Assembly (NCBI RefSeq): GCF_024707485.1
Contig: NZ_CP102602.1
Coordinates: 1-64,000, forward strand
Direction of reading: 5' to 3'
Source of the DNA: Thermococcus thermotolerans
GTDB taxonomy: Archaea; Methanobacteriota_B; Thermococci; Thermococcales; Thermococcaceae
DNA: 64,000 nucleotides
Positions 1 to 64,000 of the stretch are shown here, piece by piece. The notes under the pieces are model-generated. The model did no database searches, was not told the origin of the DNA, and saw only the letters and a program-made list of their open reading frames with translations. How positions within the stretch are numbered: the first letter of the stretch is position 1; each line of letters begins with the position of its first letter. Made by a program: the position numbers and the translations under genes.

Positions 1-546
1 TCCGTCAGGATAAACCTCTTCGTTTACGGGGAGGGGGAAGTGCCTCCCATCGCTACAGAGATCCGCATGCGTGAAGTTCCAGATCCCATAATCATAATTC
101 AGGACAGGGACATGGGTATATACCTGCCCTACGAGGCGTTAACTGCCGGCAGTTCCCTCCACGGCTACGGGCTGGTCATACACGACAACAACCTCCTCTT
201 CATGCTCGACCGCTACTTTTACCATGCCCTCTGGCCGACCGGAAGGGTCGTTTACAGGGAGGAGCGGGCACTCCGGCTTCCGAGGGAGTACATACACATA
301 AGGGAGCTTGTTTCGGATCTGCGGCGGTTCAGCATTCAAAACGCCAAGGTGGAGGTTTTTGGCCGCTTCGTCCGTTCGGGAGAGCCGGTTCATCTCGTGG
401 GGAGGATTGTTGAGTTCTACGAGGACGAGGGCAAAGTTATCTCGAACATAACTGTGGAGACTGAAGACGGTGAGAGGCACGTGGTGGGCGGCTGGAACGC
501 TTCCCTTGAGGACATAGAGGCTGAGCGCATTATACTCTTCGAGTGA
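1..546 (+). CDS. Conserved hypothetical protein, 5' end outside window
   Basis: The reading frame is open from the first base of the window and stops at TGA 544-546, so the gene probably begins upstream. A GTG at 40 is the first possible start inside the window, but the in-frame codons before it are equally gene-like. The visible part is soluble and rich in beta-strand-like segments. It has no Cys motif, signal peptide or membrane segment. I do not recognise the family. It lies 22 bp ahead of glycerate kinase on the same strand, so the two may be co-transcribed. Confidence 0.75.
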   Translation, partial: SVRINLFVYGEGEVPPIATEIRMREVPDPIIIIQDRDMGIYLPYEALTAGSSLHGYGLVIHDNNLLFMLDRYFYHALWPTGRVVYREERALRLPREYIHIRELVSDLRRFSIQNAKVEVFGRFVRSGEPVHLVGRIVEFYEDEGKVISNITVETEDGERHVVGGWNASLEDIEAERIILFE

Positions 547-568
547 ACCCTTTTGCCGGGGGAGGTAG

Positions 569-1912
569 ATGGACGCTAAAACGGTGGCACTTGACATCAT
601 GAGGGCCGCCATCGGGAGCGCCGACCCCTATTGGGCAGTGCGTAGGAGCATCAGCGTCGATGGAAACCGCATGACTGTTTTTGGGGAGGAGTTTCCCCTG
701 TTCGGAAAGGTCTATCTCCTGGCCTTTGGCAAGGCTGCATGCTCCATGGCGAGGGCTGTCGTTGACCTCCTCGGAGAGAGGATTGAAGAAGGAGTAATAG
801 TCACCAAGTACGGCTACGCCGAAGACTGTCCCAGGTTGGGAAGGATGAAGGTCATCGAGGCTGGACATCCTGTTCCAGACGAGAACTCCCTTCTGGGCGG
901 AAAGCTCGGCCTCGAACTGGCCGAGAAGGTTGGAGCGAACGACATCCTCCTCGTCCTTATCTCCGGCGGCGGGAGTGCGCTCTTCCTCCTCCCGGAGAGG
1001 GGAATAACCTTGGAGGACAAAATTAGAACGAACGAGCTCCTTCTGAAGAGTGGGGCAAAGATATACGAGATAAACACAGTAAGAAAGCACATCTCGGCGG
1101 TTAAAGGCGGCAAGTTAGCGAAGCGCGTGAGGGGGACGGTGATAAGTCTCATCCTCTCGGACGTCGTTGGCGACCCGCTTGAGGCGATAGCATCGGGTCC
1201 AACGGTAAAGGACCCGACCACATTCCAGGATGCCTTCAGGATACTGAAGCTCTACGGCGTCTGGGAGAAGCTGCCAGAGAGTGTCAAAGCACACATTGAG
1301 CTGGGACTTGAGGGGGAGGCCGAGGAGACCCTCAAGGAAGACCTCCCAAACGTTCACAACTTCATAGTCGGGAGCAACACCCTCGCCTGCGAATCCGCGC
1401 TGGCAAAGGCGAGGGAGCTCGGCTATAACGCGGCAATACTCACCACGACCCTCGAAGGCGAGGCAAGAGAGATAGCCCTGGCGATAGGCTCGATAGTCCA
1501 GGAGATAGCCAGGTACGACCGCCCTGTTCCAAAGCCCGCCGTCCTGATGGCCGGCGGCGAGTGGACAGTGACCATCGAGGGTGAAGCCGGCCTAGGGGGG
1601 CCGAACCAGGAGTTTGCTCTGAGTATCGCCCGGAAGATAGCGGGTCTGAACGCCGTCGTTCTTGCTGTGGACACCGACGGGACGGACGGCCCGACCGATG
1701 CCGCCGGCGGGATCGTGGACGGGAAAACGCTTGGACTTCTCAGGGGAGTCGGGGTGGACGTCGAGGAAGTCCTCAGGAGGCACGACGCCTATAACGCGCT
1801 GGAAAAGGCCGGAGCCCTCCTCAAGACCGGGCCGACCGGAACCAACGTGAACTCGCTGGTGGTGGCGGTCATACAAGGTCCCGCCACTCCCTTTGGAAAT
1901 ACAAAATCATGA
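569..1912 (+). CDS. Glycerate 2-kinase (MOFRL family)
   Basis: Predicted to phosphorylate D-glycerate to 2-phosphoglycerate in the cytoplasm, linking glycerate or serine breakdown to glycolysis. The 447-residue length fits the archaeal MOFRL-type glycerate kinase. Visible signatures are the glycine-rich LISGGGSALF segment near residue 130, NTVRKHISAVKGGKLA near 170, and the C-terminal MOFRL part with DTDGTDGPTDAAGG near 370. A GGGGGAGG ribosome binding site lies just before ATG 569. The 3' end overlaps the convergent membrane protein gene by 44 bp. The family is clear; the exact substrate is inferred from the family. Confidence 0.9.
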   Translation: MDAKTVALDIMRAAIGSADPYWAVRRSISVDGNRMTVFGEEFPLFGKVYLLAFGKAACSMARAVVDLLGERIEEGVIVTKYGYAEDCPRLGRMKVIEAGHPVPDENSLLGGKLGLELAEKVGANDILLVLISGGGSALFLLPERGITLEDKIRTNELLLKSGAKIYEINTVRKHISAVKGGKLAKRVRGTVISLILSDVVGDPLEAIASGPTVKDPTTFQDAFRILKLYGVWEKLPESVKAHIELGLEGEAEETLKEDLPNVHNFIVGSNTLACESALAKARELGYNAAILTTTLEGEAREIALAIGSIVQEIARYDRPVPKPAVLMAGGEWTVTIEGEAGLGGPNQEFALSIARKIAGLNAVVLAVDTDGTDGPTDAAGGIVDGKTLGLLRGVGVDVEEVLRRHDAYNALEKAGALLKTGPTGTNVNSLVVAVIQGPATPFGNTKS

Positions 1913-2576
1913 GTGCAAGGATTATCATTGGAGTGCTCACCAAGAGCAATGCCGCTAAGACCCTGATATCTCCGGCGCTCCTGTACATATCTTGAAAGGT
2001 CTTTATGAGAGGAACGAGATAAACCATTCCGGCGAGCAGAGAGGCCGCTTTATATGTCCTCCCGTTCCTTTTGAATATTACAATTTCCCTCCCGTGCCTG
2101 GTGATGATTTTGGCACTTCCGGGAGTTAATCCAAGGAGTAATATCAGGAGCGTCAGTGCAAAGAGATACGGGTTCAGCCACAAGAGAATTCCCCCGAGGG
2201 CAGTGAGAGCTAGGAGCGATGTGACATCCAGCCCGGCTGTTCTCTGAAGGTTCACCCTCCTGTTCAGCGGATCCAGGAAGTGGAGTTTTAGCCTTCTGGC
2301 AATCGAGTTCCTGTCCCCCCTGAGCTTTAGAACCCTCCGGCCTGGAACCGGGATCTTCAGGGGAACCGTCGAGGCTATTAGGAAGCTTTCCCCCGCAAAG
2401 TCTACTAAATAGAAATAGGTCTCGTAGCGCTCTTTGATGTATTTTGGAGAATAACCCCAGATTTCCTCGTTTGGTCCTCTAACGTGGTGGACAAACCTCA
2501 GCTCGGCTAGGAATCCCTCCATCTTTTTAACGCCGTCATCATCGAGGGGAATCAGCCTTTCGAATTTTACTTGCAT
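1869..2576 (-). CDS. Hypothetical membrane protein
   Basis: This 235-residue protein has a soluble N-terminal part of about 110 residues followed by four probable membrane segments (near 116-130, 132-150, 175-192 and 205-227). A short basic loop (KIITRHGREIVIFKRNGR) lies between segments two and three. No catalytic motif is visible and I do not recognise the family. It converges on glycerate kinase with a 44-bp overlap and is divergent from the polyprenol-kinase-like gene, with an AT-rich promoter region between them. Confidence 0.75.
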   Translation of the reverse strand: MQVKFERLIPLDDDGVKKMEGFLAELRFVHHVRGPNEEIWGYSPKYIKERYETYFYLVDFAGESFLIASTVPLKIPVPGRRVLKLRGDRNSIARRLKLHFLDPLNRRVNLQRTAGLDVTSLLALTALGGILLWLNPYLFALTLLILLLGLTPGSAKIITRHGREIVIFKRNGRTYKAASLLAGMVYLVPLIKTFQDMYRSAGDIRVLAALLLVSTPMIILALMILYFQREWRDLV

Positions 2577-2657
2577 AAGTGCCCTTACTATTATGTCTTT
2601 TTATAGTTATCGGGAAAGCAATAAATATGGCCTCGTGAAATCAGTACGGGTGAAATC

Positions 2658-3290
2658 ATGAACCGCATTCCACGAAGGGAGCTCGTGAGAAAGGGCTGGC
2701 ACGTCCTCCCCGGGATTCTTGGTGCCCCTATAATCGTCTTCACCCCGAAGTGGGTTACCTTAGTGGTCGTCTGGTTCTTTGCGTTTCTCTACACGCTCCA
2801 GCACCTCAAGCTCCTCCGCGGCTGGAGCTTTACGGTGCCCATAGCCGACCTGAGCTACAGGACGATGGCGAGGGAAGACGAGAGGGACAACTACCTCGGC
2901 AGCTTTCTCTTCTGGGTTACGGCCGCCATAATCTGCACGGTCTTTCCAAAAATAGCGGCCCTCTCGGCCCTGTGGGTTTCAACCTTCGGTGACTGCTGCA
3001 ACGCCCTAGCCGGTCAGCTCCTCGGCGGACCGAAAATTCCCTGGAACCGGAGAAAAACCCTCATCGGGAGCGCCGTGATGCTAGCGGTTTCAATTCTGGC
3101 ACTCTGGGCCAGTCACAGGGTTCTTGAACTCGACCCCTCCCCCGCTACCCTAATAGGGATTGCGGTTGTCGCAACCCTCCTTGAAAGCCTCCCTCTTCAA
3201 TCCGCCTACGATGAGTTCACCGTTCCATTCTCAACCGCGCTCCTCGTCTGGCTGGCCTACGGGGGAACTCTGCTCTCTCCAACGTGGTAA
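2658..3290 (+). CDS. Diacylglycerol/polyprenol kinase family membrane protein
   Basis: This is a 210-residue integral membrane protein of the SEC59/DGK1/VTE5-like family, whose members use CTP to phosphorylate polyprenols, dolichol, diacylglycerol or phytol. The family signature is visible in the middle: FGDCCNALAGQLLGGPKI followed by RRKTLIGS, matching the usual GD..A...G...G..KI...KT.EGS pattern. About six hydrophobic segments flank it. In Thermococcales a role in dolichol-phosphate or isoprenoid lipid salvage is plausible but inferred. GGGTGA before ATG 2658 supports the start. It converges with the radical SAM gene, 1 bp apart. Confidence 0.75.
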   Translation: MNRIPRRELVRKGWHVLPGILGAPIIVFTPKWVTLVVVWFFAFLYTLQHLKLLRGWSFTVPIADLSYRTMAREDERDNYLGSFLFWVTAAIICTVFPKIAALSALWVSTFGDCCNALAGQLLGGPKIPWNRRKTLIGSAVMLAVSILALWASHRVLELDPSPATLIGIAVVATLLESLPLQSAYDEFTVPFSTALLVWLAYGGTLLSPTW

Positions 3291-3291
3291 G

Positions 3292-4092
3292 TCAGGGCTC
3301 TATGAGCTCCCAGCCCTCCCTGTGGGTCTCTATTCCTTCTGCCTTTATACCCAGTGCCCTTATCTCCTTCCGTAATCCCCACAGGAACTCCTCAAAGGCA
3401 TCGTCGTCTGTCAGAACCTCGTAGCTCTCCGGATACTCCTCGCGGAGGAGCTCCTGGAATTCCCTTCCGGAGGCGCGGAGGTTGAGCACCTCGAAGAAGT
3501 AGTAGTCGGCAAAATCCCTCGTGTCCTCGACTATCTCCGAGACGTCCGTTATCTCCGGGATTATCGGACTTACGAAGGCGTACGTTTTCAGTCCAGCTTC
3601 GTGGAGTTCCTTAAGGGCGCTAACCCTCGCCTCGTGAACCGGCGTTAGAGGTTCGAAGAGCCTCTTCTCCCTTCCAGTGAAGCCGTTTATCGTGAGACCG
3701 ACCTCTATCGTCCGGAACTCCTTGAAGAGGTCGATGTCCCTGGTAACCAGGGGGGACTTGGTGAGCACCGAAAGTTCGTTCCTCTTGTCCATATACCTCA
3801 AAACCTTCCGGGTGAGCTTTAACTCGGCCTCTATCGGCTGATACGGGTCGCTCACCGTTGACATGACGACGCTCCCTGAAACGTGCTTTCTCGCTAGGTC
3901 GGGCGCGTTGGTCTTGACCTCGACCCAGTTCCCCCATCTCCCGTAGTCCTTCCACCTCGTCAGAAACTTGGCGTAGCAGTACTCACAGGCGAAGGCACAG
4001 CCGACGTATTGATTAACCGCCCACTCCACGCCTGGAATCTTCGATTTGGTGTAGATGCCCTTGGCGCGCCTCTCTATGACCCGAACCTTCAT
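3292..4092 (-). CDS. SPL-family radical SAM protein
   Basis: This 266-residue protein carries a CX3CX2C cluster (CAFACEYC, near residues 32-39), the arrangement typical of the spore photoproduct lyase-like (COG1533) radical SAM family rather than the usual CX3CX2C of other radical SAM classes placed in a different context. It probably binds a 4Fe-4S cluster and S-adenosylmethionine in the cytoplasm. The STVSDPYQPIE segment near 80 is also typical of the group. These archaeal homologues are often called DNA repair photolyases, but their substrate is unknown. The gene is divergent from the YgjP-type peptidase gene. Confidence 0.85.
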   Translation of the reverse strand: MKVRVIERRAKGIYTKSKIPGVEWAVNQYVGCAFACEYCYAKFLTRWKDYGRWGNWVEVKTNAPDLARKHVSGSVVMSTVSDPYQPIEAELKLTRKVLRYMDKRNELSVLTKSPLVTRDIDLFKEFRTIEVGLTINGFTGREKRLFEPLTPVHEARVSALKELHEAGLKTYAFVSPIIPEITDVSEIVEDTRDFADYYFFEVLNLRASGREFQELLREEYPESYEVLTDDDAFEEFLWGLRKEIRALGIKAEGIETHREGWELIEP

Positions 4093-4131
4093 AAGGACTT
4101 TTTATCCATTCTCCTTAAAAGGTGAGCGGCA

Positions 4132-4779
4132 ATGCTGAGGGTTCGCCGTCGGCCGGTTAAGTATGCGAGGCTTGAGGTGAGGCCGGACGGGACGGTAGTG
4201 GTCACGGCTCCGGATGGCTTCGACGTCGATGCTCTGATCGAAAGGCACCGCGGCTGGCTTGAGGGCAAGTTGGCGGAGATAGAAGGCCTTCGCGAGATAG
4301 CCGAGTCAGGCTTTCCCATCAACGGTGAGTTCTATCAGGTCATCCACGGGAGAAAGCCCAAGGTTCACGAGCGGTTCAAGACCGTCGTCCTCTCTCCCAA
4401 CCCCAACGATATGGTGAGCTACCTGAAGAAAATCCTCCGAAGGGAACTCCTGCCCATCGTGGATTCCTACGCCGGCAGGATGGGGGTGGAGCCGGGAAAG
4501 GTCTACATCAGGCACCAGAAGAGCCGGTGGGGGAGCTGTTCCCCAAGGGGAAACCTGAACTTCAACGTCCGCCTCATAGCGATTCCGCCTGAACTCAGGG
4601 AGTACGTTGTAATCCATGAGCTTGCCCATCTGAAGCACATGAACCACTCGAAGGCCTTCTGGGGGCTGGTGGGGGAGTTTTACCCCGACTACAAAAACGC
4701 CAGAAGGGAGCTCAAGAAGTGGTGGACGATAGTCGAGCTGAACCCGTACTGGAAGTGGCTGGCAAGGGGCGAGGTCTAA
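4132..4779 (+). CDS. YgjP/DUF45-type zinc metallopeptidase
   Basis: This 215-residue protein has the gluzincin helix HELAHLKHMNHSKAFW near residue 163. HExxH supplies two zinc ligands and the catalytic Glu, and the family's third His follows. The upstream KSRWGSCS block is the other hallmark of YgjP/SprT-like proteins. Family members are thought to act as cytosolic proteases, sometimes linked to restriction or DNA repair genes; no such partner is adjacent here. GGTGAG six bases before ATG 4132 sets the start. The NfeD-like gene starts 2 bp after the stop. Confidence 0.9.
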   Translation: MLRVRRRPVKYARLEVRPDGTVVVTAPDGFDVDALIERHRGWLEGKLAEIEGLREIAESGFPINGEFYQVIHGRKPKVHERFKTVVLSPNPNDMVSYLKKILRRELLPIVDSYAGRMGVEPGKVYIRHQKSRWGSCSPRGNLNFNVRLIAIPPELREYVVIHELAHLKHMNHSKAFWGLVGEFYPDYKNARRELKKWWTIVELNPYWKWLARGEV

Positions 4780-4781
4780 AA

Positions 4782-5216
4782 ATGTGGCGTATAAAAGCCG
4801 GGAATCTGCTCAAGCTCCTCGCACTGATGGCCGATGAGATTATCGTCGGCGTTTTCATCTTTTTGGTGCTCCCCGGGATGGGAATGGAGATTCCCCTATG
4901 GGTGGGGTTGCCTGTGATGCTAATTCTTCTGGCCAAGGACTTTTTAATAGCTCCCTTCGTTCTTGGTGGTGGGGCGGACAAAAGGCCCGAAACCGGCCCC
5001 GAGAGTCTGGTCGGGAGAACGGCCCTCGTTGTGGAAGACCTTTCACCTGAGGGAGTCGTTAAAATAGACGGGGAGCTCTGGAAGGCGGAATGCTTAAACG
5101 GAACCGCAGAGGCCGGCGAGAGGGTTAGAGTGGTATCAGTTCACGGCACTAGGGTTCTCGTGGAACTCCCAGCATCGCCAGAACCTTCGCGACCTCCTCG
5201 GGATAGTTCGTCGTGA
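4782..5216 (+). CDS. NfeD-like membrane protein
   Basis: This is a 144-residue protein with two hydrophobic segments (about residues 10-30 and 34-58) followed by a soluble beta-rich domain starting near 72 (LVGRTALVVEDLSPEGVVKI). It has the layout and GRxAxVxxxLxPxGxVxxxG pattern of the NfeD C-terminal OB fold. Short NfeD proteins usually pair with a stomatin; none is adjacent. ATG 4782 is preferred over upstream in-frame codons because those overlap the peptidase gene. The 3' end overlaps the convergent PH-like gene by 68 bp. Confidence 0.75.
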   Translation: MWRIKAGNLLKLLALMADEIIVGVFIFLVLPGMGMEIPLWVGLPVMLILLAKDFLIAPFVLGGGADKRPETGPESLVGRTALVVEDLSPEGVVKIDGELWKAECLNGTAEAGERVRVVSVHGTRVLVELPASPEPSRPPRDSSS

Positions 5217-5586
5217 AGGAAACGCTCCAGCCCCTTTTCTGGTATATCGTGAGGCAGCCTTTAGCGGGCAGGTTGAAGTGCACCGTTCCGTAGCAGGACG
5301 TCCAGCCCTCACCGACCCGGAAGCTCGCGATGTTCTCGATGGGGACCGTCTTTCTGACTATGAGGCCTATGACTCCCCGTATCCTCAGCTCGCGCTCGTC
5401 TATCTCGATTTTAATTGCCATCACGTCTATGAGCAGAACCGCAACTCCAAGCGTGGCCACAAGCATTATTTCAAATCCTTCGCCTGCCCGATAAGTCGCA
5501 TAGAGGCCCCCGAGCATAGAGACTACTGGAACTAGCATGAAAATCTGAAACCATCTACTCGTCAGGGTCTCCTCGTAGAGCGCCAT
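5149..5586 (-). CDS. Small membrane protein with bacterial-type PH-like domain
   Basis: This 145-residue protein starts with two hydrophobic segments (about 11-31 and 38-57). They are followed by a soluble domain IEIDERELRIRGVIGLIVRKTVPIENIASF, the pattern of bacterial PH (YdbT/YdbS-like) domains that sit at the membrane surface. The function of the family is not established. GGTGGGAAC just before the ATG supports the start at 5586. The 3' end overlaps the NfeD-like gene on the other strand by 68 bp, an unusually long convergent overlap. Confidence 0.65.
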   Translation of the reverse strand: MALYEETLTSRWFQIFMLVPVVSMLGGLYATYRAGEGFEIMLVATLGVAVLLIDVMAIKIEIDERELRIRGVIGLIVRKTVPIENIASFRVGEGWTSCYGTVHFNLPAKGCLTIYQKRGWSVSFTTNYPEEVAKVLAMLGVPREP

Positions 5587-5653
5587 GTTCCCACCGAAGA
5601 AACCTCTCGGTTAGAGCTTTAAAGGTTGGCTTCCAAATCCCCTCGGTGATAGC

Positions 5654-6082
5654 ATGGTCAGGATAATGCCCGTTGACAGGCTGAGCGACGATGAGATTAG
5701 GGAGATTTTGACAAAGTACAGGAAGATCGCCCTCGTGGGCGCTTCACCGAAGCCCGAACGTGACGCAAACGACGTGATGCGCTACCTCCTCGAACACGGC
5801 TACGAGGTTTACCCCGTGAATCCCCGCTACGACGAGGTTCTTGGAAGAAAGTGCTACCCGAGTGTTCTCGATATCCCTGATGAAGTCGAGATAGTCGACC
5901 TCTTCGTAAGGCCGGAGTTCACGATGGACTACGTCGAGCAGGCGGTAAAGAAGGGCGCAAAGGTCGTCTGGTTCCAGTTCAACACCTACAGCAGGGAGGC
6001 TTTCAAAAAGGCCAAGGAGGCCGGCCTAACCGCGGTTGCCCACCGCTGCATAAAGCAGGAGCACGCAAGGCTGATTGGCTAA
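5654..6082 (+). CDS. CoA-binding domain protein (YccU-like)
   Basis: This is a 142-residue single-domain Rossmann protein. The N-terminal IALVGASPKPERDANDVMRYL segment and the VYPVNPRYDEVLGRKCYPSV segment match stand-alone CoA-binding proteins related to the N-terminal domain of succinyl-CoA/acetyl-CoA synthetases. It is cytosolic, with a role in CoA or nucleotide binding but no known reaction. GGTGATAGC before ATG 5654 sets the start; ATG 5666 is a weaker alternative. Its last 4 bases overlap the end of the convergent PIN gene. Confidence 0.88.
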   Translation: MVRIMPVDRLSDDEIREILTKYRKIALVGASPKPERDANDVMRYLLEHGYEVYPVNPRYDEVLGRKCYPSVLDIPDEVEIVDLFVRPEFTMDYVEQAVKKGAKVVWFQFNTYSREAFKKAKEAGLTAVAHRCIKQEHARLIG

Positions 6083-6501
6083 TCAACCCCAAGAATTTTG
6101 AGGAGCTTTCCCGTTGTTAAAACCTGTACCTCCCTAACGCTTTTTAGTCTTTTATCGTTGCTCCAGAGAGGGGCATTTACTTTCAACGAGAGGGCGATGA
6201 AATCTGCATCGTCTTTGTCCGGGGTTATTTCAAGTGCAATTGGAATGAACTCGGCGTAGAAGTCTTCTCTAACAAACATCACATGCTCTCTTAGGTTGGA
6301 AACAAAGAACTCAAATTCCTCAGGGGTTATTTTTGCCTTCCTCATTATCACCTCTTTGTATTTATACAACTCCTCTACAGCAAACTCCGGACTGACCAGT
6401 CTTCCGGATAACAGGAAAATTAACTCCCTCGTAGTTGTGGATTTCCCGAAGAAAGAGAACAGCACGTTGGTGTTAACCACGAGAAGAATATCTTCTCTCA
6501 A
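6079..6501 (-). CDS. PIN-domain toxin-like nuclease (VapC family)
   Basis: This 140-residue PIN-domain protein probably starts at TTG 6501, overlapping the antitoxin gene by 29 bp. PIN nucleases of VapC type cut RNA using a cluster of acidic residues. The later ones are visible: Glu in VEELYKYKE, the PDKDDADF segment and ND in LWSNDKRL. The first motif reads VVNTNVLF, where the family normally has Asp (VDTN), so one metal ligand appears to be Asn. It may therefore be weakened or inactive. It pairs with the upstream small antitoxin. Confidence 0.82.
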   Translation of the reverse strand: MREDILLVVNTNVLFSFFGKSTTTRELIFLLSGRLVSPEFAVEELYKYKEVIMRKAKITPEEFEFFVSNLREHVMFVREDFYAEFIPIALEITPDKDDADFIALSLKVNAPLWSNDKRLKSVREVQVLTTGKLLKILGVD

Positions 6502-6688
6502 GGTATTCGCCCCGCCCGGCCTTTGCTTTTCTTCCGAGCTCTATTGCATCCTCCTCCGTCAGCTCTGAGTTCTTGAGGAGTTCGTTGGCCTTCTCAAGGC
6601 TTTTCAGACGGGCCGTTATAGTCTTTGCTATGAGTTCTGCAAGCTTTTCATCCACGCTGGAGGGCACTTTTACAACTATGTTCCCCAT
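6473..6688 (-). CDS. VapB-type antitoxin
   Basis: This 71-residue protein begins with a short beta-strand-like segment (MGNIVVKVPSSVDEKLAELI), followed by helices and a basic, disordered tail. That is the layout of small archaeal antitoxins that bind their own promoter with the N-terminus and cap the PIN toxin with the C-terminus. It lies directly upstream of, and overlaps, the PIN gene. A GGTGGTTGG ribosome binding site precedes the ATG. Autoregulation is expected from the family; no obvious palindrome is seen in the short upstream gap. Confidence 0.75.
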   Translation of the reverse strand: MGNIVVKVPSSVDEKLAELIAKTITARLKSLEKANELLKNSELTEEDAIELGRKAKAGRGEYLERRYSSRG

Positions 6689-6731
6689 CCAACCACCTGG
6701 TAAGACTACTCGCTTTTCCTTATAACGGTTT

Positions 6732-7832
6732 TTAGCCCCGATACCTCAGCACGTGGATGTCCCTCACCAGGCGGTGCCTCTCCTCGTAGTCCGTATACCT
6801 CCCAATGACCTTGAAGCCGAGCTTGGCCAGCCACTTCCTCTCCTTTCTGTATATTCCCCCACCGCTCAGCCTGTAGGCGGGGAAGACGAAGACAACCTTC
6901 CCGTTCCTCTTGAGGATATCGTCAAAGCTCTCGAAGACGGAATAATAGAACCTGTCCAGCTCATTGGCGAGCTTTATCGCCTCTCCCCTGCTCAGGTTCC
7001 TTTTGAGGGGCTTCCCGAGGTAGGGCTCGGTGACTATGGCATCGAACCGCTGGCGGAAGCACCGCTTCAGCTTCCTCGCGTCGCAGACCTCAAGGTGTGC
7101 CGAGTTTTTGATCCGGAACTCCTTCCTGAGCCAGGCAAGGTTTCTCTTGGCGTCTCGTATTCTCTCCGGGTCGCGGTCGCTTCCGTAGGCACTCAGCCCC
7201 TGAAGGACGAACTCCTGGACTATCGTGCCGATTCCGCAGAATGGGTCGAGGAAGGAGCCCTTCCTCACCTCCGTCAGGTTCACCATTATCCTCGCGAGCC
7301 TGGGCGGGATGGAAAGGATGGGCCTCTGAACCGGCCTCTCCACGTCGAGCTTCTTCAGCTCGAAGGGGTCGGTGATCTTGACAGTCTCGCCGACCCAGAA
7401 GCTCCCGTCCTCGCGGAAGAGAAATACGAAGTCCTTAACCTCCGGAAAGCCTTTGAGGATTAGTTCCGCCGGCATCGCGTAAACTTTAGCCGGCTTGAAG
7501 AACTTTGAGGGACCTTCCACCTTGAACTCTCTCTTTATCGCGCTCCCCAGCTTCCTCCAGAGCTTCCAGTCTCCCTCACCGTAGACGCTGACGGTAAAGA
7601 GCCTCGCGTATTCTAGGTTCTTTATAGCCCCCTCCCCCTCTCCGGTTATCCTAACGAGCTTTAGAGAGCCGCCGAGCCAGTGGAAGTACCTCTCGATCTT
7701 TGAGCTTGAGTCGAATACCATCCAGTCACGCTCTGCCTCAACAATATTCACCTTTAGGTTAAACCTTTTCGTGAACGCGTAAAACTCCGCCTCACTCAGG
7801 CGAGGATTTTTCCCGAATATCACAGCGTACAT
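6732..7832 (-). CDS. THUMP-type tRNA guanine-N2 methyltransferase-like protein
   Basis: This 366-residue protein has an N-terminal THUMP-like RNA-binding region (about residues 45-165) and a C-terminal class I SAM methyltransferase. Motif I is SFLDPFCGIGTI near 200. The catalytic motif reads TEPYLG near 280, in place of the more common NPPYG. This arrangement matches Trm11/TrmG10, which makes m2G or m2,2G at position 10 of tRNA. Assignment to that exact enzyme is by architecture. It is divergent from the following repeat protein. Confidence 0.82.
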   Translation of the reverse strand: MYAVIFGKNPRLSEAEFYAFTKRFNLKVNIVEAERDWMVFDSSSKIERYFHWLGGSLKLVRITGEGEGAIKNLEYARLFTVSVYGEGDWKLWRKLGSAIKREFKVEGPSKFFKPAKVYAMPAELILKGFPEVKDFVFLFREDGSFWVGETVKITDPFELKKLDVERPVQRPILSIPPRLARIMVNLTEVRKGSFLDPFCGIGTIVQEFVLQGLSAYGSDRDPERIRDAKRNLAWLRKEFRIKNSAHLEVCDARKLKRCFRQRFDAIVTEPYLGKPLKRNLSRGEAIKLANELDRFYYSVFESFDDILKRNGKVVFVFPAYRLSGGGIYRKERKWLAKLGFKVIGRYTDYEERHRLVRDIHVLRYRG

Positions 7833-7952
7833 AGTCGTTCACTCCACGCCGGTTCTTAAAAACGTTCCGAGGGTTAGATTAATAAGAAGAAGCGCGTAAT
7901 ATGTTAAATGGTAGTTTGAGTAAAATCTACAATCATGCGGGGGATATGTTGT

Positions 7953-9236
7953 ATGATTGCCAAAGAAGTGCTGGCATCTGTTGAGGTAATTCCAGACCCC
8001 TATATAAAATCTGCAACATACGCTAAAATTGGTGAGAGATTAGCCAAAGCCAAGAACAACCTGTACAGAACCGCTTTTCTACGTGCAGTTGAGACCGCCA
8101 AGGAGATAGACGATCCCGTGACGATGTTCCGTGCCCTGCTGTCCGTTGGCTACTCTATGGGGAAAGCGGGGCTTAGGTCAGCCAAAAGGATATACCTGAG
8201 GGTTCTGGAGGACTCCAAAATACTCCCGGCGCCCCAGAGGGACATGCTCATGCAGAGCGCTGCGGCCTACATGCTGGCCCTGGGGGAGGTGAACGAGGCC
8301 ATAACCTATGCCCTGGAGATAGAAAACCGAAGGGTTAGAAACGAGATGCTTCTCGAAATCCTCCGCACCAACACGCACATGATAGAAAAAGAACGCCTGA
8401 AGGTGGCTTACCGGCTCAGAAAGAGCAAGCTCATTGTGGATTACATAGATTCCGAACCCCACCGCTCCAAGGCAATGCTGGAGCTGATAAAGGCCTATCT
8501 TTTCCTCGAAAGCTACGAGAACGCTATTTCCCTCCTCAGAGAGGTAGGCATCAAAGACTGGGCCAGACAGGCCTTTAAGGAAGTTGCCTTCTACCTGAAG
8601 GAAAAGGAGGTTCTCGGGCACTATATAGACACGCTGGAGGCCGTGGCCAACGACCTCATAGAGAAGTTCGGGGATGACTTCACGGTGGAGCTTGCCTTTG
8701 TTTTCGCCCTCAGCGGTGAAGGCACCCCTGCCCTTGACCTTATCAGACGCCTCGACAACAGGGAAGCCATACTGGTTGAGATGGCCCTGGAGCTCCTTGA
8801 GAGGGACCATGACGTTCTCCCGAAATTTATCTCTGCCATGAACGAGGAGGAGGTAGCCCTTGCAGGAAAGGCCGTGATGAACAGAATCCTTGAAAAGCCC
8901 GAGAAGGGCAGCTGGGCGATTGTAAAGGCTATAGGAAACGGCACAACCAGCGAGGAGGTCTGGGCCAAGATAGCTCGCTACTACGTTATCAAGGGCGAGC
9001 TGGAAGGTGCAGTGAAAATAGGAAACCTAATTCAGGACGAGCGGTTACGTTCGATAATAATGGCCGATGTCGCCCACCACCTCGTTAAAAGAGGGGAGGT
9101 TGAAAAGGCCATAGACGCTGCACTTGAGGTCAGAAACCCGAGGTTTTCCTCGATTCTCGTCTCGGAGATACTCATTAAGGCCCTTGAACAGGAGCTTCCG
9201 GGGAGGGTTAGGTCATGGAACGGCTCAAGGCACTGA
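7953..9236 (+). CDS. All-helical repeat protein of unknown function
   Basis: This is a protein of about 427 residues made almost entirely of short paired helices (for example ALEIENRRVRNEMLLEILR and AALEVRNPRFSSILVSEILIKAL). It resembles TPR/HEAT-like solenoids. I chose ATG 7953 because a GGGGG stretch lies about 10 bases upstream; an in-frame ATG at 7935 is possible. There is no signal peptide or catalytic motif. The following small gene overlaps by 22 bp, so the two are probably translated together, perhaps as a scaffold and a partner. Confidence 0.75.
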   Translation: MIAKEVLASVEVIPDPYIKSATYAKIGERLAKAKNNLYRTAFLRAVETAKEIDDPVTMFRALLSVGYSMGKAGLRSAKRIYLRVLEDSKILPAPQRDMLMQSAAAYMLALGEVNEAITYALEIENRRVRNEMLLEILRTNTHMIEKERLKVAYRLRKSKLIVDYIDSEPHRSKAMLELIKAYLFLESYENAISLLREVGIKDWARQAFKEVAFYLKEKEVLGHYIDTLEAVANDLIEKFGDDFTVELAFVFALSGEGTPALDLIRRLDNREAILVEMALELLERDHDVLPKFISAMNEEEVALAGKAVMNRILEKPEKGSWAIVKAIGNGTTSEEVWAKIARYYVIKGELEGAVKIGNLIQDERLRSIIMADVAHHLVKRGEVEKAIDAALEVRNPRFSSILVSEILIKALEQELPGRVRSWNGSRH

Positions 9237-9508
9237 TAGGCAGAAAAGAGGACAGGGTCGATTTCGTCAGCTACCTCATAACAATCCTCCTAACGAACAA
9301 GGAACTGTACTCCGACGAGATACTCTTCAGAGACGCAGTTGAGGAGATATACCGGACCCTCCGCTCGGAGGTCGTGGAAGGGGGCCGGAAGGACCTTATA
9401 GATGCGTATGAAACCGCCGTTCTCCTCAGGGCGGCTGTTTCTGGCCCCCTGGATTCCCCGGATAAACTTCTCCTGGAGATCAAGAAAAACCTCTCCCGGT
9501 GGGGCTGA
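9215..9508 (+). CDS. Small helical hypothetical protein
   Basis: This 97-residue, highly charged, helical protein is not recognised. It starts inside the end of the solenoid gene (22-bp overlap). It ends with TGA sharing bases with the ATG of the YjbQ-like gene (TGATG), so the three genes form a translationally coupled run. GGGGAGGGTTAGG upstream of ATG 9215 is a good ribosome binding site. The segment LLTNKELYSDEILFRDAVEEIYRTL has regular hydrophobic spacing and may pack against a partner. Confidence 0.75.
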   Translation: MERLKALIGRKEDRVDFVSYLITILLTNKELYSDEILFRDAVEEIYRTLRSEVVEGGRKDLIDAYETAVLLRAAVSGPLDSPDKLLLEIKKNLSRWG

Positions 9509-9912
9509 TGCTGTTTGAGGTTAAGGTTCCCACAACGGAGAAGTTTCAGGTCGTTGACATAACCGATGAGATCCAGCACCTTGTGTGGAGGAGTGACGTG
9601 ACCAGCGGCATCGCGGTCGTTTTTACCTCTCACACCACGACGGGACTGGTGATAAACGAGAACGAAAGCGGATTGCTTGAGGACATTAAGGCGAAGATGA
9701 AAGAGCTCGTTCCCAGAGGGGCAGGATATGCCCACGACCGCATAGACAGCAACGCCCACTCACACCTGAGGGCAACCCTCTTTCTGAATCCGGAGGTCGT
9801 CGTCCCGATAGATAACGGCGAACTGCTCCTCGGAACCTGGCAGAGAATCCTGTTCATTGAGCTGGACGGCCCGAGGCACAGGAAGGTTCTGGTGAAGATC
9901 TGCCGCTGTTAG
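9508..9912 (+). CDS. YjbQ/UPF0047 family protein
   Basis: This 134-residue protein is of the conserved YjbQ family, described in bacteria as having weak thiamine-phosphate synthase activity; the true role is unsettled. The family signatures are visible: SHTTTGLVINENESGLLED near 45, AHDRIDSNAHSHLRATLF near 75 and the LGTWQRILFIELDGPRHRKV end. The conserved His residues probably bind metal. ATG 9508 overlaps the preceding stop and is preferred to an in-frame GTG at 9499. It converges with the GTPase gene, overlapping by 4 bp. Confidence 0.9.
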   Translation: MLFEVKVPTTEKFQVVDITDEIQHLVWRSDVTSGIAVVFTSHTTTGLVINENESGLLEDIKAKMKELVPRGAGYAHDRIDSNAHSHLRATLFLNPEVVVPIDNGELLLGTWQRILFIELDGPRHRKVLVKICRC

Positions 9913-10466
9913 ACGTACTGTGCGTAATATGCCAGCCTCCTGATTAGCTCGTTGAACCCCTCGTAGGTGACCAGCGAGAGGGGTATTGCATCCTGCTCAA
10001 GGCGCTTCTTTATTATCTGCCTTATTTCTCCTACCCTTTCCGGCGGAACGAGGTCTATCTTGTTGATGACGACGATTATCGGCTTCTCGTAGCGGAACTT
10101 GAGCATGTGATGGAGCTTCTCCATGCCCCTGTGCAGGCCGACCGTGGCATCGACCATGTGGATTATTATATCGGACGAGACTATCTCGTCGATTATCTCT
10201 CGGAACTTCTCCTCGCTCAGGACTTTGCCCCTCAGCTCCCTCTGGGGGTCGAAGAGGCCGGCGGTGTCTATGAGGACGAACTCGTCGGCTCCTCCTAGGG
10301 GGTTCTTCATGCTCTTCGGTATCTTGAGCTTTCCGAAGCGTCTCCGTATCGTCCCCTTGGTCGTCCCGGGGAGGTTCTCCACCTCCGATATTTTACCACC
10401 TATGAGGGCGTTCATGAGCGTTGACTTGCCGACGTTCTCGGCACCGATAATCGCAACCTTTATCAT
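9909..10466 (-). CDS. Era/Obg-like small GTPase
   Basis: This 185-residue GTP-binding protein has G1 GAENVGKST near residue 8, a switch region with LPGTTKG, G3 DTAG near 72 and G4 NKID near 137. It has no C-terminal KH domain, so it is not a full Era; it is one of the short archaeal TRAFAC GTPases, perhaps linked to ribosome assembly. ATG 10466 follows a GGGTGAGGG ribosome binding site. A longer frame to 10532 has no comparable signal and would run through the divergent promoter. Confidence 0.87.
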   Translation of the reverse strand: MIKVAIIGAENVGKSTLMNALIGGKISEVENLPGTTKGTIRRRFGKLKIPKSMKNPLGGADEFVLIDTAGLFDPQRELRGKVLSEEKFREIIDEIVSSDIIIHMVDATVGLHRGMEKLHHMLKFRYEKPIIVVINKIDLVPPERVGEIRQIIKKRLEQDAIPLSLVTYEGFNELIRRLAYYAQYV

Positions 10467-10515
10467 ACCCTCACCCCACAGATATTTACAAGGCTGGCCT
10501 ATAAAGGTGATGAGC

Positions 10516-10830
10516 ATGCCCAAGCGGGTCAAACTAGGTCATCATTACTATTACATCGTTACGGTTGATGAGCTGAATTCCGGCGGTTTTCGCGGTAAGA
10601 ACGTCGTCATCGAGGGCACCATCGAGGACAAACCCTTAGTGGAGTTCCTCCCCATGGAGTTACCTGGTTACAGGACGACCTTTAAAGTTTCCGGCCTCAG
10701 GGTGGAGTTCTCGGGAAGCCCGTGCCTCGGAAAGGGCGAGTGGGTGAAGGTCTACGGCCGCTTTCTCGGCGACTGCATAATGGCCAGCGCCATCGAAACT
10801 GAAAGAACTCTCTACACGACGGAGGAGTGA
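10516..10830 (+). CDS. Conserved hypothetical protein, possible OB fold
   Basis: This is a 104-residue cytosolic protein beginning MPKRVKLGHHYYYI. The alternating hydrophobic pattern, with NVVIEGTIEDKPLVEF and KGEWVKVYGRFLGDCIMAS, suggests a beta-barrel such as an OB fold, but I see no diagnostic motif. ATG 10516 has GGTGA six bases upstream. Its stop lies 2 bp before the HD-domain gene, so the two are probably co-transcribed. Confidence 0.7.
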   Translation: MPKRVKLGHHYYYIVTVDELNSGGFRGKNVVIEGTIEDKPLVEFLPMELPGYRTTFKVSGLRVEFSGSPCLGKGEWVKVYGRFLGDCIMASAIETERTLYTTEE

Positions 10831-10832
10831 AA

Positions 10833-11402
10833 ATGTCCCTTCTCGACCTTTTTCTGGAAGCCGGAAACCTGAAAAGGCTTCCCAGAACGGGCTGGCTCCT
10901 CCGCGGCGTTTCAAACCCCGAGAGCATAGCCGACCACAGCTTTCGAACGGCGCTGATAACCCTCTTTCTGGCCGATGAGCTAAAAGCGAAGGGCGTTGAG
11001 ATAAACGTTGAGCGGGCCCTCAGGATAGCCCTCCTCCATGACCTCGCCGAGGCGAGGGTAACGGACATACCCCTGACGGCGCAGTACTACCTCGACAAGG
11101 GCAAGGCCGAGAAGAAGGCCGCGATGGAGCTCTTCATCAAAACATCGAATCCGAGGGAGTACTTCCGACTATGGAGGGAGTACGAGGAGGGACTTAGCCT
11201 GGAGGGTAGGCTTGTAAAGTTCGCCGACAAGCTGGAGATGCTGATTCAGGCACTCGAATACGAAAGGGCCGGCTTCAGAGACCTCGACGAGTTCTGGAAG
11301 GCCATGGATTCCCTCCGGGAGAGCGAGTTCTACGAACATTTCCGGGAGATTGTTGAGGGACTGGCTGAAATAAAGAAAGAGAGAATGCAAACTTTACGTT
11401 GA
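10833..11402 (+). CDS. HD-domain phosphohydrolase (YfbR/HDDC2-like)
   Basis: This 189-residue protein has the HD superfamily metal site: His in ESIADHSFRTA near 28 and HD in LLHDLAEARVTDIPL near 70. It is close to YfbR/HDDC2 5'-deoxynucleotidases, which dephosphorylate deoxynucleoside monophosphates. A nucleotide-pool role is inferred. GGAGGAGTG before ATG 10833 is a strong ribosome binding site and overlaps the end of the previous gene. It converges with the TrmO gene, overlapping by 9 bp. Confidence 0.88.
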   Translation: MSLLDLFLEAGNLKRLPRTGWLLRGVSNPESIADHSFRTALITLFLADELKAKGVEINVERALRIALLHDLAEARVTDIPLTAQYYLDKGKAEKKAAMELFIKTSNPREYFRLWREYEEGLSLEGRLVKFADKLEMLIQALEYERAGFRDLDEFWKAMDSLRESEFYEHFREIVEGLAEIKKERMQTLR

Positions 11403-12047
11403 ATCGCGGTGCCACCTCAGCCGATCCTTTATCTCGACCGGCAGGTTCTCATATACCTCCATCAGCGCCTCGATGAGTTCCACCAGCTCTTTCGCCGTAA
11501 GCACGGATGTTTTTGGCCCCAGCTCAAGAACCAGCGCTTCGTATTCCTCAGGGGAGACCTCCTCCAGCTCGTCAAGGTGCTCGCTCTTCCGGGGTATCAG
11601 GTTGACTTCTCCGACCTGCTTCGATGCGGGTATATCAAGCTCTTCCTCGGGAATTGGAGTCTCCCTCGGGCAGTCCAGCCTCTCCACGAGAATTTTGATG
11701 TCAACGACCGGCGTCCCGTCCATCGCGTCTATCCAGTCTATGTAGAGCCTGTTTCCCTCGATGCGGTTTATTCTCACCGCGTATATGGCCAGGGGATTTG
11801 GTCTGACGGGTGAGCGCGTGGCGAAGACTCCCCTGAGCGGGTTCTCCGGGTTGTTATAGGGATGAACCTTCAGAATGCTCCTCCTCTCAGGCCTGTCGCT
11901 GGCGTGGAACCATAGGATCAGCTTTATCCAGTCGCCCTCGGCGAGGCCGTCCATAGCTTCTCTGAACTCCGGGAGGATCTCGATAAAGGTCTCTCCGTTC
12001 TTCCTCACGTGGCCGACGGGAACGAGTTTGAAGGGCTCGAAGTCCAT
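11394..12047 (-). CDS. trmO: tRNA t6A37 N6-methyltransferase TrmO family
   Basis: This 217-residue protein is of the TrmO/YaeB (UPF0066) family, which methylates N6-threonylcarbamoyladenosine at position 37 of tRNA using SAM. The family block is unmistakable: LILWFHASDRP, then GVFATRSPVRPNPLAIYAVRI, then IDAMDGTPVVDIKI, all within residues 40-135. The C-terminal 80 residues are an archaeal extension with no known motif. An AT-rich promoter lies between it and the divergent MoxR operon. Confidence 0.92.
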   Translation of the reverse strand: MDFEPFKLVPVGHVRKNGETFIEILPEFREAMDGLAEGDWIKLILWFHASDRPERRSILKVHPYNNPENPLRGVFATRSPVRPNPLAIYAVRINRIEGNRLYIDWIDAMDGTPVVDIKILVERLDCPRETPIPEEELDIPASKQVGEVNLIPRKSEHLDELEEVSPEEYEALVLELGPKTSVLTAKELVELIEALMEVYENLPVEIKDRLRWHRDST

Positions 12048-12139
12048 ATTTATCCCCGGGAGAAGGTGTCCGTAAGACTTTTAAACTTCTCCGGATTTTT
12101 AACTGGGGTGGTAACAGGGCTTCATCGGTGGGATGTACG

Positions 12140-13111
12140 ATGTTGACTGTTGAGGAGTTCGGTGAAATAGCACACAATATCATAGAGGCAATTTCCAGGG
12201 TGTATATTGGTAATGAGGTTGTTGTTAGGAAGACTTTGGCTGCCGCGCTGGTGAATGGGAATGTGCTCTTCGAGGATTACCCTGGTTTGGGGAAAACCCT
12301 CTTAGCCAAAGCCTTCGGGAAGGTTTTGGGCTTGAAGTACACGCGCGTCCAATTCACGCCAGACTTGCTCCCAGCAGACATCTTAGGCACTAAAGTCTGG
12401 CGTCAAAACCTCGGAACCTTTGAGCTCATCAAGGGGCCCATATTCACGCACGTTCTACTGGCGGATGAGATTAATCGAGCGCCACCAAAGACTCAGTCGG
12501 CTCTTCTCGAAGCCATGGAGGAGAAGCAGGTGACTATCGAGGGTGAGACTTTTACTTTGGAGAGGCCGTTCTTCGTGATTGCGACTCAGAATCCAATTGA
12601 GTTCGAGGGGACTTATCCATTGCCCGAGGCTCAGCTCGACAGGTTCCTCCTCAGGCTCCGCGTTGGTTATCCGAAATCGCTTGAGGATGAGGTTGCCATT
12701 CTTGAGGCTCGCTTGTCCTGGCGGAGGGATGATCCGACGGTTGACATGGAGGCTTTGATCGATCGGGAGACTTTTGTGGGCATGCAGGATTTGGTTGAGG
12801 AGGGAATCTTCATCAGCCGGGACTTGTTGAAGTACATTGCCGAGTTAATTCGGAATGCTCGGGCTGATGAGCGGGTTGAGGCTGGGCCGAGTCCTCGTGG
12901 GGGCATTGCTTTGATGAAGGTGGCTAAGGCTAATGCTTTGCTCGAGGGGCGGGATTTTGTTCTGCCGGATGATGTTAAGGCTTACGCGGTGGATGCTTTG
13001 GCTCACAGGATTGTGGTCAAGCCCGAGTACGCGTTTGAGGGCATAAGCGGGGAGGAGATTGTGAGGGAAGCCCTAGAAAAAACACCCGTACCTAAAGGCG
13101 AAGAAAAATGA
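12140..13111 (+). CDS. MoxR-family AAA ATPase
   Basis: This 323-residue ATPase has Walker A (DYPGLGKT near 45-52), Walker B (LLADEINRAPPKTQSALLEAMEE near 105) and the sensor and lid regions (IATQNPIEFEGTYPLPEAQLDRFL). MoxR proteins are chaperone-like ATPases that act on von Willebrand-type partners; a DUF58 protein is encoded three genes later. ATG 12140 has GGTGGGA upstream. Its codon use is noticeably richer in TTG, GCT, GTT and AAT than its neighbours. The stop overlaps the next ATG (ATGA). Confidence 0.93.
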   Translation: MLTVEEFGEIAHNIIEAISRVYIGNEVVVRKTLAAALVNGNVLFEDYPGLGKTLLAKAFGKVLGLKYTRVQFTPDLLPADILGTKVWRQNLGTFELIKGPIFTHVLLADEINRAPPKTQSALLEAMEEKQVTIEGETFTLERPFFVIATQNPIEFEGTYPLPEAQLDRFLLRLRVGYPKSLEDEVAILEARLSWRRDDPTVDMEALIDRETFVGMQDLVEEGIFISRDLLKYIAELIRNARADERVEAGPSPRGGIALMKVAKANALLEGRDFVLPDDVKAYAVDALAHRIVVKPEYAFEGISGEEIVREALEKTPVPKGEEK

Positions 13112-15027
13112 GAAGAGAGCACGCTGCACTCTTCCTCCTTACGATGGTGTTCCTTGCAGCCCTCACACTGGGGTATTCTGAACTCCCCTACTCTGAAGGG
13201 GGAGGTTCATCTACAAAAAGCCTGCTGGACGCAATGCTCTCAAATGACTCGGCTGACGACTCCCGTTCCTCTTCCGGGAACAGTGGGGGTGGAGGGGAAA
13301 TATCCTTTGATCCGGGCTTTCCCCATTCCAACTTCACCTTTAAGCCCACCGATATACATACAGACTGCCCTGTCGCGGTTCTCCCCGACGACCCAATGCT
13401 CGTATGCACCGATGAGCCTGCGAGGAGCCTGCCGGTTCTTTCATCCCGTGAGCCGGATGATATGGTAGTGTGGTATCCGGGTACCTATTATATCCCCCTG
13501 GTTTACGGCGAGGGAGACGTTAAGATGATTAAAGGGGTTAATCACGGACCCGTTACAATCGATACCGACAGGCCCCTTGTTATCCTGACCTACAACCAGA
13601 GCGTCACCCTGGAGTTCGAGGAAAATGCGTCTGCCGGAAGGCTCAGTGTCTTCACGGCGCTTCCTGTAAAGGTGAAGTCCGTGGAAGAAGTAGCTGGAAG
13701 GAAGGTTCACAGATATTTGATAGGCCCTGCAGAGGAGTCCATGAAGCCGGGTTACTACCCACTCTTTGTTACTGTTAATTCGACCAACGGGACTGTGGCC
13801 CTCCTTATGTGGGTCGCCCTCCTCGAAAAGCCCGTTGTTGAGATAACGGATTATCCAGAGGTCGTTGGTGGAGACGGTTCGATCTGGGTTACCGTTACTG
13901 GGACCGTCCGCTATCCCGACGGAAGACCCGTCGAAGGTGGGATAGTTTGGGTAACCCTGAACGAGAGCAAAGGACAACCAGGAATTTTTCTGGGCCAGAC
14001 CACCGTGGAACATGGTAAGTTCAGGGTTAAGGGCATTATAGGGCCGGAACAACCTCCTGGAAGATACCACGTTATAGCCTACTATCGCGGCTATATGGCC
14101 TATCCCTCCAACAGTGATCCCGTGATGGTGGTTAAGCGGAAGCCCCAGGTATCGGTGTATACTGAGAACTCGACGGTGAAGATTCGCCTTCACTGGAAGG
14201 GTGTTCCTCTCGCCAACGAGACCCTCAACGTATCCGTGGGGTCGAAGGTGTTCACCCTAAAAACCGACAGCAACGGCTACGTAACTCTCAATCTGACACA
14301 TGTGGAAACCGATTCTATCAAGGTTCAGTACGGTGGGAGCGCCTACTATCTTCCAATAAACGAAACCGTCCCGCTCTTGGCCGAAAAGAAGTTTTCAGGC
14401 GAGGTGGATGATTCTAAGGAGTCCCTCGTCGAAAGGCTTTCCAAACTCCTGAGGCGTTTTATAGGGGCTTTCAATTCCATCTTTCCTCTTCTGGCGATCA
14501 TTGCCATTGCTGGTGCCGGCTATGGCATCTACTCAAAAAGGCGTACTGAAGTGAAGCTCTCCCCGCGGCCTAAGTTCTTCACTGAAAAGGTGGAGTTCAT
14601 AGAGCCATCGCGCAGGGTGTTTCTTCCGGGGGAGATCGTCAGGGTTGTCCTCTCGACCGAGGCAGAACTGTCCCTCGACGGTAGGTCGATAGGATTCGGA
14701 AAGGAGTTCAGACTTGAGCTTGAAGAAGGCCGCCACGTTCTTTCCGCCGGGAAAGAGGAAGTTGAAGTGTACGTCCTCCCACCGAGGGATGCCGTAATCA
14801 AGGCTTACGAGCTTCACTTCCTTCCCTTTGCTTCCTCTAACGGAGTTCCTGAGAGGCCCATGACGCCCCTTGAGATTGAGCACCTGCTTGCCCGCAAAGG
14901 GTTTGACAGAAATATCCTGCATGGGGTCACATTGGTGTTAATTAGGGCGAAGTACTCGGAGCATCGTGTGGGAAAAGACGATTTCTTCGCTCTCCTTGAG
15001 GGACTGGGAGGTTTGGGGGTGATATAG
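13108..15027 (+). CDS. Secreted/membrane protein with Ig-like repeats and DUF4129-like tail
   Basis: This 639-residue protein has a signal peptide (residues 1-23), a Ser/Gly-rich low-complexity stretch (about 30-65), a long extracytoplasmic beta-rich region with Ig/carboxypeptidase-regulatory-like modules (PDGRPVEGGIVWVTLN near 275, KGVPLANETLNVSV near 370), one membrane span (about 450-472) and a cytoplasmic C-terminus. The last 60 residues (IRAKYSEHRVGKDDFFALL) resemble DUF4129, the usual companion of MoxR/DUF58 loci. It may display a ligand-binding surface outside while the tail meets the MoxR machinery inside; this is inference. Confidence 0.8.
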   Translation: MRREHAALFLLTMVFLAALTLGYSELPYSEGGGSSTKSLLDAMLSNDSADDSRSSSGNSGGGGEISFDPGFPHSNFTFKPTDIHTDCPVAVLPDDPMLVCTDEPARSLPVLSSREPDDMVVWYPGTYYIPLVYGEGDVKMIKGVNHGPVTIDTDRPLVILTYNQSVTLEFEENASAGRLSVFTALPVKVKSVEEVAGRKVHRYLIGPAEESMKPGYYPLFVTVNSTNGTVALLMWVALLEKPVVEITDYPEVVGGDGSIWVTVTGTVRYPDGRPVEGGIVWVTLNESKGQPGIFLGQTTVEHGKFRVKGIIGPEQPPGRYHVIAYYRGYMAYPSNSDPVMVVKRKPQVSVYTENSTVKIRLHWKGVPLANETLNVSVGSKVFTLKTDSNGYVTLNLTHVETDSIKVQYGGSAYYLPINETVPLLAEKKFSGEVDDSKESLVERLSKLLRRFIGAFNSIFPLLAIIAIAGAGYGIYSKRRTEVKLSPRPKFFTEKVEFIEPSRRVFLPGEIVRVVLSTEAELSLDGRSIGFGKEFRLELEEGRHVLSAGKEEVEVYVLPPRDAVIKAYELHFLPFASSNGVPERPMTPLEIEHLLARKGFDRNILHGVTLVLIRAKYSEHRVGKDDFFALLEGLGGLGVI

Positions 15028-15854
15028 TGCTCAGGATAAATAAAGAACTCAAAAGCTTCATGGGCAATATGTTCACATGGAGCATTCTGGGTTTCATGTT
15101 CATGGACTTCCCCACCGGATTGCTATTTGGTAGTGGTGCCGCTATTGCCGGAACGGCAATGTACGTTGGGAGATACAGGGATTTGCTGGTTAGGGGCCTG
15201 GGTTTTGCCATAATGTCGCTCGCGGTTTTTCTGTTTCACACCGATTCATGGCTCCGGCTCTTTGCAGGGTCGTTTCTTGCTTGGGTGACCTTCATTTACC
15301 TCGTGGCTTATGTCCTCCAGGTCAGGTACAAAAACGACTTCCTGGAGAAGAATTTCATCGGGATAGCCTTTGTTGGGGCAATTTCGTCCTTTATATCCTC
15401 ATATCCCTCAGTTAGCTCTGCTCTTATGGGTGTCTTCTACCTTCTGACTTCTCTGGCAGTTCTATACTTAGTTTACCTTGTGTCAAGTTATGTCTCATCA
15501 AAGAGGGGGAGTGCGGAGGGGATAGCCCCTTTGCCCCTCCCCAGTTTGGAGCCAAAAAGAGACGCGTACTCCAGAGACCTGGAGAGGGCCGTCAAGGCGT
15601 TCGTTGAAAAGGGCAACAGTGCCCCGCTTCTGGTCTTTATAATAAGGAACTCCCCGCGGAGACTTTATGATCCCCACTTGGAAGAGATAATACGACCCAT
15701 CGCCAACTACCGGGAAGCACCAGTATCTCCCTTGGCCCCTCCATGGGTGGTCGAAAAGAAGGCTCTGGAGGAGAAGAGGCGGAGGATGCTCCTGGTCATG
15801 GAGCTTGTCAGGAGGTTCGATGCCCACGGAGGGATTGGAAAATGGAGAGACTGA
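15027..15854 (+). CDS. Multi-spanning membrane protein of MoxR operon
   Basis: This 275-residue protein starts at GTG 15027, which overlaps the TAG of the previous gene. Five or six membrane segments occupy residues 12-160. They are followed by a charged cytoplasmic tail of about 115 residues. The tail resembles no family I can name, but its helices (DLERAVKAFVEKGNSAPLLVFIIRN) could dock the DUF58 or MoxR proteins. It is the third gene of the operon and overlaps the DUF58 gene by 13 bp. Confidence 0.75.
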   Translation: MLRINKELKSFMGNMFTWSILGFMFMDFPTGLLFGSGAAIAGTAMYVGRYRDLLVRGLGFAIMSLAVFLFHTDSWLRLFAGSFLAWVTFIYLVAYVLQVRYKNDFLEKNFIGIAFVGAISSFISSYPSVSSALMGVFYLLTSLAVLYLVYLVSSYVSSKRGSAEGIAPLPLPSLEPKRDAYSRDLERAVKAFVEKGNSAPLLVFIIRNSPRRLYDPHLEEIIRPIANYREAPVSPLAPPWVVEKKALEEKRRRMLLVMELVRRFDAHGGIGKWRD

Positions 15855-17098
15855 CGTGGCTGGTTCTGTTAACCCTGGCACCGTTCTCTCTGGCGGTTTT
15901 AACTGGAGTAGTGGGGCTGGCCTACGCCAGCTTTATTCCTGCCTCGGTCCTCTTCTACGGGATTCTCTCGGAACCTCCGTCAGGCATCACGGTTGAAAGG
16001 AGTGTCGAAAGCAGAAAGCTGGCCGTGGGGGGAGAGGGGAAGGTTAAAGTCCGTCTCGTGGTTGAGAGGGGTTCGGGTTTTGTGTTCATAGGGGACGTCC
16101 CGTCTCCCGGACTGGAGGTGGTGGGAAATAACCGGCACGTCTTCTTCAAGAAGCCCGGAAAAAGGCTGGTTGTGGAGTACAGCTACGGCATCCGCCCGCT
16201 GAAAAAAGGATCCCACTCTCTTTCTCCGGTTGAGGTTATAGGCCAGGATTTTCTGGGGATAAAGAGGGCGGTCTATACCGTAGCAGATGAGGAAGTCCGG
16301 ATTGAGGCTTATCCCAGAGTGGCGGCAATGAGAAGGCTCGTTCTTTCAAAGCTTCGAACCAGGGAGAGAATGTCTTCAAATCAAGTAGCTCCCATGGGGC
16401 CAACTTCGACTGACTTCAGGGAGATAAGAGAGTATCGGCCAGGGGATTCTATAAGAAAAATAAACTGGAAGGCGACTGCCCGTTTTGGAGAGCTTCTCGT
16501 CAATGAGTACGAGCCGGAAGGACGTGCTACGGTGATGATATATCTGGACACGACCGAGGGAATGGCGGTTGGAAGTTCTTTACATGGGGCCCTCGAAAGC
16601 TCCCTCGGGCTCGTAATATCCCTCGTGGGGATTCTCCTGAGGAACGATTTCAGAGTGGGGCTCTACCTTGTTGGATCCCGGAAGGTTATCACCCCAAGGA
16701 CGGGAGTCCAGGCTGTATCGACATTTGCTCGGGCCCTTTTGTCTGCGGGTCCTTCCGTGCATCATGGTGAATCTTTCCCTATTGCAGTTGAGCGCTCCAG
16801 AACTTCGGTGAGGGGGGGCGTAAGTGTTGCCGTTCTCGTTACCAATCTGACTCCCTACAACCTCGATGAAGTCAGGAGTGCTATCGAAAGGCTTAGGAGC
16901 GCCTTTGGTTGCAGGGTGCTGGTGGTTGATGTCAATCCCTACGGGCAGTTCGAGGAAGTCCTCGGCGGACTCGCTGCGCTCCATAAAAAAGGGCTCTCTG
17001 AGGGACTGGCAGCGTCTGTTATCCACTGGAATCCATTGGTAGAAGATGTCGAGGTGGCTCTAAAAAAGACCATTGGGGGTGTCTTCAGTGCGGTTTAA
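15842..17098 (+). CDS. DUF58 family protein (vWA-like)
   Basis: This 418-residue protein has two N-terminal membrane segments (about 5-40), then a beta-rich region, then the DUF58 signature DFREIREYRPGDSIRKINWK at about 205-225, followed by a von Willebrand A-like fold (VMIYLDTTEGM). DUF58 proteins work with MoxR ATPases in cell-envelope or metal-insertion systems. ATG 15842 overlaps the previous gene; the long upstream extension of this frame is out-of-frame sequence of that gene. It is the fourth gene of the operon. Confidence 0.9.
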   Translation: MERLTWLVLLTLAPFSLAVLTGVVGLAYASFIPASVLFYGILSEPPSGITVERSVESRKLAVGGEGKVKVRLVVERGSGFVFIGDVPSPGLEVVGNNRHVFFKKPGKRLVVEYSYGIRPLKKGSHSLSPVEVIGQDFLGIKRAVYTVADEEVRIEAYPRVAAMRRLVLSKLRTRERMSSNQVAPMGPTSTDFREIREYRPGDSIRKINWKATARFGELLVNEYEPEGRATVMIYLDTTEGMAVGSSLHGALESSLGLVISLVGILLRNDFRVGLYLVGSRKVITPRTGVQAVSTFARALLSAGPSVHHGESFPIAVERSRTSVRGGVSVAVLVTNLTPYNLDEVRSAIERLRSAFGCRVLVVDVNPYGQFEEVLGGLAALHKKGLSEGLAASVIHWNPLVEDVEVALKKTIGGVFSAV

Positions 17099-17948
17099 AC
17101 TTGCCCTCCGTCACGTTGAATATTCAATTGTGATTATTTCCACCCTGCCCCTCGCGTGGCTCCTGTCTCACGGAAACATGGGGATTGCATTGTCCTTGTA
17201 TGTTTACCGAGTTATTGGAGTTTGGATCCCCTCCTTTCTCCTTATGCTCCCGGTACTTGCTTTGATCTCACTTGGTTTTTACATACTCGGAGGAACCCCT
17301 CTGAAGATCGTCGTATTTCATTTTGGCCTTTACATCTTACCCGCCCTCTGGGGACTGCCTGTGAATCTGCTCACTGGATACACCCTGGGTGGAGTCATCT
17401 ACACAGGCTCCCTGATGCTGGCCAAGTACATCGAGTGGATATCCCATGATATACCCGGCGTTTCCAGGGATGAGTTCGACTCCGCTGGAATCTCCGCCAT
17501 AAGAGAGGTCATCTTTCCAATTCCCCTCGGGATGGGGTACTTCTTTCTCCTCTTCAGCTGGAGCTCTTGGGCTAGGCTTCCAGCAAATGTGTTTCCTTTC
17601 TATTTCATCCTTCCGTTTCTGGTGGGCGCGGCCGTTGCGGTGGTGTCCTCCTTCTCCGGAGAGTTGAGAGAAAGCCCCATAAACGCCCCTCAAACTTTTC
17701 TTGTGTTGAGGACTCATATGACCGCAGGTGACTCGTTTACAATTGAGCATCTTGGCAGAGACGAGAGGGGGGTCACTTTTGGACTGGTGGGCGGTTCCCC
17801 AGTGGAACGGCCCATCCTCCTGAAGATGGAGTGGGATGAAGGACTCCCTGAAGTGATAGTGCTTAGGTCCCCCTGGGAGACCAAAATCCTTACAAAGAAG
17901 AGGGAGTGGGTGGAAGGAAATAAAAGATACGTCCTCTTCATGGCCTGA
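17088..17948 (+). CDS. Membrane protein, last gene of MoxR operon
   Basis: This protein of about 286 residues starts at GTG 17088 (GGGGG about 8 bases upstream); GTG 17079 and TTG 17073 are in-frame alternatives. It has five or six membrane segments up to about residue 195 and a cytoplasmic C-terminal domain (IEHLGRDERGVTFGLVGG onwards) that ends close to AhcY. I do not recognise the family. Overlap with DUF58 by 11 bp indicates translation coupled to the rest of the operon. Confidence 0.75.
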   Translation: MRFKLALRHVEYSIVIISTLPLAWLLSHGNMGIALSLYVYRVIGVWIPSFLLMLPVLALISLGFYILGGTPLKIVVFHFGLYILPALWGLPVNLLTGYTLGGVIYTGSLMLAKYIEWISHDIPGVSRDEFDSAGISAIREVIFPIPLGMGYFFLLFSWSSWARLPANVFPFYFILPFLVGAAVAVVSSFSGELRESPINAPQTFLVLRTHMTAGDSFTIEHLGRDERGVTFGLVGGSPVERPILLKMEWDEGLPEVIVLRSPWETKILTKKREWVEGNKRYVLFMA

Positions 17949-17950
17949 TG

Positions 17951-19222
17951 TCAGGTTCCGTGCTCCCAGCTCTCCAGGTATTTCCTCTGCTCCTCCGTGA
18001 GCTCTTCGATTTTTATTCCCATGGCTTTCAGCTTGATCCTCGCCACCATCTCGTCTATCTCCCTCGGAAGCACGTAGACCTTTGGCTCAAGCTTCTCGTG
18101 GTTGTTCAGTATGTATTCGGCCGCCTTCGCCTGCAGGGCAAAGCTCATGTCCATTATTTCCGCCGGGTGTCCATCTGCCGCGGCGAGATTTACGAGCCTG
18201 CCCTCCGCGAGCAGGTAGAGCCTCCTTCCATCTTTGAGCTTGTACTCGGTTATGTTCGGCCTGGGCTGGTTTATCTCAACTGCAAGTGCCTCAAGGTCCG
18301 GCTTCCATATCTCAACGTCGAAGTGGCCGGCGTTGGCAAGGATTACCCCATCCTTCATGACCTTGAAGTGCTCTCCCCGGATGCACTTGATGTCGCCCGT
18401 CGAGGTGACGAAGATGTCGCCCACCTTCGCCGCTTCCATCATGTCCATGACGAGGAAGCCGTCCATCCTCGCCTCCAGGGCCCTTATCGGATCAACCTCG
18501 ACGACTATGACGGTAGCCCCGAGGCCTTTAGCCCTCATCGCTATGCCCCTTCCGCACCAGCCGTAGCCGACAACGACGACGTTCTTGCCGGCTATCAGCA
18601 GGTTGGTTGTCCTCAGGATTCCATCCCACGTTGACTGGCCGGTGCCGTAGCGGTTGTCGAAGAGGTATTTGGTATAGCTGTCGTTCACGGCTATAATGGG
18701 AAACTTCAGCACGCCGTCCTTCTCCATCGCGCGGAGCCTTATCACGCCTGTGGTGGTTTCCTCGCTCGCGCCCCAGACCCCATCAACGAGCTCCTGCCTC
18801 TCCCTCATCAGGGTGCTTATCATGTCGGCCCCGTCGTCTATGATGATGTTGGGCTCTATGTCCAGAGCTTTGTGCATGAACTCGTAGTACTGCTCCCGGT
18901 TCTCTCCTCTAAGGGCATAGACCTTGACGCCTGCCTTTGCCAGTGCCGCAACGACGTCGTCCTGGGTCGAGAGGGGGTTGCTCGCCGCTGCCGAGACCTC
19001 TGCCCCTCCTGCCTTCAGAGTAAGGAGCAGGAAAGCCGTCTTCATCTCAAGGTGCAGCGTTGTCGCGATTCTGACCCCCTTGAAGGGTTTCTTCTCCTCA
19101 AACTCCTTCCTTATCGCCTGAAGGACCGGCATAAACCGGGAGACCCAGTCTATTTTTCTCTCGCCTTCCGGAGCAAGATTGAGGTCCTTAATGCAGTAAT
19201 CCTTCGTGCACTCCACTTTCAT
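17951..19222 (-). CDS. ahcY: Adenosylhomocysteinase
   Basis: This 423-residue enzyme reversibly splits S-adenosylhomocysteine to adenosine and homocysteine, recycling the by-product of all SAM-dependent methyltransferases. The NAD-binding motif GYGWCGRG lies near 215. The substrate-site segments [44 protein letters not shown] and [10 protein letters not shown] are all present. It is about the usual archaeal length, shorter than eukaryotic forms. ATG 19222 is preferred to GTG 19225. Several methyltransferases elsewhere in the window would depend on it. Confidence 0.97.
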
Positions 19223-19358
19223 CACCGGTGAAAACTTGGGGGCACACCTTAAAACACTTGGGCTACCATTTTTGTGTATTTGATTTCATATTTAAAGTAC
19301 TTCATCCTATTCCGGAAAGGTTTTTTAGGCAGATATGGATACACATTTTGGTGTTCCC

Positions 19359-19928
19359 ATGATAGTTGACCTCTCGGTGCCTCTCTCAGATGACACCCCT
19401 GTCTACCCGGATGACCCCCCGGTGAGCGTTAGGCTCTGGGCTGTTATTGATAGAGACGGCTACTACATGAACGCCCTTAAGCTCGGTGAGCACTCAGGGA
19501 CGCACGTTGACGCCCCTGCGCACTTCATCCCCGGTGGAAAGACCGTTGATGAGATGCCATTGGATAGGTTTGTGGGGAAGGGTATTGTGGTGGACGTCAG
19601 AAACGGGGATGGAGAGGTTAAGCTCGACGAGATTCCCGACGAGGGCTATTTTGACAGGGTGGTGCTGTTCTTAACTGGGGGAAGGGAGCTCTCGCCGGAG
19701 GTTGCGCTGTTCCTGGTGGCTGAGGGTGCAAAAGCCGTCGGAACCGACGCGATGAGCATCGGCGACGACGCCGTTCACAGAATACTCCTGAGCGAGGAGG
19801 TGCCCGTGTTCGAGAACTTGGCCAACCTGGAACTTCTCGTGGGCAGGGAGTTCACATTCATAGCATTCCCCCTTAAGATCGAAGGTGGTTCCGGGAGTCC
19901 CGTGAGGGCTGTGGCCTTTGTGGAGTGA
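19359..19928 (+). CDS. Cyclase / kynurenine formamidase-like metal hydrolase
   Basis: This 189-residue protein has the cyclase-family metal motif GEHSGTHVDAPAHF near residue 40 (HxGTHxDxPxHF), typical of kynurenine formamidases, isatin hydrolases and related amidohydrolases. The substrate is unknown here; no tryptophan catabolism genes are nearby. ATG 19359 has GGTG upstream. An in-frame ATG at 19335 would add eight residues and also has an AGG ahead, so the start is uncertain. Confidence 0.87.
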   Translation: MIVDLSVPLSDDTPVYPDDPPVSVRLWAVIDRDGYYMNALKLGEHSGTHVDAPAHFIPGGKTVDEMPLDRFVGKGIVVDVRNGDGEVKLDEIPDEGYFDRVVLFLTGGRELSPEVALFLVAEGAKAVGTDAMSIGDDAVHRILLSEEVPVFENLANLELLVGREFTFIAFPLKIEGGSGSPVRAVAFVE

Positions 19929-20025
19929 GGCTAACGCTTGTTTCTCAATTCAACCCTCATTGATCCTTTGTGGGGCTATTATTCTTGATTTGGCGGAGAT
20001 TAAACGCAGTTAAACGTTGTAAAAC

Positions 20026-20046
20026 CTTCTTTAACAGTTAAAGAAG
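20026..20046. repeat. Perfect 10-bp inverted repeat upstream of CWB2 gene
   Basis: CTTCTTTAAC is followed by a single A and then GTTAAAGAAG, a perfect dyad about 110 bp ahead of the secreted protein gene. Two TTAAACG direct repeats lie just upstream (about 20000-20016). It may be an operator or a terminator for the cyclase gene on its left; the T-poor 3' side makes an operator more likely. Confidence 0.55.
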
Positions 20047-20106
20047 AAAAATCTCTTCTCCGGGCTTTTTTCTAAACAATCGACAATGTAAATAGACGAT
20101 TTCGTG

Positions 20107-20131
20107 AAAAAAGCTTAAATATAGCTTTTTT
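20107..20131 (+). promoter_or_regulatory. TATA box inside perfect inverted repeat
   Basis: AAAAAAGCT and AGCTTTTTT form a perfect 9-bp dyad around the 7-base AT-rich core TAAATAT, which fits an archaeal TATA element. A start site about 25 bases on would fall near 20143, leaving a short leader with the ribosome binding site GAGGTGAGG before ATG 20158. Dyad binding here would block TBP directly. Confidence 0.6.
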
Positions 20132-20157
20132 CATAAAGATATCCGAGGTGAGGACTA

Positions 20158-21315
20158 ATGATGGGGAAGAAAGTGCTGGCAATCCTCTTCGGGTTGCTGA
20201 TGGTAGGAATGCCTCTGGCCTTCAGCGATGTCAGCGCCACCACCAGCGTCACGGTGATACTTGTCAGTGACAACGTGGCGGATAAGGCCATTGCCGAGTA
20301 TTTGGCTAACGTGACTGGGGCTGTGGTTGTCACGACTACATGGGGGGTTTACGACCCAAACGTTACGGCTGAGGTTATGAGTTATGCGCCGGATGAGGTG
20401 ATAGTAATTGGTGGGCCTGATGCTGTGGTTGAGCAGTACGTGACTGACCTCCAAGAGCTTGGGATTACAGTTGAACGCTGGGGCGGTCAAAACCGGTACG
20501 AAACCAACACCATGGTAATGGAACAGGCAAGGGTAAAGTTCCAGCTCCAGTTCAACGGGAGCGTCATGGTCGCTGGAAACGACAGCCTGGCTATAAGGAA
20601 CGCCCTTCAGATCGCGGTTCAGAATGGGGCAGTGATTGTCTACGTTAACAAGAGCACCGATGTCACGGGAGTCATGGAGAGGTTCCAGGTGAAAACGGCA
20701 ACTATGGTCAAGACCCCGGCATCTGAGAAGGTCATGGAGCACGTTAAGGAGCAGCTCCGCGAATGCAACTGCACCGCCGGGGAGGTTCAGGTTAACGTCA
20801 CCAAGGAGACGGTTCTTCAGCTGATGCTTCAGGTCAGGGAGAGGGTCAGGGCAATAGAGGAAATAGCCAACGAAACCAACTCCACCCGGCTTATGCAGGA
20901 AGTCCGTGTCATGGAGATGACCATGGAGAAAGCCAACTTGGCGCTTCAGGCCGGAAACTATACCCGGGCATACCAGCTGATGCTTGAACTCCAGATTCAG
21001 ACGGAGTTTGGCCTTAAGACTGCGAACGGTGAGATGGGGGCAATGATGGAGAGGAGCGAAAAAGTTGCCCTGGAGCGCGAGATGGCAAAACTGGAGGCCC
21101 AGATTAGTGTCATGGAGAGGGCGGGAATAGACGTGGGCTCACTCAAAGCCCTGATGGAGCAGCTTAGGGTTGCGATTCAGAACGGCCAGTACGACGAAGC
21201 CAAGGAACTCATGAACCAGATAAAGGCCATGATAAGGGAGGCCTATCAGAACGGGAGGCAGGTCATCAGGGAGGGCGCTCAGAAAACCCGCGGAATGGGC
21301 TCCTCGCGGCCGTGA
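20158..21315 (+). CDS. Secreted protein with CWB2-like domain and helical C-terminus
   Basis: This 385-residue protein has a signal peptide (about 1-27, ending SDVSATT). An N-terminal half follows, resembling a cell-wall-binding repeat 2 module (VILVSDNVADKAIAEYLANVTGA, DEVIVIGGPDAVVE, RWGGQNRYET). The C-terminal half (about 215-385) is long amphipathic helix, probably coiled coil. There are several Asn-X-Ser/Thr sites. In Thermococcales such proteins are surface-associated. The strong promoter region upstream suggests abundant or controlled expression. Function beyond surface attachment is unknown. Confidence 0.82.
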   Translation: MMGKKVLAILFGLLMVGMPLAFSDVSATTSVTVILVSDNVADKAIAEYLANVTGAVVVTTTWGVYDPNVTAEVMSYAPDEVIVIGGPDAVVEQYVTDLQELGITVERWGGQNRYETNTMVMEQARVKFQLQFNGSVMVAGNDSLAIRNALQIAVQNGAVIVYVNKSTDVTGVMERFQVKTATMVKTPASEKVMEHVKEQLRECNCTAGEVQVNVTKETVLQLMLQVRERVRAIEEIANETNSTRLMQEVRVMEMTMEKANLALQAGNYTRAYQLMLELQIQTEFGLKTANGEMGAMMERSEKVALEREMAKLEAQISVMERAGIDVGSLKALMEQLRVAIQNGQYDEAKELMNQIKAMIREAYQNGRQVIREGAQKTRGMGSSRP

Positions 21316-21365
21316 GTAAGCTAACACACGTTGGCCACCACCAACCCCCGGTATGGGCGGTAAAA

Positions 21366-21737
21366 TCAGCGGCTTGAATCAGTCCCTTTTTGCCGCTCCC
21401 TTCTCCTTTCCTTCTGCTCCCTGATGTATGGATACCTCATGATGTGGCCGCAGTTGAGGCACTTGATGACAACGTGGCCGTCTCTGAGCCTTATTCTGGT
21501 GTTGACGCCTGGGACGAGGAAGGAATGGCAGCGCTTGCAGTAACGGCGCTTCCACTTTCTTGGCATTCTGATTCTGGCCTTCTGCTGTACCGCGAGGGCT
21601 ATCTCAACGTAGCGGTTGGCTAATTCGGGCTCGTAGGGAAAGACCCTTTCCGCGAGGGTAAAGAGAACGTTTATCCTCTCTCGGGCGATCCTGCGCTTTT
21701 CCCTTTGCTCCCTCTGGCGGATGAATTTTTTGGACAT
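21366..21737 (-). CDS. rnp4: Ribonuclease P protein component 4
   Basis: This 123-residue protein is the archaeal homologue of Rpp21, which pairs with Rpp29 to help the RNase P RNA bind and cut the 5' leader of pre-tRNA. The zinc ribbon is visible as YCKRCHSFLVPG and VIKCLNCGH (two CX2C pairs, about 67-100). It is preceded by basic helices (RKWKRRYC) and ends in an Arg-rich tail. It lies 4 bp downstream of the MCM-like gene, so they are probably co-transcribed. Confidence 0.93.
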   Translation of the reverse strand: MSKKFIRQREQREKRRIARERINVLFTLAERVFPYEPELANRYVEIALAVQQKARIRMPRKWKRRYCKRCHSFLVPGVNTRIRLRDGHVVIKCLNCGHIMRYPYIREQKERRRERQKGTDSSR

Positions 21738-21741
21738 GTCA

Positions 21742-23253
21742 TCACCCTATCAGCCTGAGCTTCCCTGGGAACGGCTCATATATGTAGCCTGTGGCTATAA
21801 ACCTTTCAAGGAGTTCGGAGGCGTCTCTCTCCGAGAAGCCGTCCCTGACAAGTTCGCGGAGGAAGGCCTCCCTCGTTACCTCGTTTGAGGGGCTCACAGA
21901 GGCCAGGTCGTGGAGTATCTCCAGCGCCCTCTGAGCTTTGAGGGTTCCCGGGACGTACATGCGGTATTCCCTCAGGAGCTTTATCATCTCCGAGGGGTGA
22001 TCCCTGAGAACGACCATCCAGTCGTTTACGATGGCCTCGTTTATCAGTTTGACATCTCTGGCGGCCTTTTTGGTGACCCTACCGTTGAACCTGACGATTG
22101 ACCCGAAGAGTCTCTTGCCGAGCTCCACCCTGAGTCTGATGTTCATCGGGCCGCTGGGAGCGGTTAAAGCCCTGAACGGGTCCCCATAGTCGTCCCGCGA
22201 TTCTCTGAGCCACTTCAGGAATTCCTCCTCAACGACACGGGTCTTTTTCCTGTCAAGAGATCCCAGCTTTTCCCTCTGGGTGAAAACGGTAACGAGAAGG
22301 TTTGGTATGAGCTGAAGGAACTCCCTGTTCTCCTCAAAGTAGGGTTTTTCCTCGGAGGGCAGGAGGACAAAGGGAGCCTCTGAGACCCTCGCCATCCTGT
22401 CGAGGGGATTGGCGTCGACGTTCTTGGGGAGCAGACCAATGGCGCGCTTGCCCAGTATTCTCTCGGAGACCCACTTGGGCAGGCTGACGGTGCCTCTCTT
22501 TGTCGGCGGAGTGTAGTACCTCATGTCGCTGCCGTTAGGGTTTCCGAGCCTGAAGTCTATGCCAAGAAACGGGTCGTCTATTTCAAGAACCCGTTTTCTG
22601 GTGAGGCGAACCTCCCAGGGGAGGCTTGAGTAAAAGTACTTCAGGGCCTTCCAGAGGGCCAAGAGCCCCGAATTCTCCCGGTATTTGAACACTGTGAACT
22701 CAAACCCCTCACCCCACGCCTCTCCCGGTATATACGGGACGCCGTATATCGAGTAGATGAGGGCCTTTCGCATGTCATCACGCAGATAAACCGTTCTTTC
22801 AAACAGATCCAGCACTTCTCGTCTGCTGAGCGCAAACTCACGGTAGTCCTTCCAGTACTCCGAGTAGTCCCGCCCTTCAATGCTGGACGCGTGGATCATC
22901 CTCAGGTTTCCCCAGCGGTAGGCATCAATGACTCCTCTCACGAGAACGTAGCTACCTGGTCTTGCCCTCCCTAAGACCTTTGTCCCTTCCGTTGCCCGAA
23001 TAACCAGATACGTGCGGAAGGCGTTTCTGTCAAGGGAAGACAGTTCGGATGGCGACAGGGGAGAGAGCATGTAGTAGAGGGCATCCGCCGGCGCGTGGGG
23101 TGGCTTTCTGCCCAGCAGAAAACCGGCTATCTCGATTTCATCACCGTTTTTGAGCCGCTGGATCTTCATCTGAAACTCCTTGATCCTTTTCCCCGGACTG
23201 AGCGGCTCCCTCGTCCTCTCAAGCCTCAGCAGTTCAATCAGCTCATCCATCAT
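21742..23253 (-). CDS. MCM-like protein lacking ATPase motifs
   Basis: This 503-residue protein is not annotated by any motif I can see outright, but its order of segments mirrors an MCM helicase. There is an N-terminal OB-like region (ARPGSYVLVRGVIDA then LRMIHASSIE), a helix-rich LFERTVYLRDDMRKALIYSIYG segment like the MCM pre-sensor linker, and a VTKKAARDVKLINEAI lid-like segment. The C-terminal winged helix ends GYIYEPFPGKLRLIG, as MCMs do. There is no Walker A, Walker B or Arg finger. A non-catalytic replication or repair factor is inferred. The start may be 23253 or 23250. Confidence 0.6.
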   Translation of the reverse strand: MMDELIELLRLERTREPLSPGKRIKEFQMKIQRLKNGDEIEIAGFLLGRKPPHAPADALYYMLSPLSPSELSSLDRNAFRTYLVIRATEGTKVLGRARPGSYVLVRGVIDAYRWGNLRMIHASSIEGRDYSEYWKDYREFALSRREVLDLFERTVYLRDDMRKALIYSIYGVPYIPGEAWGEGFEFTVFKYRENSGLLALWKALKYFYSSLPWEVRLTRKRVLEIDDPFLGIDFRLGNPNGSDMRYYTPPTKRGTVSLPKWVSERILGKRAIGLLPKNVDANPLDRMARVSEAPFVLLPSEEKPYFEENREFLQLIPNLLVTVFTQREKLGSLDRKKTRVVEEEFLKWLRESRDDYGDPFRALTAPSGPMNIRLRVELGKRLFGSIVRFNGRVTKKAARDVKLINEAIVNDWMVVLRDHPSEMIKLLREYRMYVPGTLKAQRALEILHDLASVSPSNEVTREAFLRELVRDGFSERDASELLERFIATGYIYEPFPGKLRLIG

Positions 23254-23273
23254 TCATCTCCATCGACCGCAAG

Positions 23274-23283
23274 ATTTATAAAT
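23274..23283 (+). promoter_or_regulatory. TATA box of 5S rRNA
   Basis: ATTTATAAAT is centred about 28 bases before the 5S rRNA 5' end, the standard archaeal spacing. The element is nearly symmetrical and may also serve the divergent MCM-like gene starting at 23253. Confidence 0.7.
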
Positions 23284-23305
23284 GCACCGCGGGAGCTATA
23301 GAACG

Positions 23306-24160
<855 letters not shown>

Positions 24161-24200
24161 GCTTTTAAGACCAAAACCGGCTCCCCTTTAAGGTGATACG

Positions 24201-24833
24201 ATGGTCAGGCTCATAGCATTTGATCTCGAAGGAACTCTGGTCAAATCTATATCGAGCTGGGTGGAGCTCCACAAGAAGTTCGGAACCTGGGAGAAGGGAA
24301 AGGAATATGCTGAACTCTTCTTTGCGGGCAAAATCGATTACGTAAAGTGGGCCGAGCTTGACGCATCACTCTGGAAGGGCCACACCAAGGATGAGATCAT
24401 GGAATGGGCGAACTCAGTCGAGTACATGGATGGGGCAAAGGAGCTCATCGAGTTTCTGAGGGAGAACGACTTCAGAATAGCGATACTCAGCAGCGGCCTC
24501 ATGTGCCTCGCGGGAAGGATAGCCAAGGAGCTCGGGGTTGACTACGTCTTTGCCAACGAGCTGATATTTGAAAACGGTGTCGTTACTGGAAAAGTCAACC
24601 CTCTCGTTGACTTCAAGAGCAAGGGGACCATACTCAGGGAGCTGAAGGAGAAGCTGAGGCCTGAACTAACGGTGGCGGTCGGCGACGGATACAACGACCT
24701 GAGCATGTTCAAAGAGGCCGACGTCAGCATAGCGATAAACCCCCACGAGGGGGTGGAAGGAGACCACAACGTTGAGAGCCTCTATGAGGTCATGGAGATC
24801 GTCAGGGGACTCATAGAAGAACGGGGTCAGTGA
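24201..24833 (+). CDS. HAD-IB phosphatase, phosphoserine phosphatase-like
   Basis: This 210-residue HAD hydrolase has motif I FDLEGTLV (residue 7 onward), motif II LSSGLM near 95, Lys in KSKGTIL near 140 and motif III VGDGYNDLSMF near 158. The overall form is that of SerB-like enzymes. The second acidic residue of motif I is Glu instead of the usual Asp, so the general acid step may differ. Phosphoserine as substrate is inferred only. GGTGATACG precedes ATG 24201. Its stop overlaps an antisense sRNA candidate. Confidence 0.85.
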   Translation: MVRLIAFDLEGTLVKSISSWVELHKKFGTWEKGKEYAELFFAGKIDYVKWAELDASLWKGHTKDEIMEWANSVEYMDGAKELIEFLRENDFRIAILSSGLMCLAGRIAKELGVDYVFANELIFENGVVTGKVNPLVDFKSKGTILRELKEKLRPELTVAVGDGYNDLSMFKEADVSIAINPHEGVEGDHNVESLYEVMEIVRGLIEERGQ

Positions 24834-24881
24834 AGGGCGTGTTCATCACCGCTCGGCAAAGCAAAAGCTCGTCATCCCCCT
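24822..24881 (-). ncRNA. C/D-box sRNA candidate A
   Basis: On the minus strand the boxes are C ATGACGA (24869-24875), D' CCGA (24853-24856), C' GTGATGA (24843-24849) and D CTGA (24827-24830). Both guide intervals are exactly 12 nt and the D'-C' spacer is 3 nt, the standard archaeal geometry. C and D' each differ from consensus. It would be transcribed from the gap between the HAD and prepilin peptidase genes and overlaps the HAD stop codon. I could not identify the rRNA or tRNA targets. The D guide is complementary to TGAAGGGCGTGT. Confidence 0.6.
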
Positions 24882-24973
24882 GTTGGCCCGACCGGAACCC
24901 CCGCCTCACTCCTCCGCGGGGTGGGCGGGCGCCGGGCCGGATAAAGGTTCGGCGACGGTTTTAAATCATTTTC

Positions 24974-26194
24974 TCAAAGTCCGGCTACCTTGAGCTGTAT
25001 CCACCAGAACATGTCGCCCCAGAAGTAGCTTATCAGGAAGCCGAGAAATAGCGTCGGAGCGAATGGCATCGACTTCTTCCTCAGAAAGCTGTTTTCAAGC
25101 CTTCCCTCATCAACGAGGCGTTTGAGTTCCTCGATCTGCTCCCTGCTCAGGCCCTCCGCGCTTGAGGACGCTATGACTCTACCGTAATCCGGGTGGAGGG
25201 CGCCCAGATCGGCGTTCATGATGGCGTTCTTTATCCTTGTGAACGGGTCGATTCTGTCCCTGAGGATTTTCCCGTCCTTCTCAAAGACCGTCTCGCCCAG
25301 GATGTCCCACTCCCTGAGCTCCTCCACAGTGACCTCTTCCATCAGAACCTCGGTGCGCATGAACTTCACGAGGGAGAGGAAGACCTTGAAAAGGTACAGC
25401 ACGACGAGGAGCTTCAGAAACGCTCCCACAGCCGTTGCAGGTTCCCGATAGACCAGGTATGCCAGAACACCAACCCCTATAACATCCCCAACTCTCCTGA
25501 ACTTTCCAAGGACGTATATCATGGCGATTGTGAATACCCACGACCACAGTCCAACGATTGAGACCCCCGTGACCTCGTAGATTATCAGCCTGAGGCCTAT
25601 GGCGGCCATTATCCAGAGGGATACCTCAAGGGTGAGCCCAGCCCTGTCTATGAATATCTCCCTCAGCTCGACGAACTTCCTCCTAACGATGAGCACCCCG
25701 AAGGCATAGACGAAGATGAAGGGGAATACCGCTATGATGCTGTTGAGCAGTATAGTCAGGGGGTAGAGGGGATATCCAACAGTGTAGGGGGCGACGATGG
25801 AAGCCGTTGCCGGTGCGTAGGGCAGGAGCGCGGAAAAGCCGGCGAGTATCACCGCGTCACCGCTCGCCCATGCCCCGATGTAGTAGAGGAGCAACCCTAA
25901 GACGAAGCCCAGTACAAGCCCGATGAAGCCCGAGGCTGCTAAGAGTGCATCCCCCCGGCTGATTCCAAGGTAGAGATAGTAGATTATCCCTACCTCGACG
26001 GCCGGTATTATCAGCTTGGGAACCCACCGGGGAAGGCCTTCCTCCTCTTCTTCCCCCTCCTCCCATCCGAGGAGCTTTCCTATCAGCGTGAGCGTCGGGA
26101 AGATGTGGTTGTCAAAAACGAATCCGGTCTTCATGTCGGTATAGGAAGTAACGGCTCCCATAACCAGCCCCAGAATCAGGGGAACGTAATCCAT
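24974..26194 (-). CDS. Archaeal prepilin peptidase (A24, EppA-like)
   Basis: This 406-residue integral membrane aspartic peptidase is of the type IV prepilin peptidase family. The first catalytic Asp lies in SYTDMKTGFVFDN near 20 and the second in the SGDAVILAG (GxGD-like) segment near 112. There are roughly nine or ten membrane segments and a cytoplasmic insert of about 100 residues (290-390) before the last span. It lies 9 bp after a gene encoding a class III signal peptide pilin, its likely substrate. That pairing and the size point to EppA rather than preflagellin peptidase. Confidence 0.85.
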   Translation of the reverse strand: MDYVPLILGLVMGAVTSYTDMKTGFVFDNHIFPTLTLIGKLLGWEEGEEEEEGLPRWVPKLIIPAVEVGIIYYLYLGISRGDALLAASGFIGLVLGFVLGLLLYYIGAWASGDAVILAGFSALLPYAPATASIVAPYTVGYPLYPLTILLNSIIAVFPFIFVYAFGVLIVRRKFVELREIFIDRAGLTLEVSLWIMAAIGLRLIIYEVTGVSIVGLWSWVFTIAMIYVLGKFRRVGDVIGVGVLAYLVYREPATAVGAFLKLLVVLYLFKVFLSLVKFMRTEVLMEEVTVEELREWDILGETVFEKDGKILRDRIDPFTRIKNAIMNADLGALHPDYGRVIASSSAEGLSREQIEELKRLVDEGRLENSFLRKKSMPFAPTLFLGFLISYFWGDMFWWIQLKVAGL

Positions 26195-26203
26195 GATTCC
26201 ACC

Positions 26204-26368
26204 TCATAGGTCTTCGAGAATCTGTTTCCTTACCTGGGTCGTGTAGTTTGATATCGCCTCGTTGAGGTTTCTCGTGCTGTTGAGGACAACCCTGGCTGCT
26301 ATGGTCACCAGGATGAGAACCGCCGCCAGCATGAAGAGGTACTCAAGGGCTCCCTGGGCTCGTCTCAT
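26204..26368 (-). CDS. Short pilin with class III signal peptide
   Basis: This is a 54-residue protein beginning MRRAQGALEYLFMLAAVLIL. QGALEYL is the class III (DUF361-type) signal, cut before Gln by EppA, leaving an N-terminal hydrophobic helix that packs into pilus cores. The mature part is only about 50 residues and has two possible glycosylation sites (NSTR, NYTT). GTGGGAG precedes ATG 26368. It lies 9 bp ahead of the prepilin peptidase gene and is probably in one transcript with it. Confidence 0.85.
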   Translation of the reverse strand: MRRAQGALEYLFMLAAVLILVTIAARVVLNSTRNLNEAISNYTTQVRKQILEDL

Positions 26369-26461
26369 CTCCCACACCTAAACCCTCTAAGGCGCTAAAG
26401 GATTTAAAAGTTTCCATAGGGTAAGCTTTTAAGGAAAAAGAGAAGGCGGAATGTGGTGAAA

Positions 26462-26800
26462 ATGAGGGTCTATCACCTGAGGGTTCGCGGGGAATATCTG
26501 GACTACATAAAGTCCGGGGAAAAGAGGATAGAGGTCAGGGTTGCCTATCCTGCCCTTAGGGGCATAAAGCCCGGGGACAAGCTCATATTCAACGATTCAA
26601 TTCCTGCCGTAGTCACTGGGGTCAAGCGCTACGAGACCTTCCGGCAGGTTCTGAGGGAAGAACCAATAAAGAAGATATTTCCGGACGAACCGAGCTTTGA
26701 AAGGGCCGTTAAGAGATTTCACGGCATGTATCCGAAGTGGAAGGAGAACCGCTACGGGGTTATAGCGATAAAGTTCAGGCTCCTCGGTGAGGGGAGATGA
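26462..26800 (+). CDS. ASCH domain protein
   Basis: This 112-residue protein is a single ASCH domain: [38 protein letters not shown] domains bind RNA or modified nucleotides, sharing a fold with PUA and EVE domains. It has no catalytic extension. GGTGA before ATG 26462 sets the start. The stop overlaps the start of a second ASCH gene (ATGA), so the pair is co-translated. Confidence 0.88.
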
Positions 26801-27366
26801 GGCACCTGGAGTTCGATGGACGCTACGCTGAGGCTATACTGAGCGGAAGAAAAAGGGCAACGGTGAGGCTTGGAAGAAAGCCGAACCTCAAATCCGGCGA
26901 CGAGGTTCTCATACATTCTGGGGGCCGTGTTATAGCGAAGGCGGTTATCGAGAGGGTCGAAAGCAAAACCGTCGGCGGGCTTACCGATGAGGACGCCCAT
27001 CTGGACGGATTTTCGAGCAGGGAGGAGCTGATAAGGGCCCTCAAAAGCCACTACAAGTACGTTAACGACGACTCAAAGGCTCACGTTATAGTCTTTCGCA
27101 TCGTGGAGAAGTTTGACAAACCTGTTATGAGCTCGGACTACGCCTACGGGGGCAACCTGCCGGTGGAGATAGCCGAAAAGGCCCTTGAGCACCTCGACCT
27201 CTCCGACGAGGACAGGGAACTCCTTGAACTTTTCCTCAAAGCTGGAAGCCTGAGAAAAGCAGCTTACAGGCTCGGTGGCATGAACAAGAGGTACCTGATT
27301 AGGGACGCTCTCAGGAGGGCCTACGAGGAGCTGAAAAGGAGGGGAATTATGGGGCCGAAGGTTTGA
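26797..27366 (+). CDS. ASCH domain protein with C-terminal helix-turn-helix
   Basis: This 189-residue protein has an ASCH domain in residues 1-105 ([31 protein letters not shown]). A C-terminal helical region (about 130-189) follows, in which [38 protein letters not shown] reads as a helix-turn-helix. That suggests a nucleic-acid-binding regulator or adaptor. It is coupled to the single-domain ASCH gene upstream and converges with the Lrp-ligand-domain gene, overlapping by 20 bp. Confidence 0.83.
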
Positions 27367-27616
27367 GCCCCTCAAGAACGCTTGTTTCTCCACAGTTCTT
27401 AACGGCTGAAATTACAACCGGGATGAGCTTAAAGGTTCCTCCGTGGATGACACGCTTGAGGTCTCTCATAAACTCCTCCATCTCGAATTCATCGCGAAAT
27501 TCCATCTTTGCTATGAAGTCGTACTCCCCGTAGAGCCAGTACCCTTCGACGGGGAGCTTTTCCAGAACCTCGTCCCGGACGCCCCAGACGAGTAGTATCG
27601 CCTCGATCTCCACCAC
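27347..27616 (-). CDS. Lrp/AsnC ligand-binding domain protein
   Basis: This 89-residue protein lacks a DNA-binding half and consists of an Lrp/AsnC effector (RAM)-like domain: AILLVWGVRDEVLEKL, GYWLYGEYDFIAKMEF and FMRDLKRVIHGG. Stand-alone RAM proteins can join full-length Lrp regulators or act as small-molecule sensors. Convergent 20-bp overlap with the ASCH gene. The function is inferred from the fold only. Confidence 0.78.
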   Translation of the reverse strand: MVEIEAILLVWGVRDEVLEKLPVEGYWLYGEYDFIAKMEFRDEFEMEEFMRDLKRVIHGGTFKLIPVVISAVKNCGETSVLEGLKPSAP

Positions 27617-27765
27617 CTCTTTCCGACTCGTTCCGTGAGCGGATAAAAGTCTTTCTAAGGTTTTTCTGTCATGGATGCAACTTTTTGAAGGATTTTAGGG
27701 CTCAACTTGTCGTTCTGCCGGGCAAGTGTTTTAACGTCCGCACCCAACTCCCCCCGGTGGTCTCG

Positions 27766-28488
27766 ATGAAGGCGGTCTTCTTCGATTTCGTAGGCACGCT
27801 CATAACGAAGGAAGGCGAAAACGTTACCCATCAGAACATCGTGAGGGAGGTCCTCAGAAAGGCCGGGAGGGAAGACCTCGATTACATGAGGCTCTGGGAG
27901 GAGTACGAGGCCGAAAGCTCCGCGATGTTCAAGGAGCTCGCCGGCAAGCCCTACGTCAAAATCCGGGACGTTGACACCGAGGCCATGCGGAGGGTGGCCG
28001 GGCGCTACGGTTTCACCGTTCCCGACGACTTCTGGGAGATGAGCATCGCCATACACGAGCGCTATGGTCAGCTCTTTCCCGATGCCGTTGAGACGGTTAA
28101 GGCCCTTAAAGAGCTCGGTCTCCACGTCGGAATCATAACTGACTCGGACAACGACTACATCGAGGCCCACCTGAAGGCACTTGGTATCTACGACCTGTTC
28201 GATTCCATGACTACCAGCGAGGATGCGGGCTTCTACAAGCCCCATGAGATGCCATTCAGGCTCGCCCTCGAAAGGGCGGGCGTTGAAGCGGGCGAAGCCA
28301 TCTACGTCGGCGACAACCCGGCCAAAGACTGCGTTGGGGCCAGGAAGGTCGGTATGATGAGCGTTCTCCTCGACCCGAATGGCGCGAAGAGGGGACTGTG
28401 GGGGGACTGCGACTTCGTGGTTTCAAAGCTGGGCGAGGTCGTTGAAATTGTGAAAGGTCTGATGGAAAGTGAGTCATCCGGACAATAA
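27766..28488 (+). CDS. HAD-superfamily hydrolase
   Basis: This 240-residue subfamily IA HAD phosphatase has motif I FFDFVGTLIT near 5 (second Asp replaced by Val in DFVGT), motif II IITDSDNDY near 125, the catalytic Lys in FYKPHEMPF near 160 and motif III YVGDNPAKDCVGA near 185. A helical cap occupies residues 15-85. The substrate is unknown. ATG 27766 follows GGTGG. An open frame to 27685 lacks a ribosome binding site. The end lies 20 bp from an antisense sRNA candidate. Confidence 0.87.
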   Translation: MKAVFFDFVGTLITKEGENVTHQNIVREVLRKAGREDLDYMRLWEEYEAESSAMFKELAGKPYVKIRDVDTEAMRRVAGRYGFTVPDDFWEMSIAIHERYGQLFPDAVETVKALKELGLHVGIITDSDNDYIEAHLKALGIYDLFDSMTTSEDAGFYKPHEMPFRLALERAGVEAGEAIYVGDNPAKDCVGARKVGMMSVLLDPNGAKRGLWGDCDFVVSKLGEVVEIVKGLMESESSGQ

Positions 28489-28503
28489 AAAAGAAGGACA
28501 GCA

Positions 28504-28568
28504 AGGGTCAGCAACGGCAGGGCTCTTCATCGGCAAAGCCTCGTCTAGCGAAATTCTCGTCATCCCCT
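28504..28568 (-). ncRNA. C/D-box sRNA candidate B, 23S-guiding
   Basis: On the minus strand the boxes are C ATGACGA (28557-28563), D' ACGA (28541-28544), C' ATGAAGA (28524-28530) and D CTGA (28508-28511). Both guides are exactly 12 nt. The D' guide GAATTTCGCTAG is complementary over 11 bases to TAGCGAAATTC, part of the universally conserved 23S segment GGUAGCGAAAUUCC in domain IV, as I recall it. By the N+5 rule the methylated base would be the C of UAGCG. The D guide is complementary to CAACGGCAGGGC; target unknown. Confidence 0.72.
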
Positions 28569-28574
28569 TCTTCC

Positions 28575-29141
28575 TCACTCTTTAAGCCTCTGATATGCTG
28601 CGTAAAGCCTCTGGAGAACGGTTACCCATGCCAGAACCGCAACCGCGTAGATACCGTACTCAACGTGGCCGAAGAGCGCGGTGATGATTATTATAAGCAA
28701 TCTCTCGGCCCTCTCGGCTATTCCAACGGCCAGCCTTCCGGAGCCGGCCAGCTCGGCCCTGCACCGCTCGTAGCTAACCAGGTAACTTCCCATGAAGGCG
28801 ATGAAAGCCACGCGCCAGTCGGCGAGGTTTCCGAGGGCTATGCCGAAGAGCACAGCGCCGTCGCTTATCCTGTCAAAGGTGGAGTCGAGGAATGCTCCAA
28901 AGCGGCTCGTCTTTCCGGTTAGTCTTGCGAGCGTTCCGTCGAGTGCATCTACCAGCGAGCCGAGGAGCAGAACGAGGGCCGCTATGACCTGCTCGCCGCG
29001 GTAGAAGAAGTAAGCACCGGTGAGACTTATCAGCAGGCCGAGGACGGTTATCTGGTTCGGCGTGACGCCGGCCCTCGCGAGGGGCCTGACGATGGCCTCA
29101 AGGTAGCCCTTTACGTTCTCTCGGTATCTGTTGAGGACCAT
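28575..29141 (-). CDS. CDP-alcohol phosphatidyltransferase (archaetidylinositol phosphate synthase-like)
   Basis: This 188-residue membrane enzyme has the CDP-alcohol transferase signature DALDGTLARLTG...RFGAFLDSTFDR (about 66-92), i.e. DGx2ARx8Gx3Dx3D with the spacing of this family. It joins a CDP-archaeol lipid to a polar head group, in archaea commonly inositol phosphate. About five membrane spans are visible. It starts 7 bp after Trm56 and is third in a minus-strand run with the lipoprotein gene. The exact head group is inferred. Confidence 0.85.
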   Translation of the reverse strand: MVLNRYRENVKGYLEAIVRPLARAGVTPNQITVLGLLISLTGAYFFYRGEQVIAALVLLLGSLVDALDGTLARLTGKTSRFGAFLDSTFDRISDGAVLFGIALGNLADWRVAFIAFMGSYLVSYERCRAELAGSGRLAVGIAERAERLLIIIITALFGHVEYGIYAVAVLAWVTVLQRLYAAYQRLKE

Positions 29142-29147
29142 CGGTCA

Positions 29148-29684
29148 TCACTCCAGCTCGATTATCTTTTTGCCCCTCTCCTGGGGGATTATTTTCAGCT
29201 TCGCGTTCTCAAAGCTCTTCCTCAGGCCTTCACCCTCCAGGAGCCTGTCCAGAAAGACCGCTAGGGCTGCGACCTCGCTGTGGGGCTGGTTCCCAACGCC
29301 GACGTTGTAATCGGCGATATCGTAGACGTCCCTGGGCACCTTCTCGGCACCGACTACGACGAGAACGTCCCGGCCACCCTTCAGCTCGTCCCTGATTCTT
29401 GGCATGGCGTCGTCGATGTGAACCCCGTACATCGTGAGGTGGACTATCACACCTCCCCGTTCCTTCCATTCCCTCATAATCCTCTTCCAGCTTGGATTGA
29501 ACTCTATCTCAAAGGGCCCTCCCCATCTCCGGACAACGTCCTCGACGCTCTCCTTGACGTGCTCATCTTCTTCGGCCGCAATGATTATTTTATCGGCCCC
29601 AAAGGCCCTCGCCGTCAGTGCCACGTGGGTGGTTATCCGCTTGTCCCTCTCAGGTCTGTGTCCGAGCCTTAGAACCGCTATCAT
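29148..29684 (-). CDS. trm56: tRNA (cytidine(56)-2'-O)-methyltransferase
   Basis: This 178-residue SPOUT methyltransferase is specific to archaea and methylates the 2'-O of C56 in the tRNA T-loop. The start [26 protein letters not shown], the MYGVHIDD segment and the C-terminal knot region [33 protein letters not shown] are diagnostic. ATG 29684 overlaps the TGA of the lipoprotein gene upstream (TGATG). Confidence 0.94.
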
Positions 29685-31282
29685 CACACCTCCCCCGCAA
29701 ATATCTTCCAGTATCTGGTGAAGTCGTCCCTCCAGGCCATGTCCTTGTAGAACTCATACATGGTTTTTACGTCTTGCTCTATCTTACCTGTGCTGTACTC
29801 GCTCAGCACCCTGTTCAGGTCATCTTCGCTGGGTGCTGAGGCAAAGATGAAGAGGGCGTAGAGCCTCTCGTTCTCATCTAGATTGTTCATGACTATCATG
29901 AGCTTTGAGCGGAGCTCGGGGTTCAACCTCTCATTCACAATCTTGAGGAGCCTGTCCTCCAGGTTCGCGAGGAAATCCCCTGTGACATCGACGTGTTCGT
30001 GCCCTTTCAGAGTGGCCGGGGCCTGGGCGACTATCCTGTATCCATCCCTTGTCACGAGCTGATATATCTTCGGAAAGTACGGGCTGGCGATGTACTCGTC
30101 AATCGAGCCGACGAACCCGTGCCTGATATCTATGACGTACCAGCCGTCGGCGGTGTAGAACTCCGTAATGGGCCTCGCTGTACAGTCTGTTCCGTTCGAG
30201 AGCGTTATTATCCTTGCCGGAACCTCCACCGAGCGGAGCATGGCGGCGATCAGTATCTGTGCCTCGGCGTAGCTTATCCTGTCCTGCTGGAGTATCTTTG
30301 AAGGTTCGAGGCTGGAGGTCGTATCACCCAGGGAATATGTTCTCATCATCCATTCGTATATTGCCTCCGCGGCCTGTAACTCGGATTCGGAGTCCCCTAT
30401 TATCTTAAGGGTGAGGTTCCTGAACTCGGTCCTGTTAAACTCTGACGTTGAGTTGTAGCGCTCCGTCCAGTAGCCGTCAACTATGTATCCGTCGGTTACC
30501 CAGTGGTACTTCAGACCGTAGGCCTCCCTGAGGACTTCACTGCTCTGGTTCCAGGGCCTCCACACGACCTTCATCGAAAAGCTCTCAACGGTACTGCCCT
30601 CGGCCCCGCTTATCGCGTACTTGAGGATCACCGAGATGTACCCCTCGCGGTAGGCGTAGGGTGCCTTTACCGTGTAGCCCACCCTGACCTCCCCTTTTCC
30701 GTCAACCGTTGCGGGAAGGGCTGTGGCACTTACGACCTTCATGCCGTTGAACAGGTTGAAGCTGAGGTCACGGAGTTCCACCGGGACGTCGAGCTTGTTT
30801 TTGATGATTACCGTTAGGTTTGCGGTTTCTCCACCGCCGATTATCCTGGGCGCCTCTACGCTGACCTCAACCTCATCAGAGGGCCCGGCCTCGCTCGATA
30901 CCGTTATCCTGAACTGCCCGTAAAACCCAGTCCAGGAGCGTTTGAGCTCGTCTGTAAGCTCAAGGGACAGCTTCAGGTTGTAGACCCCGGGCTTCATCGG
31001 TGCCTTCAGAATCCAGACAAGCTGCACCGCATCTCCTACAGGGAGTATCTCCGGAAACTTCGGCTCCTGGAGTATCTGGAAGCTGTCATCACCCAGAACA
31101 AGCGTCGCACCGGTGAGGCCAACCTTGCCGGTGTTGTTGACAAGGATCATCACGTGAATCGTTCCGCCCGGCCGTACAAGGGTTCTGTCAACGGAGAACC
31201 TCACCTCAGCCGGTGGTTTGAAGAGGCATCCCGAGGCCACCACTATGAGAATGAGGAGAGGAACCAGGATAGCTTTTTTCAT
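29684..31282 (-). CDS. Lipoprotein with inactive transglutaminase-like domain
   Basis: This 532-residue protein has a lipobox VASGC (Cys19), two CARDB/Ig-like beta domains (about 25-240) and a transglutaminase-fold domain (about 295-400). In the aligned core the usual nucleophile Cys is Tyr338, the His is Arg370, while the Asp (D385) remains, so peptidase or cross-linking activity is unlikely. The segment [19 protein letters not shown] marks the fold. It probably binds surface polymer or protein outside the cell. ATG 31282 has GGAAG six bases upstream; ATG 31288 is an alternative. Confidence 0.82.
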
Positions 31283-31329
31283 TTTCATCTTCCAAACCCT
31301 TTAAAGCCCCAACCGTTAATAAGCTTTAG

Positions 31330-32109
<780 letters not shown>

Positions 32110-32153
32110 AAAGTGTTTTGAGGAAAAATGAAAAATTTGATGTGGTGAGAAGA

Positions 32154-32360
32154 ATGGGGGAGATAACTCTTCGGGTTCGCGTTCCCGATGGCATGGAACG
32201 GCTGTTTGAACGGGAGGTGAAGGCTCTGGTTAAGGCATTCGAAAGCGGAAGGAAGAAACCGAGGGTTGTCCTCGATGATGTTTTCGGCATCGTCAGGAGC
32301 GAGAAGAGCGCCAGAGAGCTGAGGTTGGAGGTCCACGAGAACGCCGTTTCTCTCTTGTGA
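32154..32360 (+). CDS. Orphan antitoxin-like small protein
   Basis: This 68-residue protein begins MGEITLRVRVPDGMERLFEREV, like the N-terminus of the VapB at 6473-6688, and has a basic middle (ESGRKKPRVVLDD). It looks like a DNA-binding antitoxin, but no toxin gene follows; the next gene is NadM after two dyads. GGTGAG five bases before ATG 32154 sets the start. It could be a retained regulator. The assignment rests on the N-terminal resemblance only. Confidence 0.65.
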   Translation: MGEITLRVRVPDGMERLFEREVKALVKAFESGRKKPRVVLDDVFGIVRSEKSARELRLEVHENAVSLL

Positions 32361-32361
32361 T

Positions 32362-32403
32362 TCGTTCAATGAGACTGAACGAGACGTTCAAAAAGATTGA
32401 ACG
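32362..32403. promoter_or_regulatory. Double dyad operator upstream of NadM
   Basis: Two inverted repeats lie in tandem. TCGTTCA-N7-TGAACGA covers 32362-32382 and CGTTCAA-N5-TTGAACG covers 32385-32403. Their centres are about 22 bp apart, two DNA turns, which suits cooperative binding of a dimeric regulator on one face. The second ends 11 bp before ATG 32415. Confidence 0.7.
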
Positions 32404-32414
32404 GGGTGGTTATC

Positions 32415-32978
32415 ATGGTCAAACGCGGTCTCTTCGTCGGTCGATTCCAGCCGGTTCACAACGGCCACATAAAGGCGCTCGAATTCGTTTTTTCGCAGGT
32501 TGATGAGGTAATCATAGGCATCGGAAGCGCCCAGGCGAGCCATACGCTGAAGAACCCCTTCACGACGAGCGAAAGGATGGAGATGCTGATTCGTGCCCTT
32601 GACGAGGCCGGCATGGACAAGCGCTACTATCTCATTCCACTCCCGGACATAAACTTCAACGCGATCTGGGCGACCTATGTAGTGAGCATGGTTCCGCGCT
32701 TTGACGTCGTCTTCACTGGCAACTCCCTCGTCGCCCAGCTCTTCCGCGAGAAGGGCTATGAAGTCATCGTCCAGCCGATGTTCAGGAAGGACATCCTCTC
32801 GGCGACCGAGATAAGGAAGCGCATGGTCGAGGGGCAGCCATGGGAGGAGCTAGTGCCCAAGAGCGTGGCCGAGTTTATCAGGGAGATAAAGGGCTGCGAA
32901 AGGATAAAGATGCTCGCGACCAACCTTGAGAAGAACGAGAAGGAGCTGCAGGCGCCGATAAGGATTCCGGAGTTCTGA
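32415..32978 (+). CDS. nadM: Nicotinamide-nucleotide adenylyltransferase
   Basis: This 187-residue archaeal NMN adenylyltransferase makes NAD from NMN and ATP. The nucleotidyltransferase signature GRFQPVHNGHIKAL near residue 8 (HxGH as HNGH) and the FTTSERMEMLI and DILSATEIRKRM (ISSTxxR-like) segments are present. GGGGTGG precedes ATG 32415. Its promoter region carries two tandem dyads, so NAD-responsive control is likely. Confidence 0.95.
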   Translation: MVKRGLFVGRFQPVHNGHIKALEFVFSQVDEVIIGIGSAQASHTLKNPFTTSERMEMLIRALDEAGMDKRYYLIPLPDINFNAIWATYVVSMVPRFDVVFTGNSLVAQLFREKGYEVIVQPMFRKDILSATEIRKRMVEGQPWEELVPKSVAEFIREIKGCERIKMLATNLEKNEKELQAPIRIPEF

Positions 32979-32997
32979 GGCGCTTGGGAATTCGATT

Positions 32998-34203
32998 TTA
33001 GTTTCTAATCCCGTACCCTCTTTTCAATCTCCTTAGGGCTCTCTGGCGTTTCCCCGCCAGCCACCAGAACATCACTCCAGCCACCAAAAACAGCCCCAAG
33101 CTAACCGCATATGGCAGCGTCGCGTGGACGCTCGCCAGAGCGCCGGCAACAAAGGGCGTGAAGAGGCCGAGGAGCTTCCGGTAGCTCGATATCGCCGCGT
33201 GGAACTCGCTGGCCTTCTCCTTTGGAATTAACTTGAACATCCAGGAGCGGTAGAAGGGGAACCAGAATGTGTTGCCGAAGTCGCCGAGGGCATACACCGC
33301 CAGCGCCAGCCAGAAGGGCGGTGAAAGCGCCATCACGAGAGCGTAGAAGGCGTTTATGAACATGCCCACGCCGATGGCCTGGAAGCCTCTCCCCTTCGGA
33401 ACCCTCTCGCTGGCGTAGGTGCCGAGTATCGAGGCGAGACTGCTCGCGCAGGCTATCAGAGTAACCTCGAATACCGTCCTGTGGAGAACGAAGACGACGT
33501 AGTTGATGAGCACCAGCTCTGGAGCCAATGACCAGGCGAGCGTTAGCAGGGCCTCGAAGGCGAGGAGAACTTTAAACTCCCCGACCTTAAACGTGAAGCC
33601 CTCTGGAGTTATCCTCTCCTCCCTGCCGACCGAAGGCAGGAAGAACCAGATGTAGGCAACGGTCACGGCAGAGAAAAGGCCGAAGAATATGAACGCCCAG
33701 CGGTAACTCCCCGGGCCTGGATAGACGTAGCCGAGGACGTAGCCCATGATGGGGAAGGTTATTAAGCGCGCTATCTCCGGCAGACGGAGGTGCCAGGCGA
33801 ATATCTCCTCGTACTTATCTTCCGGATAGATGATCTGCTCGTATGCGCGGTAGAGAGGATAGAGGACCGTTGAGAGCTTTTCCACAGTCCTTCCGACGAA
33901 GAGCATGAGAGGAGCAACTGCGCCCTTCGCAAGGCCATACAAAACGTAGGCGATGCCGTCGAGTACGTCTATCGCGATGAGACCCTTCTTGATGTCCCAG
34001 CGGTTGAAGAGCCGGCCGAAGAGGTACGTTAGGGGAATCGCGACGATGTTGACAGCGGTGAAGAACGCCCCGACCTCAAGGACGGAGTAGCCGGTCTCCA
34101 TGAGGTAGAGCGGGAAGAGTATCCAGACTATCAGGCCGGGAGCGATGAGAGTGTGGTAGAGCATGTAAGCCTTGGCTTCCCTCGGGATCTCGCTCCAGCG
34201 CAT
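32998..34203 (-). CDS. Major facilitator superfamily transporter
   Basis: This 401-residue protein has about 12 hydrophobic segments and an MFS-like loop between spans 2 and 3 (YLFGRLFNRWDIKKGLI). A hydrophilic central loop around residue 190-205 separates the two halves. No substrate-specific motif is visible. It has no co-directional neighbour nearby. The function as a drug or metabolite exporter is only a family guess. Confidence 0.82.
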   Translation of the reverse strand: MRWSEIPREAKAYMLYHTLIAPGLIVWILFPLYLMETGYSVLEVGAFFTAVNIVAIPLTYLFGRLFNRWDIKKGLIAIDVLDGIAYVLYGLAKGAVAPLMLFVGRTVEKLSTVLYPLYRAYEQIIYPEDKYEEIFAWHLRLPEIARLITFPIMGYVLGYVYPGPGSYRWAFIFFGLFSAVTVAYIWFFLPSVGREERITPEGFTFKVGEFKVLLAFEALLTLAWSLAPELVLINYVVFVLHRTVFEVTLIACASSLASILGTYASERVPKGRGFQAIGVGMFINAFYALVMALSPPFWLALAVYALGDFGNTFWFPFYRSWMFKLIPKEKASEFHAAISSYRKLLGLFTPFVAGALASVHATLPYAVSLGLFLVAGVMFWWLAGKRQRALRRLKRGYGIRN

Positions 34204-34259
34204 CTGAAGCCCCGTTCATATTTTTCGGAGCCCTTTTAAGGTTTAACGTCGATTCCTGG

Positions 34260-34973
34260 ATGAGTGATTTCATGCTCAGGGGCATCGGATACCTCATCTC
34301 CATAACGCTCGTACTCTACGCCCTCTCGTCGCTCTCGGCTGGAGTGGCGTTTTTCTCAACGTCAGTCGGGAGGCTCTTCGGGCTTGTCGTGGCAATTCTG
34401 CTGGCGTATTCCCTCTCTCGAATTTTCTATGGCCTCCCCTTGGACTGGGGCGCTGACGGGGAGAGCCTATCCCACACCGTAGCCCTCATGCTCCCCCTGT
34501 ACGCGTTCTCCTTTGTAGCCATGCTCTACTTCGGCGCGGAGAGGTTCATGGACATGGCCAGACCGGGATTTGTGAGTGAATGGAGCCCCTTCCTGATTCC
34601 CTATTCTCTCGCCTTCTGGGCTCTTAGCGGGATTTTGACGGCGTTCTTCTACGATGCGGTGCCCTACGAACTCTTCAGTGAACGCGGGAGAATCGCCGGA
34701 ATAATAGGCGCCACCGCCGTCTTTGCCCTTAACTACAACCAGCCCCTGCTCACAGGCTTCTGGCGGCCGGAGGACATAATCTTCTTCGGGGCGGCCTTTG
34801 CCCACTCCTATTCGGTCAACGGGAAGGTGTCTTCCCTCGTTATTGCCTATCTCCTCTCCGAGCTTCCCCTGTGGTGGTGTCTGCTCTCTCCCCTCGGAGG
34901 GGGTGCCTTTGCAGGCTACATAACGGTGCGGTTTCTCATCTCCGCCTACTTCCTTTTCAGGCATTTGGCGTAG
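34260..34973 (+). CDS. Hypothetical membrane protein
   Basis: This 237-residue protein has six or seven membrane segments. It is highly hydrophobic with few charged residues. I recognise no family motif. A TATA-like CTTTTAAGG near 34231 lies about 28 bases before ATG 34260, which fits a leaderless transcript; ATG 34272 is an alternative start. It converges with a GNAT gene (28-bp overlap). Confidence 0.7.
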   Translation: MSDFMLRGIGYLISITLVLYALSSLSAGVAFFSTSVGRLFGLVVAILLAYSLSRIFYGLPLDWGADGESLSHTVALMLPLYAFSFVAMLYFGAERFMDMARPGFVSEWSPFLIPYSLAFWALSGILTAFFYDAVPYELFSERGRIAGIIGATAVFALNYNQPLLTGFWRPEDIIFFGAAFAHSYSVNGKVSSLVIAYLLSELPLWWCLLSPLGGGAFAGYITVRFLISAYFLFRHLA

Positions 34974-35416
34974 ATCAGCGCCGGCTCGCCCCATTGGGGA
35001 TACGGGTCTATCAGCGCGATTCTTGCGAAGCCCCTCCGCTCGTAGAAGCGCCTCGTCCCGTCGTAGGGTTTATAGGTTAAATCGCCCGAGCTCTTGACGA
35101 TGAGGAGTTCAAAGCCCCTCCCCCTCGCCCACTCCTCGACGAACCGGAGCATTTCCGTCCCGATTCCTTTCCCCCGGTGCTCCCTCTTCACGGCCATCCA
35201 GAGGATTTCAACGGCCTTTTCGTTGAGCGGTTTGATGGTAATGAAGCCGAGAACCTCTCCCCTTTCAACGGCAACGAAGGTCGTTTCCTCTCTCAAATCC
35301 CGCCCCATAGCCCTGAGGCCGGCCTCGTTGAACCACTCGGGAAGACCGCGAACTATTTCGAGGCAGGCATGCCTTTCCGTTTCAGTCATAATCTCTCGAA
35401 TTCTCACTCCAGCCAC
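34946..35416 (-). CDS. GNAT N-acetyltransferase
   Basis: This 156-residue GNAT has the acetyl-CoA loop REHRGKGIGTEML near 80 and a terminal beta strand with FYERRGFARIALIDPYPQWGEPALIY. It overlaps the upstream GNAT gene by 13 bp, so the two are co-translated. Substrate unknown. Confidence 0.85.
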   Translation of the reverse strand: MAGVRIREIMTETERHACLEIVRGLPEWFNEAGLRAMGRDLREETTFVAVERGEVLGFITIKPLNEKAVEILWMAVKREHRGKGIGTEMLRFVEEWARGRGFELLIVKSSGDLTYKPYDGTRRFYERRGFARIALIDPYPQWGEPALIYAKCLKRK

Positions 35417-36024
35417 CCTTCTAGGGCCCTGTTGACCAGCCTCAGGAACTCCTCCCTGGTTCCACCCTTTCTGTAGAACTCTTCCAAAAGCTCCATGAAG
35501 CGTCTCTCTTCCTCGGTGAACTTCTCGCCCCTCCAGCGGAAAATTCTAAAGCGCTCGCCAAGAAGCTCGACGGCGTGAAAGGCCGTGCGCCCCGAGGGCT
35601 TGAGGTCCTTCACGAGCTCGACGGTGTTTATGGTGTCGTAGCCGAGCCTCTTCCAGAAGGTTATGGCATCTTTATCTTGGGGCAGGACGAAGAGGTAGAG
35701 AGCATCGTCGTGCTTTTTTACGTATTCTTCTGCCCTCTCGACGAGCGCCCTTCCTATGCCCCGTCCCCTGAACTCAGGTTTCACAAAGAGCTCTTCAATC
35801 CAGAAGCAACCTTCGCGGGAGGAGAGCCGTACGAAGCCCGCTGGTTCTCTTTCGTAGGCGAGGAAGATAACGTCGCCACGCCTGAAATAGCTCTCCGCTT
35901 CCTTCCTATAACTTTCCTCCTCGTCTGGCCTCCAGCCCTGCTTCCCCCTGAGCTCCTTGAAGAATTCGATGTAGAGCTCCTGGAAATCCGGAAGGTGTTC
36001 CTCATCGAGGCGAACTATTTCCAT
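35404..36024 (-). CDS. GNAT N-acetyltransferase
   Basis: This 206-residue protein carries one GNAT domain in its first 145 residues (FVKPEFRGRGIGRALVERAEEY near 90, FWKRLGYDTINTVELVKDL near 130). An extra C-terminal region of about 55 charged residues (RFRIFRWRGEKFTEEERRFMELLEEF) is not part of the core fold. It is immediately downstream of the M29 peptidase and overlaps the next GNAT. The acceptor substrate is not evident. Confidence 0.85.
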   Translation of the reverse strand: MEIVRLDEEHLPDFQELYIEFFKELRGKQGWRPDEEESYRKEAESYFRRGDVIFLAYEREPAGFVRLSSREGCFWIEELFVKPEFRGRGIGRALVERAEEYVKKHDDALYLFVLPQDKDAITFWKRLGYDTINTVELVKDLKPSGRTAFHAVELLGERFRIFRWRGEKFTEEERRFMELLEEFYRKGGTREEFLRLVNRALEGWLE

Positions 36025-36037
36025 CTTCCTGTCCCTC

Positions 36038-37072
36038 CTACAGTCTAAGCGTCCCCTCTTCCATCAGGAGCTCCCCGTCCACGAGCACAGTAGGGTTCAT
36101 GACAACGAAGTCGATGTGGATTTTCGACTCGTTTGCTCCCCCGAGATGCAGGTTGTGGCCGACCGCCACGTGAACCGTCCCAAGGGCCTTCTCATCGAAT
36201 ATCCTGAGGCCGAGGGGCTTTACCCCAGGGTTCAGCCCTATTCCGAACTCCGCTATAACATTCCCTCCCGGCGTTTCAAGCCTATCCCTGAGCTCGTCGG
36301 CCTTTTTGCCCCCCATGGAGATGACCTTACCTCTATGAAACTCCAGCTCCAGATCCTCGTGGGGAAGGACGAGCCGCCCTGAGGCGGAGCTCTCTATGGG
36401 GGCTATGTAAACCTCCCCCGCTGGAATCTCGACCTCGCACTCCCTACGCTTCAACCGACAGTCGCGGAGCGTCCCGTCTTCAAGGCCTGGCTTTCTCCCC
36501 TCAACGCTGAACCTCAGATGTGTGCCGTTTTCGTCTGTTATAAGAACATCCTTCGCCCCATTGAGTCTCTCTGCCACAATAAGCCCGAGCTCGCGCATCC
36601 GAACATAGTCCACGTCCACTGCGGAGATGAACTCTAGGAGGTATTCACTGGGCTTTATCCCGTCCTCCTCAAGCCACACCGGCGGGGGAAGGTTCAAGAG
36701 GAGCGTCGGCACCTTCTCCTCCTGCAGGAGGCCATATATAGAGTCCCAGAAGGAGAAGACCTTCTCCTGAACGTTCTCGGATAGATCATCGACGGCCGTG
36801 TACTGGGAGAGCCATATCACGACGTCAGCTTTCCCGAGGATGCCGGCAACGCTTTCTGAAGGCTTTTCTGGAAAATCAGATATCAGCGAGTCGTCGAAAC
36901 TCCAGAGGAACGGGAGCGCGCCAACGCGGATGGCCTCCTCAGCCAGCAGGCTGGCGAAGTTCCTGTTGTGTGCCCCGTGGATTATCAGCACCGATTCACC
37001 TGTCCTAACAAGCGCCGAGTCCTTGATTATGCACCCGGCGGCGCTCCTGAGACTGTTCTCCATCTCAAACAC
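36038..37072 (-). CDS. M29-family aminopeptidase
   Basis: This 344-residue protein resembles thermophilic M29 (AmpS/aminopeptidase T) metallopeptidases. The C-terminal metal-binding residues are visible as EVYIAPIESSASGRL near 215, EFGIGLNPG near 278, and TVHVAVGHNLHLGGANESKIHIDFVV near 305-330. It would trim N-terminal residues of peptides in the cytoplasm, using two divalent metals. The N-terminal third is more divergent than usual. It lies between GNAT genes, all on the minus strand. Confidence 0.83.
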   Translation of the reverse strand: MFEMENSLRSAAGCIIKDSALVRTGESVLIIHGAHNRNFASLLAEEAIRVGALPFLWSFDDSLISDFPEKPSESVAGILGKADVVIWLSQYTAVDDLSENVQEKVFSFWDSIYGLLQEEKVPTLLLNLPPPVWLEEDGIKPSEYLLEFISAVDVDYVRMRELGLIVAERLNGAKDVLITDENGTHLRFSVEGRKPGLEDGTLRDCRLKRRECEVEIPAGEVYIAPIESSASGRLVLPHEDLELEFHRGKVISMGGKKADELRDRLETPGGNVIAEFGIGLNPGVKPLGLRIFDEKALGTVHVAVGHNLHLGGANESKIHIDFVVMNPTVLVDGELLMEEGTLRL

Positions 37073-37073
37073 C

Positions 37074-37904
37074 TCAGATCAACTTCTTCCTGAACACCAG
37101 AACGTCCGGCTCTCTGAAGTCGGCCCAGTTCTTAAATCCGAGCTCTTTAAGGGGTTCTATCAAATCTTTCCTCTCCTCGGGGAGCATTATATCAATGCTG
37201 TCGTAGCCAATCCTCTTTGCCTCAAAGCTTGTAGCTGGGAGGAGCGACCCAATGGCTTCGATCGAAAGCTTAAAAGGTGAAAACGTAGGGTCGTTCTCGC
37301 TCATCGGTGGATACAGAAACTTGAAACCACGGTATTCTCTAATCTCGGCTTTTTCTTTTAACCATTCTCTGCTCTGCCTACAGTTGTGCAGGAACTTCCA
37401 GCCATATGGGATATAACGATATTCCATCTCATCGGAGGGTTTTATCTCAGCCCTCTCGGGCGTGTCTTCTGGGACAGGAGGCCTTTGAATATAGTAGAAG
37501 CGTGCAACAACCTTAAATCCGTCCCTCTTTGCCATTGCTATGCTCTCGCGGTTGAGGAAGTATGTCGCGAACTCAAGGGCTTCAATCTTCCCCTCGCGGG
37601 CGAGCCTCTCGCCCAGTTCAAGCATAAAGCCGTGGAGCTTCCTCCCGTAGCCCCTACCTCTATAATCCGGGTGAACCCTCAGTCCCTCCAGCCAGCCGAC
37701 CTTTCCCGGGAGAAGCGTCAGCTTCGCCGTGCCGATTACCTTTCCATCAACCTCCAACACGTAGAAGTGGCCGTCTCTAAGCCACTCGTCAAAGACCCTC
37801 GCCAGGTAGTCCTCGCCGCCCCAGGTCAGCCTTGCAATCTCCTCGATGGATGGTCTGTCCTCCGGCTTTGCATCTCGGATGAGCGGTTCCATGATATCAC
37901 CCAA
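37074..37904 (-). CDS. GNAT N-acetyltransferase
   Basis: This 276-residue protein has an N-terminal GNAT domain (LRVHPDYRGRGYGRKLHGFMLELG near 75-98). It is followed by about 150 residues that include a second, degenerate domain. This two-part form is common in archaeal GNATs of unknown substrate. It is one base away from the M29 peptidase gene. GGGTGATATC precedes the start region; ATG 37889 is an alternative beginning MEPLIRDAKPED. Confidence 0.82.
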   Translation of the reverse strand: MGDIMEPLIRDAKPEDRPSIEEIARLTWGGEDYLARVFDEWLRDGHFYVLEVDGKVIGTAKLTLLPGKVGWLEGLRVHPDYRGRGYGRKLHGFMLELGERLAREGKIEALEFATYFLNRESIAMAKRDGFKVVARFYYIQRPPVPEDTPERAEIKPSDEMEYRYIPYGWKFLHNCRQSREWLKEKAEIREYRGFKFLYPPMSENDPTFSPFKLSIEAIGSLLPATSFEAKRIGYDSIDIMLPEERKDLIEPLKELGFKNWADFREPDVLVFRKKLI

Positions 37905-37925
37905 GTTTATTAGCTCCGTCTCAAT

Positions 37926-38798
37926 TTATGGGTTTGGGAATGTCAGGTTAAACATCAGCCCACCGGTCAGATTGAGGATGTCCCTCTTTAGCCCCTGAGC
38001 GGTAGCATTGTACGGGGCGAGCTTCTCGATGGTATCCAACGTTCTCAGCTCGTCCTCTTTTTCGCAACCCCCTTCGAATGGCCGGGTAAGTTCAAGCCGT
38101 CTTAATACCCCCGTTTTCCCATCGACTTCACCGATGATGAACCAGCATAGGGAGAGGTTTTCGGCCAAGATACACTCCATCTCAGAGTCGAACCAGGTTT
38201 CGTTATCAGAAAGCAGTTCAACGGGGTGTCTGCATGTTTTTAGGATTCTGTGGTTGGATATTCCCAAGGAAGTCGTTACGTTTCGGTACAGCCTGTTGTA
38301 CGCCCGCATAACCTCCATGTCCGCGGTGTTAGCGGAGACCCCAATGACCTCTCCAGTGGTGTGGTTGACCTTGTACCGTATCCATGGAAAGCCCCTCACC
38401 GGAGTGCCGTTCGGGTAGTACGCCGTGATTTGGACGTAGACGATGCTCCGCTCGGTTTGCCCATAGGGGTAGTACCACACCCAAAAGACGCCTTCCCTGG
38501 GGTCGTAGCTCGCCTCGAAGCTCCACGTGGAGATGCTGTCCACCGTCAGGGAGGCGTTTCCGAGCCTTTCCATTATGTCCGGCCGCGTTTTTTGGAGGTA
38601 TTCCCTCGCTGCGTAGATGTCCCGCCCGTACTCGCTCCAGAGGATGTGACTGTACTGCTCGTGCTGGTTCTTGAACCCCTCAACGTCTCTTCTCAGCTCT
38701 CCAATTTCGAGGCGCATCTGAACCATCTGGACGATTAAGATGAAAATTATGACGAAGGGAATGATTGCTTTGAGGTTGTCATCCATGTCGCATCCCAT
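37926..38798 (-). CDS. Hypothetical membrane-anchored extracytoplasmic protein
   Basis: This 290-residue protein has one N-terminal membrane segment (about 8-27), a short coiled-coil stretch (QMVQMRLEIGELRRDVEGFKN), then a large outside domain with several Asn-X-Ser/Thr sites and four Cys residues. The domain contains FEASYDPREGVFWVWYYPYGQTERS, like a PepSY/YpeB-type beta sheet, but this is not certain. No partner genes are adjacent. Confidence 0.7.
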   Translation of the reverse strand: MGCDMDDNLKAIIPFVIIFILIVQMVQMRLEIGELRRDVEGFKNQHEQYSHILWSEYGRDIYAAREYLQKTRPDIMERLGNASLTVDSISTWSFEASYDPREGVFWVWYYPYGQTERSIVYVQITAYYPNGTPVRGFPWIRYKVNHTTGEVIGVSANTADMEVMRAYNRLYRNVTTSLGISNHRILKTCRHPVELLSDNETWFDSEMECILAENLSLCWFIIGEVDGKTGVLRRLELTRPFEGGCEKEDELRTLDTIEKLAPYNATAQGLKRDILNLTGGLMFNLTFPNP

Positions 38799-38843
38799 AC
38801 TACTAACGTTTCAAGGTTTATAACTTTACCTTTGACTGTGGTG

Positions 38844-40013
38844 TCATGTCCGAGCTCCCCGTGACTTAAACAGCGTAAACACGAGCAGCACCGACGCCAG
38901 AAACGCGGCAGATGCCGCGATGATTGAAGTTCTTAGAACGTCCTCCCCTCTTTCTATCAGCCACGCAAAAGTTAATTGCGACAGCGGAATCACCAGCGTC
39001 GCGAGGGCGTCGAAAACCCCTTTCACGGTTCCGAGGCTCTCCAGAGGGATGAACTTCTGCATCAGGCTGTCGAAGGAGACGTTGAGGAGTTCCCTACCAA
39101 AGCCCAGCAGAAAGACCGCAGGGAACAGCGCTATCACCGCCGGAACGCCGACGATGAGGAGCGCGATGCTCTGGAGGAGCATTCCCGCAACCAGCGGCCG
39201 CTTTAGGCCAGCCCGCCTTCTATGGGCCAAGTAGGTCAGCCCTACCACCGCCACGAGGCTTCCGGCCGTCGTGAGCCCCTGAAGGATGCCGTAGAGAACC
39301 TTACCTTTTGCGAGTTCCCTCAGGGAGGCGAAGACGAATATCCTGAAGGAGCCGAGGGCGAAGTTGAAGAGCAGCACCGAGGCGAGGATTCCAACCACGA
39401 GCCCCCTGCTGATTTGCAACCGCTGCTCTTCCCTGGTCTCAGCCGTCCCTTCGCGCTTCACCTCGACGTTCAGGTAGGGAAGGAGCGTGAGCGCACCGAT
39501 TAGAAGAAGAATCGCGTCGAGGAACATTGCCCCGATTCCGAAGCGATACGCTAAGAATCCGGCCAGTGGAAACGCCACCAGGGAGACCCCGTTCCCCACA
39601 GTTGCCAGCGCCGCGTTCAGCCCCTGAAGCTCAGACTCGTCAAGGGTCATCGAGGCTACCAACGAGAATCCGTAGTAGCGGTGGAGTATATCCAGCGCAG
39701 AGATACCCGAGACTATGAGGTAGAAGGCCCAGACGTTCGAGGAGAACGGGATTATAAGAACTGCAAGGGCTGCCTGGAGAATGAGTGCGAGAAAAGCGAG
39801 TCTGACTTTTTTGGTCGTCCTGTCGAGGGTTTTCCCGAGGATTGGAGGAAGGATGACCCATGGTAGGTGAGTGAAGAGCGCAAAACCCCCGATGCTCACC
39901 AGCGAGCCGGTTGTATCCAGCAGACTCCAGGGTAGGGCGACGCTCTCGATTGCATCCCCGATGATTCTAAAGGATGATGTGAGCATATGCAGGCGGTAGA
40001 GGGTTCGCTTCAC
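38844..40013 (-). CDS. Major facilitator superfamily transporter
   Basis: This MFS protein of about 389 residues has roughly 12 spans and the loop GKTLDRTTKKVRLAFL after span 2. The frame is open to ATG 40055, but a TATA-like TTTTTTAAACC on the minus strand (about 40036-40046) would lie inside that longer form. So I favour GTG 40013 or ATG 39986 as the start. It is divergent from a methyltransferase gene, with which it shares an AT-rich promoter. Substrate unknown. Confidence 0.78.
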   Translation of the reverse strand: MKRTLYRLHMLTSSFRIIGDAIESVALPWSLLDTTGSLVSIGGFALFTHLPWVILPPILGKTLDRTTKKVRLAFLALILQAALAVLIIPFSSNVWAFYLIVSGISALDILHRYYGFSLVASMTLDESELQGLNAALATVGNGVSLVAFPLAGFLAYRFGIGAMFLDAILLLIGALTLLPYLNVEVKREGTAETREEQRLQISRGLVVGILASVLLFNFALGSFRIFVFASLRELAKGKVLYGILQGLTTAGSLVAVVGLTYLAHRRRAGLKRPLVAGMLLQSIALLIVGVPAVIALFPAVFLLGFGRELLNVSFDSLMQKFIPLESLGTVKGVFDALATLVIPLSQLTFAWLIERGEDVLRTSIIAASAAFLASVLLVFTLFKSRGART

Positions 40014-40074
40014 GGAGTGATGTTGAAGAGAGGGTTTAAAAAAATTATGAATCAAAATTCATGCGGTGTTCAAA

Positions 40075-40677
40075 ATGGAAAAGTGGGACTTTGATGGTTG
40101 GGCCGAGAGCTACGATGAGGACGTAACAAAGGAGGACTGGATACACAGGGACTACTGGAAGGTTCTCAAACTTGTTGCGGAGAGGGTCACAGGCCTTGTT
40201 GTAGACATCGGGTGCGGTACAGGTAGCATACTGCGCTTTCTCAGGTCGGAAAACTACGTCGGCGTTGAGCCCTCAGAGGGGATGAGAAAGAAGTTTCAGG
40301 AGAAGCACGGCTTTGAGCCGCTGGATGGCCATTTCCTAAGCGTGCCCATTCCCCCGGAGAGTGCTGACACCGTAATAACGACCTACGCCTTCCACCACGT
40401 GCCGGATGAGGAAAAGGAGGACGCGATAAAGGAGATGCTCCGCATTCTGAAACCTAGCGGGAGAATCGTCATCGCCGATGTGATGTTTGAGTCAGAGGAG
40501 GAAAAGATGAGAATCGGGGAGGAGGACGGTCTAAAGGAGGAGATAGAGGGCGAGTACTTCGCCACCGTTGACATGCTGCGGAAAATCTGCACAAAACTGG
40601 GGCTGGAATGCCGGTTTGAGCGGGTGAATCGCTACATCTGGATTGTCGATGTGCTCACCTCTGACCGGAAAGACTAA
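40075..40677 (+). CDS. Class I SAM-dependent methyltransferase
   Basis: This 200-residue methyltransferase has motif I VVDIGCGTGSIL near 44, an acidic V-GVEPSE loop, and the ADTVITTYAFHHVP and LKPSGRIVIADVMF segments typical of ubiquinone/menaquinone-type small-molecule methyltransferases. GGTG eight bases before ATG 40075 supports this start over GTG 40066. The next gene on the strand is a winged-helix regulator 25 bp on. Confidence 0.87.
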   Translation: MEKWDFDGWAESYDEDVTKEDWIHRDYWKVLKLVAERVTGLVVDIGCGTGSILRFLRSENYVGVEPSEGMRKKFQEKHGFEPLDGHFLSVPIPPESADTVITTYAFHHVPDEEKEDAIKEMLRILKPSGRIVIADVMFESEEEKMRIGEEDGLKEEIEGEYFATVDMLRKICTKLGLECRFERVNRYIWIVDVLTSDRKD

Positions 40678-40702
40678 ATGATTGACCACTCTATGGGGGA
40701 TC

Positions 40703-41143
40703 ATGCCCGATGAAGACCTCGCCAGGGAAGTCCAGGAGCTCAAGAAGGCACTTGAGGAGCTCAGGGAGAGCTTCGCCGTCGTTTCCCAGATGGCGCAGGC
40801 CTATCTGAGGCTCATCAACATATACGCCCAGTACGGCGGGCTCAGTGTGGACCTAGTTGTCCCTGAGCTCAGAGGCGACCCAATAGCGCGCGAAATCGTC
40901 CGGATTCTCTTCGACCTGAAGAGGGCCAACGTGAGTCAAATAGCAAGAGAGCTGAAGGGAAGGCGCGGAAAGGCCTCGCGGAACACTGTTAGGGCGAAGC
41001 TGGCCGAGTTAAAAAACCTCGGCATCGTTGTCGAGGTTCCTGGTGAGAGAGGAAGGGTCTATGCCCTCTCCCGCGAAGTGGTCAAAAAGTGGCTTGAAAT
41101 GATCGGAATGCCGATTAGGTTTGACCAGACTAACGATTATTGA
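40703..41143 (+). CDS. Winged-helix transcription regulator with coiled coil
   Basis: This 146-residue protein has an N-terminal coiled coil (LAREVQELKKALEELRESF) and a C-terminal winged helix (about 75-135). The helix pair SQIARELKGRRGKASRNTVRAKLAELKNLGIV forms the helix-turn-helix, followed by the wing GERGRVYALS. It probably binds DNA as a dimer through the coiled coil. It is followed 10 bp later by a coiled-coil protein and a 56-residue protein, likely one operon. Confidence 0.85.
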   Translation: MPDEDLAREVQELKKALEELRESFAVVSQMAQAYLRLINIYAQYGGLSVDLVVPELRGDPIAREIVRILFDLKRANVSQIARELKGRRGKASRNTVRAKLAELKNLGIVVEVPGERGRVYALSREVVKKWLEMIGMPIRFDQTNDY

Positions 41144-41153
41144 GGTGGTTGAT

Positions 41154-41642
41154 ATGGTGGATGAGAAGGTAGGAACCCCGAAGAAGCTGGAGGAGCTCCT
41201 CGACGAGCTGGTCGAGGGGATAAGGAACGCAAAGACCGAGGAGGAGGTCGAGCTCCTCAAGAAGAAGGCCGAGATTGTGGAAGACCTTATACAGACCTAC
41301 GAGGGTGACAAAGACCTCGAAAAGATACCGGCCATCATGGACAAGGTCGGCGACATGATCGAGGACATCCTTCAGCCGCTCAAGGAGCTCCTCAATGAAC
41401 TCTACAGTCCGGAGAGGGTCCAGGCGATGGGCAGAAGCGTGGCCGAGTTCTACAAGAACCTGGCCGAGGCTGGAATGGACAGGGATGCGGCCCTTGAGCT
41501 GACGAAGGAGTACATGGAGGCAATAAACCCGGGCAAGAAGCTTATGGAGATACTTGCCAACTTTGGAAAAGGAGGTTTCGGCAGCATAAATATTCCCGGC
41601 ACTCCACTGGGGCCAGGAGGGAATGAACGAAAGGAGGAGTGA
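41154..41642 (+). CDS. Coiled-coil hypothetical protein
   Basis: This 162-residue acidic helical protein consists of heptad-rich segments (KKLEELLDELVEGIRNAKTEEEVELLKKKAEIVEDL). Its flexible Gly/Pro-rich tail ends NIPGTPLGPGGNERKEE. No catalytic motif. GGTGG precedes ATG 41154. It is downstream of the winged-helix regulator and may be its partner; this is only suggested by the arrangement. Confidence 0.8.
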   Translation: MVDEKVGTPKKLEELLDELVEGIRNAKTEEEVELLKKKAEIVEDLIQTYEGDKDLEKIPAIMDKVGDMIEDILQPLKELLNELYSPERVQAMGRSVAEFYKNLAEAGMDRDAALELTKEYMEAINPGKKLMEILANFGKGGFGSINIPGTPLGPGGNERKEE

Positions 41643-41678
41643 GCTTGGGGCTCTTTCACTATTTTTCTTCGACTGCCC

Positions 41679-41849
41679 ATGATAGCGTTCAGGATGGCTG
41701 GTCTGGTCAGGGTGGCCAACCGGGCGAAGCGCTGTTTTAGGGGGGCACTTCTCCGCGAAGGTCTTCCGGCAGGGGTCGTGGAGGAGCTGGTTAGAGAGTT
41801 CGACCCTTCTGCCCCTCTAAAGGACACCTTTAGTTTCCGGCGGCGTTGA
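41679..41849 (+). CDS. Small basic hypothetical protein
   Basis: This 56-residue frame (starts MIAFRMAGLVRVANRAKR) follows the coiled-coil gene in the same reading frame after its stop. The middle, RCFRGALLREGLPAGVVEELVREFD, reads as two amphipathic helices, like small archaeal proteins of the form 'RFRxALxxxGLPxxxxxELxxxY'. It has no clear ribosome binding site, so translation may depend on the upstream gene. Coding is likely but not certain. Confidence 0.5.
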   Translation: MIAFRMAGLVRVANRAKRCFRGALLREGLPAGVVEELVREFDPSAPLKDTFSFRRR

Positions 41850-41938
41850 GCTTATTTCCCCCACATGAACCCTGCGGCGCTTTTGACGCTGGACTCTTCT
41901 CCGTAGATGAGGATCAGGACATCCATGTCCCCGTACCT

Positions 41939-43756
41939 TTAGACCTCGATGTACACGGCCCTTTCAGAGCTCCCGAAGAGGTCTTTTGCCAAGAGATGCC
42001 TCATTCCGTCGTGGGACGGAAGCTCAGCATAGTCACTCTCGACCCATCCGTTGTCGAGAAGAGCTTTCTTGAGCCTCAAATAAACCTCGTGACCGAGCCT
42101 GTCCGGGTAGAACAGCACCACGGCCTTTACGTTGCCCCAGGTGTTTACTTCGCCCTCAAGGGCGTAAACGTATCCCTCGAACCTCAGACCAGCTTGAACC
42201 GTCCAGTTCTCTGGTTTCACCTTCCCCTTAAGCTCACCGAAGGAGAGCAACGTTTCGGGGCTCGCGCCGCCCGTGCCTACCACGTGCCAGAAGAGGTTAT
42301 TGGTCGAATATCTGGACTTCTTGAGGGCGATAGCGATGTAATGGTCGTAGCGGTACTGGGCGTAGAGGAGGATGGTATCCTCACCTTTGACAAAGCTCCG
42401 GTAGTAGGGGTCGCTCCCGTCATCCGTCCTTTCCCAGCCGTTCGCGAGGAGCTTTTTGGTGAGCTCGTCCCTCGCTTCGAAGTATGCGCTGACGTTCGGA
42501 TAAACAAGGAACATGAACTCTACATCGCCGGTTCTGCCAGTGTACCAGTCGGCCGCGGAAACTTCAGGAATGTCAACGAAGTCCGCAGTGATGTTGAAGT
42601 TCTTCCTGAGGTCGTCGAGAACCATTCGTATCACAGTACTCGGCTTGGGATAGCGCTCGCCAAGGGGTCTGAAAGTGAGGGCCGGCAGCTCCGGCGCCCG
42701 CTTCTGGCTCAGGACTGGAGTGGGCGATAGGTACGGCTCCAGGCTCCAGAAGCCGCTCACGATTTTCCGAACCTCGCTCCCGTTTCCCACGAGGATTGTG
42801 AGCCTCTCAAGGCTGGCTTGCCTCGCCAGCTCGATGTAGGCTGAGACGCCGTCCCCCTCAAGGAAGTCACTCGCCACGAGGTAGCCGGCCGGATTCCGGG
42901 TGTGGGTGTTGATGAACTCTCTCTCAACCCAGCCGTTTTTGAGAAATGCCTTCTTGAGCTGGAGGTAAACCTCCCTGCCCTCGTAGGGCCGGTAAACAAG
43001 GAAGACTACACTCACGTTGGTTCCCTCAACGGTTCCCTCCAGGGCGTCCAGGTAGCCGGAGAACCTCAAACCCCTATCCTCGCTCCAGTTGTCCTCGGCC
43101 ACTTTGACCGGCAGGAAGAGACCCAGAACCTTGCCCGGTCCCGGTCCGATCATGATGAAGCTCCACGCGAACTCCGAGAGAAGCTTTGCTCTCTCTTCTG
43201 AGTCCCCTCCATCGGCCTTCGCCACGAGGAGGACGTAGAAGTAGGGTTCGTATGTGTAGAATACGGTGTGGGTCTCGTTTCCCCTCTCCCAGAAGTTTCC
43301 GTCACCCTGTCTGAAGCCGTTCTCCGTCAGGAGTTCCACCACATCGTTCATGGCCTTCGCAACCGCCGTCGAGTTGGGGTAGGCAAAGAGGCCGAACTCA
43401 ATGCCGGCCGCCGTTCCGGTAAAGCTCGCGAGGCTTTCCGGGGGCATGAGTATGTCCGCGAAACTTTCGGTGACGTTGTATTTCTCAGAAATTCTGGAGA
43501 CCACCTCGCTGATGGGGTTCTCGGGAGGGTATGAGAGCCAATCCAACCGCTTTGGCTTGAACGTTCCCATGGGAAACGCGGCTTTTGCCTTTTCTTGCTG
43601 GGACGTGTTTTCGGAGACATGCTCGTCCACGCCTCCGTGGGTTGTCTCAATCACCGGGCTTTCTGGTTTCTCTACCTGCGGGCTGTTGATGCATCCTCCT
43701 GACGTCGTGATCAGAATTATGAGGATGAATGAAACAATAATTTCGACGCGCCTCAT
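41939..43756 (-). CDS. Duplicated-domain lipoprotein, interrupted near C-terminus
   Basis: This 605-residue protein has a lipoprotein signal (Cys22 in TTSGGC) and two tandem copies of a domain of about 270 residues. Shared landmarks in copy 1 and copy 2 are EDRGLRFSGYLDALEGTV and QAGLRFEGYVYALEGEV, then GREVYLQLKKAFLKNGWVE and GHEVYLRLKKALLDNGWVE. The stop TAA (41939-41941) falls where copy 1 continues. The next 28 codons, to 41852, stay in frame and match the end of copy 1. The gene is thus either recently broken or mis-read there. Function unknown. Confidence 0.8.
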   Translation of the reverse strand: MRRVEIIVSFILIILITTSGGCINSPQVEKPESPVIETTHGGVDEHVSENTSQQEKAKAAFPMGTFKPKRLDWLSYPPENPISEVVSRISEKYNVTESFADILMPPESLASFTGTAAGIEFGLFAYPNSTAVAKAMNDVVELLTENGFRQGDGNFWERGNETHTVFYTYEPYFYVLLVAKADGGDSEERAKLLSEFAWSFIMIGPGPGKVLGLFLPVKVAEDNWSEDRGLRFSGYLDALEGTVEGTNVSVVFLVYRPYEGREVYLQLKKAFLKNGWVEREFINTHTRNPAGYLVASDFLEGDGVSAYIELARQASLERLTILVGNGSEVRKIVSGFWSLEPYLSPTPVLSQKRAPELPALTFRPLGERYPKPSTVIRMVLDDLRKNFNITADFVDIPEVSAADWYTGRTGDVEFMFLVYPNVSAYFEARDELTKKLLANGWERTDDGSDPYYRSFVKGEDTILLYAQYRYDHYIAIALKKSRYSTNNLFWHVVGTGGASPETLLSFGELKGKVKPENWTVQAGLRFEGYVYALEGEVNTWGNVKAVVLFYPDRLGHEVYLRLKKALLDNGWVESDYAELPSHDGMRHLLAKDLFGSSERAVYIEV

Positions 43757-43819
43757 GGGAACCCCGGAGATTTTTGGACTTTGGATTATAAATACTTTTC
43801 TCCCGCAAGTTGTTCTCAA

Positions 43820-44362
43820 TCACCTCCCACCACTGTCCCTTCTGAACCGTTCGTAGATCAGCTCGTCGAGGTATTGCCCGTCACTCCATACGTGCTCTCT
43901 CAACCTGCCGGCGAGAGTGAAGCCGTTCTTCTCAAGAATTCGGATTGATGGCGCGTTGTCCTCGTGCACCTTGGCCCAGACCTTGCGGAGGTTGAGGTGA
44001 ACAAAGGCATATTCGCAGAGGAGTCTTACAATTTCGGTTCCATAGCCCTTTTCCCGTTCTTCCGGCGAGAGATAGTAGAGTATCTCCCCCCACCTTGCCT
44101 GCCAGTTAATCCAGTTGAATCCGGCTATGCCCACGAGCTTTCCGCTCTCGTTTTCTATCACCGCGAAAGTTGGAGTTTTCTCCTTGTTCTTCTTCAAATC
44201 TTCGTAGAACTCCTCCTCTTCCTCCGGCAGGGTGAAGTGGGCCGAGTTGAAGAGGTGCTGAACGGTGCTCCTCTCGTTGAACCACTCCCAGCTTTTGGGG
44301 AGGTCTTCCTTGAGGAGTATTGCCAGCGAAACCTTCTCGCCCTTCATGATTATGGGGTGCAT
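43820..44362 (-). CDS. RimJ/RimL-type N-acetyltransferase
   Basis: This 180-residue GNAT of the RimJ/RimL/SpeG type has PIIMKGEKVSLAILLKEDLPKSWEWFNER at the start, the acetyl-CoA loop EREKGYGTEIVRLLCEYAF near 105 and NAPSIRILEKNGFTLAGRLREHVWSDG near 140. Members acetylate protein N-termini or small amines. ATG 44362 has GGTGA upstream. It lies just upstream of the lipoprotein's promoter and 6 bp from a beta-propeller gene. Confidence 0.87.
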   Translation of the reverse strand: MHPIIMKGEKVSLAILLKEDLPKSWEWFNERSTVQHLFNSAHFTLPEEEEEFYEDLKKNKEKTPTFAVIENESGKLVGIAGFNWINWQARWGEILYYLSPEEREKGYGTEIVRLLCEYAFVHLNLRKVWAKVHEDNAPSIRILEKNGFTLAGRLREHVWSDGQYLDELIYERFRRDSGGR

Positions 44363-44380
44363 TTCCATCACCACCGAAGA

Positions 44381-45310
44381 CTAAATCTTCTCCCCAGCCA
44401 TAACGATTCTATCTTCCTTTTCCACCGTCCCGAGCGCGAGTTTTTCCGTTAAAACTTCAACGACACCATTCTTCCACAGCTCCCTCTTCCACAGAATTTT
44501 CCCGTCCCTGCCAATCTTCAGAACAGCCGCGTTTCCATCGAGCTCTCCACCAACGAGGACTCCGTCGTAGAATGAGATGAGGGATGTGGCCGTTCCCTTC
44601 TCAAGCTTGACCTCCCATCCCGGCCCCTTAATCCAGAGGTTCTTTCCCTTGTAGCCCGCTAGGATAAACTCACCATCCCAGAGGCCTGCGGTAAAGGCTA
44701 TTCCCTCCGCGAGCCCCTCCACGCCAAGGAGTTCTCCTTCCCTTGTAAAGGTGAATTCCCTCACAGTCCAGCGGTCTTTTTTAACGCTCCCTATTAGCCT
44801 AACGCCTTCTTTTCCTAAAAGGAGCGTCGATATTACGGTATCCTCCCACGGGCCGACTATCTTCAGCCAGAGGAGCCTTCCGTCGAGGGTCATCTCACCC
44901 AAAAAGAGACCCTTCTTTCCCGGCCTTCCAGTCTCGCCAGCGATGAAAAGGCCTTCTCCAGCCGACAGGATTGAATAAACCGCCTCGTTGCCCCAGATTT
45001 TGAGCCTCCTCTCCCAGAGGATGTTCAAGCCTTCGTCGAACCTCGCAACGTAGGCTTTCCAGCCCTCGCCTCCTTCAGGGGTTGCTTTTCCCTCGACGGC
45101 CCCACCAATGAGGTAGCCGTCGCCAAGCTTGGTCGCACTGTGGCCCTCCCAGTCATTTTTGCCGGCCAAAAAGTGAGTCTCGACTATCTCATCCCCTTTG
45201 AGTTTGGCCAGCATAATCCTGTAGCTCTTCCCGTCGTGAACGCTTCCAACGACGAGGTCACCGGCCATAGCCACAGGAACAGTCTCGGTGCCAAAGGAGT
45301 AAATCCTCAT
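44381..45310 (-). CDS. Beta-propeller-like cytosolic protein
   Basis: This 309-residue protein is made of repeated strands with the pattern GDGYLIGGAVEG, GEGLFIAGETG, KEGVRLIGSVKK, WDGEFILAGYKG and YDGVLVGGELDG. Each repeat is about 45 residues, which suggests a six- or seven-bladed propeller. There is no signal peptide. The fold is inferred from the repeats; ligand and function are unknown. It sits between the GNAT and methyltransferase genes on the minus strand. Confidence 0.75.
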   Translation of the reverse strand: MRIYSFGTETVPVAMAGDLVVGSVHDGKSYRIMLAKLKGDEIVETHFLAGKNDWEGHSATKLGDGYLIGGAVEGKATPEGGEGWKAYVARFDEGLNILWERRLKIWGNEAVYSILSAGEGLFIAGETGRPGKKGLFLGEMTLDGRLLWLKIVGPWEDTVISTLLLGKEGVRLIGSVKKDRWTVREFTFTREGELLGVEGLAEGIAFTAGLWDGEFILAGYKGKNLWIKGPGWEVKLEKGTATSLISFYDGVLVGGELDGNAAVLKIGRDGKILWKRELWKNGVVEVLTEKLALGTVEKEDRIVMAGEKI

Positions 45311-45314
45311 GGGC

Positions 45315-46022
45315 TCACCCCTCTGGATGGCTTATTATCAAATCCCACTCCTCAAACTCAACTTGGAATCCATTCTTCTCCAGGACATACCGCAGGATCC
45401 ATGGAGACCATATGTAGAATTTATCCCTCGAAAAGACTCCCTTCTCAAAATCTATCAGCAACCTGTCAAGGTAACCCTCGTACACGTTCACATCTATGTT
45501 TATTCTCACCAATCCCTCCGCCTCAAGTCCCGGCTGGTTAAAGCCCCGGATGAGCGTCCAGAGGAAGTCGCTTTCTTGGATCACAATGTAACCTTGAGGT
45601 TTTAGAACTCGTCTGACTTCCTGCAAAATCTTATCAAAATCCCAAATACTGAAATGGGCTAGGGGGTAGCCAAGCAATGCAATGAGGTCAAAAGTGTTTT
45701 CTTTGAATTCTAGATTTTTGGCATCCATAACATAGAATTCTGCCTTTGAGCCTCGTTTTTTCGCTAATTCTTTGGCTCGTTCAACGGCTTTTTCTTGAAT
45801 GTCTATTCCAGTGACTTTAAAGCCGATCTCCTCCAATGCAAAACTGCTCAGTCCAGCGTTGCAGCCGATGTCCAAGGCCTTGCCCTCTTGAATGGGCAGG
45901 TGTTTTGACAGTAGCTCTGTAAGTTCTCTGAACCTCTCTTGACCTCTCTCACTCTCGATGTCGTATTCGTCTCGTGTTTTTTCATAGAGGGGTGCGTCAG
46001 TATATCCAAGGTTTTTGAACAT
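45315..46022 (-). CDS. Class I SAM-dependent methyltransferase
   Basis: This 235-residue methyltransferase has motif I KALDIGCNAGLSSFALEEIG near 48, an acidic motif II GIDIQEK and the RRVLKPQGYIVIQESDFL segment near 140. Codon use here is AT-richer than in most neighbours. ATG 46022 follows a GGGGGATGGT stretch; the longer frame to 46067 overlaps the flavoprotein gene further. It overlaps that gene by 26 bp. Confidence 0.85.
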   Translation of the reverse strand: MFKNLGYTDAPLYEKTRDEYDIESERGQERFRELTELLSKHLPIQEGKALDIGCNAGLSSFALEEIGFKVTGIDIQEKAVERAKELAKKRGSKAEFYVMDAKNLEFKENTFDLIALLGYPLAHFSIWDFDKILQEVRRVLKPQGYIVIQESDFLWTLIRGFNQPGLEAEGLVRINIDVNVYEGYLDRLLIDFEKGVFSRDKFYIWSPWILRYVLEKNGFQVEFEEWDLIISHPEG

Positions 46023-46593
46023 ACCATCCCCCCATCTTTTTTGCAATCCTCTCAACGAACCTCTCAAGCCTCGCCCCGACTTCTGGATGCTCTATGGGCT
46101 CCCCCTTGAGAGAACTTCCGCTGTACTCGTTCGACGACAGTAGAATGGCCTCCGGCCAGCTTTCACCGCCGGCTAGTCCGTACAGCACCTCGTGGAGCGC
46201 CATGTCTCCGCCGGAGCTGAGGTTTCCGACGACTATAAAGCTCAGCTTTCTTGTGAAGGCATCCCACTCCTCATAGCTCTTGAAAATGGCCTGTCCCCTC
46301 TCTGAGAAGGCCCTGTAGAGGCCGGAGGCGTGGCCGCCGTAGGTCGGGACGGCGAATATCAAAAGGTCTGCGTTCATGCTTTTCATGTAAAGTCTGGGCA
46401 CATCATCGGCGATTGGGCACTTACCAGAAAAGCATTCATAGCTGCAGTGGCTGCAGGGCGTTATTTTAAGGTCATAGGCCTCGATCAGCTTGGTCTCGAA
46501 GCCCCGCTCCTCGAACTTCTGAAGGCAGAATTCGAGGATTCGGGCGCAGTTACCGCTCTTCCTAGCGCTGAACGCAACTCCAAGGGCTCTCAT
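45997..46593 (-). CDS. Iron-sulfur flavoprotein / NADPH-dependent FMN reductase family
   Basis: This 198-residue flavodoxin-like protein has the FMN phosphate loop SARKSGNCARIL near 8 and a compact Cys cluster CSHCSYECFSGKC near 48, matching iron-sulfur flavoproteins (Isf) that bind 4Fe-4S and FMN and pass electrons. VPTYGGHASGLYRAF near 82 is the second FMN loop. Likely an electron-transfer or oxidant-detoxifying enzyme. ATG 46593 follows GAGGGATACG. Confidence 0.87.
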   Translation of the reverse strand: MRALGVAFSARKSGNCARILEFCLQKFEERGFETKLIEAYDLKITPCSHCSYECFSGKCPIADDVPRLYMKSMNADLLIFAVPTYGGHASGLYRAFSERGQAIFKSYEEWDAFTRKLSFIVVGNLSSGGDMALHEVLYGLAGGESWPEAILLSSNEYSGSSLKGEPIEHPEVGARLERFVERIAKKMGGWYVQKPWIY

Positions 46594-46704
46594 CGTATCC
46601 CTCAAACTTACAATGCATAAGAGTTTTAAAGATTTATCTATGAAGTTTAATTCGTATGTCTATCCGTGCGCACAGCGGACGGAAGTGTAGCGGGAGGTGA
46701 TATT

Positions 46705-47322
46705 GTGTTCCTTTTTGAGCTATACTATCATGAGGCTCTTAGAACCTTCTACAACGCCGGCGGGAGCGAGAATGAGTTCTACTGGTTGGTGAGCAGCATT
46801 TTGGTCAGGTACCCATTCTACAAAGAGGAATTGGAATTGCGAAGGCGGCTCATGGAACTCGTAGCGGAAGAAACTCAGGGGAGCGTTCTTGATGTTGGTT
46901 GCGGTGTTGGGATTCTAACTTTCAGAATCGCCCTTAAGGACGATGTTGAACGGGTTGTGGGGATCGATAGGAATTCCGAAGTTGTGAAGTTCTGCAACCG
47001 ATTGAGGGCTAGAATCACAGAGAAGGCGCACTTCATCTGTGCGGATTTTCTCGAGTTCGACTTTAGTGAATGCTTTGATGTGGTGGTTTTCTCCTATATG
47101 CTCCATGATTATAAGCTGGAGCCTTTCCTCGCAAAAGCGGTGGAGATTCTGGAGTCGGGCGGGAGGATAGTCATTGGTGATTTTGACATAAATAGCCTGA
47201 GACGGAAGCTACTCAAGTATGCAGGCCAGAAAGGATTAGAAGTTATAAAAAACGAAACCGTTGGGGAGGCCGTATCGCACGGAAAGTCCAGCGATGCCTT
47301 TCTGCTTGTACTGGAGATATAA
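46705..47322 (+). CDS. Class I SAM-dependent methyltransferase
   Basis: This 205-residue methyltransferase has motif I SVLDVGCGVGILTFRIAL near 62 and motif II VVGIDRNSEVVKFCNRL near 85, with an SGGRIVIGDFDIN end. GTG 46705 is preferred because GGGAGGTGAT lies six bases upstream; the frame is open to GTG 46666. The codon use is less GC-rich than neighbours. Substrate unknown. Confidence 0.85.
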   Translation: MFLFELYYHEALRTFYNAGGSENEFYWLVSSILVRYPFYKEELELRRRLMELVAEETQGSVLDVGCGVGILTFRIALKDDVERVVGIDRNSEVVKFCNRLRARITEKAHFICADFLEFDFSECFDVVVFSYMLHDYKLEPFLAKAVEILESGGRIVIGDFDINSLRRKLLKYAGQKGLEVIKNETVGEAVSHGKSSDAFLLVLEI

Positions 47323-47331
47323 CCGTGGTCT

Positions 47332-48084
47332 TCATCCTGTAGGCATTCCCGTCTCCATCGGGCTGCTGATTATCTCCTCGTACTCGTCCTGCGGCAGAAC
47401 CTGGGGTTCGTAGGTCACGCCGTACTGCCTCGCGAGCACACCGGTGAATGCCCTCAGGTGGTTCCTGCTGCCCATCATGAGGTTCTCGAAGACGTACTCG
47501 ATGTCCTGGTTGTCGGTCTTTTCCAGCCAGTCCTGCAGGTCTTTAATGTCAACCTCCTCTATGAGGGCACCCACCGCGAGTGCCGCCTCCTCGCTCTTCA
47601 TCCCCTCCTCTATAAGCTGGTCGTACAGCGCCTGAAGCTCGGGGTTCTCAAACTCGCCGATGTCCTTGTCGGCGGCCGGATCGGTCAGGTTGTATTTCTC
47701 TATGAGCGCCAGCACCATGTCCATGTGCGTCTGCTCGCTTCTCGCTATGTTGCTGAACACAGGGATTCCCCACTGGTCGTAGAGGGTGAGGTAAACGTCC
47801 CTTGCGAGCTTCTCCTCCTCACGCATGTAGAGGATGGCCTGTATCTCGTCCACGCTGAGGTCTTCCGCGGGAAGAGATGCGATGTAATCGGTGCTGTACA
47901 CATCAACCGCACCGCCCGCGGTCACGTTTGACGGGGGGCTGTGTGGGGCCGCTTCGGCGCCGTAGGTCGAGCTGGCCGCGGTCTCGGTGGTTGTGGCGGA
48001 GTCACCCGTTATACACCCCGCACTGAACACCCCCAGCAGGACGACCCCCATGAGGAGCAGTCCAAAGGTTTTCTTTCCCAACAT
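47332..48084 (-). CDS. DUF2202 ferritin-like lipoprotein
   Basis: This 250-residue protein has a lipoprotein signal ending FSAGC (about Cys24), a Ser/Thr/Ala linker, then a ferritin-like DUF2202 domain (about 80-250). It contains EEEKLARDVYLTLYDQWG, SEQTHMDMVLALIEKYNL and SRNHLRAFTGVL, where acidic and His residues could bind a di-metal site. It is thus on the outer face of the membrane. A paralogue lies at 49559-50296. ATG 48084 follows GGTGATGAAA. A 9-bp perfect dyad overlaps its likely transcription start. Confidence 0.87.
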   Translation of the reverse strand: MLGKKTFGLLLMGVVLLGVFSAGCITGDSATTTETAASSTYGAEAAPHSPPSNVTAGGAVDVYSTDYIASLPAEDLSVDEIQAILYMREEEKLARDVYLTLYDQWGIPVFSNIARSEQTHMDMVLALIEKYNLTDPAADKDIGEFENPELQALYDQLIEEGMKSEEAALAVGALIEEVDIKDLQDWLEKTDNQDIEYVFENLMMGSRNHLRAFTGVLARQYGVTYEPQVLPQDEYEEIISSPMETGMPTG

Positions 48085-48100
48085 TTTCATCACCTTCTCC

Positions 48101-48126
48101 CATATGTAATTCTAATCTTACATATG
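48101..48126. promoter_or_regulatory. Perfect 9-bp dyad in DUF2202 promoter
   Basis: CATATGTAA (48101-48109) and TTACATATG (48118-48126) form a perfect inverted repeat with an 8-bp spacer. A minus-strand TATA-like ACTTATAAAG lies near 48135-48143, placing the start site inside the dyad, a position typical of a repressor operator. It may also affect the divergent gene starting at 48203. Confidence 0.75.
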
Positions 48127-48202
48127 TGACAAAGCTTTATAAGTCTTTCGGGTTACAGAAGTGGGCAACAGACTTATATCCTCAAAGGTGAAAATCCCTC
48201 AT

Positions 48203-48919
48203 ATGAGCAACCGTCTGAAGGCCACACTCCTGTTAATCCTGCTTGCAAATATTCTGAAGAAATCCCCGGTGTACCTCCTGCTGTACTTCCTGGCGTTTGC
48301 ACTTCTCTCCTGGAAAGAGTGGAAGAGCCTCCCCACCCTGATGGGTCTGGCCGTTTTCATAGGGTTTTTCGCTGAGCTCGCTGGAACGCACCTCTGCCTC
48401 CCCTTCGGTTGCTACGAATACGTGAACCTTCAGCCACAGCTCTTCGGAGTTGCCCTCTTCGTCCCGCTGGCCTGGGGGATATTCGGCTCCGTTGCGTACC
48501 TTACGGCGAGCTTCCTGTTTTCCAGAAAGGTTACAAGGCTGCTTTTCGGGGCCCTCCTGATGGTGATATTCGACCTCTCCATAGACCCCATAATGACCTC
48601 ATGGGAGGCGTGGGTGTGGATAAGGACGACTTCTGTTAACTGGTTTGGAATCCCCTGGACAAACTACATCGGCTGGTTCCTCGTTTCACTCACCATATTC
48701 TACCTCTACGAGCGGCTTTCAGACCCTTCAATATGCTCGTGCCTCGGGAGGTTCGGGCCAGCTATCTACCTCCTCGAAGTTTCTACCTTCGCCCTGTACG
48801 CTCCGGCGAGTGTGAGAACGCCCACGCTAATTGCGCTGGCACTGTCGTTCCTTTTGCTCGTTCCACTGACGGTAAGGAGGCTGAAAAATGAAGGTGGCCC
48901 TAATCCCGATGCGCGTTGA
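48203..48919 (+). CDS. Carotenoid hydratase-like (CruF/DUF422) membrane protein
   Basis: This 238-residue protein has about seven membrane segments and the family motif DLSIDPIMTSWEAWVW near 125 with GCYEYVNL near 80. It matches CruF/bisanhydrobacterioruberin hydratase-like (DUF422) proteins. No other carotenoid genes are visible nearby, so the substrate may be another isoprenoid. A TATA-like ACTTATATCC near 48172 lies about 27 bases before ATG 48203, suggesting leaderless expression; the GTG at 48161 precedes this box and is unlikely. Confidence 0.8.
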   Translation: MSNRLKATLLLILLANILKKSPVYLLLYFLAFALLSWKEWKSLPTLMGLAVFIGFFAELAGTHLCLPFGCYEYVNLQPQLFGVALFVPLAWGIFGSVAYLTASFLFSRKVTRLLFGALLMVIFDLSIDPIMTSWEAWVWIRTTSVNWFGIPWTNYIGWFLVSLTIFYLYERLSDPSICSCLGRFGPAIYLLEVSTFALYAPASVRTPTLIALALSFLLLVPLTVRRLKNEGGPNPDAR

Positions 48920-49562
48920 GGCTGGAAACTTCGAAGCAAACTGGAGAGAGTTCCAGCGGCGGTTTAACGAGGCATTAACGCACGAACCCGACTTAATTGC
49001 CTTCCCGGAATACTGCCTGACGGGTTTTGAGGAGTGGGACTTCAGCGGGGCGGAGCTTTACGGTGAGATAGTGGAAAGGGTGAGCGGGCTTGCCAGGGAG
49101 GCTGGTGTTTACGTAGTATTCGGCCTTTTGGAGCCCTACAAGAACTGTGTCTATAACTCCGCCCTGCTGATCGGCCGGAACGGTGAGGTTCTGCTGAAGC
49201 ACCGCAAGTTCCAGGAGCCGATGAAGTTCTGCACCGGCAACACAGTAAGGACTGCAAGAACCGAGTTCGGAAAGGCGGCGATAATCATCTGCGGCGACCT
49301 CTACAACAAGAGGATAGCGAAGTGGGTGCGGAAAAAGAGACCGGACTTCATCTTCGTGCCGATGGAGTATTCTCCGGACTACGGCGAGCCGAACGAGGAG
49401 GACGTTGGGGCGATGGCCGAAAGGGTCAGGCTCTTCGGTGCTAAAACCTTCGTCGTAAACAGCTATCCCCCGGGCGGGGCCTGGATCTTCGATGGGAATG
49501 GAACCCCACTTGCAGAAAGCAGGGGGGATAAAATATTGGTATGGGAAGAAAAGCTGGGTTAA
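48888..49562 (+). CDS. Carbon-nitrogen hydrolase (nitrilase family)
   Basis: This 224-residue member of the nitrilase superfamily has the Glu-Lys-Cys triad: FPEYCLTGFE near 44, LKHRKFQEP near 103 and IIICGDLYN near 135. It lacks the long C-terminal extension and is shorter than amidases or NAD synthetase glutaminases. Its start overlaps the carotenoid-hydratase-like gene by 32 bp. Converges with DUF2202 gene two (4-bp overlap). The substrate is unknown. Confidence 0.88.
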   Translation: MKVALIPMRVEAGNFEANWREFQRRFNEALTHEPDLIAFPEYCLTGFEEWDFSGAELYGEIVERVSGLAREAGVYVVFGLLEPYKNCVYNSALLIGRNGEVLLKHRKFQEPMKFCTGNTVRTARTEFGKAAIIICGDLYNKRIAKWVRKKRPDFIFVPMEYSPDYGEPNEEDVGAMAERVRLFGAKTFVVNSYPPGGAWIFDGNGTPLAESRGDKILVWEEKLG

Positions 49563-50296
49563 GGCTTGCCGCCCATTCCACTTCCAGTCTCCATTGGGCT
49601 GTTGATTATCTCCTCGAATTCGTCCTTTGGAAGAATCTGCGACTCGTATGTAACTCCCCTGTTTTCCAGCTGGCCCACGAAGGCCCTCAGGTGGTTCCTT
49701 GAACCCATCATAAGGTTCTCATAGACGGTTATGATGTCTATCTTGTTGGTCTGGGCCAGCCACCCCTGTAGGTCTCTTATGTCAGTCTCCTCGATGATCG
49801 CGCCCACCTTGAGCGCATCGACCTCGCTCTTCATTCCCATCTCTATCAGCTGGTCGTAGAGGGCCTGGATCTCCTTGTTCTGGAACTCTCCTATGCCGGC
49901 ATTGGCGGTCGGGTCGGTTAGATTGTACTTCTCAAGAAGCATCCTTACAGACTCGACGTGGGTTGTCTCGCTCTTGGCGATATTGGCGAATATCTGGAGC
50001 CCCCACTTCTCGTAGAGCTTGGTGTAAACGTCGTGGGCGAGCTTCTCCTCCTCAACCATGAAGAGCAGCCCCTCCTTCTCTGCATCCGTTAGAGGTTCTG
50101 CCGGCAGGGAGTTTATGTATGACTGGAGGTCGTTGGTGTTCACGTTGCCGTTTGAGTCCGCCATGAGCGGAACGGTGTTCGTTGGCATCGGACTTTCGGT
50201 GGAGGTCGTTGAGGTCTCGCTCGTTCCGATGCATCCGGAGGCGAGAACTCCGGATACGATGATAACCACAACAAGGAGGGCATAAATCCTCCTCAT
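49559..50296 (-). CDS. DUF2202 ferritin-like lipoprotein, paralogue
   Basis: This 245-residue paralogue of the 47332-48084 protein has a signal ending VLASGC, a short Ser/Thr linker and the DUF2202 domain. It matches EEEKLAHDVYTKLYEKWG, SETTHVESVRMLLEKYNL and MMGSRNHLRAFVGQL against its partner nearly without gaps. ATG 50296 has GGGAGGG upstream. Unlike its paralogue, its promoter lacks the CATATGTAA dyad, so the two are probably expressed under different conditions. Confidence 0.87.
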   Translation of the reverse strand: MRRIYALLVVVIIVSGVLASGCIGTSETSTTSTESPMPTNTVPLMADSNGNVNTNDLQSYINSLPAEPLTDAEKEGLLFMVEEEKLAHDVYTKLYEKWGLQIFANIAKSETTHVESVRMLLEKYNLTDPTANAGIGEFQNKEIQALYDQLIEMGMKSEVDALKVGAIIEETDIRDLQGWLAQTNKIDIITVYENLMMGSRNHLRAFVGQLENRGVTYESQILPKDEFEEIINSPMETGSGMGGKP

Positions 50297-50437
50297 ACCC
50301 ATCCCTCCCCTGTTTGCTGTCTATCTGATAATTTTACCAGGGGTTAATAAATACTTTTTGGTTCAATGGGCCATTTAAAACGGGTGCATTGTCAAAAGGT
50401 TTATCTAACCTGCCCCAGAACGCGAACCGGTGGTAGC

Positions 50438-50890
50438 ATGTGGCACCCGGCCAAATTCGTCGACGATAACGTTGCATTCTCGCGGATGCCGGCGAGGAGT
50501 GAAATAGAAGGGGTTGCCGAAACCTTCGATGCGGTGGTTGTGCTCGTTGAGGAGTTTGAACTCCCCTACAGCCTGGGTGAATGGCAGAGACGGGGCGTTG
50601 AGGTTCTCCACAGTCCCGTTCGGGATTTCTCGGCTCCCACTCTGAACCAGCTCCTCGAAATCCTCCGCTGGGTTGAGGAGAGAGTTGTTAAGGGTAAAAA
50701 GATCCTGATCCACTGCATGGGAGGCCTCGGGAGGAGCGGGACGGTTGCCGTTGCCTGGGTGATGTACTCCAAGGAGCTTTCCTTGAGGGATGCCCTGAGA
50801 AGGGTTCGCATGTTAAGGCCCGGTGCGGTTGAAGTGGAGGAGCAGATGGGGGTTTTAAAAGAGCTGGAAAGGTTCCTCAGAAGCCGTTGA
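50438..50890 (+). CDS. Dual-specificity protein phosphatase
   Basis: This 150-residue phosphatase has the catalytic loop HCMGGLGRSG (HCxxGxxRS) near 98 and a general-acid Asp in PVRDFSAPT near 65. It is a cytosolic Tyr or dual-specificity phosphatase of the archaeal small type. GGTGGTAGC before ATG 50438 sets the start. It converges with the nitroreductase gene, overlapping by 14 bp. Confidence 0.92.
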   Translation: MWHPAKFVDDNVAFSRMPARSEIEGVAETFDAVVVLVEEFELPYSLGEWQRRGVEVLHSPVRDFSAPTLNQLLEILRWVEERVVKGKKILIHCMGGLGRSGTVAVAWVMYSKELSLRDALRRVRMLRPGAVEVEEQMGVLKELERFLRSR

Positions 50891-51440
50891 AGCTCACCAC
50901 CTCTTCGAGCTTTCTCCTCTCATACTTCGGCTTCGGGTCTGCGGGATAGCCAACGGGCAGAATCGTCTGGAGCTTGTAGCTCGGGGGAGCGTTGAGGAGT
51001 TCTTCGATGGGTTTGGGGTTCGGAGGGGTGTATGTGACGGTTCCAAGGCCGAGCTCTTCGAGCGCAAGGAGAAGGTATCCAACCGCTATCCACGTTGACT
51101 GGAGCCAGTAGGGGGCTTTGGTGTGGCCGAAGACGGGTATCAGATAGGGCGCCTCGCTGAGGAAGGGCTTCTCGGGCTTAAAGCCCTCCGCCTTCAGCCA
51201 CGCCATCAGGTCACCCTTCGTTCTGGAGTAGAACTTTTCCTCCTCACTCTCGCAGAGCTCCCTTATCTTCCCCTTCAGCCAGTCGTCGTCTATGATTATG
51301 AACTTCCAGGGCTGGGCGTTCATGCCGCTCGGAGCTTCCTTTGCCGCCTTGATGGCCTTCATCAGGTCTTCCTTTGAGGGTTTATCCGGGAGAAACCCCC
51401 TCACGGTCTTCCTCCTCTTCGCCAGCTCAAGAACACGCAT
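50877..51440 (-). CDS. Nitroreductase family flavoprotein
   Basis: This 187-residue FMN-dependent oxidoreductase has RRKTVRGFLPDKPSKEDL at the N-terminus, APSGMNAQPWKFIII near 38 and the C-terminal ALEELGLGTVTYTPPNP segment near 125. It probably reduces quinones or nitro-compounds with NAD(P)H. ATG 51440 follows GGTGGTGCC; the frame to 51533 has no ribosome binding site. Confidence 0.92.
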   Translation of the reverse strand: MRVLELAKRRKTVRGFLPDKPSKEDLMKAIKAAKEAPSGMNAQPWKFIIIDDDWLKGKIRELCESEEEKFYSRTKGDLMAWLKAEGFKPEKPFLSEAPYLIPVFGHTKAPYWLQSTWIAVGYLLLALEELGLGTVTYTPPNPKPIEELLNAPPSYKLQTILPVGYPADPKPKYERRKLEEVVSFNGF

Positions 51441-51481
51441 GGCACCACCGGTTTCTTTTGGAAGGGAATGGATAAAAACGT

Positions 51482-52231
51482 TTAGACATAGAACACCATG
51501 CCGTCGTAAGCTACCAGGACTCTGTTCCCCCACTTCTTCCTCACGTACTCGGTCAGTTCAAGGAAGGGCAGGTTTTTATGGGAGATGTGGCTGAGGACGG
51601 TTCTCTCAGCAAGCTTAAGCCCTATCTCCGCCGCCTCATCGACGTTGTTGTGGTAGGGGTCGTCCGTTCCCGGTGGATAGGTCGCGTCAACTATCGCCAA
51701 CCTGAGGGGTGAGTTCCTCCTCAGGAAGTCCTCCGTTGATTCCGGCAGACCCTTGGTGTCGTAGATGAGTGCCACCCTCTTGCCGTCCTCCTCTATGAGG
51801 TATCCGAGGGTCTCAACCTGATGGTTGAGCTTGAAGGCGGTGATTTTGAGCGTGTCAAGTTCAACGGTGTCTCCGGGCTTTATCGTTTTTGGTTGCAGGT
51901 TCTTGGGCTCGCGCAGGATCAGGGCATCGGCGTGTCCCTCCGGCGCGTAGAGCGGCGTTTCCTTTGCCATCCATCTGAGCTTGTAGAGGCCGTAGATGTG
52001 GTCGTGGTGCCAGTGGGTGAGGAAAATCACCTCAAGCGGGACGTTAAGGAAGTCCCTTATGTCGGTGCCCACGTCGAACAGCACCGCCTTTCGGTTTTCG
52101 GTGATTATGGCCACGGTTGAGGGCAGCCTCTGGGCGAAGCCAAGCTTTCTTGCCTCGCTGCATGTCGGGCAGGTACAGAGGTGCGCCGGGATTCCTTCGC
52201 TACCGCCGGTGCCGATGAAGTAGACTATCAA
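51482..52231 (-). CDS. MBL-fold phosphodiesterase (PhnP-like)
   Basis: This 249-residue metallo-beta-lactamase-fold protein has LTHWHHDHIYGL near 72 (HxHxDH) and a Cys-rich N-terminal CTCPTCSEA that could bind zinc, as in PhnP-type cyclic phosphodiesterases. The best start is TTG 52231, with AGGTGG seven bases upstream; GTG 52237 and 52240 lie within the ribosome binding site. It is divergent from the Mut7-C gene. Confidence 0.87.
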   Translation of the reverse strand: MIVYFIGTGGSEGIPAHLCTCPTCSEARKLGFAQRLPSTVAIITENRKAVLFDVGTDIRDFLNVPLEVIFLTHWHHDHIYGLYKLRWMAKETPLYAPEGHADALILREPKNLQPKTIKPGDTVELDTLKITAFKLNHQVETLGYLIEEDGKRVALIYDTKGLPESTEDFLRRNSPLRLAIVDATYPPGTDDPYHNNVDEAAEIGLKLAERTVLSHISHKNLPFLELTEYVRKKWGNRVLVAYDGMVFYV

Positions 52232-52295
52232 ATTCACCACCTATTTCATGGCTGTGAAATAGTCCCCTTATAAGGATTGCCGCCAACTCCTGAAC

Positions 52296-52757
52296 ATGAG
52301 GTTCATAGCTGATATGATGCTCGGCCGGCTGGCGAGGTGGCTCAGGCTGTACGGGTACGACACACTCTACGGCGTTGAGGACGACGATGAGATACTCAGG
52401 GTCGCTCTGGCTGAGAACCGGGCTCTCCTCACCCGGGATTCCAGCCTTGCTGGGAGGGCAAGGAGGCTTGGCCTGAAGGTGATCCTGCTGGACTCAAACT
52501 CCCTTGAAGGTCAGATTGGGGAGCTTAAGAGGCACGGCCTTGAGTTCAGGGAGCTGTTTCCCCCCAATGCCCGCTGTCCAAAATGTAACGGTCTCATCCG
52601 GCCGGTCTCCAAGGGTGAGGTTAGGGGCAAGGTTCCCGAGAGCGTCTATCAAAAATATGACGAGTTCTACGTCTGTGAAACCTGCGGTCAGATTTACTGG
52701 CCGGGGAGACAGTGGAGGGAAATGCTGAGGATAGACGAAAGGCTGAGAAGGGTTTAA
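52296..52757 (+). CDS. Mut7-C PIN-like RNase with zinc ribbon
   Basis: This 153-residue protein has the Mut7-C (PIN-like) fold with MLGRLARWLRLYGYDT near 8, LLTRDSSLAGRA near 45 and a zinc ribbon CPKCNG and CETCGQ near 93 and 128. Such archaeal proteins are thought to be RNases or RNA-quality-control factors. The next gene follows 32 bp on, with its own TATA-like GTTTAAAAGG. Confidence 0.9.
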   Translation: MRFIADMMLGRLARWLRLYGYDTLYGVEDDDEILRVALAENRALLTRDSSLAGRARRLGLKVILLDSNSLEGQIGELKRHGLEFRELFPPNARCPKCNGLIRPVSKGEVRGKVPESVYQKYDEFYVCETCGQIYWPGRQWREMLRIDERLRRV

Positions 52758-52789
52758 AAGGTATCCATCAATCATTGGCTGGTGTTGGG

Positions 52790-53497
52790 ATGGAGTGGGA
52801 GGAGTGGAAGCCGTTCTATATGAGGATCGTCCGTGAGATGGGTTACTCCGTTGAGGAAGACCGAAGGGCAGCCGAACTGTTGAGGGCACTCCTCCTTGAG
52901 GGGGACGACTACATCCTGAGGGACGAGCTGGCCGCGGTCGTGGAAAAGAGGGCCTACGTTTTCGGCTGCGGTCCGAGTCTGGAAAGGGCACTGGAGGGGC
53001 ACGACTTCTCCGATGGGACGCTGATAGCGGCCGATGGGGCTACATCAGCACTCCTTGATGCTGGCCTTCTTCCGGACATAATAGTCACCGACCTCGACGG
53101 CAGGGTTCCGGACTTAAAGCTGGCCAACGACAGGGGGGCCTTTATGGTAATCCACGCCCACGGGGACAACGTGGAGAAAATGGCCGTTTACGTACCGATG
53201 TTTTCGAGGATCCTCGGAACCTGCCAGACGGAGCCTCTGGACATAGTTTACAACTTCGGAGGCTTTACCGACGGCGACAGGGCGGCTTTTCTGGCCGAGG
53301 AACTGGGGGCGAGTGAGATAATTCTGGTTGGGTTTGACTTTGGCGAGACCGTGGGCAGGTGGAGCAAGCCTGGCTTGAGAGAGCACTCCCCCGTCTGGGA
53401 AAGCAAGAGGAAAAAGTTTGAGTTTGCGAGGGAACTGCTGCAGTGGCTGGAGAAAAATGGAAGGGCGAGGATAGAGTACCTCACACCAGGTCCCTGA
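52790..53497 (+). CDS. mptE: 6-hydroxymethylpterin pyrophosphokinase (MptE-like)
   Basis: This 235-residue protein is of the archaeal MptE family (DUF115), which transfers pyrophosphate to 6-hydroxymethyl-7,8-dihydropterin in folate/methanopterin synthesis. Key segments are YVFGCGPSLERALEG near 55, LIAADGATSALLDAGLLPDIIVTDLDGRV near 77-105 and YNFGGFTDGDRAAFLAEELGASEIILVGFDFG near 150-180. GGTG precedes ATG 52790 after a TATA-like box at about 52752. Converges with a hypothetical gene (17-bp overlap). Confidence 0.88.
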   Translation: MEWEEWKPFYMRIVREMGYSVEEDRRAAELLRALLLEGDDYILRDELAAVVEKRAYVFGCGPSLERALEGHDFSDGTLIAADGATSALLDAGLLPDIIVTDLDGRVPDLKLANDRGAFMVIHAHGDNVEKMAVYVPMFSRILGTCQTEPLDIVYNFGGFTDGDRAAFLAEELGASEIILVGFDFGETVGRWSKPGLREHSPVWESKRKKFEFARELLQWLEKNGRARIEYLTPGP

Positions 53498-54308
53498 GCT
53501 TCTTGACCTTTCCCGCCTTTATCTCGACGTAGCCAGCCCTCTTGAGGAAGCGCAGGACTTCCTCGACGGCCTTTGGGGAGTAGTTTACCACGAGGGTTCC
53601 CTTTTCTGTGGGTATCGATATCGGCGCCACCCTTACGAAGCCTTTGACCAGCTCCTCCTCCGGAACCTTGTCACTGCCAAGGGCCTTGAGTATTTCCCCC
53701 GCCAGTATCGAGCGGCCTATCAGTGCAAAGTAAACCCTCAGCAGGTAGTCCTCCGGGAAGTAGCGCGATGCTATCTTTCCGAGGGCGTTGATTTTACCTA
53801 TGTCCAGCTCCAGTATCTCGAACTCGTACTCCATGGCGAGGTCAGTGAAGGCGAACTGCTTTGCAACTCTCTCCGCGCTTTCAGGACTGTGGACGAGGTT
53901 GAAGGGGAACTTGAACTCAAAATGGAGCTTTGTAACGTCGACCCCTTCCTTCAGCCTGATGACCCCGTCGCTGTACTCTATTGCACCGTTCCTCGTTAGC
54001 TGGTCGAGGAGCTCTGCAACCCACGGGCCCTCCTGGATCAGGGTCTCGAATCTCTCCCCAACTTTGATGTGTTCCAGAATGTGGTTAAGGCTCTCCCTGA
54101 AAGAGAGGAACCCCTCCTTGAGGGCCTCCCTGTCAGCGCCCTCAATAACATCGATCTGCGCGCTTATCTCCTCAAGCGTTCCCTCAAGCAGGTAGCCAAC
54201 AAAGGCCTCGTAGCCGAGTCTCTCATGAAGCTCGAACTTGATACCCTCCTTCCTCAGGTCTTCGAGAAACGACTTTCTTACCGCTTCGTTCTTTGTTACG
54301 AGCCTCAT
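53481..54308 (-). CDS. Conserved hypothetical protein
   Basis: This 275-residue soluble protein is not recognised. It appears mixed alpha/beta, with a possible winged-helix part at the C-terminus (SPKAVEEVLRFLKRAGYVEIKAGKVKKL) and another at residues 95-130 (LLDQLTRNGAIEYSDGVIRLKEG). The two suggest DNA or protein binding. It is divergent from the LSm gene, with a short promoter gap of about 60 bp. Confidence 0.72.
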   Translation of the reverse strand: MRLVTKNEAVRKSFLEDLRKEGIKFELHERLGYEAFVGYLLEGTLEEISAQIDVIEGADREALKEGFLSFRESLNHILEHIKVGERFETLIQEGPWVAELLDQLTRNGAIEYSDGVIRLKEGVDVTKLHFEFKFPFNLVHSPESAERVAKQFAFTDLAMEYEFEILELDIGKINALGKIASRYFPEDYLLRVYFALIGRSILAGEILKALGSDKVPEEELVKGFVRVAPISIPTEKGTLVVNYSPKAVEEVLRFLKRAGYVEIKAGKVKKLRDLV

Positions 54309-54372
54309 CTTATCACCGAACCGGAAACGGTTAAAAGCCTTATAGGTTTTTGGTCTCTGGGGGTGAGGTCAT

Positions 54373-54588
54373 ATGGGGGAGAAGCAGTACCTGCTCGACA
54401 GAACCCTTGAGATCTGGAAGGGGAAGAGGGTAGCTCTGGCGGTTAGCAACGAGCACTCCTTTACTGGAATCCTTGAAGACTTCGATGAGGAGGTCATACT
54501 CATCCGTGACGTCTCCGACATAGCCGGAAACAAGGCAAAGGCGCTGATAGTCAAGATAGAGGACATGAACTGGATAATGCTCCTGTGA
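54373..54588 (+). CDS. Sm-like (LSm) protein
   Basis: This 71-residue protein has Sm1 and Sm2-like strands: LEIWKGKRVALAVSNEHSFTGILEDFDEEVILIRDV and KALIVKIEDMNWIML. It would form a ring of six or seven and bind RNA, though its Sm motifs are more divergent than canonical archaeal SmAP1. GGGGGTGAGGTCAT precedes ATG 54373. The MobB fusion starts 9 bp after it. Confidence 0.85.
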   Translation: MGEKQYLLDRTLEIWKGKRVALAVSNEHSFTGILEDFDEEVILIRDVSDIAGNKAKALIVKIEDMNWIMLL

Positions 54589-54597
54589 GGGATTGGT

Positions 54598-55332
54598 ATG
54601 AAGGCGGTTGCCTTTGTGGGCTTCAAAAAGAGCGGAAAAACGACGGCCGTCGAATCAGTGGCCAAAGTACTGAAGGAGAAAGGTTACCGTGTTGCCGTAG
54701 CGAAGAGCATGCACGCCGATTTTGACCGGGAAGGGAGCGACACCTGGAGGTTCTCGCGGATCGCAGATACCGTTGTGGTTCGCGCCCATGACACCGACGC
54801 GGTGCTCTTCAGGGCCAAGGACATCAACGCGCTATTCTCGATGGTTTCAGCTGATTTCCTCCTGATGGAGGGATTCAAATCAATCCAGCACGTGCCGAAG
54901 GTTATATGCGCCAAAGACGAGGCGGAAGTGGGGGAGCTCAACGATGGACTGGCCGTAGCGGTGAGCGGGATCATAGCTTCCACCGGCGTTGAGGAGATGG
55001 ACGGCCTTCCCGTGATAGATGCCACCAGAGAGCCAGAAAAGCTCGCCGATATCGTGGAGAGGAGGGCTTTCATGCTCCCCAACATAGACTGCGGCCTCTG
55101 CGGCTTTAAGTGTGCCGAGATGGCGAGGATGATAGTCAATGGTGAGAAAACCCTGAAGGACTGCGTCGTCCTCAGCCAGAAACCGAAAGTAACCGTCAAG
55201 ATAGACGGCCAAGTCCTGCCGATGAAGGACTGGGTGCAGGAGCTGGTTGAGAAGACGATAAGGGGCATGCTGTCGAGCATGAAGGGCTACCGCGAGGGGA
55301 AGAGGATAGAGATAGTGATTAGAACTGAATAG
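54598..55332 (+). CDS. MobB-type P-loop protein fused to Fe-S domain
   Basis: This 244-residue protein has an N-terminal MobB-like NTPase with a P-loop GFKKSGKTTAVES near 8 and SMHADFDREGSDTWRFSRIADT near 38, as in molybdopterin-guanine dinucleotide synthesis. The C-terminal part (about 160-200) carries a DCGLCGFKCAEMAR cluster with a further Cys, fitting a 4Fe-4S site. Such archaeal fusions are linked to molybdenum or tungsten cofactor handling, important for Thermococcales tungsto-enzymes. It converges with a PIN toxin gene (14-bp overlap). Confidence 0.88.
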   Translation: MKAVAFVGFKKSGKTTAVESVAKVLKEKGYRVAVAKSMHADFDREGSDTWRFSRIADTVVVRAHDTDAVLFRAKDINALFSMVSADFLLMEGFKSIQHVPKVICAKDEAEVGELNDGLAVAVSGIIASTGVEEMDGLPVIDATREPEKLADIVERRAFMLPNIDCGLCGFKCAEMARMIVNGEKTLKDCVVLSQKPKVTVKIDGQVLPMKDWVQELVEKTIRGMLSSMKGYREGKRIEIVIRTE

Positions 55333-55801
55333 TATTCCAGAAAGAACTTGGTGTGAGTTCTACTATCTCTTTAGCCACTCCAAAGTCCGTGTCAAAAGTG
55401 GCAACCTTCTTTGCCCCATATTCGAGTGCCGTGGCTATTATCCTTGCATCGTGGGGCAGGAGTTTGTAGAACTTCATTAGAACCAAAATCTTCGCCCAGT
55501 CACGAGAATCTGGAACGATCATGATGTCAAATCTATCGAGAACCGCAAGTGCCCGCTTTCCAGTTTCATAGACAAATTCTAGGAGCTCATCGTTTTTTGC
55601 GATCCTCTTTTTGAGACTGAGAGTGGAGTTTATGCCGAAGTTCCTTCTGACCTCGCGCTTGATGGCAATGAAGAGGAACTCATCAACCACGGTGTCTGAG
55701 GTTACTTTGGGCTCCTTTGAAGTCAGTATATCTTCGGCGAAGTCAGCAAACTCTCCGTTGGTGGTGTAGTGGTAGAGAACACTCGTATCAATGTATATCA
55801 C
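55319..55801 (-). CDS. PIN-domain toxin (VapC family)
   Basis: This 160-residue PIN-domain RNase has all expected acidic motifs: MIYIDTSVLY near 1-10, TVVDEFLF near 40, LLPHDARIIATA near 117 and ATFDTDFGVAKE near 137. Unlike the PIN at 6079-6501, the first Asp is intact. Its ATG overlaps the TGA of the antitoxin gene (ATGA). Confidence 0.9.
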   Translation of the reverse strand: MIYIDTSVLYHYTTNGEFADFAEDILTSKEPKVTSDTVVDEFLFIAIKREVRRNFGINSTLSLKKRIAKNDELLEFVYETGKRALAVLDRFDIMIVPDSRDWAKILVLMKFYKLLPHDARIIATALEYGAKKVATFDTDFGVAKEIVELTPSSFWNTIQF

Positions 55802-55986
55802 TGCTCGTTCACCTCTGCCCTGAGAATTCTGAACTCTTCGTTTGTTCCACCCTCCCCGAACATACCCCTCCTCACTGTCTTGGAGAGCTCTCTTATCTCT
55901 CTCCGCACTTCCTCGGCCTCAAGCAACTCCCGAATCGTCCTGATATCAAGTTCTCCCATGAGTCTTTTTATCGTGAGGTCCTCCAT
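55798..55986 (-). CDS. VapB-type antitoxin
   Basis: This 62-residue charged helical protein (starts MEDLTIKRLMGELDIRTI) lies directly upstream of a PIN toxin and overlaps it by 4 bp. The form, size and location match archaeal antitoxins; the sequence itself is not diagnostic. GTGAGAAC precedes the start. Confidence 0.75.
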   Translation of the reverse strand: MEDLTIKRLMGELDIRTIRELLEAEEVRREIRELSKTVRRGMFGEGGTNEEFRILRAEVNEQ

Positions 55987-56057
55987 GTTCTCACCCGCTT
56001 ATTCAGTATTGGTTGCAATGCTTAAAACGTTTAGTGACCTTAGCCTATCGGATTCCA

Positions 56058-56079
56058 CAATCCCTTGACAAAGGGGTTG
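56058..56079. terminator. Stem-loop between VapB and JAMM genes
   Basis: CAATCCCTT and AAGGGGTTG form a 9-bp stem (one G:U or mismatch) with loop GACA. It lies about 20 bp beyond the 3' end of the JAMM gene on the minus strand. It could end that transcript or protect its 3' end. Confidence 0.4.
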
Positions 56080-56099
56080 TCCCTGAGAACTGAAAATGT

Positions 56100-56507
56100 T
56101 TATTCCTTCCCTGTGATCTCAACTTCCAACTCGCGGATTTCTTCATTTTTCAGCACGTACGCCCCGTAGTTTCCTCTCTCGTCAACTATCAGCCAGGCGA
56201 CCGACCAGAGCCTCATGCCCTTTAAATCCCTCCCGCTCGGAACGGGTGGGCACTTCAGGTGGGAGTGGAATATCCCAACCACCTCAAGGCCCCGTTCCTC
56301 GGCCTCGTCGATGACGTTCACCATCTCGACCGGCTCCATCTCAAAAGCGGTTGGAGAATTCAGCCTGTTGGGAACGAATCGAACTTCTTCGACGATGAAG
56401 TTTTCACCCTTCCGCCTTCCGAAGAGGAAGCCGCACACCTCGACGGTGCTCCTTTCTGCCATTTTGATAATTGCCTTTAAATCATCCTGTCGGATTATCA
56501 GTCTCAT
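56100..56507 (-). CDS. JAMM/MPN-domain metallopeptidase
   Basis: This 135-residue JAB1/MPN protein has the JAMM zinc site: Glu in CGFLFGRR region near 26, then HSHLKCPPVPSGRDL near 82-96 (HxHx10D-type). Archaeal members remove SAMP ubiquitin-like proteins or act on cysteine-rich carriers. ATG 56507 is chosen over a longer frame to 56588, which has no start signal and overlaps the divergent small gene. It shares a TATA-like CTTATAAAG (about 56528-56538) with that gene. Confidence 0.88.
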   Translation of the reverse strand: MRLIIRQDDLKAIIKMAERSTVEVCGFLFGRRKGENFIVEEVRFVPNRLNSPTAFEMEPVEMVNVIDEAEERGLEVVGIFHSHLKCPPVPSGRDLKGMRLWSVAWLIVDERGNYGAYVLKNEEIRELEVEITGKE

Positions 56508-56571
56508 GGTTAAAACTCCCCCGTTAGACTTATAAAGCTTGGAGATGTGACAACGCTCTGCCGGTGATACG

Positions 56572-56721
56572 ATGAAATGGGCCCTCACCCTCCACGGCGG
56601 GGAAAACCACGGCGAAACAATGGTCTTTGAGGCCGAAACGGCCGACGAGGCAAGGAGGCTCGCGCTCCAGGAGCTTAGACGGAAGGAAGCGAGGGTCTTC
56701 GAGCTCGAAAAGATTGATTGA
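56572..56721 (+). CDS. 49-residue small protein, paralogue 1
   Basis: A short frame starting MKWALTLHGGENHGETMV and ending in a charged helix LALQELRRKEARVFELEKID. GGTGATACG precedes ATG 56572. It aligns without gaps to the 49-residue protein at 56916-57065, giving a beta-beta-alpha-beta pattern. Divergent from the JAMM gene. Function unknown; too short for most gene finders. Confidence 0.7.
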   Translation: MKWALTLHGGENHGETMVFEAETADEARRLALQELRRKEARVFELEKID

Positions 56722-56765
56722 TTCTCTCTGTCCTTCTTCCCACCCTCTCGCGGGGGCGTATTTCA

Positions 56766-56847
56766 TTGTCCTTCTGTGGATATTATGACGTTGGTGTGCA
56801 TGGATGTACTTTTTGGGTTGTGAATTCTTGTCCATTCGTGGACATTA
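56766..56847. repeat. Imperfect direct repeat between 49-residue paralogues
   Basis: TTGTCC-N5-GTGGATATTA (from 56766) and TTGTCC-N5-GTGGACATTA (from 56828) are about 16/20 identical, 62 bp apart. In the second copy TGTCCA-TTCG-TGGACA is a perfect 6-bp dyad with a four-base centre (56829-56844), placed just ahead of a TATA-like CTTATAAAG near 56861. Likely binding sites for a regulator of the second paralogue. Confidence 0.55.
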
Positions 56848-56915
56848 AAATACAATAATACTTATAAAGCTCCCCCAATGTTTCATCACTGCTGGTGATA
56901 TATGGGGGTGGTACC

Positions 56916-57065
56916 GTGCTGGTTAGGATCGTGTACTACTTCGACCACACGCTCCCGGAGGAGCGTATCGTGGTGACCAACGACGTGAGAAAGGCCGAGG
57001 AGATAGCCAGAGAGGAGATGAAAAAGCTCGGGGCCAGGGAGTACGAGGTTGAGTGGGTGGCCTGA
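56916..57065 (+). CDS. 49-residue small protein, paralogue 2
   Basis: A short frame starting at GTG 56916 (MLVRIVYYFDHTLPEERI) and ending EIAREEMKKLGAREYEVEWVA. GGGGGTGG lies six bases upstream. It matches the length and charge pattern of the 56572-56721 protein (shared Glu15, Ala27, Ala31, Glu34, Ala40-Arg41, Glu44, Glu46). A TATA-like box lies about 50 bp ahead. Function unknown. Confidence 0.7.
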   Translation: MLVRIVYYFDHTLPEERIVVTNDVRKAEEIAREEMKKLGAREYEVEWVA

Positions 57066-57068
57066 ACC

Positions 57069-57551
57069 TCACCCGTGCCCTACGGCCTGCTCAAGTCCAT
57101 AGATTATCAGGACGAGGCCGAGCCACGTCGCCACGAAGTAGGCAGTTATCGCGACGAAGTGGAGCGGTATGGCAACCAGGAGCATGAGTCCGCCGGTCTT
57201 CAGCATCTCCGCCCCGGTATCGTCGGACATCCTAGATAGGGCGCGGTAGAGGAAGTAGAGGCTCAGGAACTGCAGGACCAGGAAGACTACATGAACGGTG
57301 CTCACCACCGCGGGGCTGGTCTCCACCGGGGTTATTCCGAGTGTTCTGCTCCACCCGGAGATTCCGAGGACTATTTTCGCCCCGTAGAGGGGGAGTGAGG
57401 CGATGAACACGATGAGCGACCTTTTGATGGCCTCCCTGTACTCCGGGAGCTCCCCCATGAGGAGCCAGAGCCCCACGATGGCCAGCGGGTAGATGTACAT
57501 CATCAGAACCAGCGTGAGTGCGAAAAGAACCTCAAGCCTTCTAACGTTCAT
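57069..57551 (-). CDS. Hypothetical membrane protein
   Basis: This 160-residue protein has four membrane segments (about 6-32, 45-68, 82-105 and 120-150) and short loops. No motif identifies a family. Its 3' end lies 3 bp from the second 49-residue gene on the other strand, and its start faces the 3' end of the CDC48 gene with a hairpin between. Confidence 0.72.
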   Translation of the reverse strand: MNVRRLEVLFALTLVLMMYIYPLAIVGLWLLMGELPEYREAIKRSLIVFIASLPLYGAKIVLGISGWSRTLGITPVETSPAVVSTVHVVFLVLQFLSLYFLYRALSRMSDDTGAEMLKTGGLMLLVAIPLHFVAITAYFVATWLGLVLIIYGLEQAVGHG

Positions 57552-57592
57552 GGAACCACCGTAGAAGAATCGGTCTCAAAAGTTAAAAGGTT

Positions 57593-57609
57593 GAGGGGTT
57601 AAGCCCCTC
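57593..57609 (-). terminator. Hairpin after CDC48
   Basis: GAGGGG and CCCCTC form a perfect 6-bp stem with loop TTAAG. On the minus strand a T-rich stretch (AACCTTTTAACTTTTG) follows. It lies about 28 bp beyond the CDC48 stop, fitting a terminator for that transcript. Confidence 0.55.
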
Positions 57610-57636
57610 GCCCTGCGCGAACGCTGGGTCTTGTGG

Positions 57637-60024
57637 TCAACCCCTTGCCTGCTTGAACTGCTCCTGTATCTTCCTGTAGTACTCCATGGTCTCCTCGCTA
57701 ACGCTGGGGCCTATCTTCTTCATGGCCTCCTCGAAGTCCTTCATCGTCACCTTGACCCTCTGTCTTATCTCGTCGGCCTTCATGCCGGGCCTTATGATAC
57801 CCTCCTGGAGCGCTCTCCTCATGGCCAGCATAGCGGCCTCTCTCACTACCGCCTCGATGTCCGCACCGGTGTAGCCTTCGGTTCTCTTGGCAAGCTCTTC
57901 GAGGCTGACATCCTCTGCCAGCGGAACCTTCCTGGTGTGGACCTTGAATATCTCCAGTCTGGCCTTCTCGTCCGGCGCTGGGACAAGTATGAGCCTGTCA
58001 AACCTTCCTGGCCTGAGGAGCGCCGGGTCTATTATGTCAGGCCTGTTGGTCGCTCCTATAACCACAACGCCGCTGTTCTCCTGGATTCCGTCCATCTCGG
58101 TGAGTAGCTGGTTGATGAGCCTGTCGGTGACGCGGTTGACATCGGTTCCCCTGCGCGGAGCGATGGCATCAATCTCATCTATGAATATCACCGTCGGAGC
58201 CGCCTGCCTCGCCTTTCTGAATATCTCCCTGATGTTCTTCTCGCTTTCTCCAACCCACTTGCTGAGCACCTCCGGGCCTTTGATGGCAATGAAGTTCGCC
58301 TCGCTCTCGTTGGCAACGGCCTTCGCCAATAGCGTCTTGCCCGTTCCAGGCGGACCATAGAGGAGTATCCCCTTTGGCGGGGTGATTCCGAGTCCCATGA
58401 ATGCCTCGGGGTACTTGAGCGGCCACTCGACGGCCTCTTTGAGCTCCTCCTTGACCTCCTCCAGTCCGCCTATGTCGTCCCAGCGGATGTTCGGAACCTC
58501 AAGGAGCACCTCTCTCAGAGCCGACGGCTCGACCATCTTGAGGGCCTCGTAGAAGTCCTTCCTGGTGACCCTGAGCTCCTCAAGGACCTCCTTGGGTATG
58601 TGCTCAGCCTCAAAGTCTATCTTGCCCTCCTTAATGAGCCTCCTCAGAGCGGCCATTGCTGCCTCTCTCGCGAGAGCGGCTAAGTCCGCACCGACGAAGC
58701 CGTGGGTGACCTCAGCCAGCTCTTCCAGCAGGGCATCGATAAGCCTGGCCTTGACCTCGTCGTAGAGCTTCTCGTCTACCTCCTTGAGTATCTCCGGAAT
58801 CTCTTCGTCCCTCGCGTTTTTGACCTTCATCAGGGCCCTCTCGGCGCTCTCGCGGTAGGCGTCGTTTCTCTCCAGCTCCTCCAGTATCTCGATGACCCTG
58901 CCCTTTCTGAACTCGGGCTCGATGGGCATTCCCCTGGTGTGTATCTGGAGTATCTCCTTCCTGCCGGTCTTGTCGGGAACCCCAACCTCAAGCTCGCGGT
59001 CGAACCTTCCGGGCCTCCTCAGTGCCGGGTCTATGGCGTCCGGCCTGTTGGTGGCGGCGATAACTATGACCTTTCCGCGGCTCTTGAGACCGTCCATGAG
59101 CGTGAGCAGCTGGCTGACGACACGTTTTTCGACCTCGCCGTGGGTCTCTTCCCTCTTGGGCGCTATCGCGTCGATCTCGTCTATGAAGATTATCGCAGGC
59201 GCGTTCTCTTCGGCCTCCTTGAAGACCTCCCTAAGGCGCTCCTCGCTCTCGCCGTAGTACTTGCTCATTATCTCCGGCCCGTTGATGGCTATGAAGTGCG
59301 CGTTGGCCTCGTTCGCTACCGCCTTTGCAAGGAGGGTCTTACCGGTTCCCGGCGGACCGTAGAGGAGCACGCCCTTTGGAGGCTCGATGCCGAGCTTCTC
59401 GAATATCTCCGGGTGCTTGAGCGGGAGCTCTATCATCTCCCTGACCTTCTGGATGACGTCCTTGAGGCCGCCGATGTCCTCGTAGGTTACGCCGAGTGCC
59501 GCCGTCTTGGATACCTCCTTAACGGGTTTCTCGCTGACCTGGAACTCGGTGAACTCGGTTATCTGGACTATCCCCGCTGGAGTCGTCGCGGTGACCACGA
59601 AGGTCAGCTCCTGGCCGAGTATGCCGACCTTGATGTAGTCGCCCCTGACGACTGGCCTGCCGACGAGCCTGCTGTGGAACCACTCAACGAAGTCGTGGCC
59701 GAAGCGTATGGGCTCGGTTGGTGCAACGATGACCTTTTTTGCCTCCTTGACCTCGGCCTTCCTCACGGTAACCTCGTCGCCGAGGCCGACGCCGGCGTTC
59801 TTCCTTATGGTTCCGTCCATTCTGATGATGCTCAGTCCCTCGTCCTCCGGATAGGCCGGCCAGACGACGGCGGCGGTGTTCTTGGTTCCGATTATCTCGA
59901 TGATGTCACCGCTCTGGACACCGATCTCGCGCATGGCTTTGCGGTCTATCCTAACTATTCCCCTGCCAACGTCACGCTGATAGGCAGAGGCAACCTTGAG
60001 CTTGACCTCCCTCTTTTCGGCCAT
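57637..60024 (-). CDS. CDC48/VAT AAA ATPase
   Basis: This 795-residue unfoldase has an N-domain (1-180), D1 (Walker A GPPGTGKT 223-230, Walker B IIFIDEID 278-285) and D2 (Walker A 557-564, [14 protein letters not shown], Arg-finger region NRVTDRL). It forms hexamers that thread proteins to the proteasome. D1 carries an extra charged helical segment of about 65 residues (370-438) where most CDC48/VAT proteins run straight from HTRGMP to [16 protein letters not shown] precedes the ATG. It lies next to Hsp20. Confidence 0.95.
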
Positions 60025-60096
60025 TTTTCACCACCTCCACACTTTTCATGACCGATGATCGTGAGATTTAATGTTTTTATTTTACTTGGGGGTTGT

Positions 60097-60198
60097 AGGG
60101 GGCAGAGCCCCCTCAGGTATTAAATTAAAGCGGGGTCGTGGGGCGAAGCCCCACATCGGGGGTTTGATGGTAGAGGAAGATAAGGGGGTGTCCCCCTT
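60097..60198. repeat. Three tandem perfect hairpins between CDC48 and Hsp20
   Basis: AGGGGGC-AGA-GCCCCCT (60097-60113), GTGGGGC-GAA-GCCCCAC (60138-60154) and AAGGGGG-TGT-CCCCCTT (60182-60198) are each perfect 7-bp stems with 3-nt loops, 25-28 bp apart. They lie just after the Hsp20 stop on its transcript. They may terminate or stabilise that mRNA, or be remnants of a dispersed repeat. Confidence 0.65.
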
Positions 60199-60220
60199 GT
60201 CTTCCCTTACAACGAAAGGG

Positions 60221-60703
60221 TCACTCGATCTTAACCTCGAAGCCCTCACCCTCGCCCTTGCTCGGCTTCTTCTTGGGTATCTCTATCTCAAGGACACCGT
60301 TGTTGTAGCGTGCCTTGGTCTTCTCTGGAATGACCTCTTCTGGCAGTCTGATGACCCTTCTGTAGCCGCTGTAGTAGCGCTCAATCCTTATTGCTCCCTC
60401 AGTCTCAAGCTCCTTCTCGCGCCTCACCTGGGCTTCGAGGTAGACGGTGTCTTCGGTAACGCGGAGCTTGATGTCCTCCTTTCTGACGCCGGGGAGCTCG
60501 ACGGTTATGACGAACCTGTCACCGCGGTCGAATATGTCCACGAAGGGCTCGCGCCAGGTCTCGCTGACGAACTCGTAGCGCTCTGGCTCGGCCTTCCAGA
60601 GCCTCGGGCCGCGCATGATGTCCCTGAAGATGGCGTCGATCTCCTCCTGAATCTCCCTCATCAGGTCGAAGGGGTCCCAGTAGCGGTCCCTCCTCCAGAC
60701 CAC
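60221..60703 (-). CDS. hsp20: Small heat-shock protein Hsp20
   Basis: This 160-residue alpha-crystallin-type chaperone has an N-terminal arm, the ACD core (about 50-140, DRFVITVELPGVRKEDIKLRV, YYSGYRRVIRLP) and the C-terminal IEI motif (GVLEIEIPKK) used to link oligomers. It holds unfolded proteins during heat shock. Its promoter carries a palindrome matching the Phr heat-shock repressor site, directly over the predicted transcription start. Confidence 0.97.
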   Translation of the reverse strand: MVWRRDRYWDPFDLMREIQEEIDAIFRDIMRGPRLWKAEPERYEFVSETWREPFVDIFDRGDRFVITVELPGVRKEDIKLRVTEDTVYLEAQVRREKELETEGAIRIERYYSGYRRVIRLPEEVIPEKTKARYNNGVLEIEIPKKKPSKGEGEGFEVKIE

Positions 60704-60721
60704 GCTCTCACCCCCTCAACC

Positions 60722-60746
60722 TTTTGGTTACCAGTAGTAACTAAAA
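60722..60746 (-). promoter_or_regulatory. Phr-like heat-shock operator
   Basis: On the minus strand TTTTAGTTAC, five bases, then GTAACCAAAA form a near-perfect dyad containing TTTA, TGGTAA and AAAA, the three elements described for Phr sites of Pyrococcus furiosus. The TATA box TTTATAAA (60755-60762) is about 25 bp upstream, so the dyad covers the start site as expected for Phr repression. Confidence 0.78.
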
Positions 60747-60818
60747 GCTCAAGGTTTATAAAGTTTTTCGTCTTTTAATGTGCATCGGTGACTAAAATCT
60801 GAAAAGAACGGGAAAAGA

Positions 60819-61103
60819 TCAAAGGTTGCTCAGCATGCGGACGAGCGGGTAGTAGACGTCATCAAAACTCTCGTTTCCTCTGAGGGGATAAACGAACCTG
60901 ACCTCCTTTCCGTCCACCCTGACTTCCATCTCTCTGGGCTCATTTACCAAGGTGAGCTCCGTAACTTCGAGCATATCACTGACTATCCGACCCCTCCCGA
61001 GAAGAGAACCCCTGATGATGCCTTTATTCAATATATCCTCAAGCCTGGGCCTTAACCCGGTAACCCACTTTGGGCGAAATCTTCGTCTGGTTACAGCCTC
61101 CAT
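60819..61103 (-). CDS. Hypothetical protein
   Basis: This 94-residue protein begins MEAVTRRRFRPKWVTGLRP. ATG 61103 has GGGGGTGG eight bases upstream; a further 73 in-frame codons to 61322 lack a start signal and look non-coding. It has a basic N-terminus and a beta-like C-terminal half (PREMEVRVDGKEVRFVYPL). No family recognised. Confidence 0.65.
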   Translation of the reverse strand: MEAVTRRRFRPKWVTGLRPRLEDILNKGIIRGSLLGRGRIVSDMLEVTELTLVNEPREMEVRVDGKEVRFVYPLRGNESFDDVYYPLVRMLSNL

Positions 61104-61300
61104 GGATCCACCCCCAGAGGTAATGAGGGAAGAAGGGACGGGGCGCTTGGCTACCACCCCCTTTTGGCTTATTGGCACGATCGGCCTATTTTTCAGGGCG
61201 GATTCGAGGCACTGCCGCGTGCTGCTATCCCCACCAACCGGGGACTTCACTGGACCTCTACGACTTTGAAAAATATTAGCTTTTCGGCCAATTTTTTGGA
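61104..61300 (-). other. Long structured leader or small RNA region
   Basis: A minus-strand TATA-like GCTAATATTTTT (about 61268-61280) would place transcription start some 135-150 bases before ATG 61103, which is unusually long for this genome. The leader contains TCCCC-N7-GGGGA (61228-61244) and GCAC-N6-GTGC (61209-61222). Nothing else in the 256-bp gap reads as a gene. Confidence 0.35.
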
Positions 61301-61359
61301 AGATTTGTGTGTTTATGTGCATCCAAATGGAAAAGTTTGAGTTTTTGTTCCCGCTAGAA

Positions 61360-62238
61360 TTAGGTTTTTGTCATCATGCCCATCGGCTCCAGGACAGAAT
61401 TCTGGGACACGGGCCGGGCATCGTAGCCGAGTCCCCTGAGAATCCTGGCGAACTCCTCGGCGAAGCCGTAAACTGTGAAAACCCTCTCCGGCTTTACCCT
61501 CTCCACGATCCTCATCAGCTCCCAGAAATCGGCATGGTTGCTGAGTTTAAGCTCTCCAAAACCGGAAACCGTAAGCTCCCAGGGGGATAGGGAGTTCTCA
61601 ACCCGGGGCGAGCGGTAGGAGCGCAGGACGACCTCGCCGTCGGCCGAGACGTTGCCGAAGGAGAGGCCGAACTTCGAATAAACGCGCGCCACCTTGACCA
61701 TCTCTCTCGATGCTTTGACGGTGTAGCCGTGAAGGTCGAGTATCTTCATGACCTCCTGGGCTTTTCCGGTCTGGTTGACGTAGAGAACCGGCCTTTTACC
61801 CCTCTCAAGGGCCTCCTCGACGAAGGCTATCAGCTTCTTCTCGGCCTCCCTCGGTGTTGGAAACGTAAAGTACGGAACGCCGAAGGTGGCCTCGATTATC
61901 AGGAAATCTGCCCTCGGAAAGCGGCTCTTTTCAGCCGTTCTGAGCTTGAACCACTTGGTGTCGCCGGTGTAGAACAGCGTTCCGTTTTCGAGCCACAGCT
62001 TTATCCCGGCCGAGCCAAGCATATGGCCCGCTGGATAGAGCTTCGCCTTGAAATCGCCGAGGTAGAATCTCTTTCCGAACTCGATTTCCCTGTAAAAGCC
62101 GCCCTTCCTGAGGTGGCTGAGGAACTTGGTCGCCCTGGTGGCGAATATAATCTCCCCGCTGACGAAGTGGTCGGTGTGGGCGTGGCTCTGGAAGGCGAAG
62201 CGAGCCGAGCTGTCGAGGCCGACGTTACCTATTATCAT
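61360..62238 (-). CDS. MBL-fold exonuclease-like protein
   Basis: This 292-residue metallo-beta-lactamase-fold protein has QSHAHTDHF near 17, PAGHMLGSAGIKL near 70, LFYTGDT near 90 and a C-terminal LSNHADFWELMRIVE (RMMBL-like) near 232. It resembles COG1236/SNM1-type nucleases acting on RNA or DNA ends. The beta-CASP insert is short. The substrate cannot be told from sequence. It is divergent from methylmalonyl-CoA mutase. Confidence 0.85.
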   Translation of the reverse strand: MIIGNVGLDSSARFAFQSHAHTDHFVSGEIIFATRATKFLSHLRKGGFYREIEFGKRFYLGDFKAKLYPAGHMLGSAGIKLWLENGTLFYTGDTKWFKLRTAEKSRFPRADFLIIEATFGVPYFTFPTPREAEKKLIAFVEEALERGKRPVLYVNQTGKAQEVMKILDLHGYTVKASREMVKVARVYSKFGLSFGNVSADGEVVLRSYRSPRVENSLSPWELTVSGFGELKLSNHADFWELMRIVERVKPERVFTVYGFAEEFARILRGLGYDARPVSQNSVLEPMGMMTKT

Positions 62239-62367
62239 CCTCTCAAGATAGGCTAGAATCCTTTTAGGGCTTCCGGAAGATGGATAATTTATCCAAAGTC
62301 AAGCCCAACCTTTAGTTATGTAAAAGCTTTTTATATGCCGGCGCCCAAATAGGGGCAGGTGGTAGGC

Positions 62368-64000
62368 ATGACTTTCGATAAGGAGAAGCTCGCGAAGATT
62401 AGGGAGGAGGAAAAGCGCTGGGACGAAACGACGGTTAAAAAGTTCATCGAGAAGAGGCCCGAGAGGAAGGAGAGGTTCATGACCGATGACGGTTTTGAGA
62501 TAAAGAGGATTTACACCCCCGCTGACCTTGGGGAAGACTGGGACTATCTGGAAAAGCTCGGCTTCCCTGGCGAGTACCCGTTCACCCGTGGCGTCTATGC
62601 GACCATGTACCGCGGAAGGTTCTGGACGATGAGGCAGTATGCCGGTTTTGGAACTGCTGAGGAGTCTAACAGGCGCTACAAGTACCTCTTAGAGCAGGGA
62701 CAGACCGGTCTGAGTGTCGCCTTCGACCTGCCGACCCAGATAGGCTACGACTCCGACCACCCGATGAGCGAGGGTGAAGTAGGAAAGGTCGGCGTTGCCA
62801 TCGACTCTCTCTGGGACATGCGCGTCCTCTTCGACGGAATCCCGCTCGACAGGGTTTCCACTTCGATGACCATAAACTCGACCGCGGCAAACCTTCTCGC
62901 GATGTACATCCTCGTGGCTGAAGAGCAGGGCGTCCAGCCCCACCAGCTCCGCGGGACGGTCCAGAACGACATCTTGAAGGAGTACATCGCGCGCGGTACT
63001 TACATCTTCCCGCCGCAGCCGAGTATGCGCCTCACGACCGACATCATCATGTACTGCGCCGAGCACGTGCCGAAGTGGAACCCGATTTCGATAAGCGGCT
63101 ATCACATCCGCGAGGCTGGAGCAAACGCGGTTCAGGAGGTCGCGTTCACTTTGGCGGACGGTATCGAGTACGTCAAGGCCGTCATAGACAGGGGCATGGA
63201 CGTTGACAAGTTCGCCGGAAGGCTGAGCTTCTTCTTCAACGCCCACAACAACTTCCTTGAGGAGATAGCCAAGTTTAGAGCCGCGAGGAGGCTCTGGGCT
63301 TACATAATGAAGGAGTGGTTCAACGCCAAGAACCCGAGGAGCATGCTCCTGCGCTTCCACACTCAGACGGCCGGTTCTACTTTGACGGCCCAGCAGCCGG
63401 AGAACAACATAGTCAGGGTTGCCATTCAGGCTTTAGCCGCTGTGCTCGGCGGAACTCAGTCCCTGCACACCAACTCCTACGACGAGGCTCTTAGTCTCCC
63501 GACAGAGAAGAGCGTCAGGATAGCCCTCAGGACGCAGCAGATTATCGCCTACGAGAGCGGCGTCGTTGACACGATAGACCCGCTCGGAGGTTCGTACTAC
63601 ATCGAGTGGCTCACCGACCACATCTACGAAGAAGCTTTGAAGTACATCGAGAAGATTCAAAAGATGGGCGGCATGATGAGGGCCATTGAGAGGGGCTACA
63701 TCCAGAAGGAGATCGCTGAGAGCGCCTACAAGTATCAGAAGGAAGTCGAGGAGAAGAAGCGCATCATCGTCGGCGTGAACGAGTTCATCGTTGATGAGCC
63801 GCTCGACGTCGAGATACTCAAGGTGGACCCGAGCATCAGGGAGAAGCAGATTGAGCGCCTTAAGAAGCTCCGCTCCGAGAGGGACAGCAAGAAGGTTGAA
63901 GAGGCCCTCGATAAGCTCAGGAGGGCGGCAGAAACCGAGGACGAGAACCTCATGCCCTACATCATCGAGGCCCACAGACACCTCGCGACCCTCGGAGAGG
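62368..64000 (+). CDS. Methylmalonyl-CoA mutase large subunit, 3' end outside window
   Basis: The frame opens at ATG 62368 (GGTGG upstream) and is still open at 64000, giving at least 544 residues. The catalytic TIM barrel of the mutase is seen: [76 protein letters not shown] and [13 protein letters not shown]. It interconverts methylmalonyl-CoA and succinyl-CoA using a B12 cofactor bound on a separate small subunit in archaea. A TATA-like CTTTTTATATGCC lies about 35 bp ahead. Confidence 0.95.

Follow-up and report, generated by a model that had tools for sequence, protein, structure and literature searches.

An MCM-like protein without ATPase motifs, very probably a catalytically dead relative of the replicative helicase, in most Thermococcaceae genomes

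What use does an archaeal cell have for a protein that is laid out like the replicative helicase MCM and carries none of the motifs of its motor? The question is raised by an open reading frame of Thermococcus thermotolerans that occupies positions 21742..23253, on the minus strand, of the window (the whole stretch of 64,000 nucleotides that was analysed) and encodes a protein of 503 amino acids (P0001; 503 codons and a stop). An earlier note, made from the DNA letters, had placed the open reading frame in this interval, which it fills exactly, without giving its strand, and had read its product as an MCM helicase look-alike with a dead ATPase. The matter reaches beyond one locus: archaeal MCM serves as the principal simple stand-in for the replicative helicase of eukaryotes, few regulators of MCM are known, and an explanation is still wanted of how MCM is loaded in cells that can do without Cdc6 and origins.

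An AlphaFold2 model of the protein, built with 45 orthologues, reached a pLDDT of 91.3 and a pTM of 0.89, with no segment below 50, and possesses both an N-terminal OB fold and a C-terminal winged helix. When the whole model was compared with the PDB by Foldseek, all 50 of the 50 best matches listed were MCM subunits (best E 4.7e-12, probability 1.00); whole-chain TM-scores were modest (0.28-0.39 by query) and rmsd values high, as is to be expected where one chain has several domains, yet this does not settle the matter. Since OB folds and winged helices occur in many proteins, residues 130-437 were also folded alone, separated from both. This AAA+ slice (pLDDT 92.7) again matched MCMs in 50 of the 50 best matches listed (best E 2.8e-5, TMq up to 0.53), with no RFC, ORC or other AAA+ protein among them. 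We regard the search with the slice as the strongest single test of the fold, and it concerns the very part of the chain in which the motifs have been lost. On the predicted structure the core is of MCM type, an assignment for which sequence by itself is insufficient.

Profile-profile alignment (hhalign) of the family with 37 archaeal MCMs placed residues 94-500 collinearly on MCM residues 213 (in the OB fold) to 680 (the C-terminus) with P 4.2e-7, at a full-length score of 63.7, where 60 column-shuffled MCM profiles reached 24.8 at most. The winged helix alone gave P 7e-10; once it was removed, the remainder still aligned with P 1.3e-3 (score 36.6, maximum 23.9 in 60 column shuffles), and neither the AAA+ core alone nor the lid alone reached significance by sequence against the archaeal MCMs. 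The four stretches that the earlier note had likened to MCM, in MCM order, are all present, and hhalign, which was blind to that claim, put them at homologous positions: the end of the OB fold ('..ASSIEGRD') on MCM '..VNHIEQIS', 'TVYLRDDMRKALIYSIYG' on 'SIAPAIWGHKEVKKGIALALFGG', 'VTKKAARDVKLINEAI' on 'VTREDAKEAIAIMEYAL' of the MCM lid, and 'GYIYEPFPGKLRL' on the C-terminal end of MCM. The beta1-alpha1 stretch FTVFKYRENSGLLALWKALKYF falls on the P-loop stretch of MCM (LLVGDPGVAKSQILRYV).

Searches of domain and sequence collections point in the same direction. The Pfam OB fold PF01336 was matched by 15 of the 45 family members (best E 8e-4) and MCM_OB (PF17207) by none of them; PF21120, the archaeal MCM winged helix, was touched by ten (best E 6e-4), a profile on which even a true Thermococcus MCM obtains no more than 24.1 bits. 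The winged helix also matched the MCM3 C-terminus of PDB 8x7t (E 0.022), and a profile of the 45 sequences recovered MCM C-termini across Thermococci genomes, with E down to 1.5e-8, the inspected loci being MCM open reading frames. Searched alone, the protein returned nothing from Pfam at E<=10 and no credible match, to an unrelated family or otherwise, in PDB sequences, PHROGs or PADLOC. An NCBIfam match to ChlP (E 8e-4, 18 bits against a cut-off of 505 bits) was rejected as chance, as were PDB phmmer matches to RNAP2 and cytochrome c peroxidase. The cellular MCM of T. thermotolerans is encoded as a single open reading frame of 2126 amino acids (G000:C1:1174265-1180642; L097:265-6642), which must, at that length, carry several inteins, and MCM-locus open reading frames of 1000-2700 amino acids occur in many relatives.

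The possibility that the protein has no kinship with MCM, and is an unrelated OB and winged-helix protein that merely resembles it, draws on the failure of the AAA+ core to reach significance by sequence alone and on the low whole-chain TM-scores. We consider it highly improbable, in view of a core that matches only MCMs among its 50 best matches listed when both common domains are removed, and of a collinear alignment that scores far above its shuffled controls.

The domain map that emerges (all on the minus strand) begins with two N-terminal helices in residues 1-35 (23149..23253; helices 2-13 and 20-32 by DSSP of the model), to which MCM domain A, a much longer element, has been reduced. 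An OB fold without a zinc ribbon follows at residues 36-130 (22864..23148), drawn from model strands between residues 39 and 128, the Pfam OB matches and the hhalign placement. The degenerate AAA+ core spans residues 131-330 (22264..22863) and includes the linker/alpha0 helix and the site of the lost Arg finger, as judged from the slice model, Foldseek and an inspection of motifs; within it, the lost Walker A site (residues 184-210; 22624..22704) reads beta1 - KYRENSGLL - alpha1 by hhalign and the same inspection. A helical, lid-like bundle containing VTKKAARDVKLINEAI occupies residues 331-437 (21943..22263), as assigned by DSSP and by its placement on the MCM lid, and the winged helix, homologous to that of archaeal MCM by its hhalign match, closes the chain at residues 438-503 (21745..21942). 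Conservation in the family peaks in the OB fold (GFLLxRKPP, YYLLSPLSPSEL) and at the end of the winged helix (GYIYEPFPG), which points to binding surfaces.

The catalytic motifs were sought, Walker A by a loosened pattern, in the 45 orthologues, in a plasmid homologue and in 11 MCMs as controls. Walker A, Walker B, the SRF Arg finger and the CxxC zinc motif were present in 11 of 11 controls. Walker A and the SRF(D) finger were found in 0 of 45 orthologues and were also absent from the plasmid homologue; in the same set Walker B was absent (three chance [hydrophobic]DE matches sit at other positions), as was the CxxC zinc ribbon, and 40 of the 45 orthologues have no cysteine at all. GK[ST] is missing from the Walker A place in 45 of 45, where the family has KYRENSGLL, and SE[AT]PF stands at the Arg finger place instead of SRFD. 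In the model (DSSP), alpha1 and the sensor-1 strand are only about 60 residues apart, and a single short hairpin (222-237) lies between them, so the helix-2 insert and the presensor-1 hairpin of MCM are unlikely both to be intact. What had been said of a single sequence, that Walker A, Walker B and the Arg finger are missing, thus holds throughout the family, and the proposed architecture of a dead MCM-type ATPase is backed by structure prediction, Foldseek and profile comparison alike. We hold it very probable that the protein belongs to the MCM family and has lost catalysis.

Two findings weigh against the reading as an MCM regulator: the gene does not lie beside replication genes, and no connection with MCM or GINS, physical or genetic, was found. 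Its 3' neighbour is rnp4 (RNase P Rpp21/Rnp4; 21366..21737, minus strand; PF04032, E 1.6e-20), the ATG of which lies 4 nt beyond the stop codon of the MCM-like open reading frame, and the ribosome-binding site of rnp4 (GGTGAT) overlaps that stop codon. A TATA-like box, TTTATAAAT (23274..23282, minus strand), about 20 nt 5' of the ATG of the MCM-like open reading frame, is a putative promoter of the two-gene unit, judged from its sequence and from Thermococcus promoter spacing (PMC4247193). The short gap, the overlapping ribosome-binding site and the conserved adjacency make it likely that the MCM-like gene is the first of a cotranscribed pair; of the earlier statement that it is cotranscribed with RNase P protein 4, the adjoining position stands as observed, and cotranscription itself is likely from gene layout. 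Elsewhere in the neighbourhood, positions 20158-21315 (plus strand, convergent with rnp4) encode a protein that is predicted to be secreted and has long coiled coils as well as cell-wall-binding-like repeats, a gene kept in only part of the genus, and positions 24974-26194 (minus strand) encode a membrane protein of 406 amino acids resembling an archaeal peptidase of the prepilin/preflagellin type into which a soluble part is inserted.

Orthologues were found in 79 of 94 Thermococcaceae genomes, in all six genera and with no internal stops. Within the family, 66 of 74 good-quality genomes have the gene; the eight that do not are six of one genus (g12), one small Thermococcus (G019) and one further genome (G092), where rnp4 was not found either and the absence is therefore probably an assembly gap. 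Genus g12, which by its gene content is probably Pyrococcus, lacks the gene in seven of nine genomes, six of them well assembled and the seventh (G070) fragmentary, and has it in the remaining two. The order in one of its genomes (G064) is rtcB, MCM-like gene, rnp4, and in the six well-assembled genomes rtcB and rnp4 directly adjoin, which marks a clean loss. Since the gene is missing from seven g12 genomes and one Thermococcus, the MCM system works without its product, which the Thermococcales replisome does not need in every case. The RNA ligase gene rtcB lies directly 5' of either the MCM-like gene or rnp4 in g12 genomes (L044:2439-5189, L164-L167), and carries an intein in several of them (an open reading frame of 916 amino acids in L044).

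Where it is retained, the gene is under strong purifying selection, with dN/dS of 0.06-0.13 between close relatives; identity within the family is 33-45%, as against mostly 65-90% for neighbouring genes. No homologues were found in viral contigs and phages, in 152 genomes of another archaeal phylum (a search made without a positive control) or, save for the winged helix of MCM itself, in other Thermococci families, and a search of genome contigs returned only Thermococcales/Thermococci records.

The company of rnp4 suggests another function, that of an accessory factor in RNA or tRNA processing which reuses the MCM scaffold (its OB fold and winged helix binding RNA) and works with RNase P. The MCM-like gene adjoins rnp4, with probable cotranscription, in most genomes, rtcB flanks it in G064, and in one genome of genus g11 it follows a gene resembling that for tRNA-guanine transglycosylase. 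However, it persists in genera g11 and g15, where rnp4 lies elsewhere, its 5' neighbours vary between Thermococcus groups, and a plasmid copy has no such neighbours. The six losses in g12, moreover, leave rtcB and rnp4 in place, so RNase P does not need the protein and a dedicated role there is unlikely. The link to RNase P is one of gene order only, and the shared unit is probably a matter of transcriptional economy; we consider a function in RNA processing distinctly improbable.

The plasmid copy raises the question of origin. Plasmid THER333_p of T. nautili (NZ_OX281346.1, 36600-38132) encodes a homologue of 510 amino acids (27.7% identity over 84%) with the same architecture, likewise without catalytic motifs; after it come the genes of a protein that matches a zinc finger weakly and of a MinD-like ATPase. 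The gene of a protein of 436 amino acids and no known family (L127:13455-14765) shares about 50 nt with the start of the MCM-like gene on the same plasmid, and the products of these two genes may be partners. The MCMs of Thermococcales viruses belong to an ancient clade (PMC12934983), so derivation from the MCM of a mobile element is possible; with 10-15% identity and a winged helix of 65 residues, the choice between cellular and viral or plasmid ancestry lies beyond any tree, and the paralogue of which the earlier note spoke is one candidate.

From such an origin the protein could have become a replication inhibitor, a dead subunit that mixes into the MCM rings of plasmids or viruses or occupies their origins. 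Viruses and plasmids of Thermococcales often have their own MCMs, and the homologue in T. nautili, the fast divergence of the family relative to its neighbours and its patchy loss are all in keeping with this reading, as are the MCMs found in six Thermococcales virus families (PMC12934983). We nevertheless think it unlikely: the gene has no defence neighbourhood and PADLOC gave no match, and its conserved chromosomal place by rnp4, combined with strong purifying selection, is unlike that of typical arms-race genes.

A further proposal treats the protein as a stand-alone DNA-binding factor of initiation or restart, acting through its OB fold and winged helix, for example by aiding MCM loading where Cdc6 and oriC are dispensable. 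Neither Cdc6 nor an origin is needed for replication in T. kodakarensis (PMC5663688), in which the presence of the gene is unconfirmed, and the gene is missing from most of genus g12, probably Pyrococcus, in which a single origin is established (PMC3984812). However, the correlation amounts to a single event in one genus, the identity of which is inferred; and while the pI of the T. thermotolerans protein, 9.5, would suit DNA binding, such binding is putative and the family ranges from 5.5 to 9.5. The proposal strikes us as quite improbable.

The explanation we favour, and on balance consider somewhat probable, is that the protein, an MCM-family member without catalysis, regulates by binding to MCM or to DNA, in a manner comparable to that of eukaryotic MCMBP. 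Lacking ATPase motifs, it would, we infer, be unable to unwind or translocate and must act by binding. It would bind MCM subunits through its retained AAA+ and OB surfaces, or DNA through its OB fold and winged helix, or both, and such binding could control the number of MCM rings that are assembled, stored or placed on DNA. Argued by analogy, MCM-ring binding as the mode of action is a proposition to which we would give an even chance; the role of cap, loader or regulator of the MCM ring that the earlier note put forward is a reasonable conjecture.

Compared with the cellular MCM of Thermococcales (for example T. kodakarensis MCM3, TK1620), the protein has the same order of OB fold, AAA+ core, lid and winged helix, a winged helix homologous by sequence, and a fold for which MCM is the best structural match. 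In contrast, it has about 500 residues rather than 680, lacks the zinc ribbon, Walker A, Walker B and the Arg finger, retains two helices of domain A, has a greatly shortened helix-2 insert/presensor-1 hairpin region, and has been dispensable in evolution. The viral and plasmid MCMs of Thermococcales (including T. kodakarensis MCM1/MCM2 and TKV4) are likewise extra MCM-family proteins on mobile elements, where the present family also has a plasmid member, but they are drawn with zinc and Walker motifs, are longer and often bear an N-terminal DNA-binding extension (PMC12934983). Closer in spirit are the inactivated RecJ homologues and PolB paralogues of archaea, dead replisome enzymes presumed to have been retained for a structural role (PMC3307487, PMC3984812); these are other enzymes, and the present protein would be the MCM case.

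A search of open-access papers for inactivated or Walker-less archaeal MCMs and for Thermococcales MCM paralogues brought up no description of the family, and an earlier mention in subscription papers is possible. A dead MCM relative that is strongly selected, present in most Thermococcaceae and unannotated in Pfam, NCBIfam and the PDB would be a readily testable regulator in a genetically tractable genus.

The nearest functional parallel is eukaryotic MCMBP (ETG1, Mcb1), itself MCM-like, without Walker A, and thought to promote MCM2-7 assembly. Both are non-motor relatives of MCM; MCMBP, however, is drawn with Walker B and the Arg finger (PMC9018068), and the present family has neither. The MCMBP profile (PF09739, MCM_bind) was not among the matches at E<=10 for the 45 members, and was found in none of seven genomes in a search made without a positive control; membership of the MCMBP family was accordingly rejected, and only a likeness in the way of working is claimed. 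At its most ambitious, and here we are doubtful, that likeness would extend to an archaeal MCMBP-like system, in which a dead relative of MCM, passed down in most Thermococcaceae and common to a plasmid, directs how the homohexameric MCM ring is assembled or loaded; such a system could help to explain how Thermococcus MCM is loaded without Cdc6 or an origin. With this family, MCM would join RecJ and PolB among the archaeal replisome enzymes that have inactivated copies, and MCMBP would gain an archaeal comparison.
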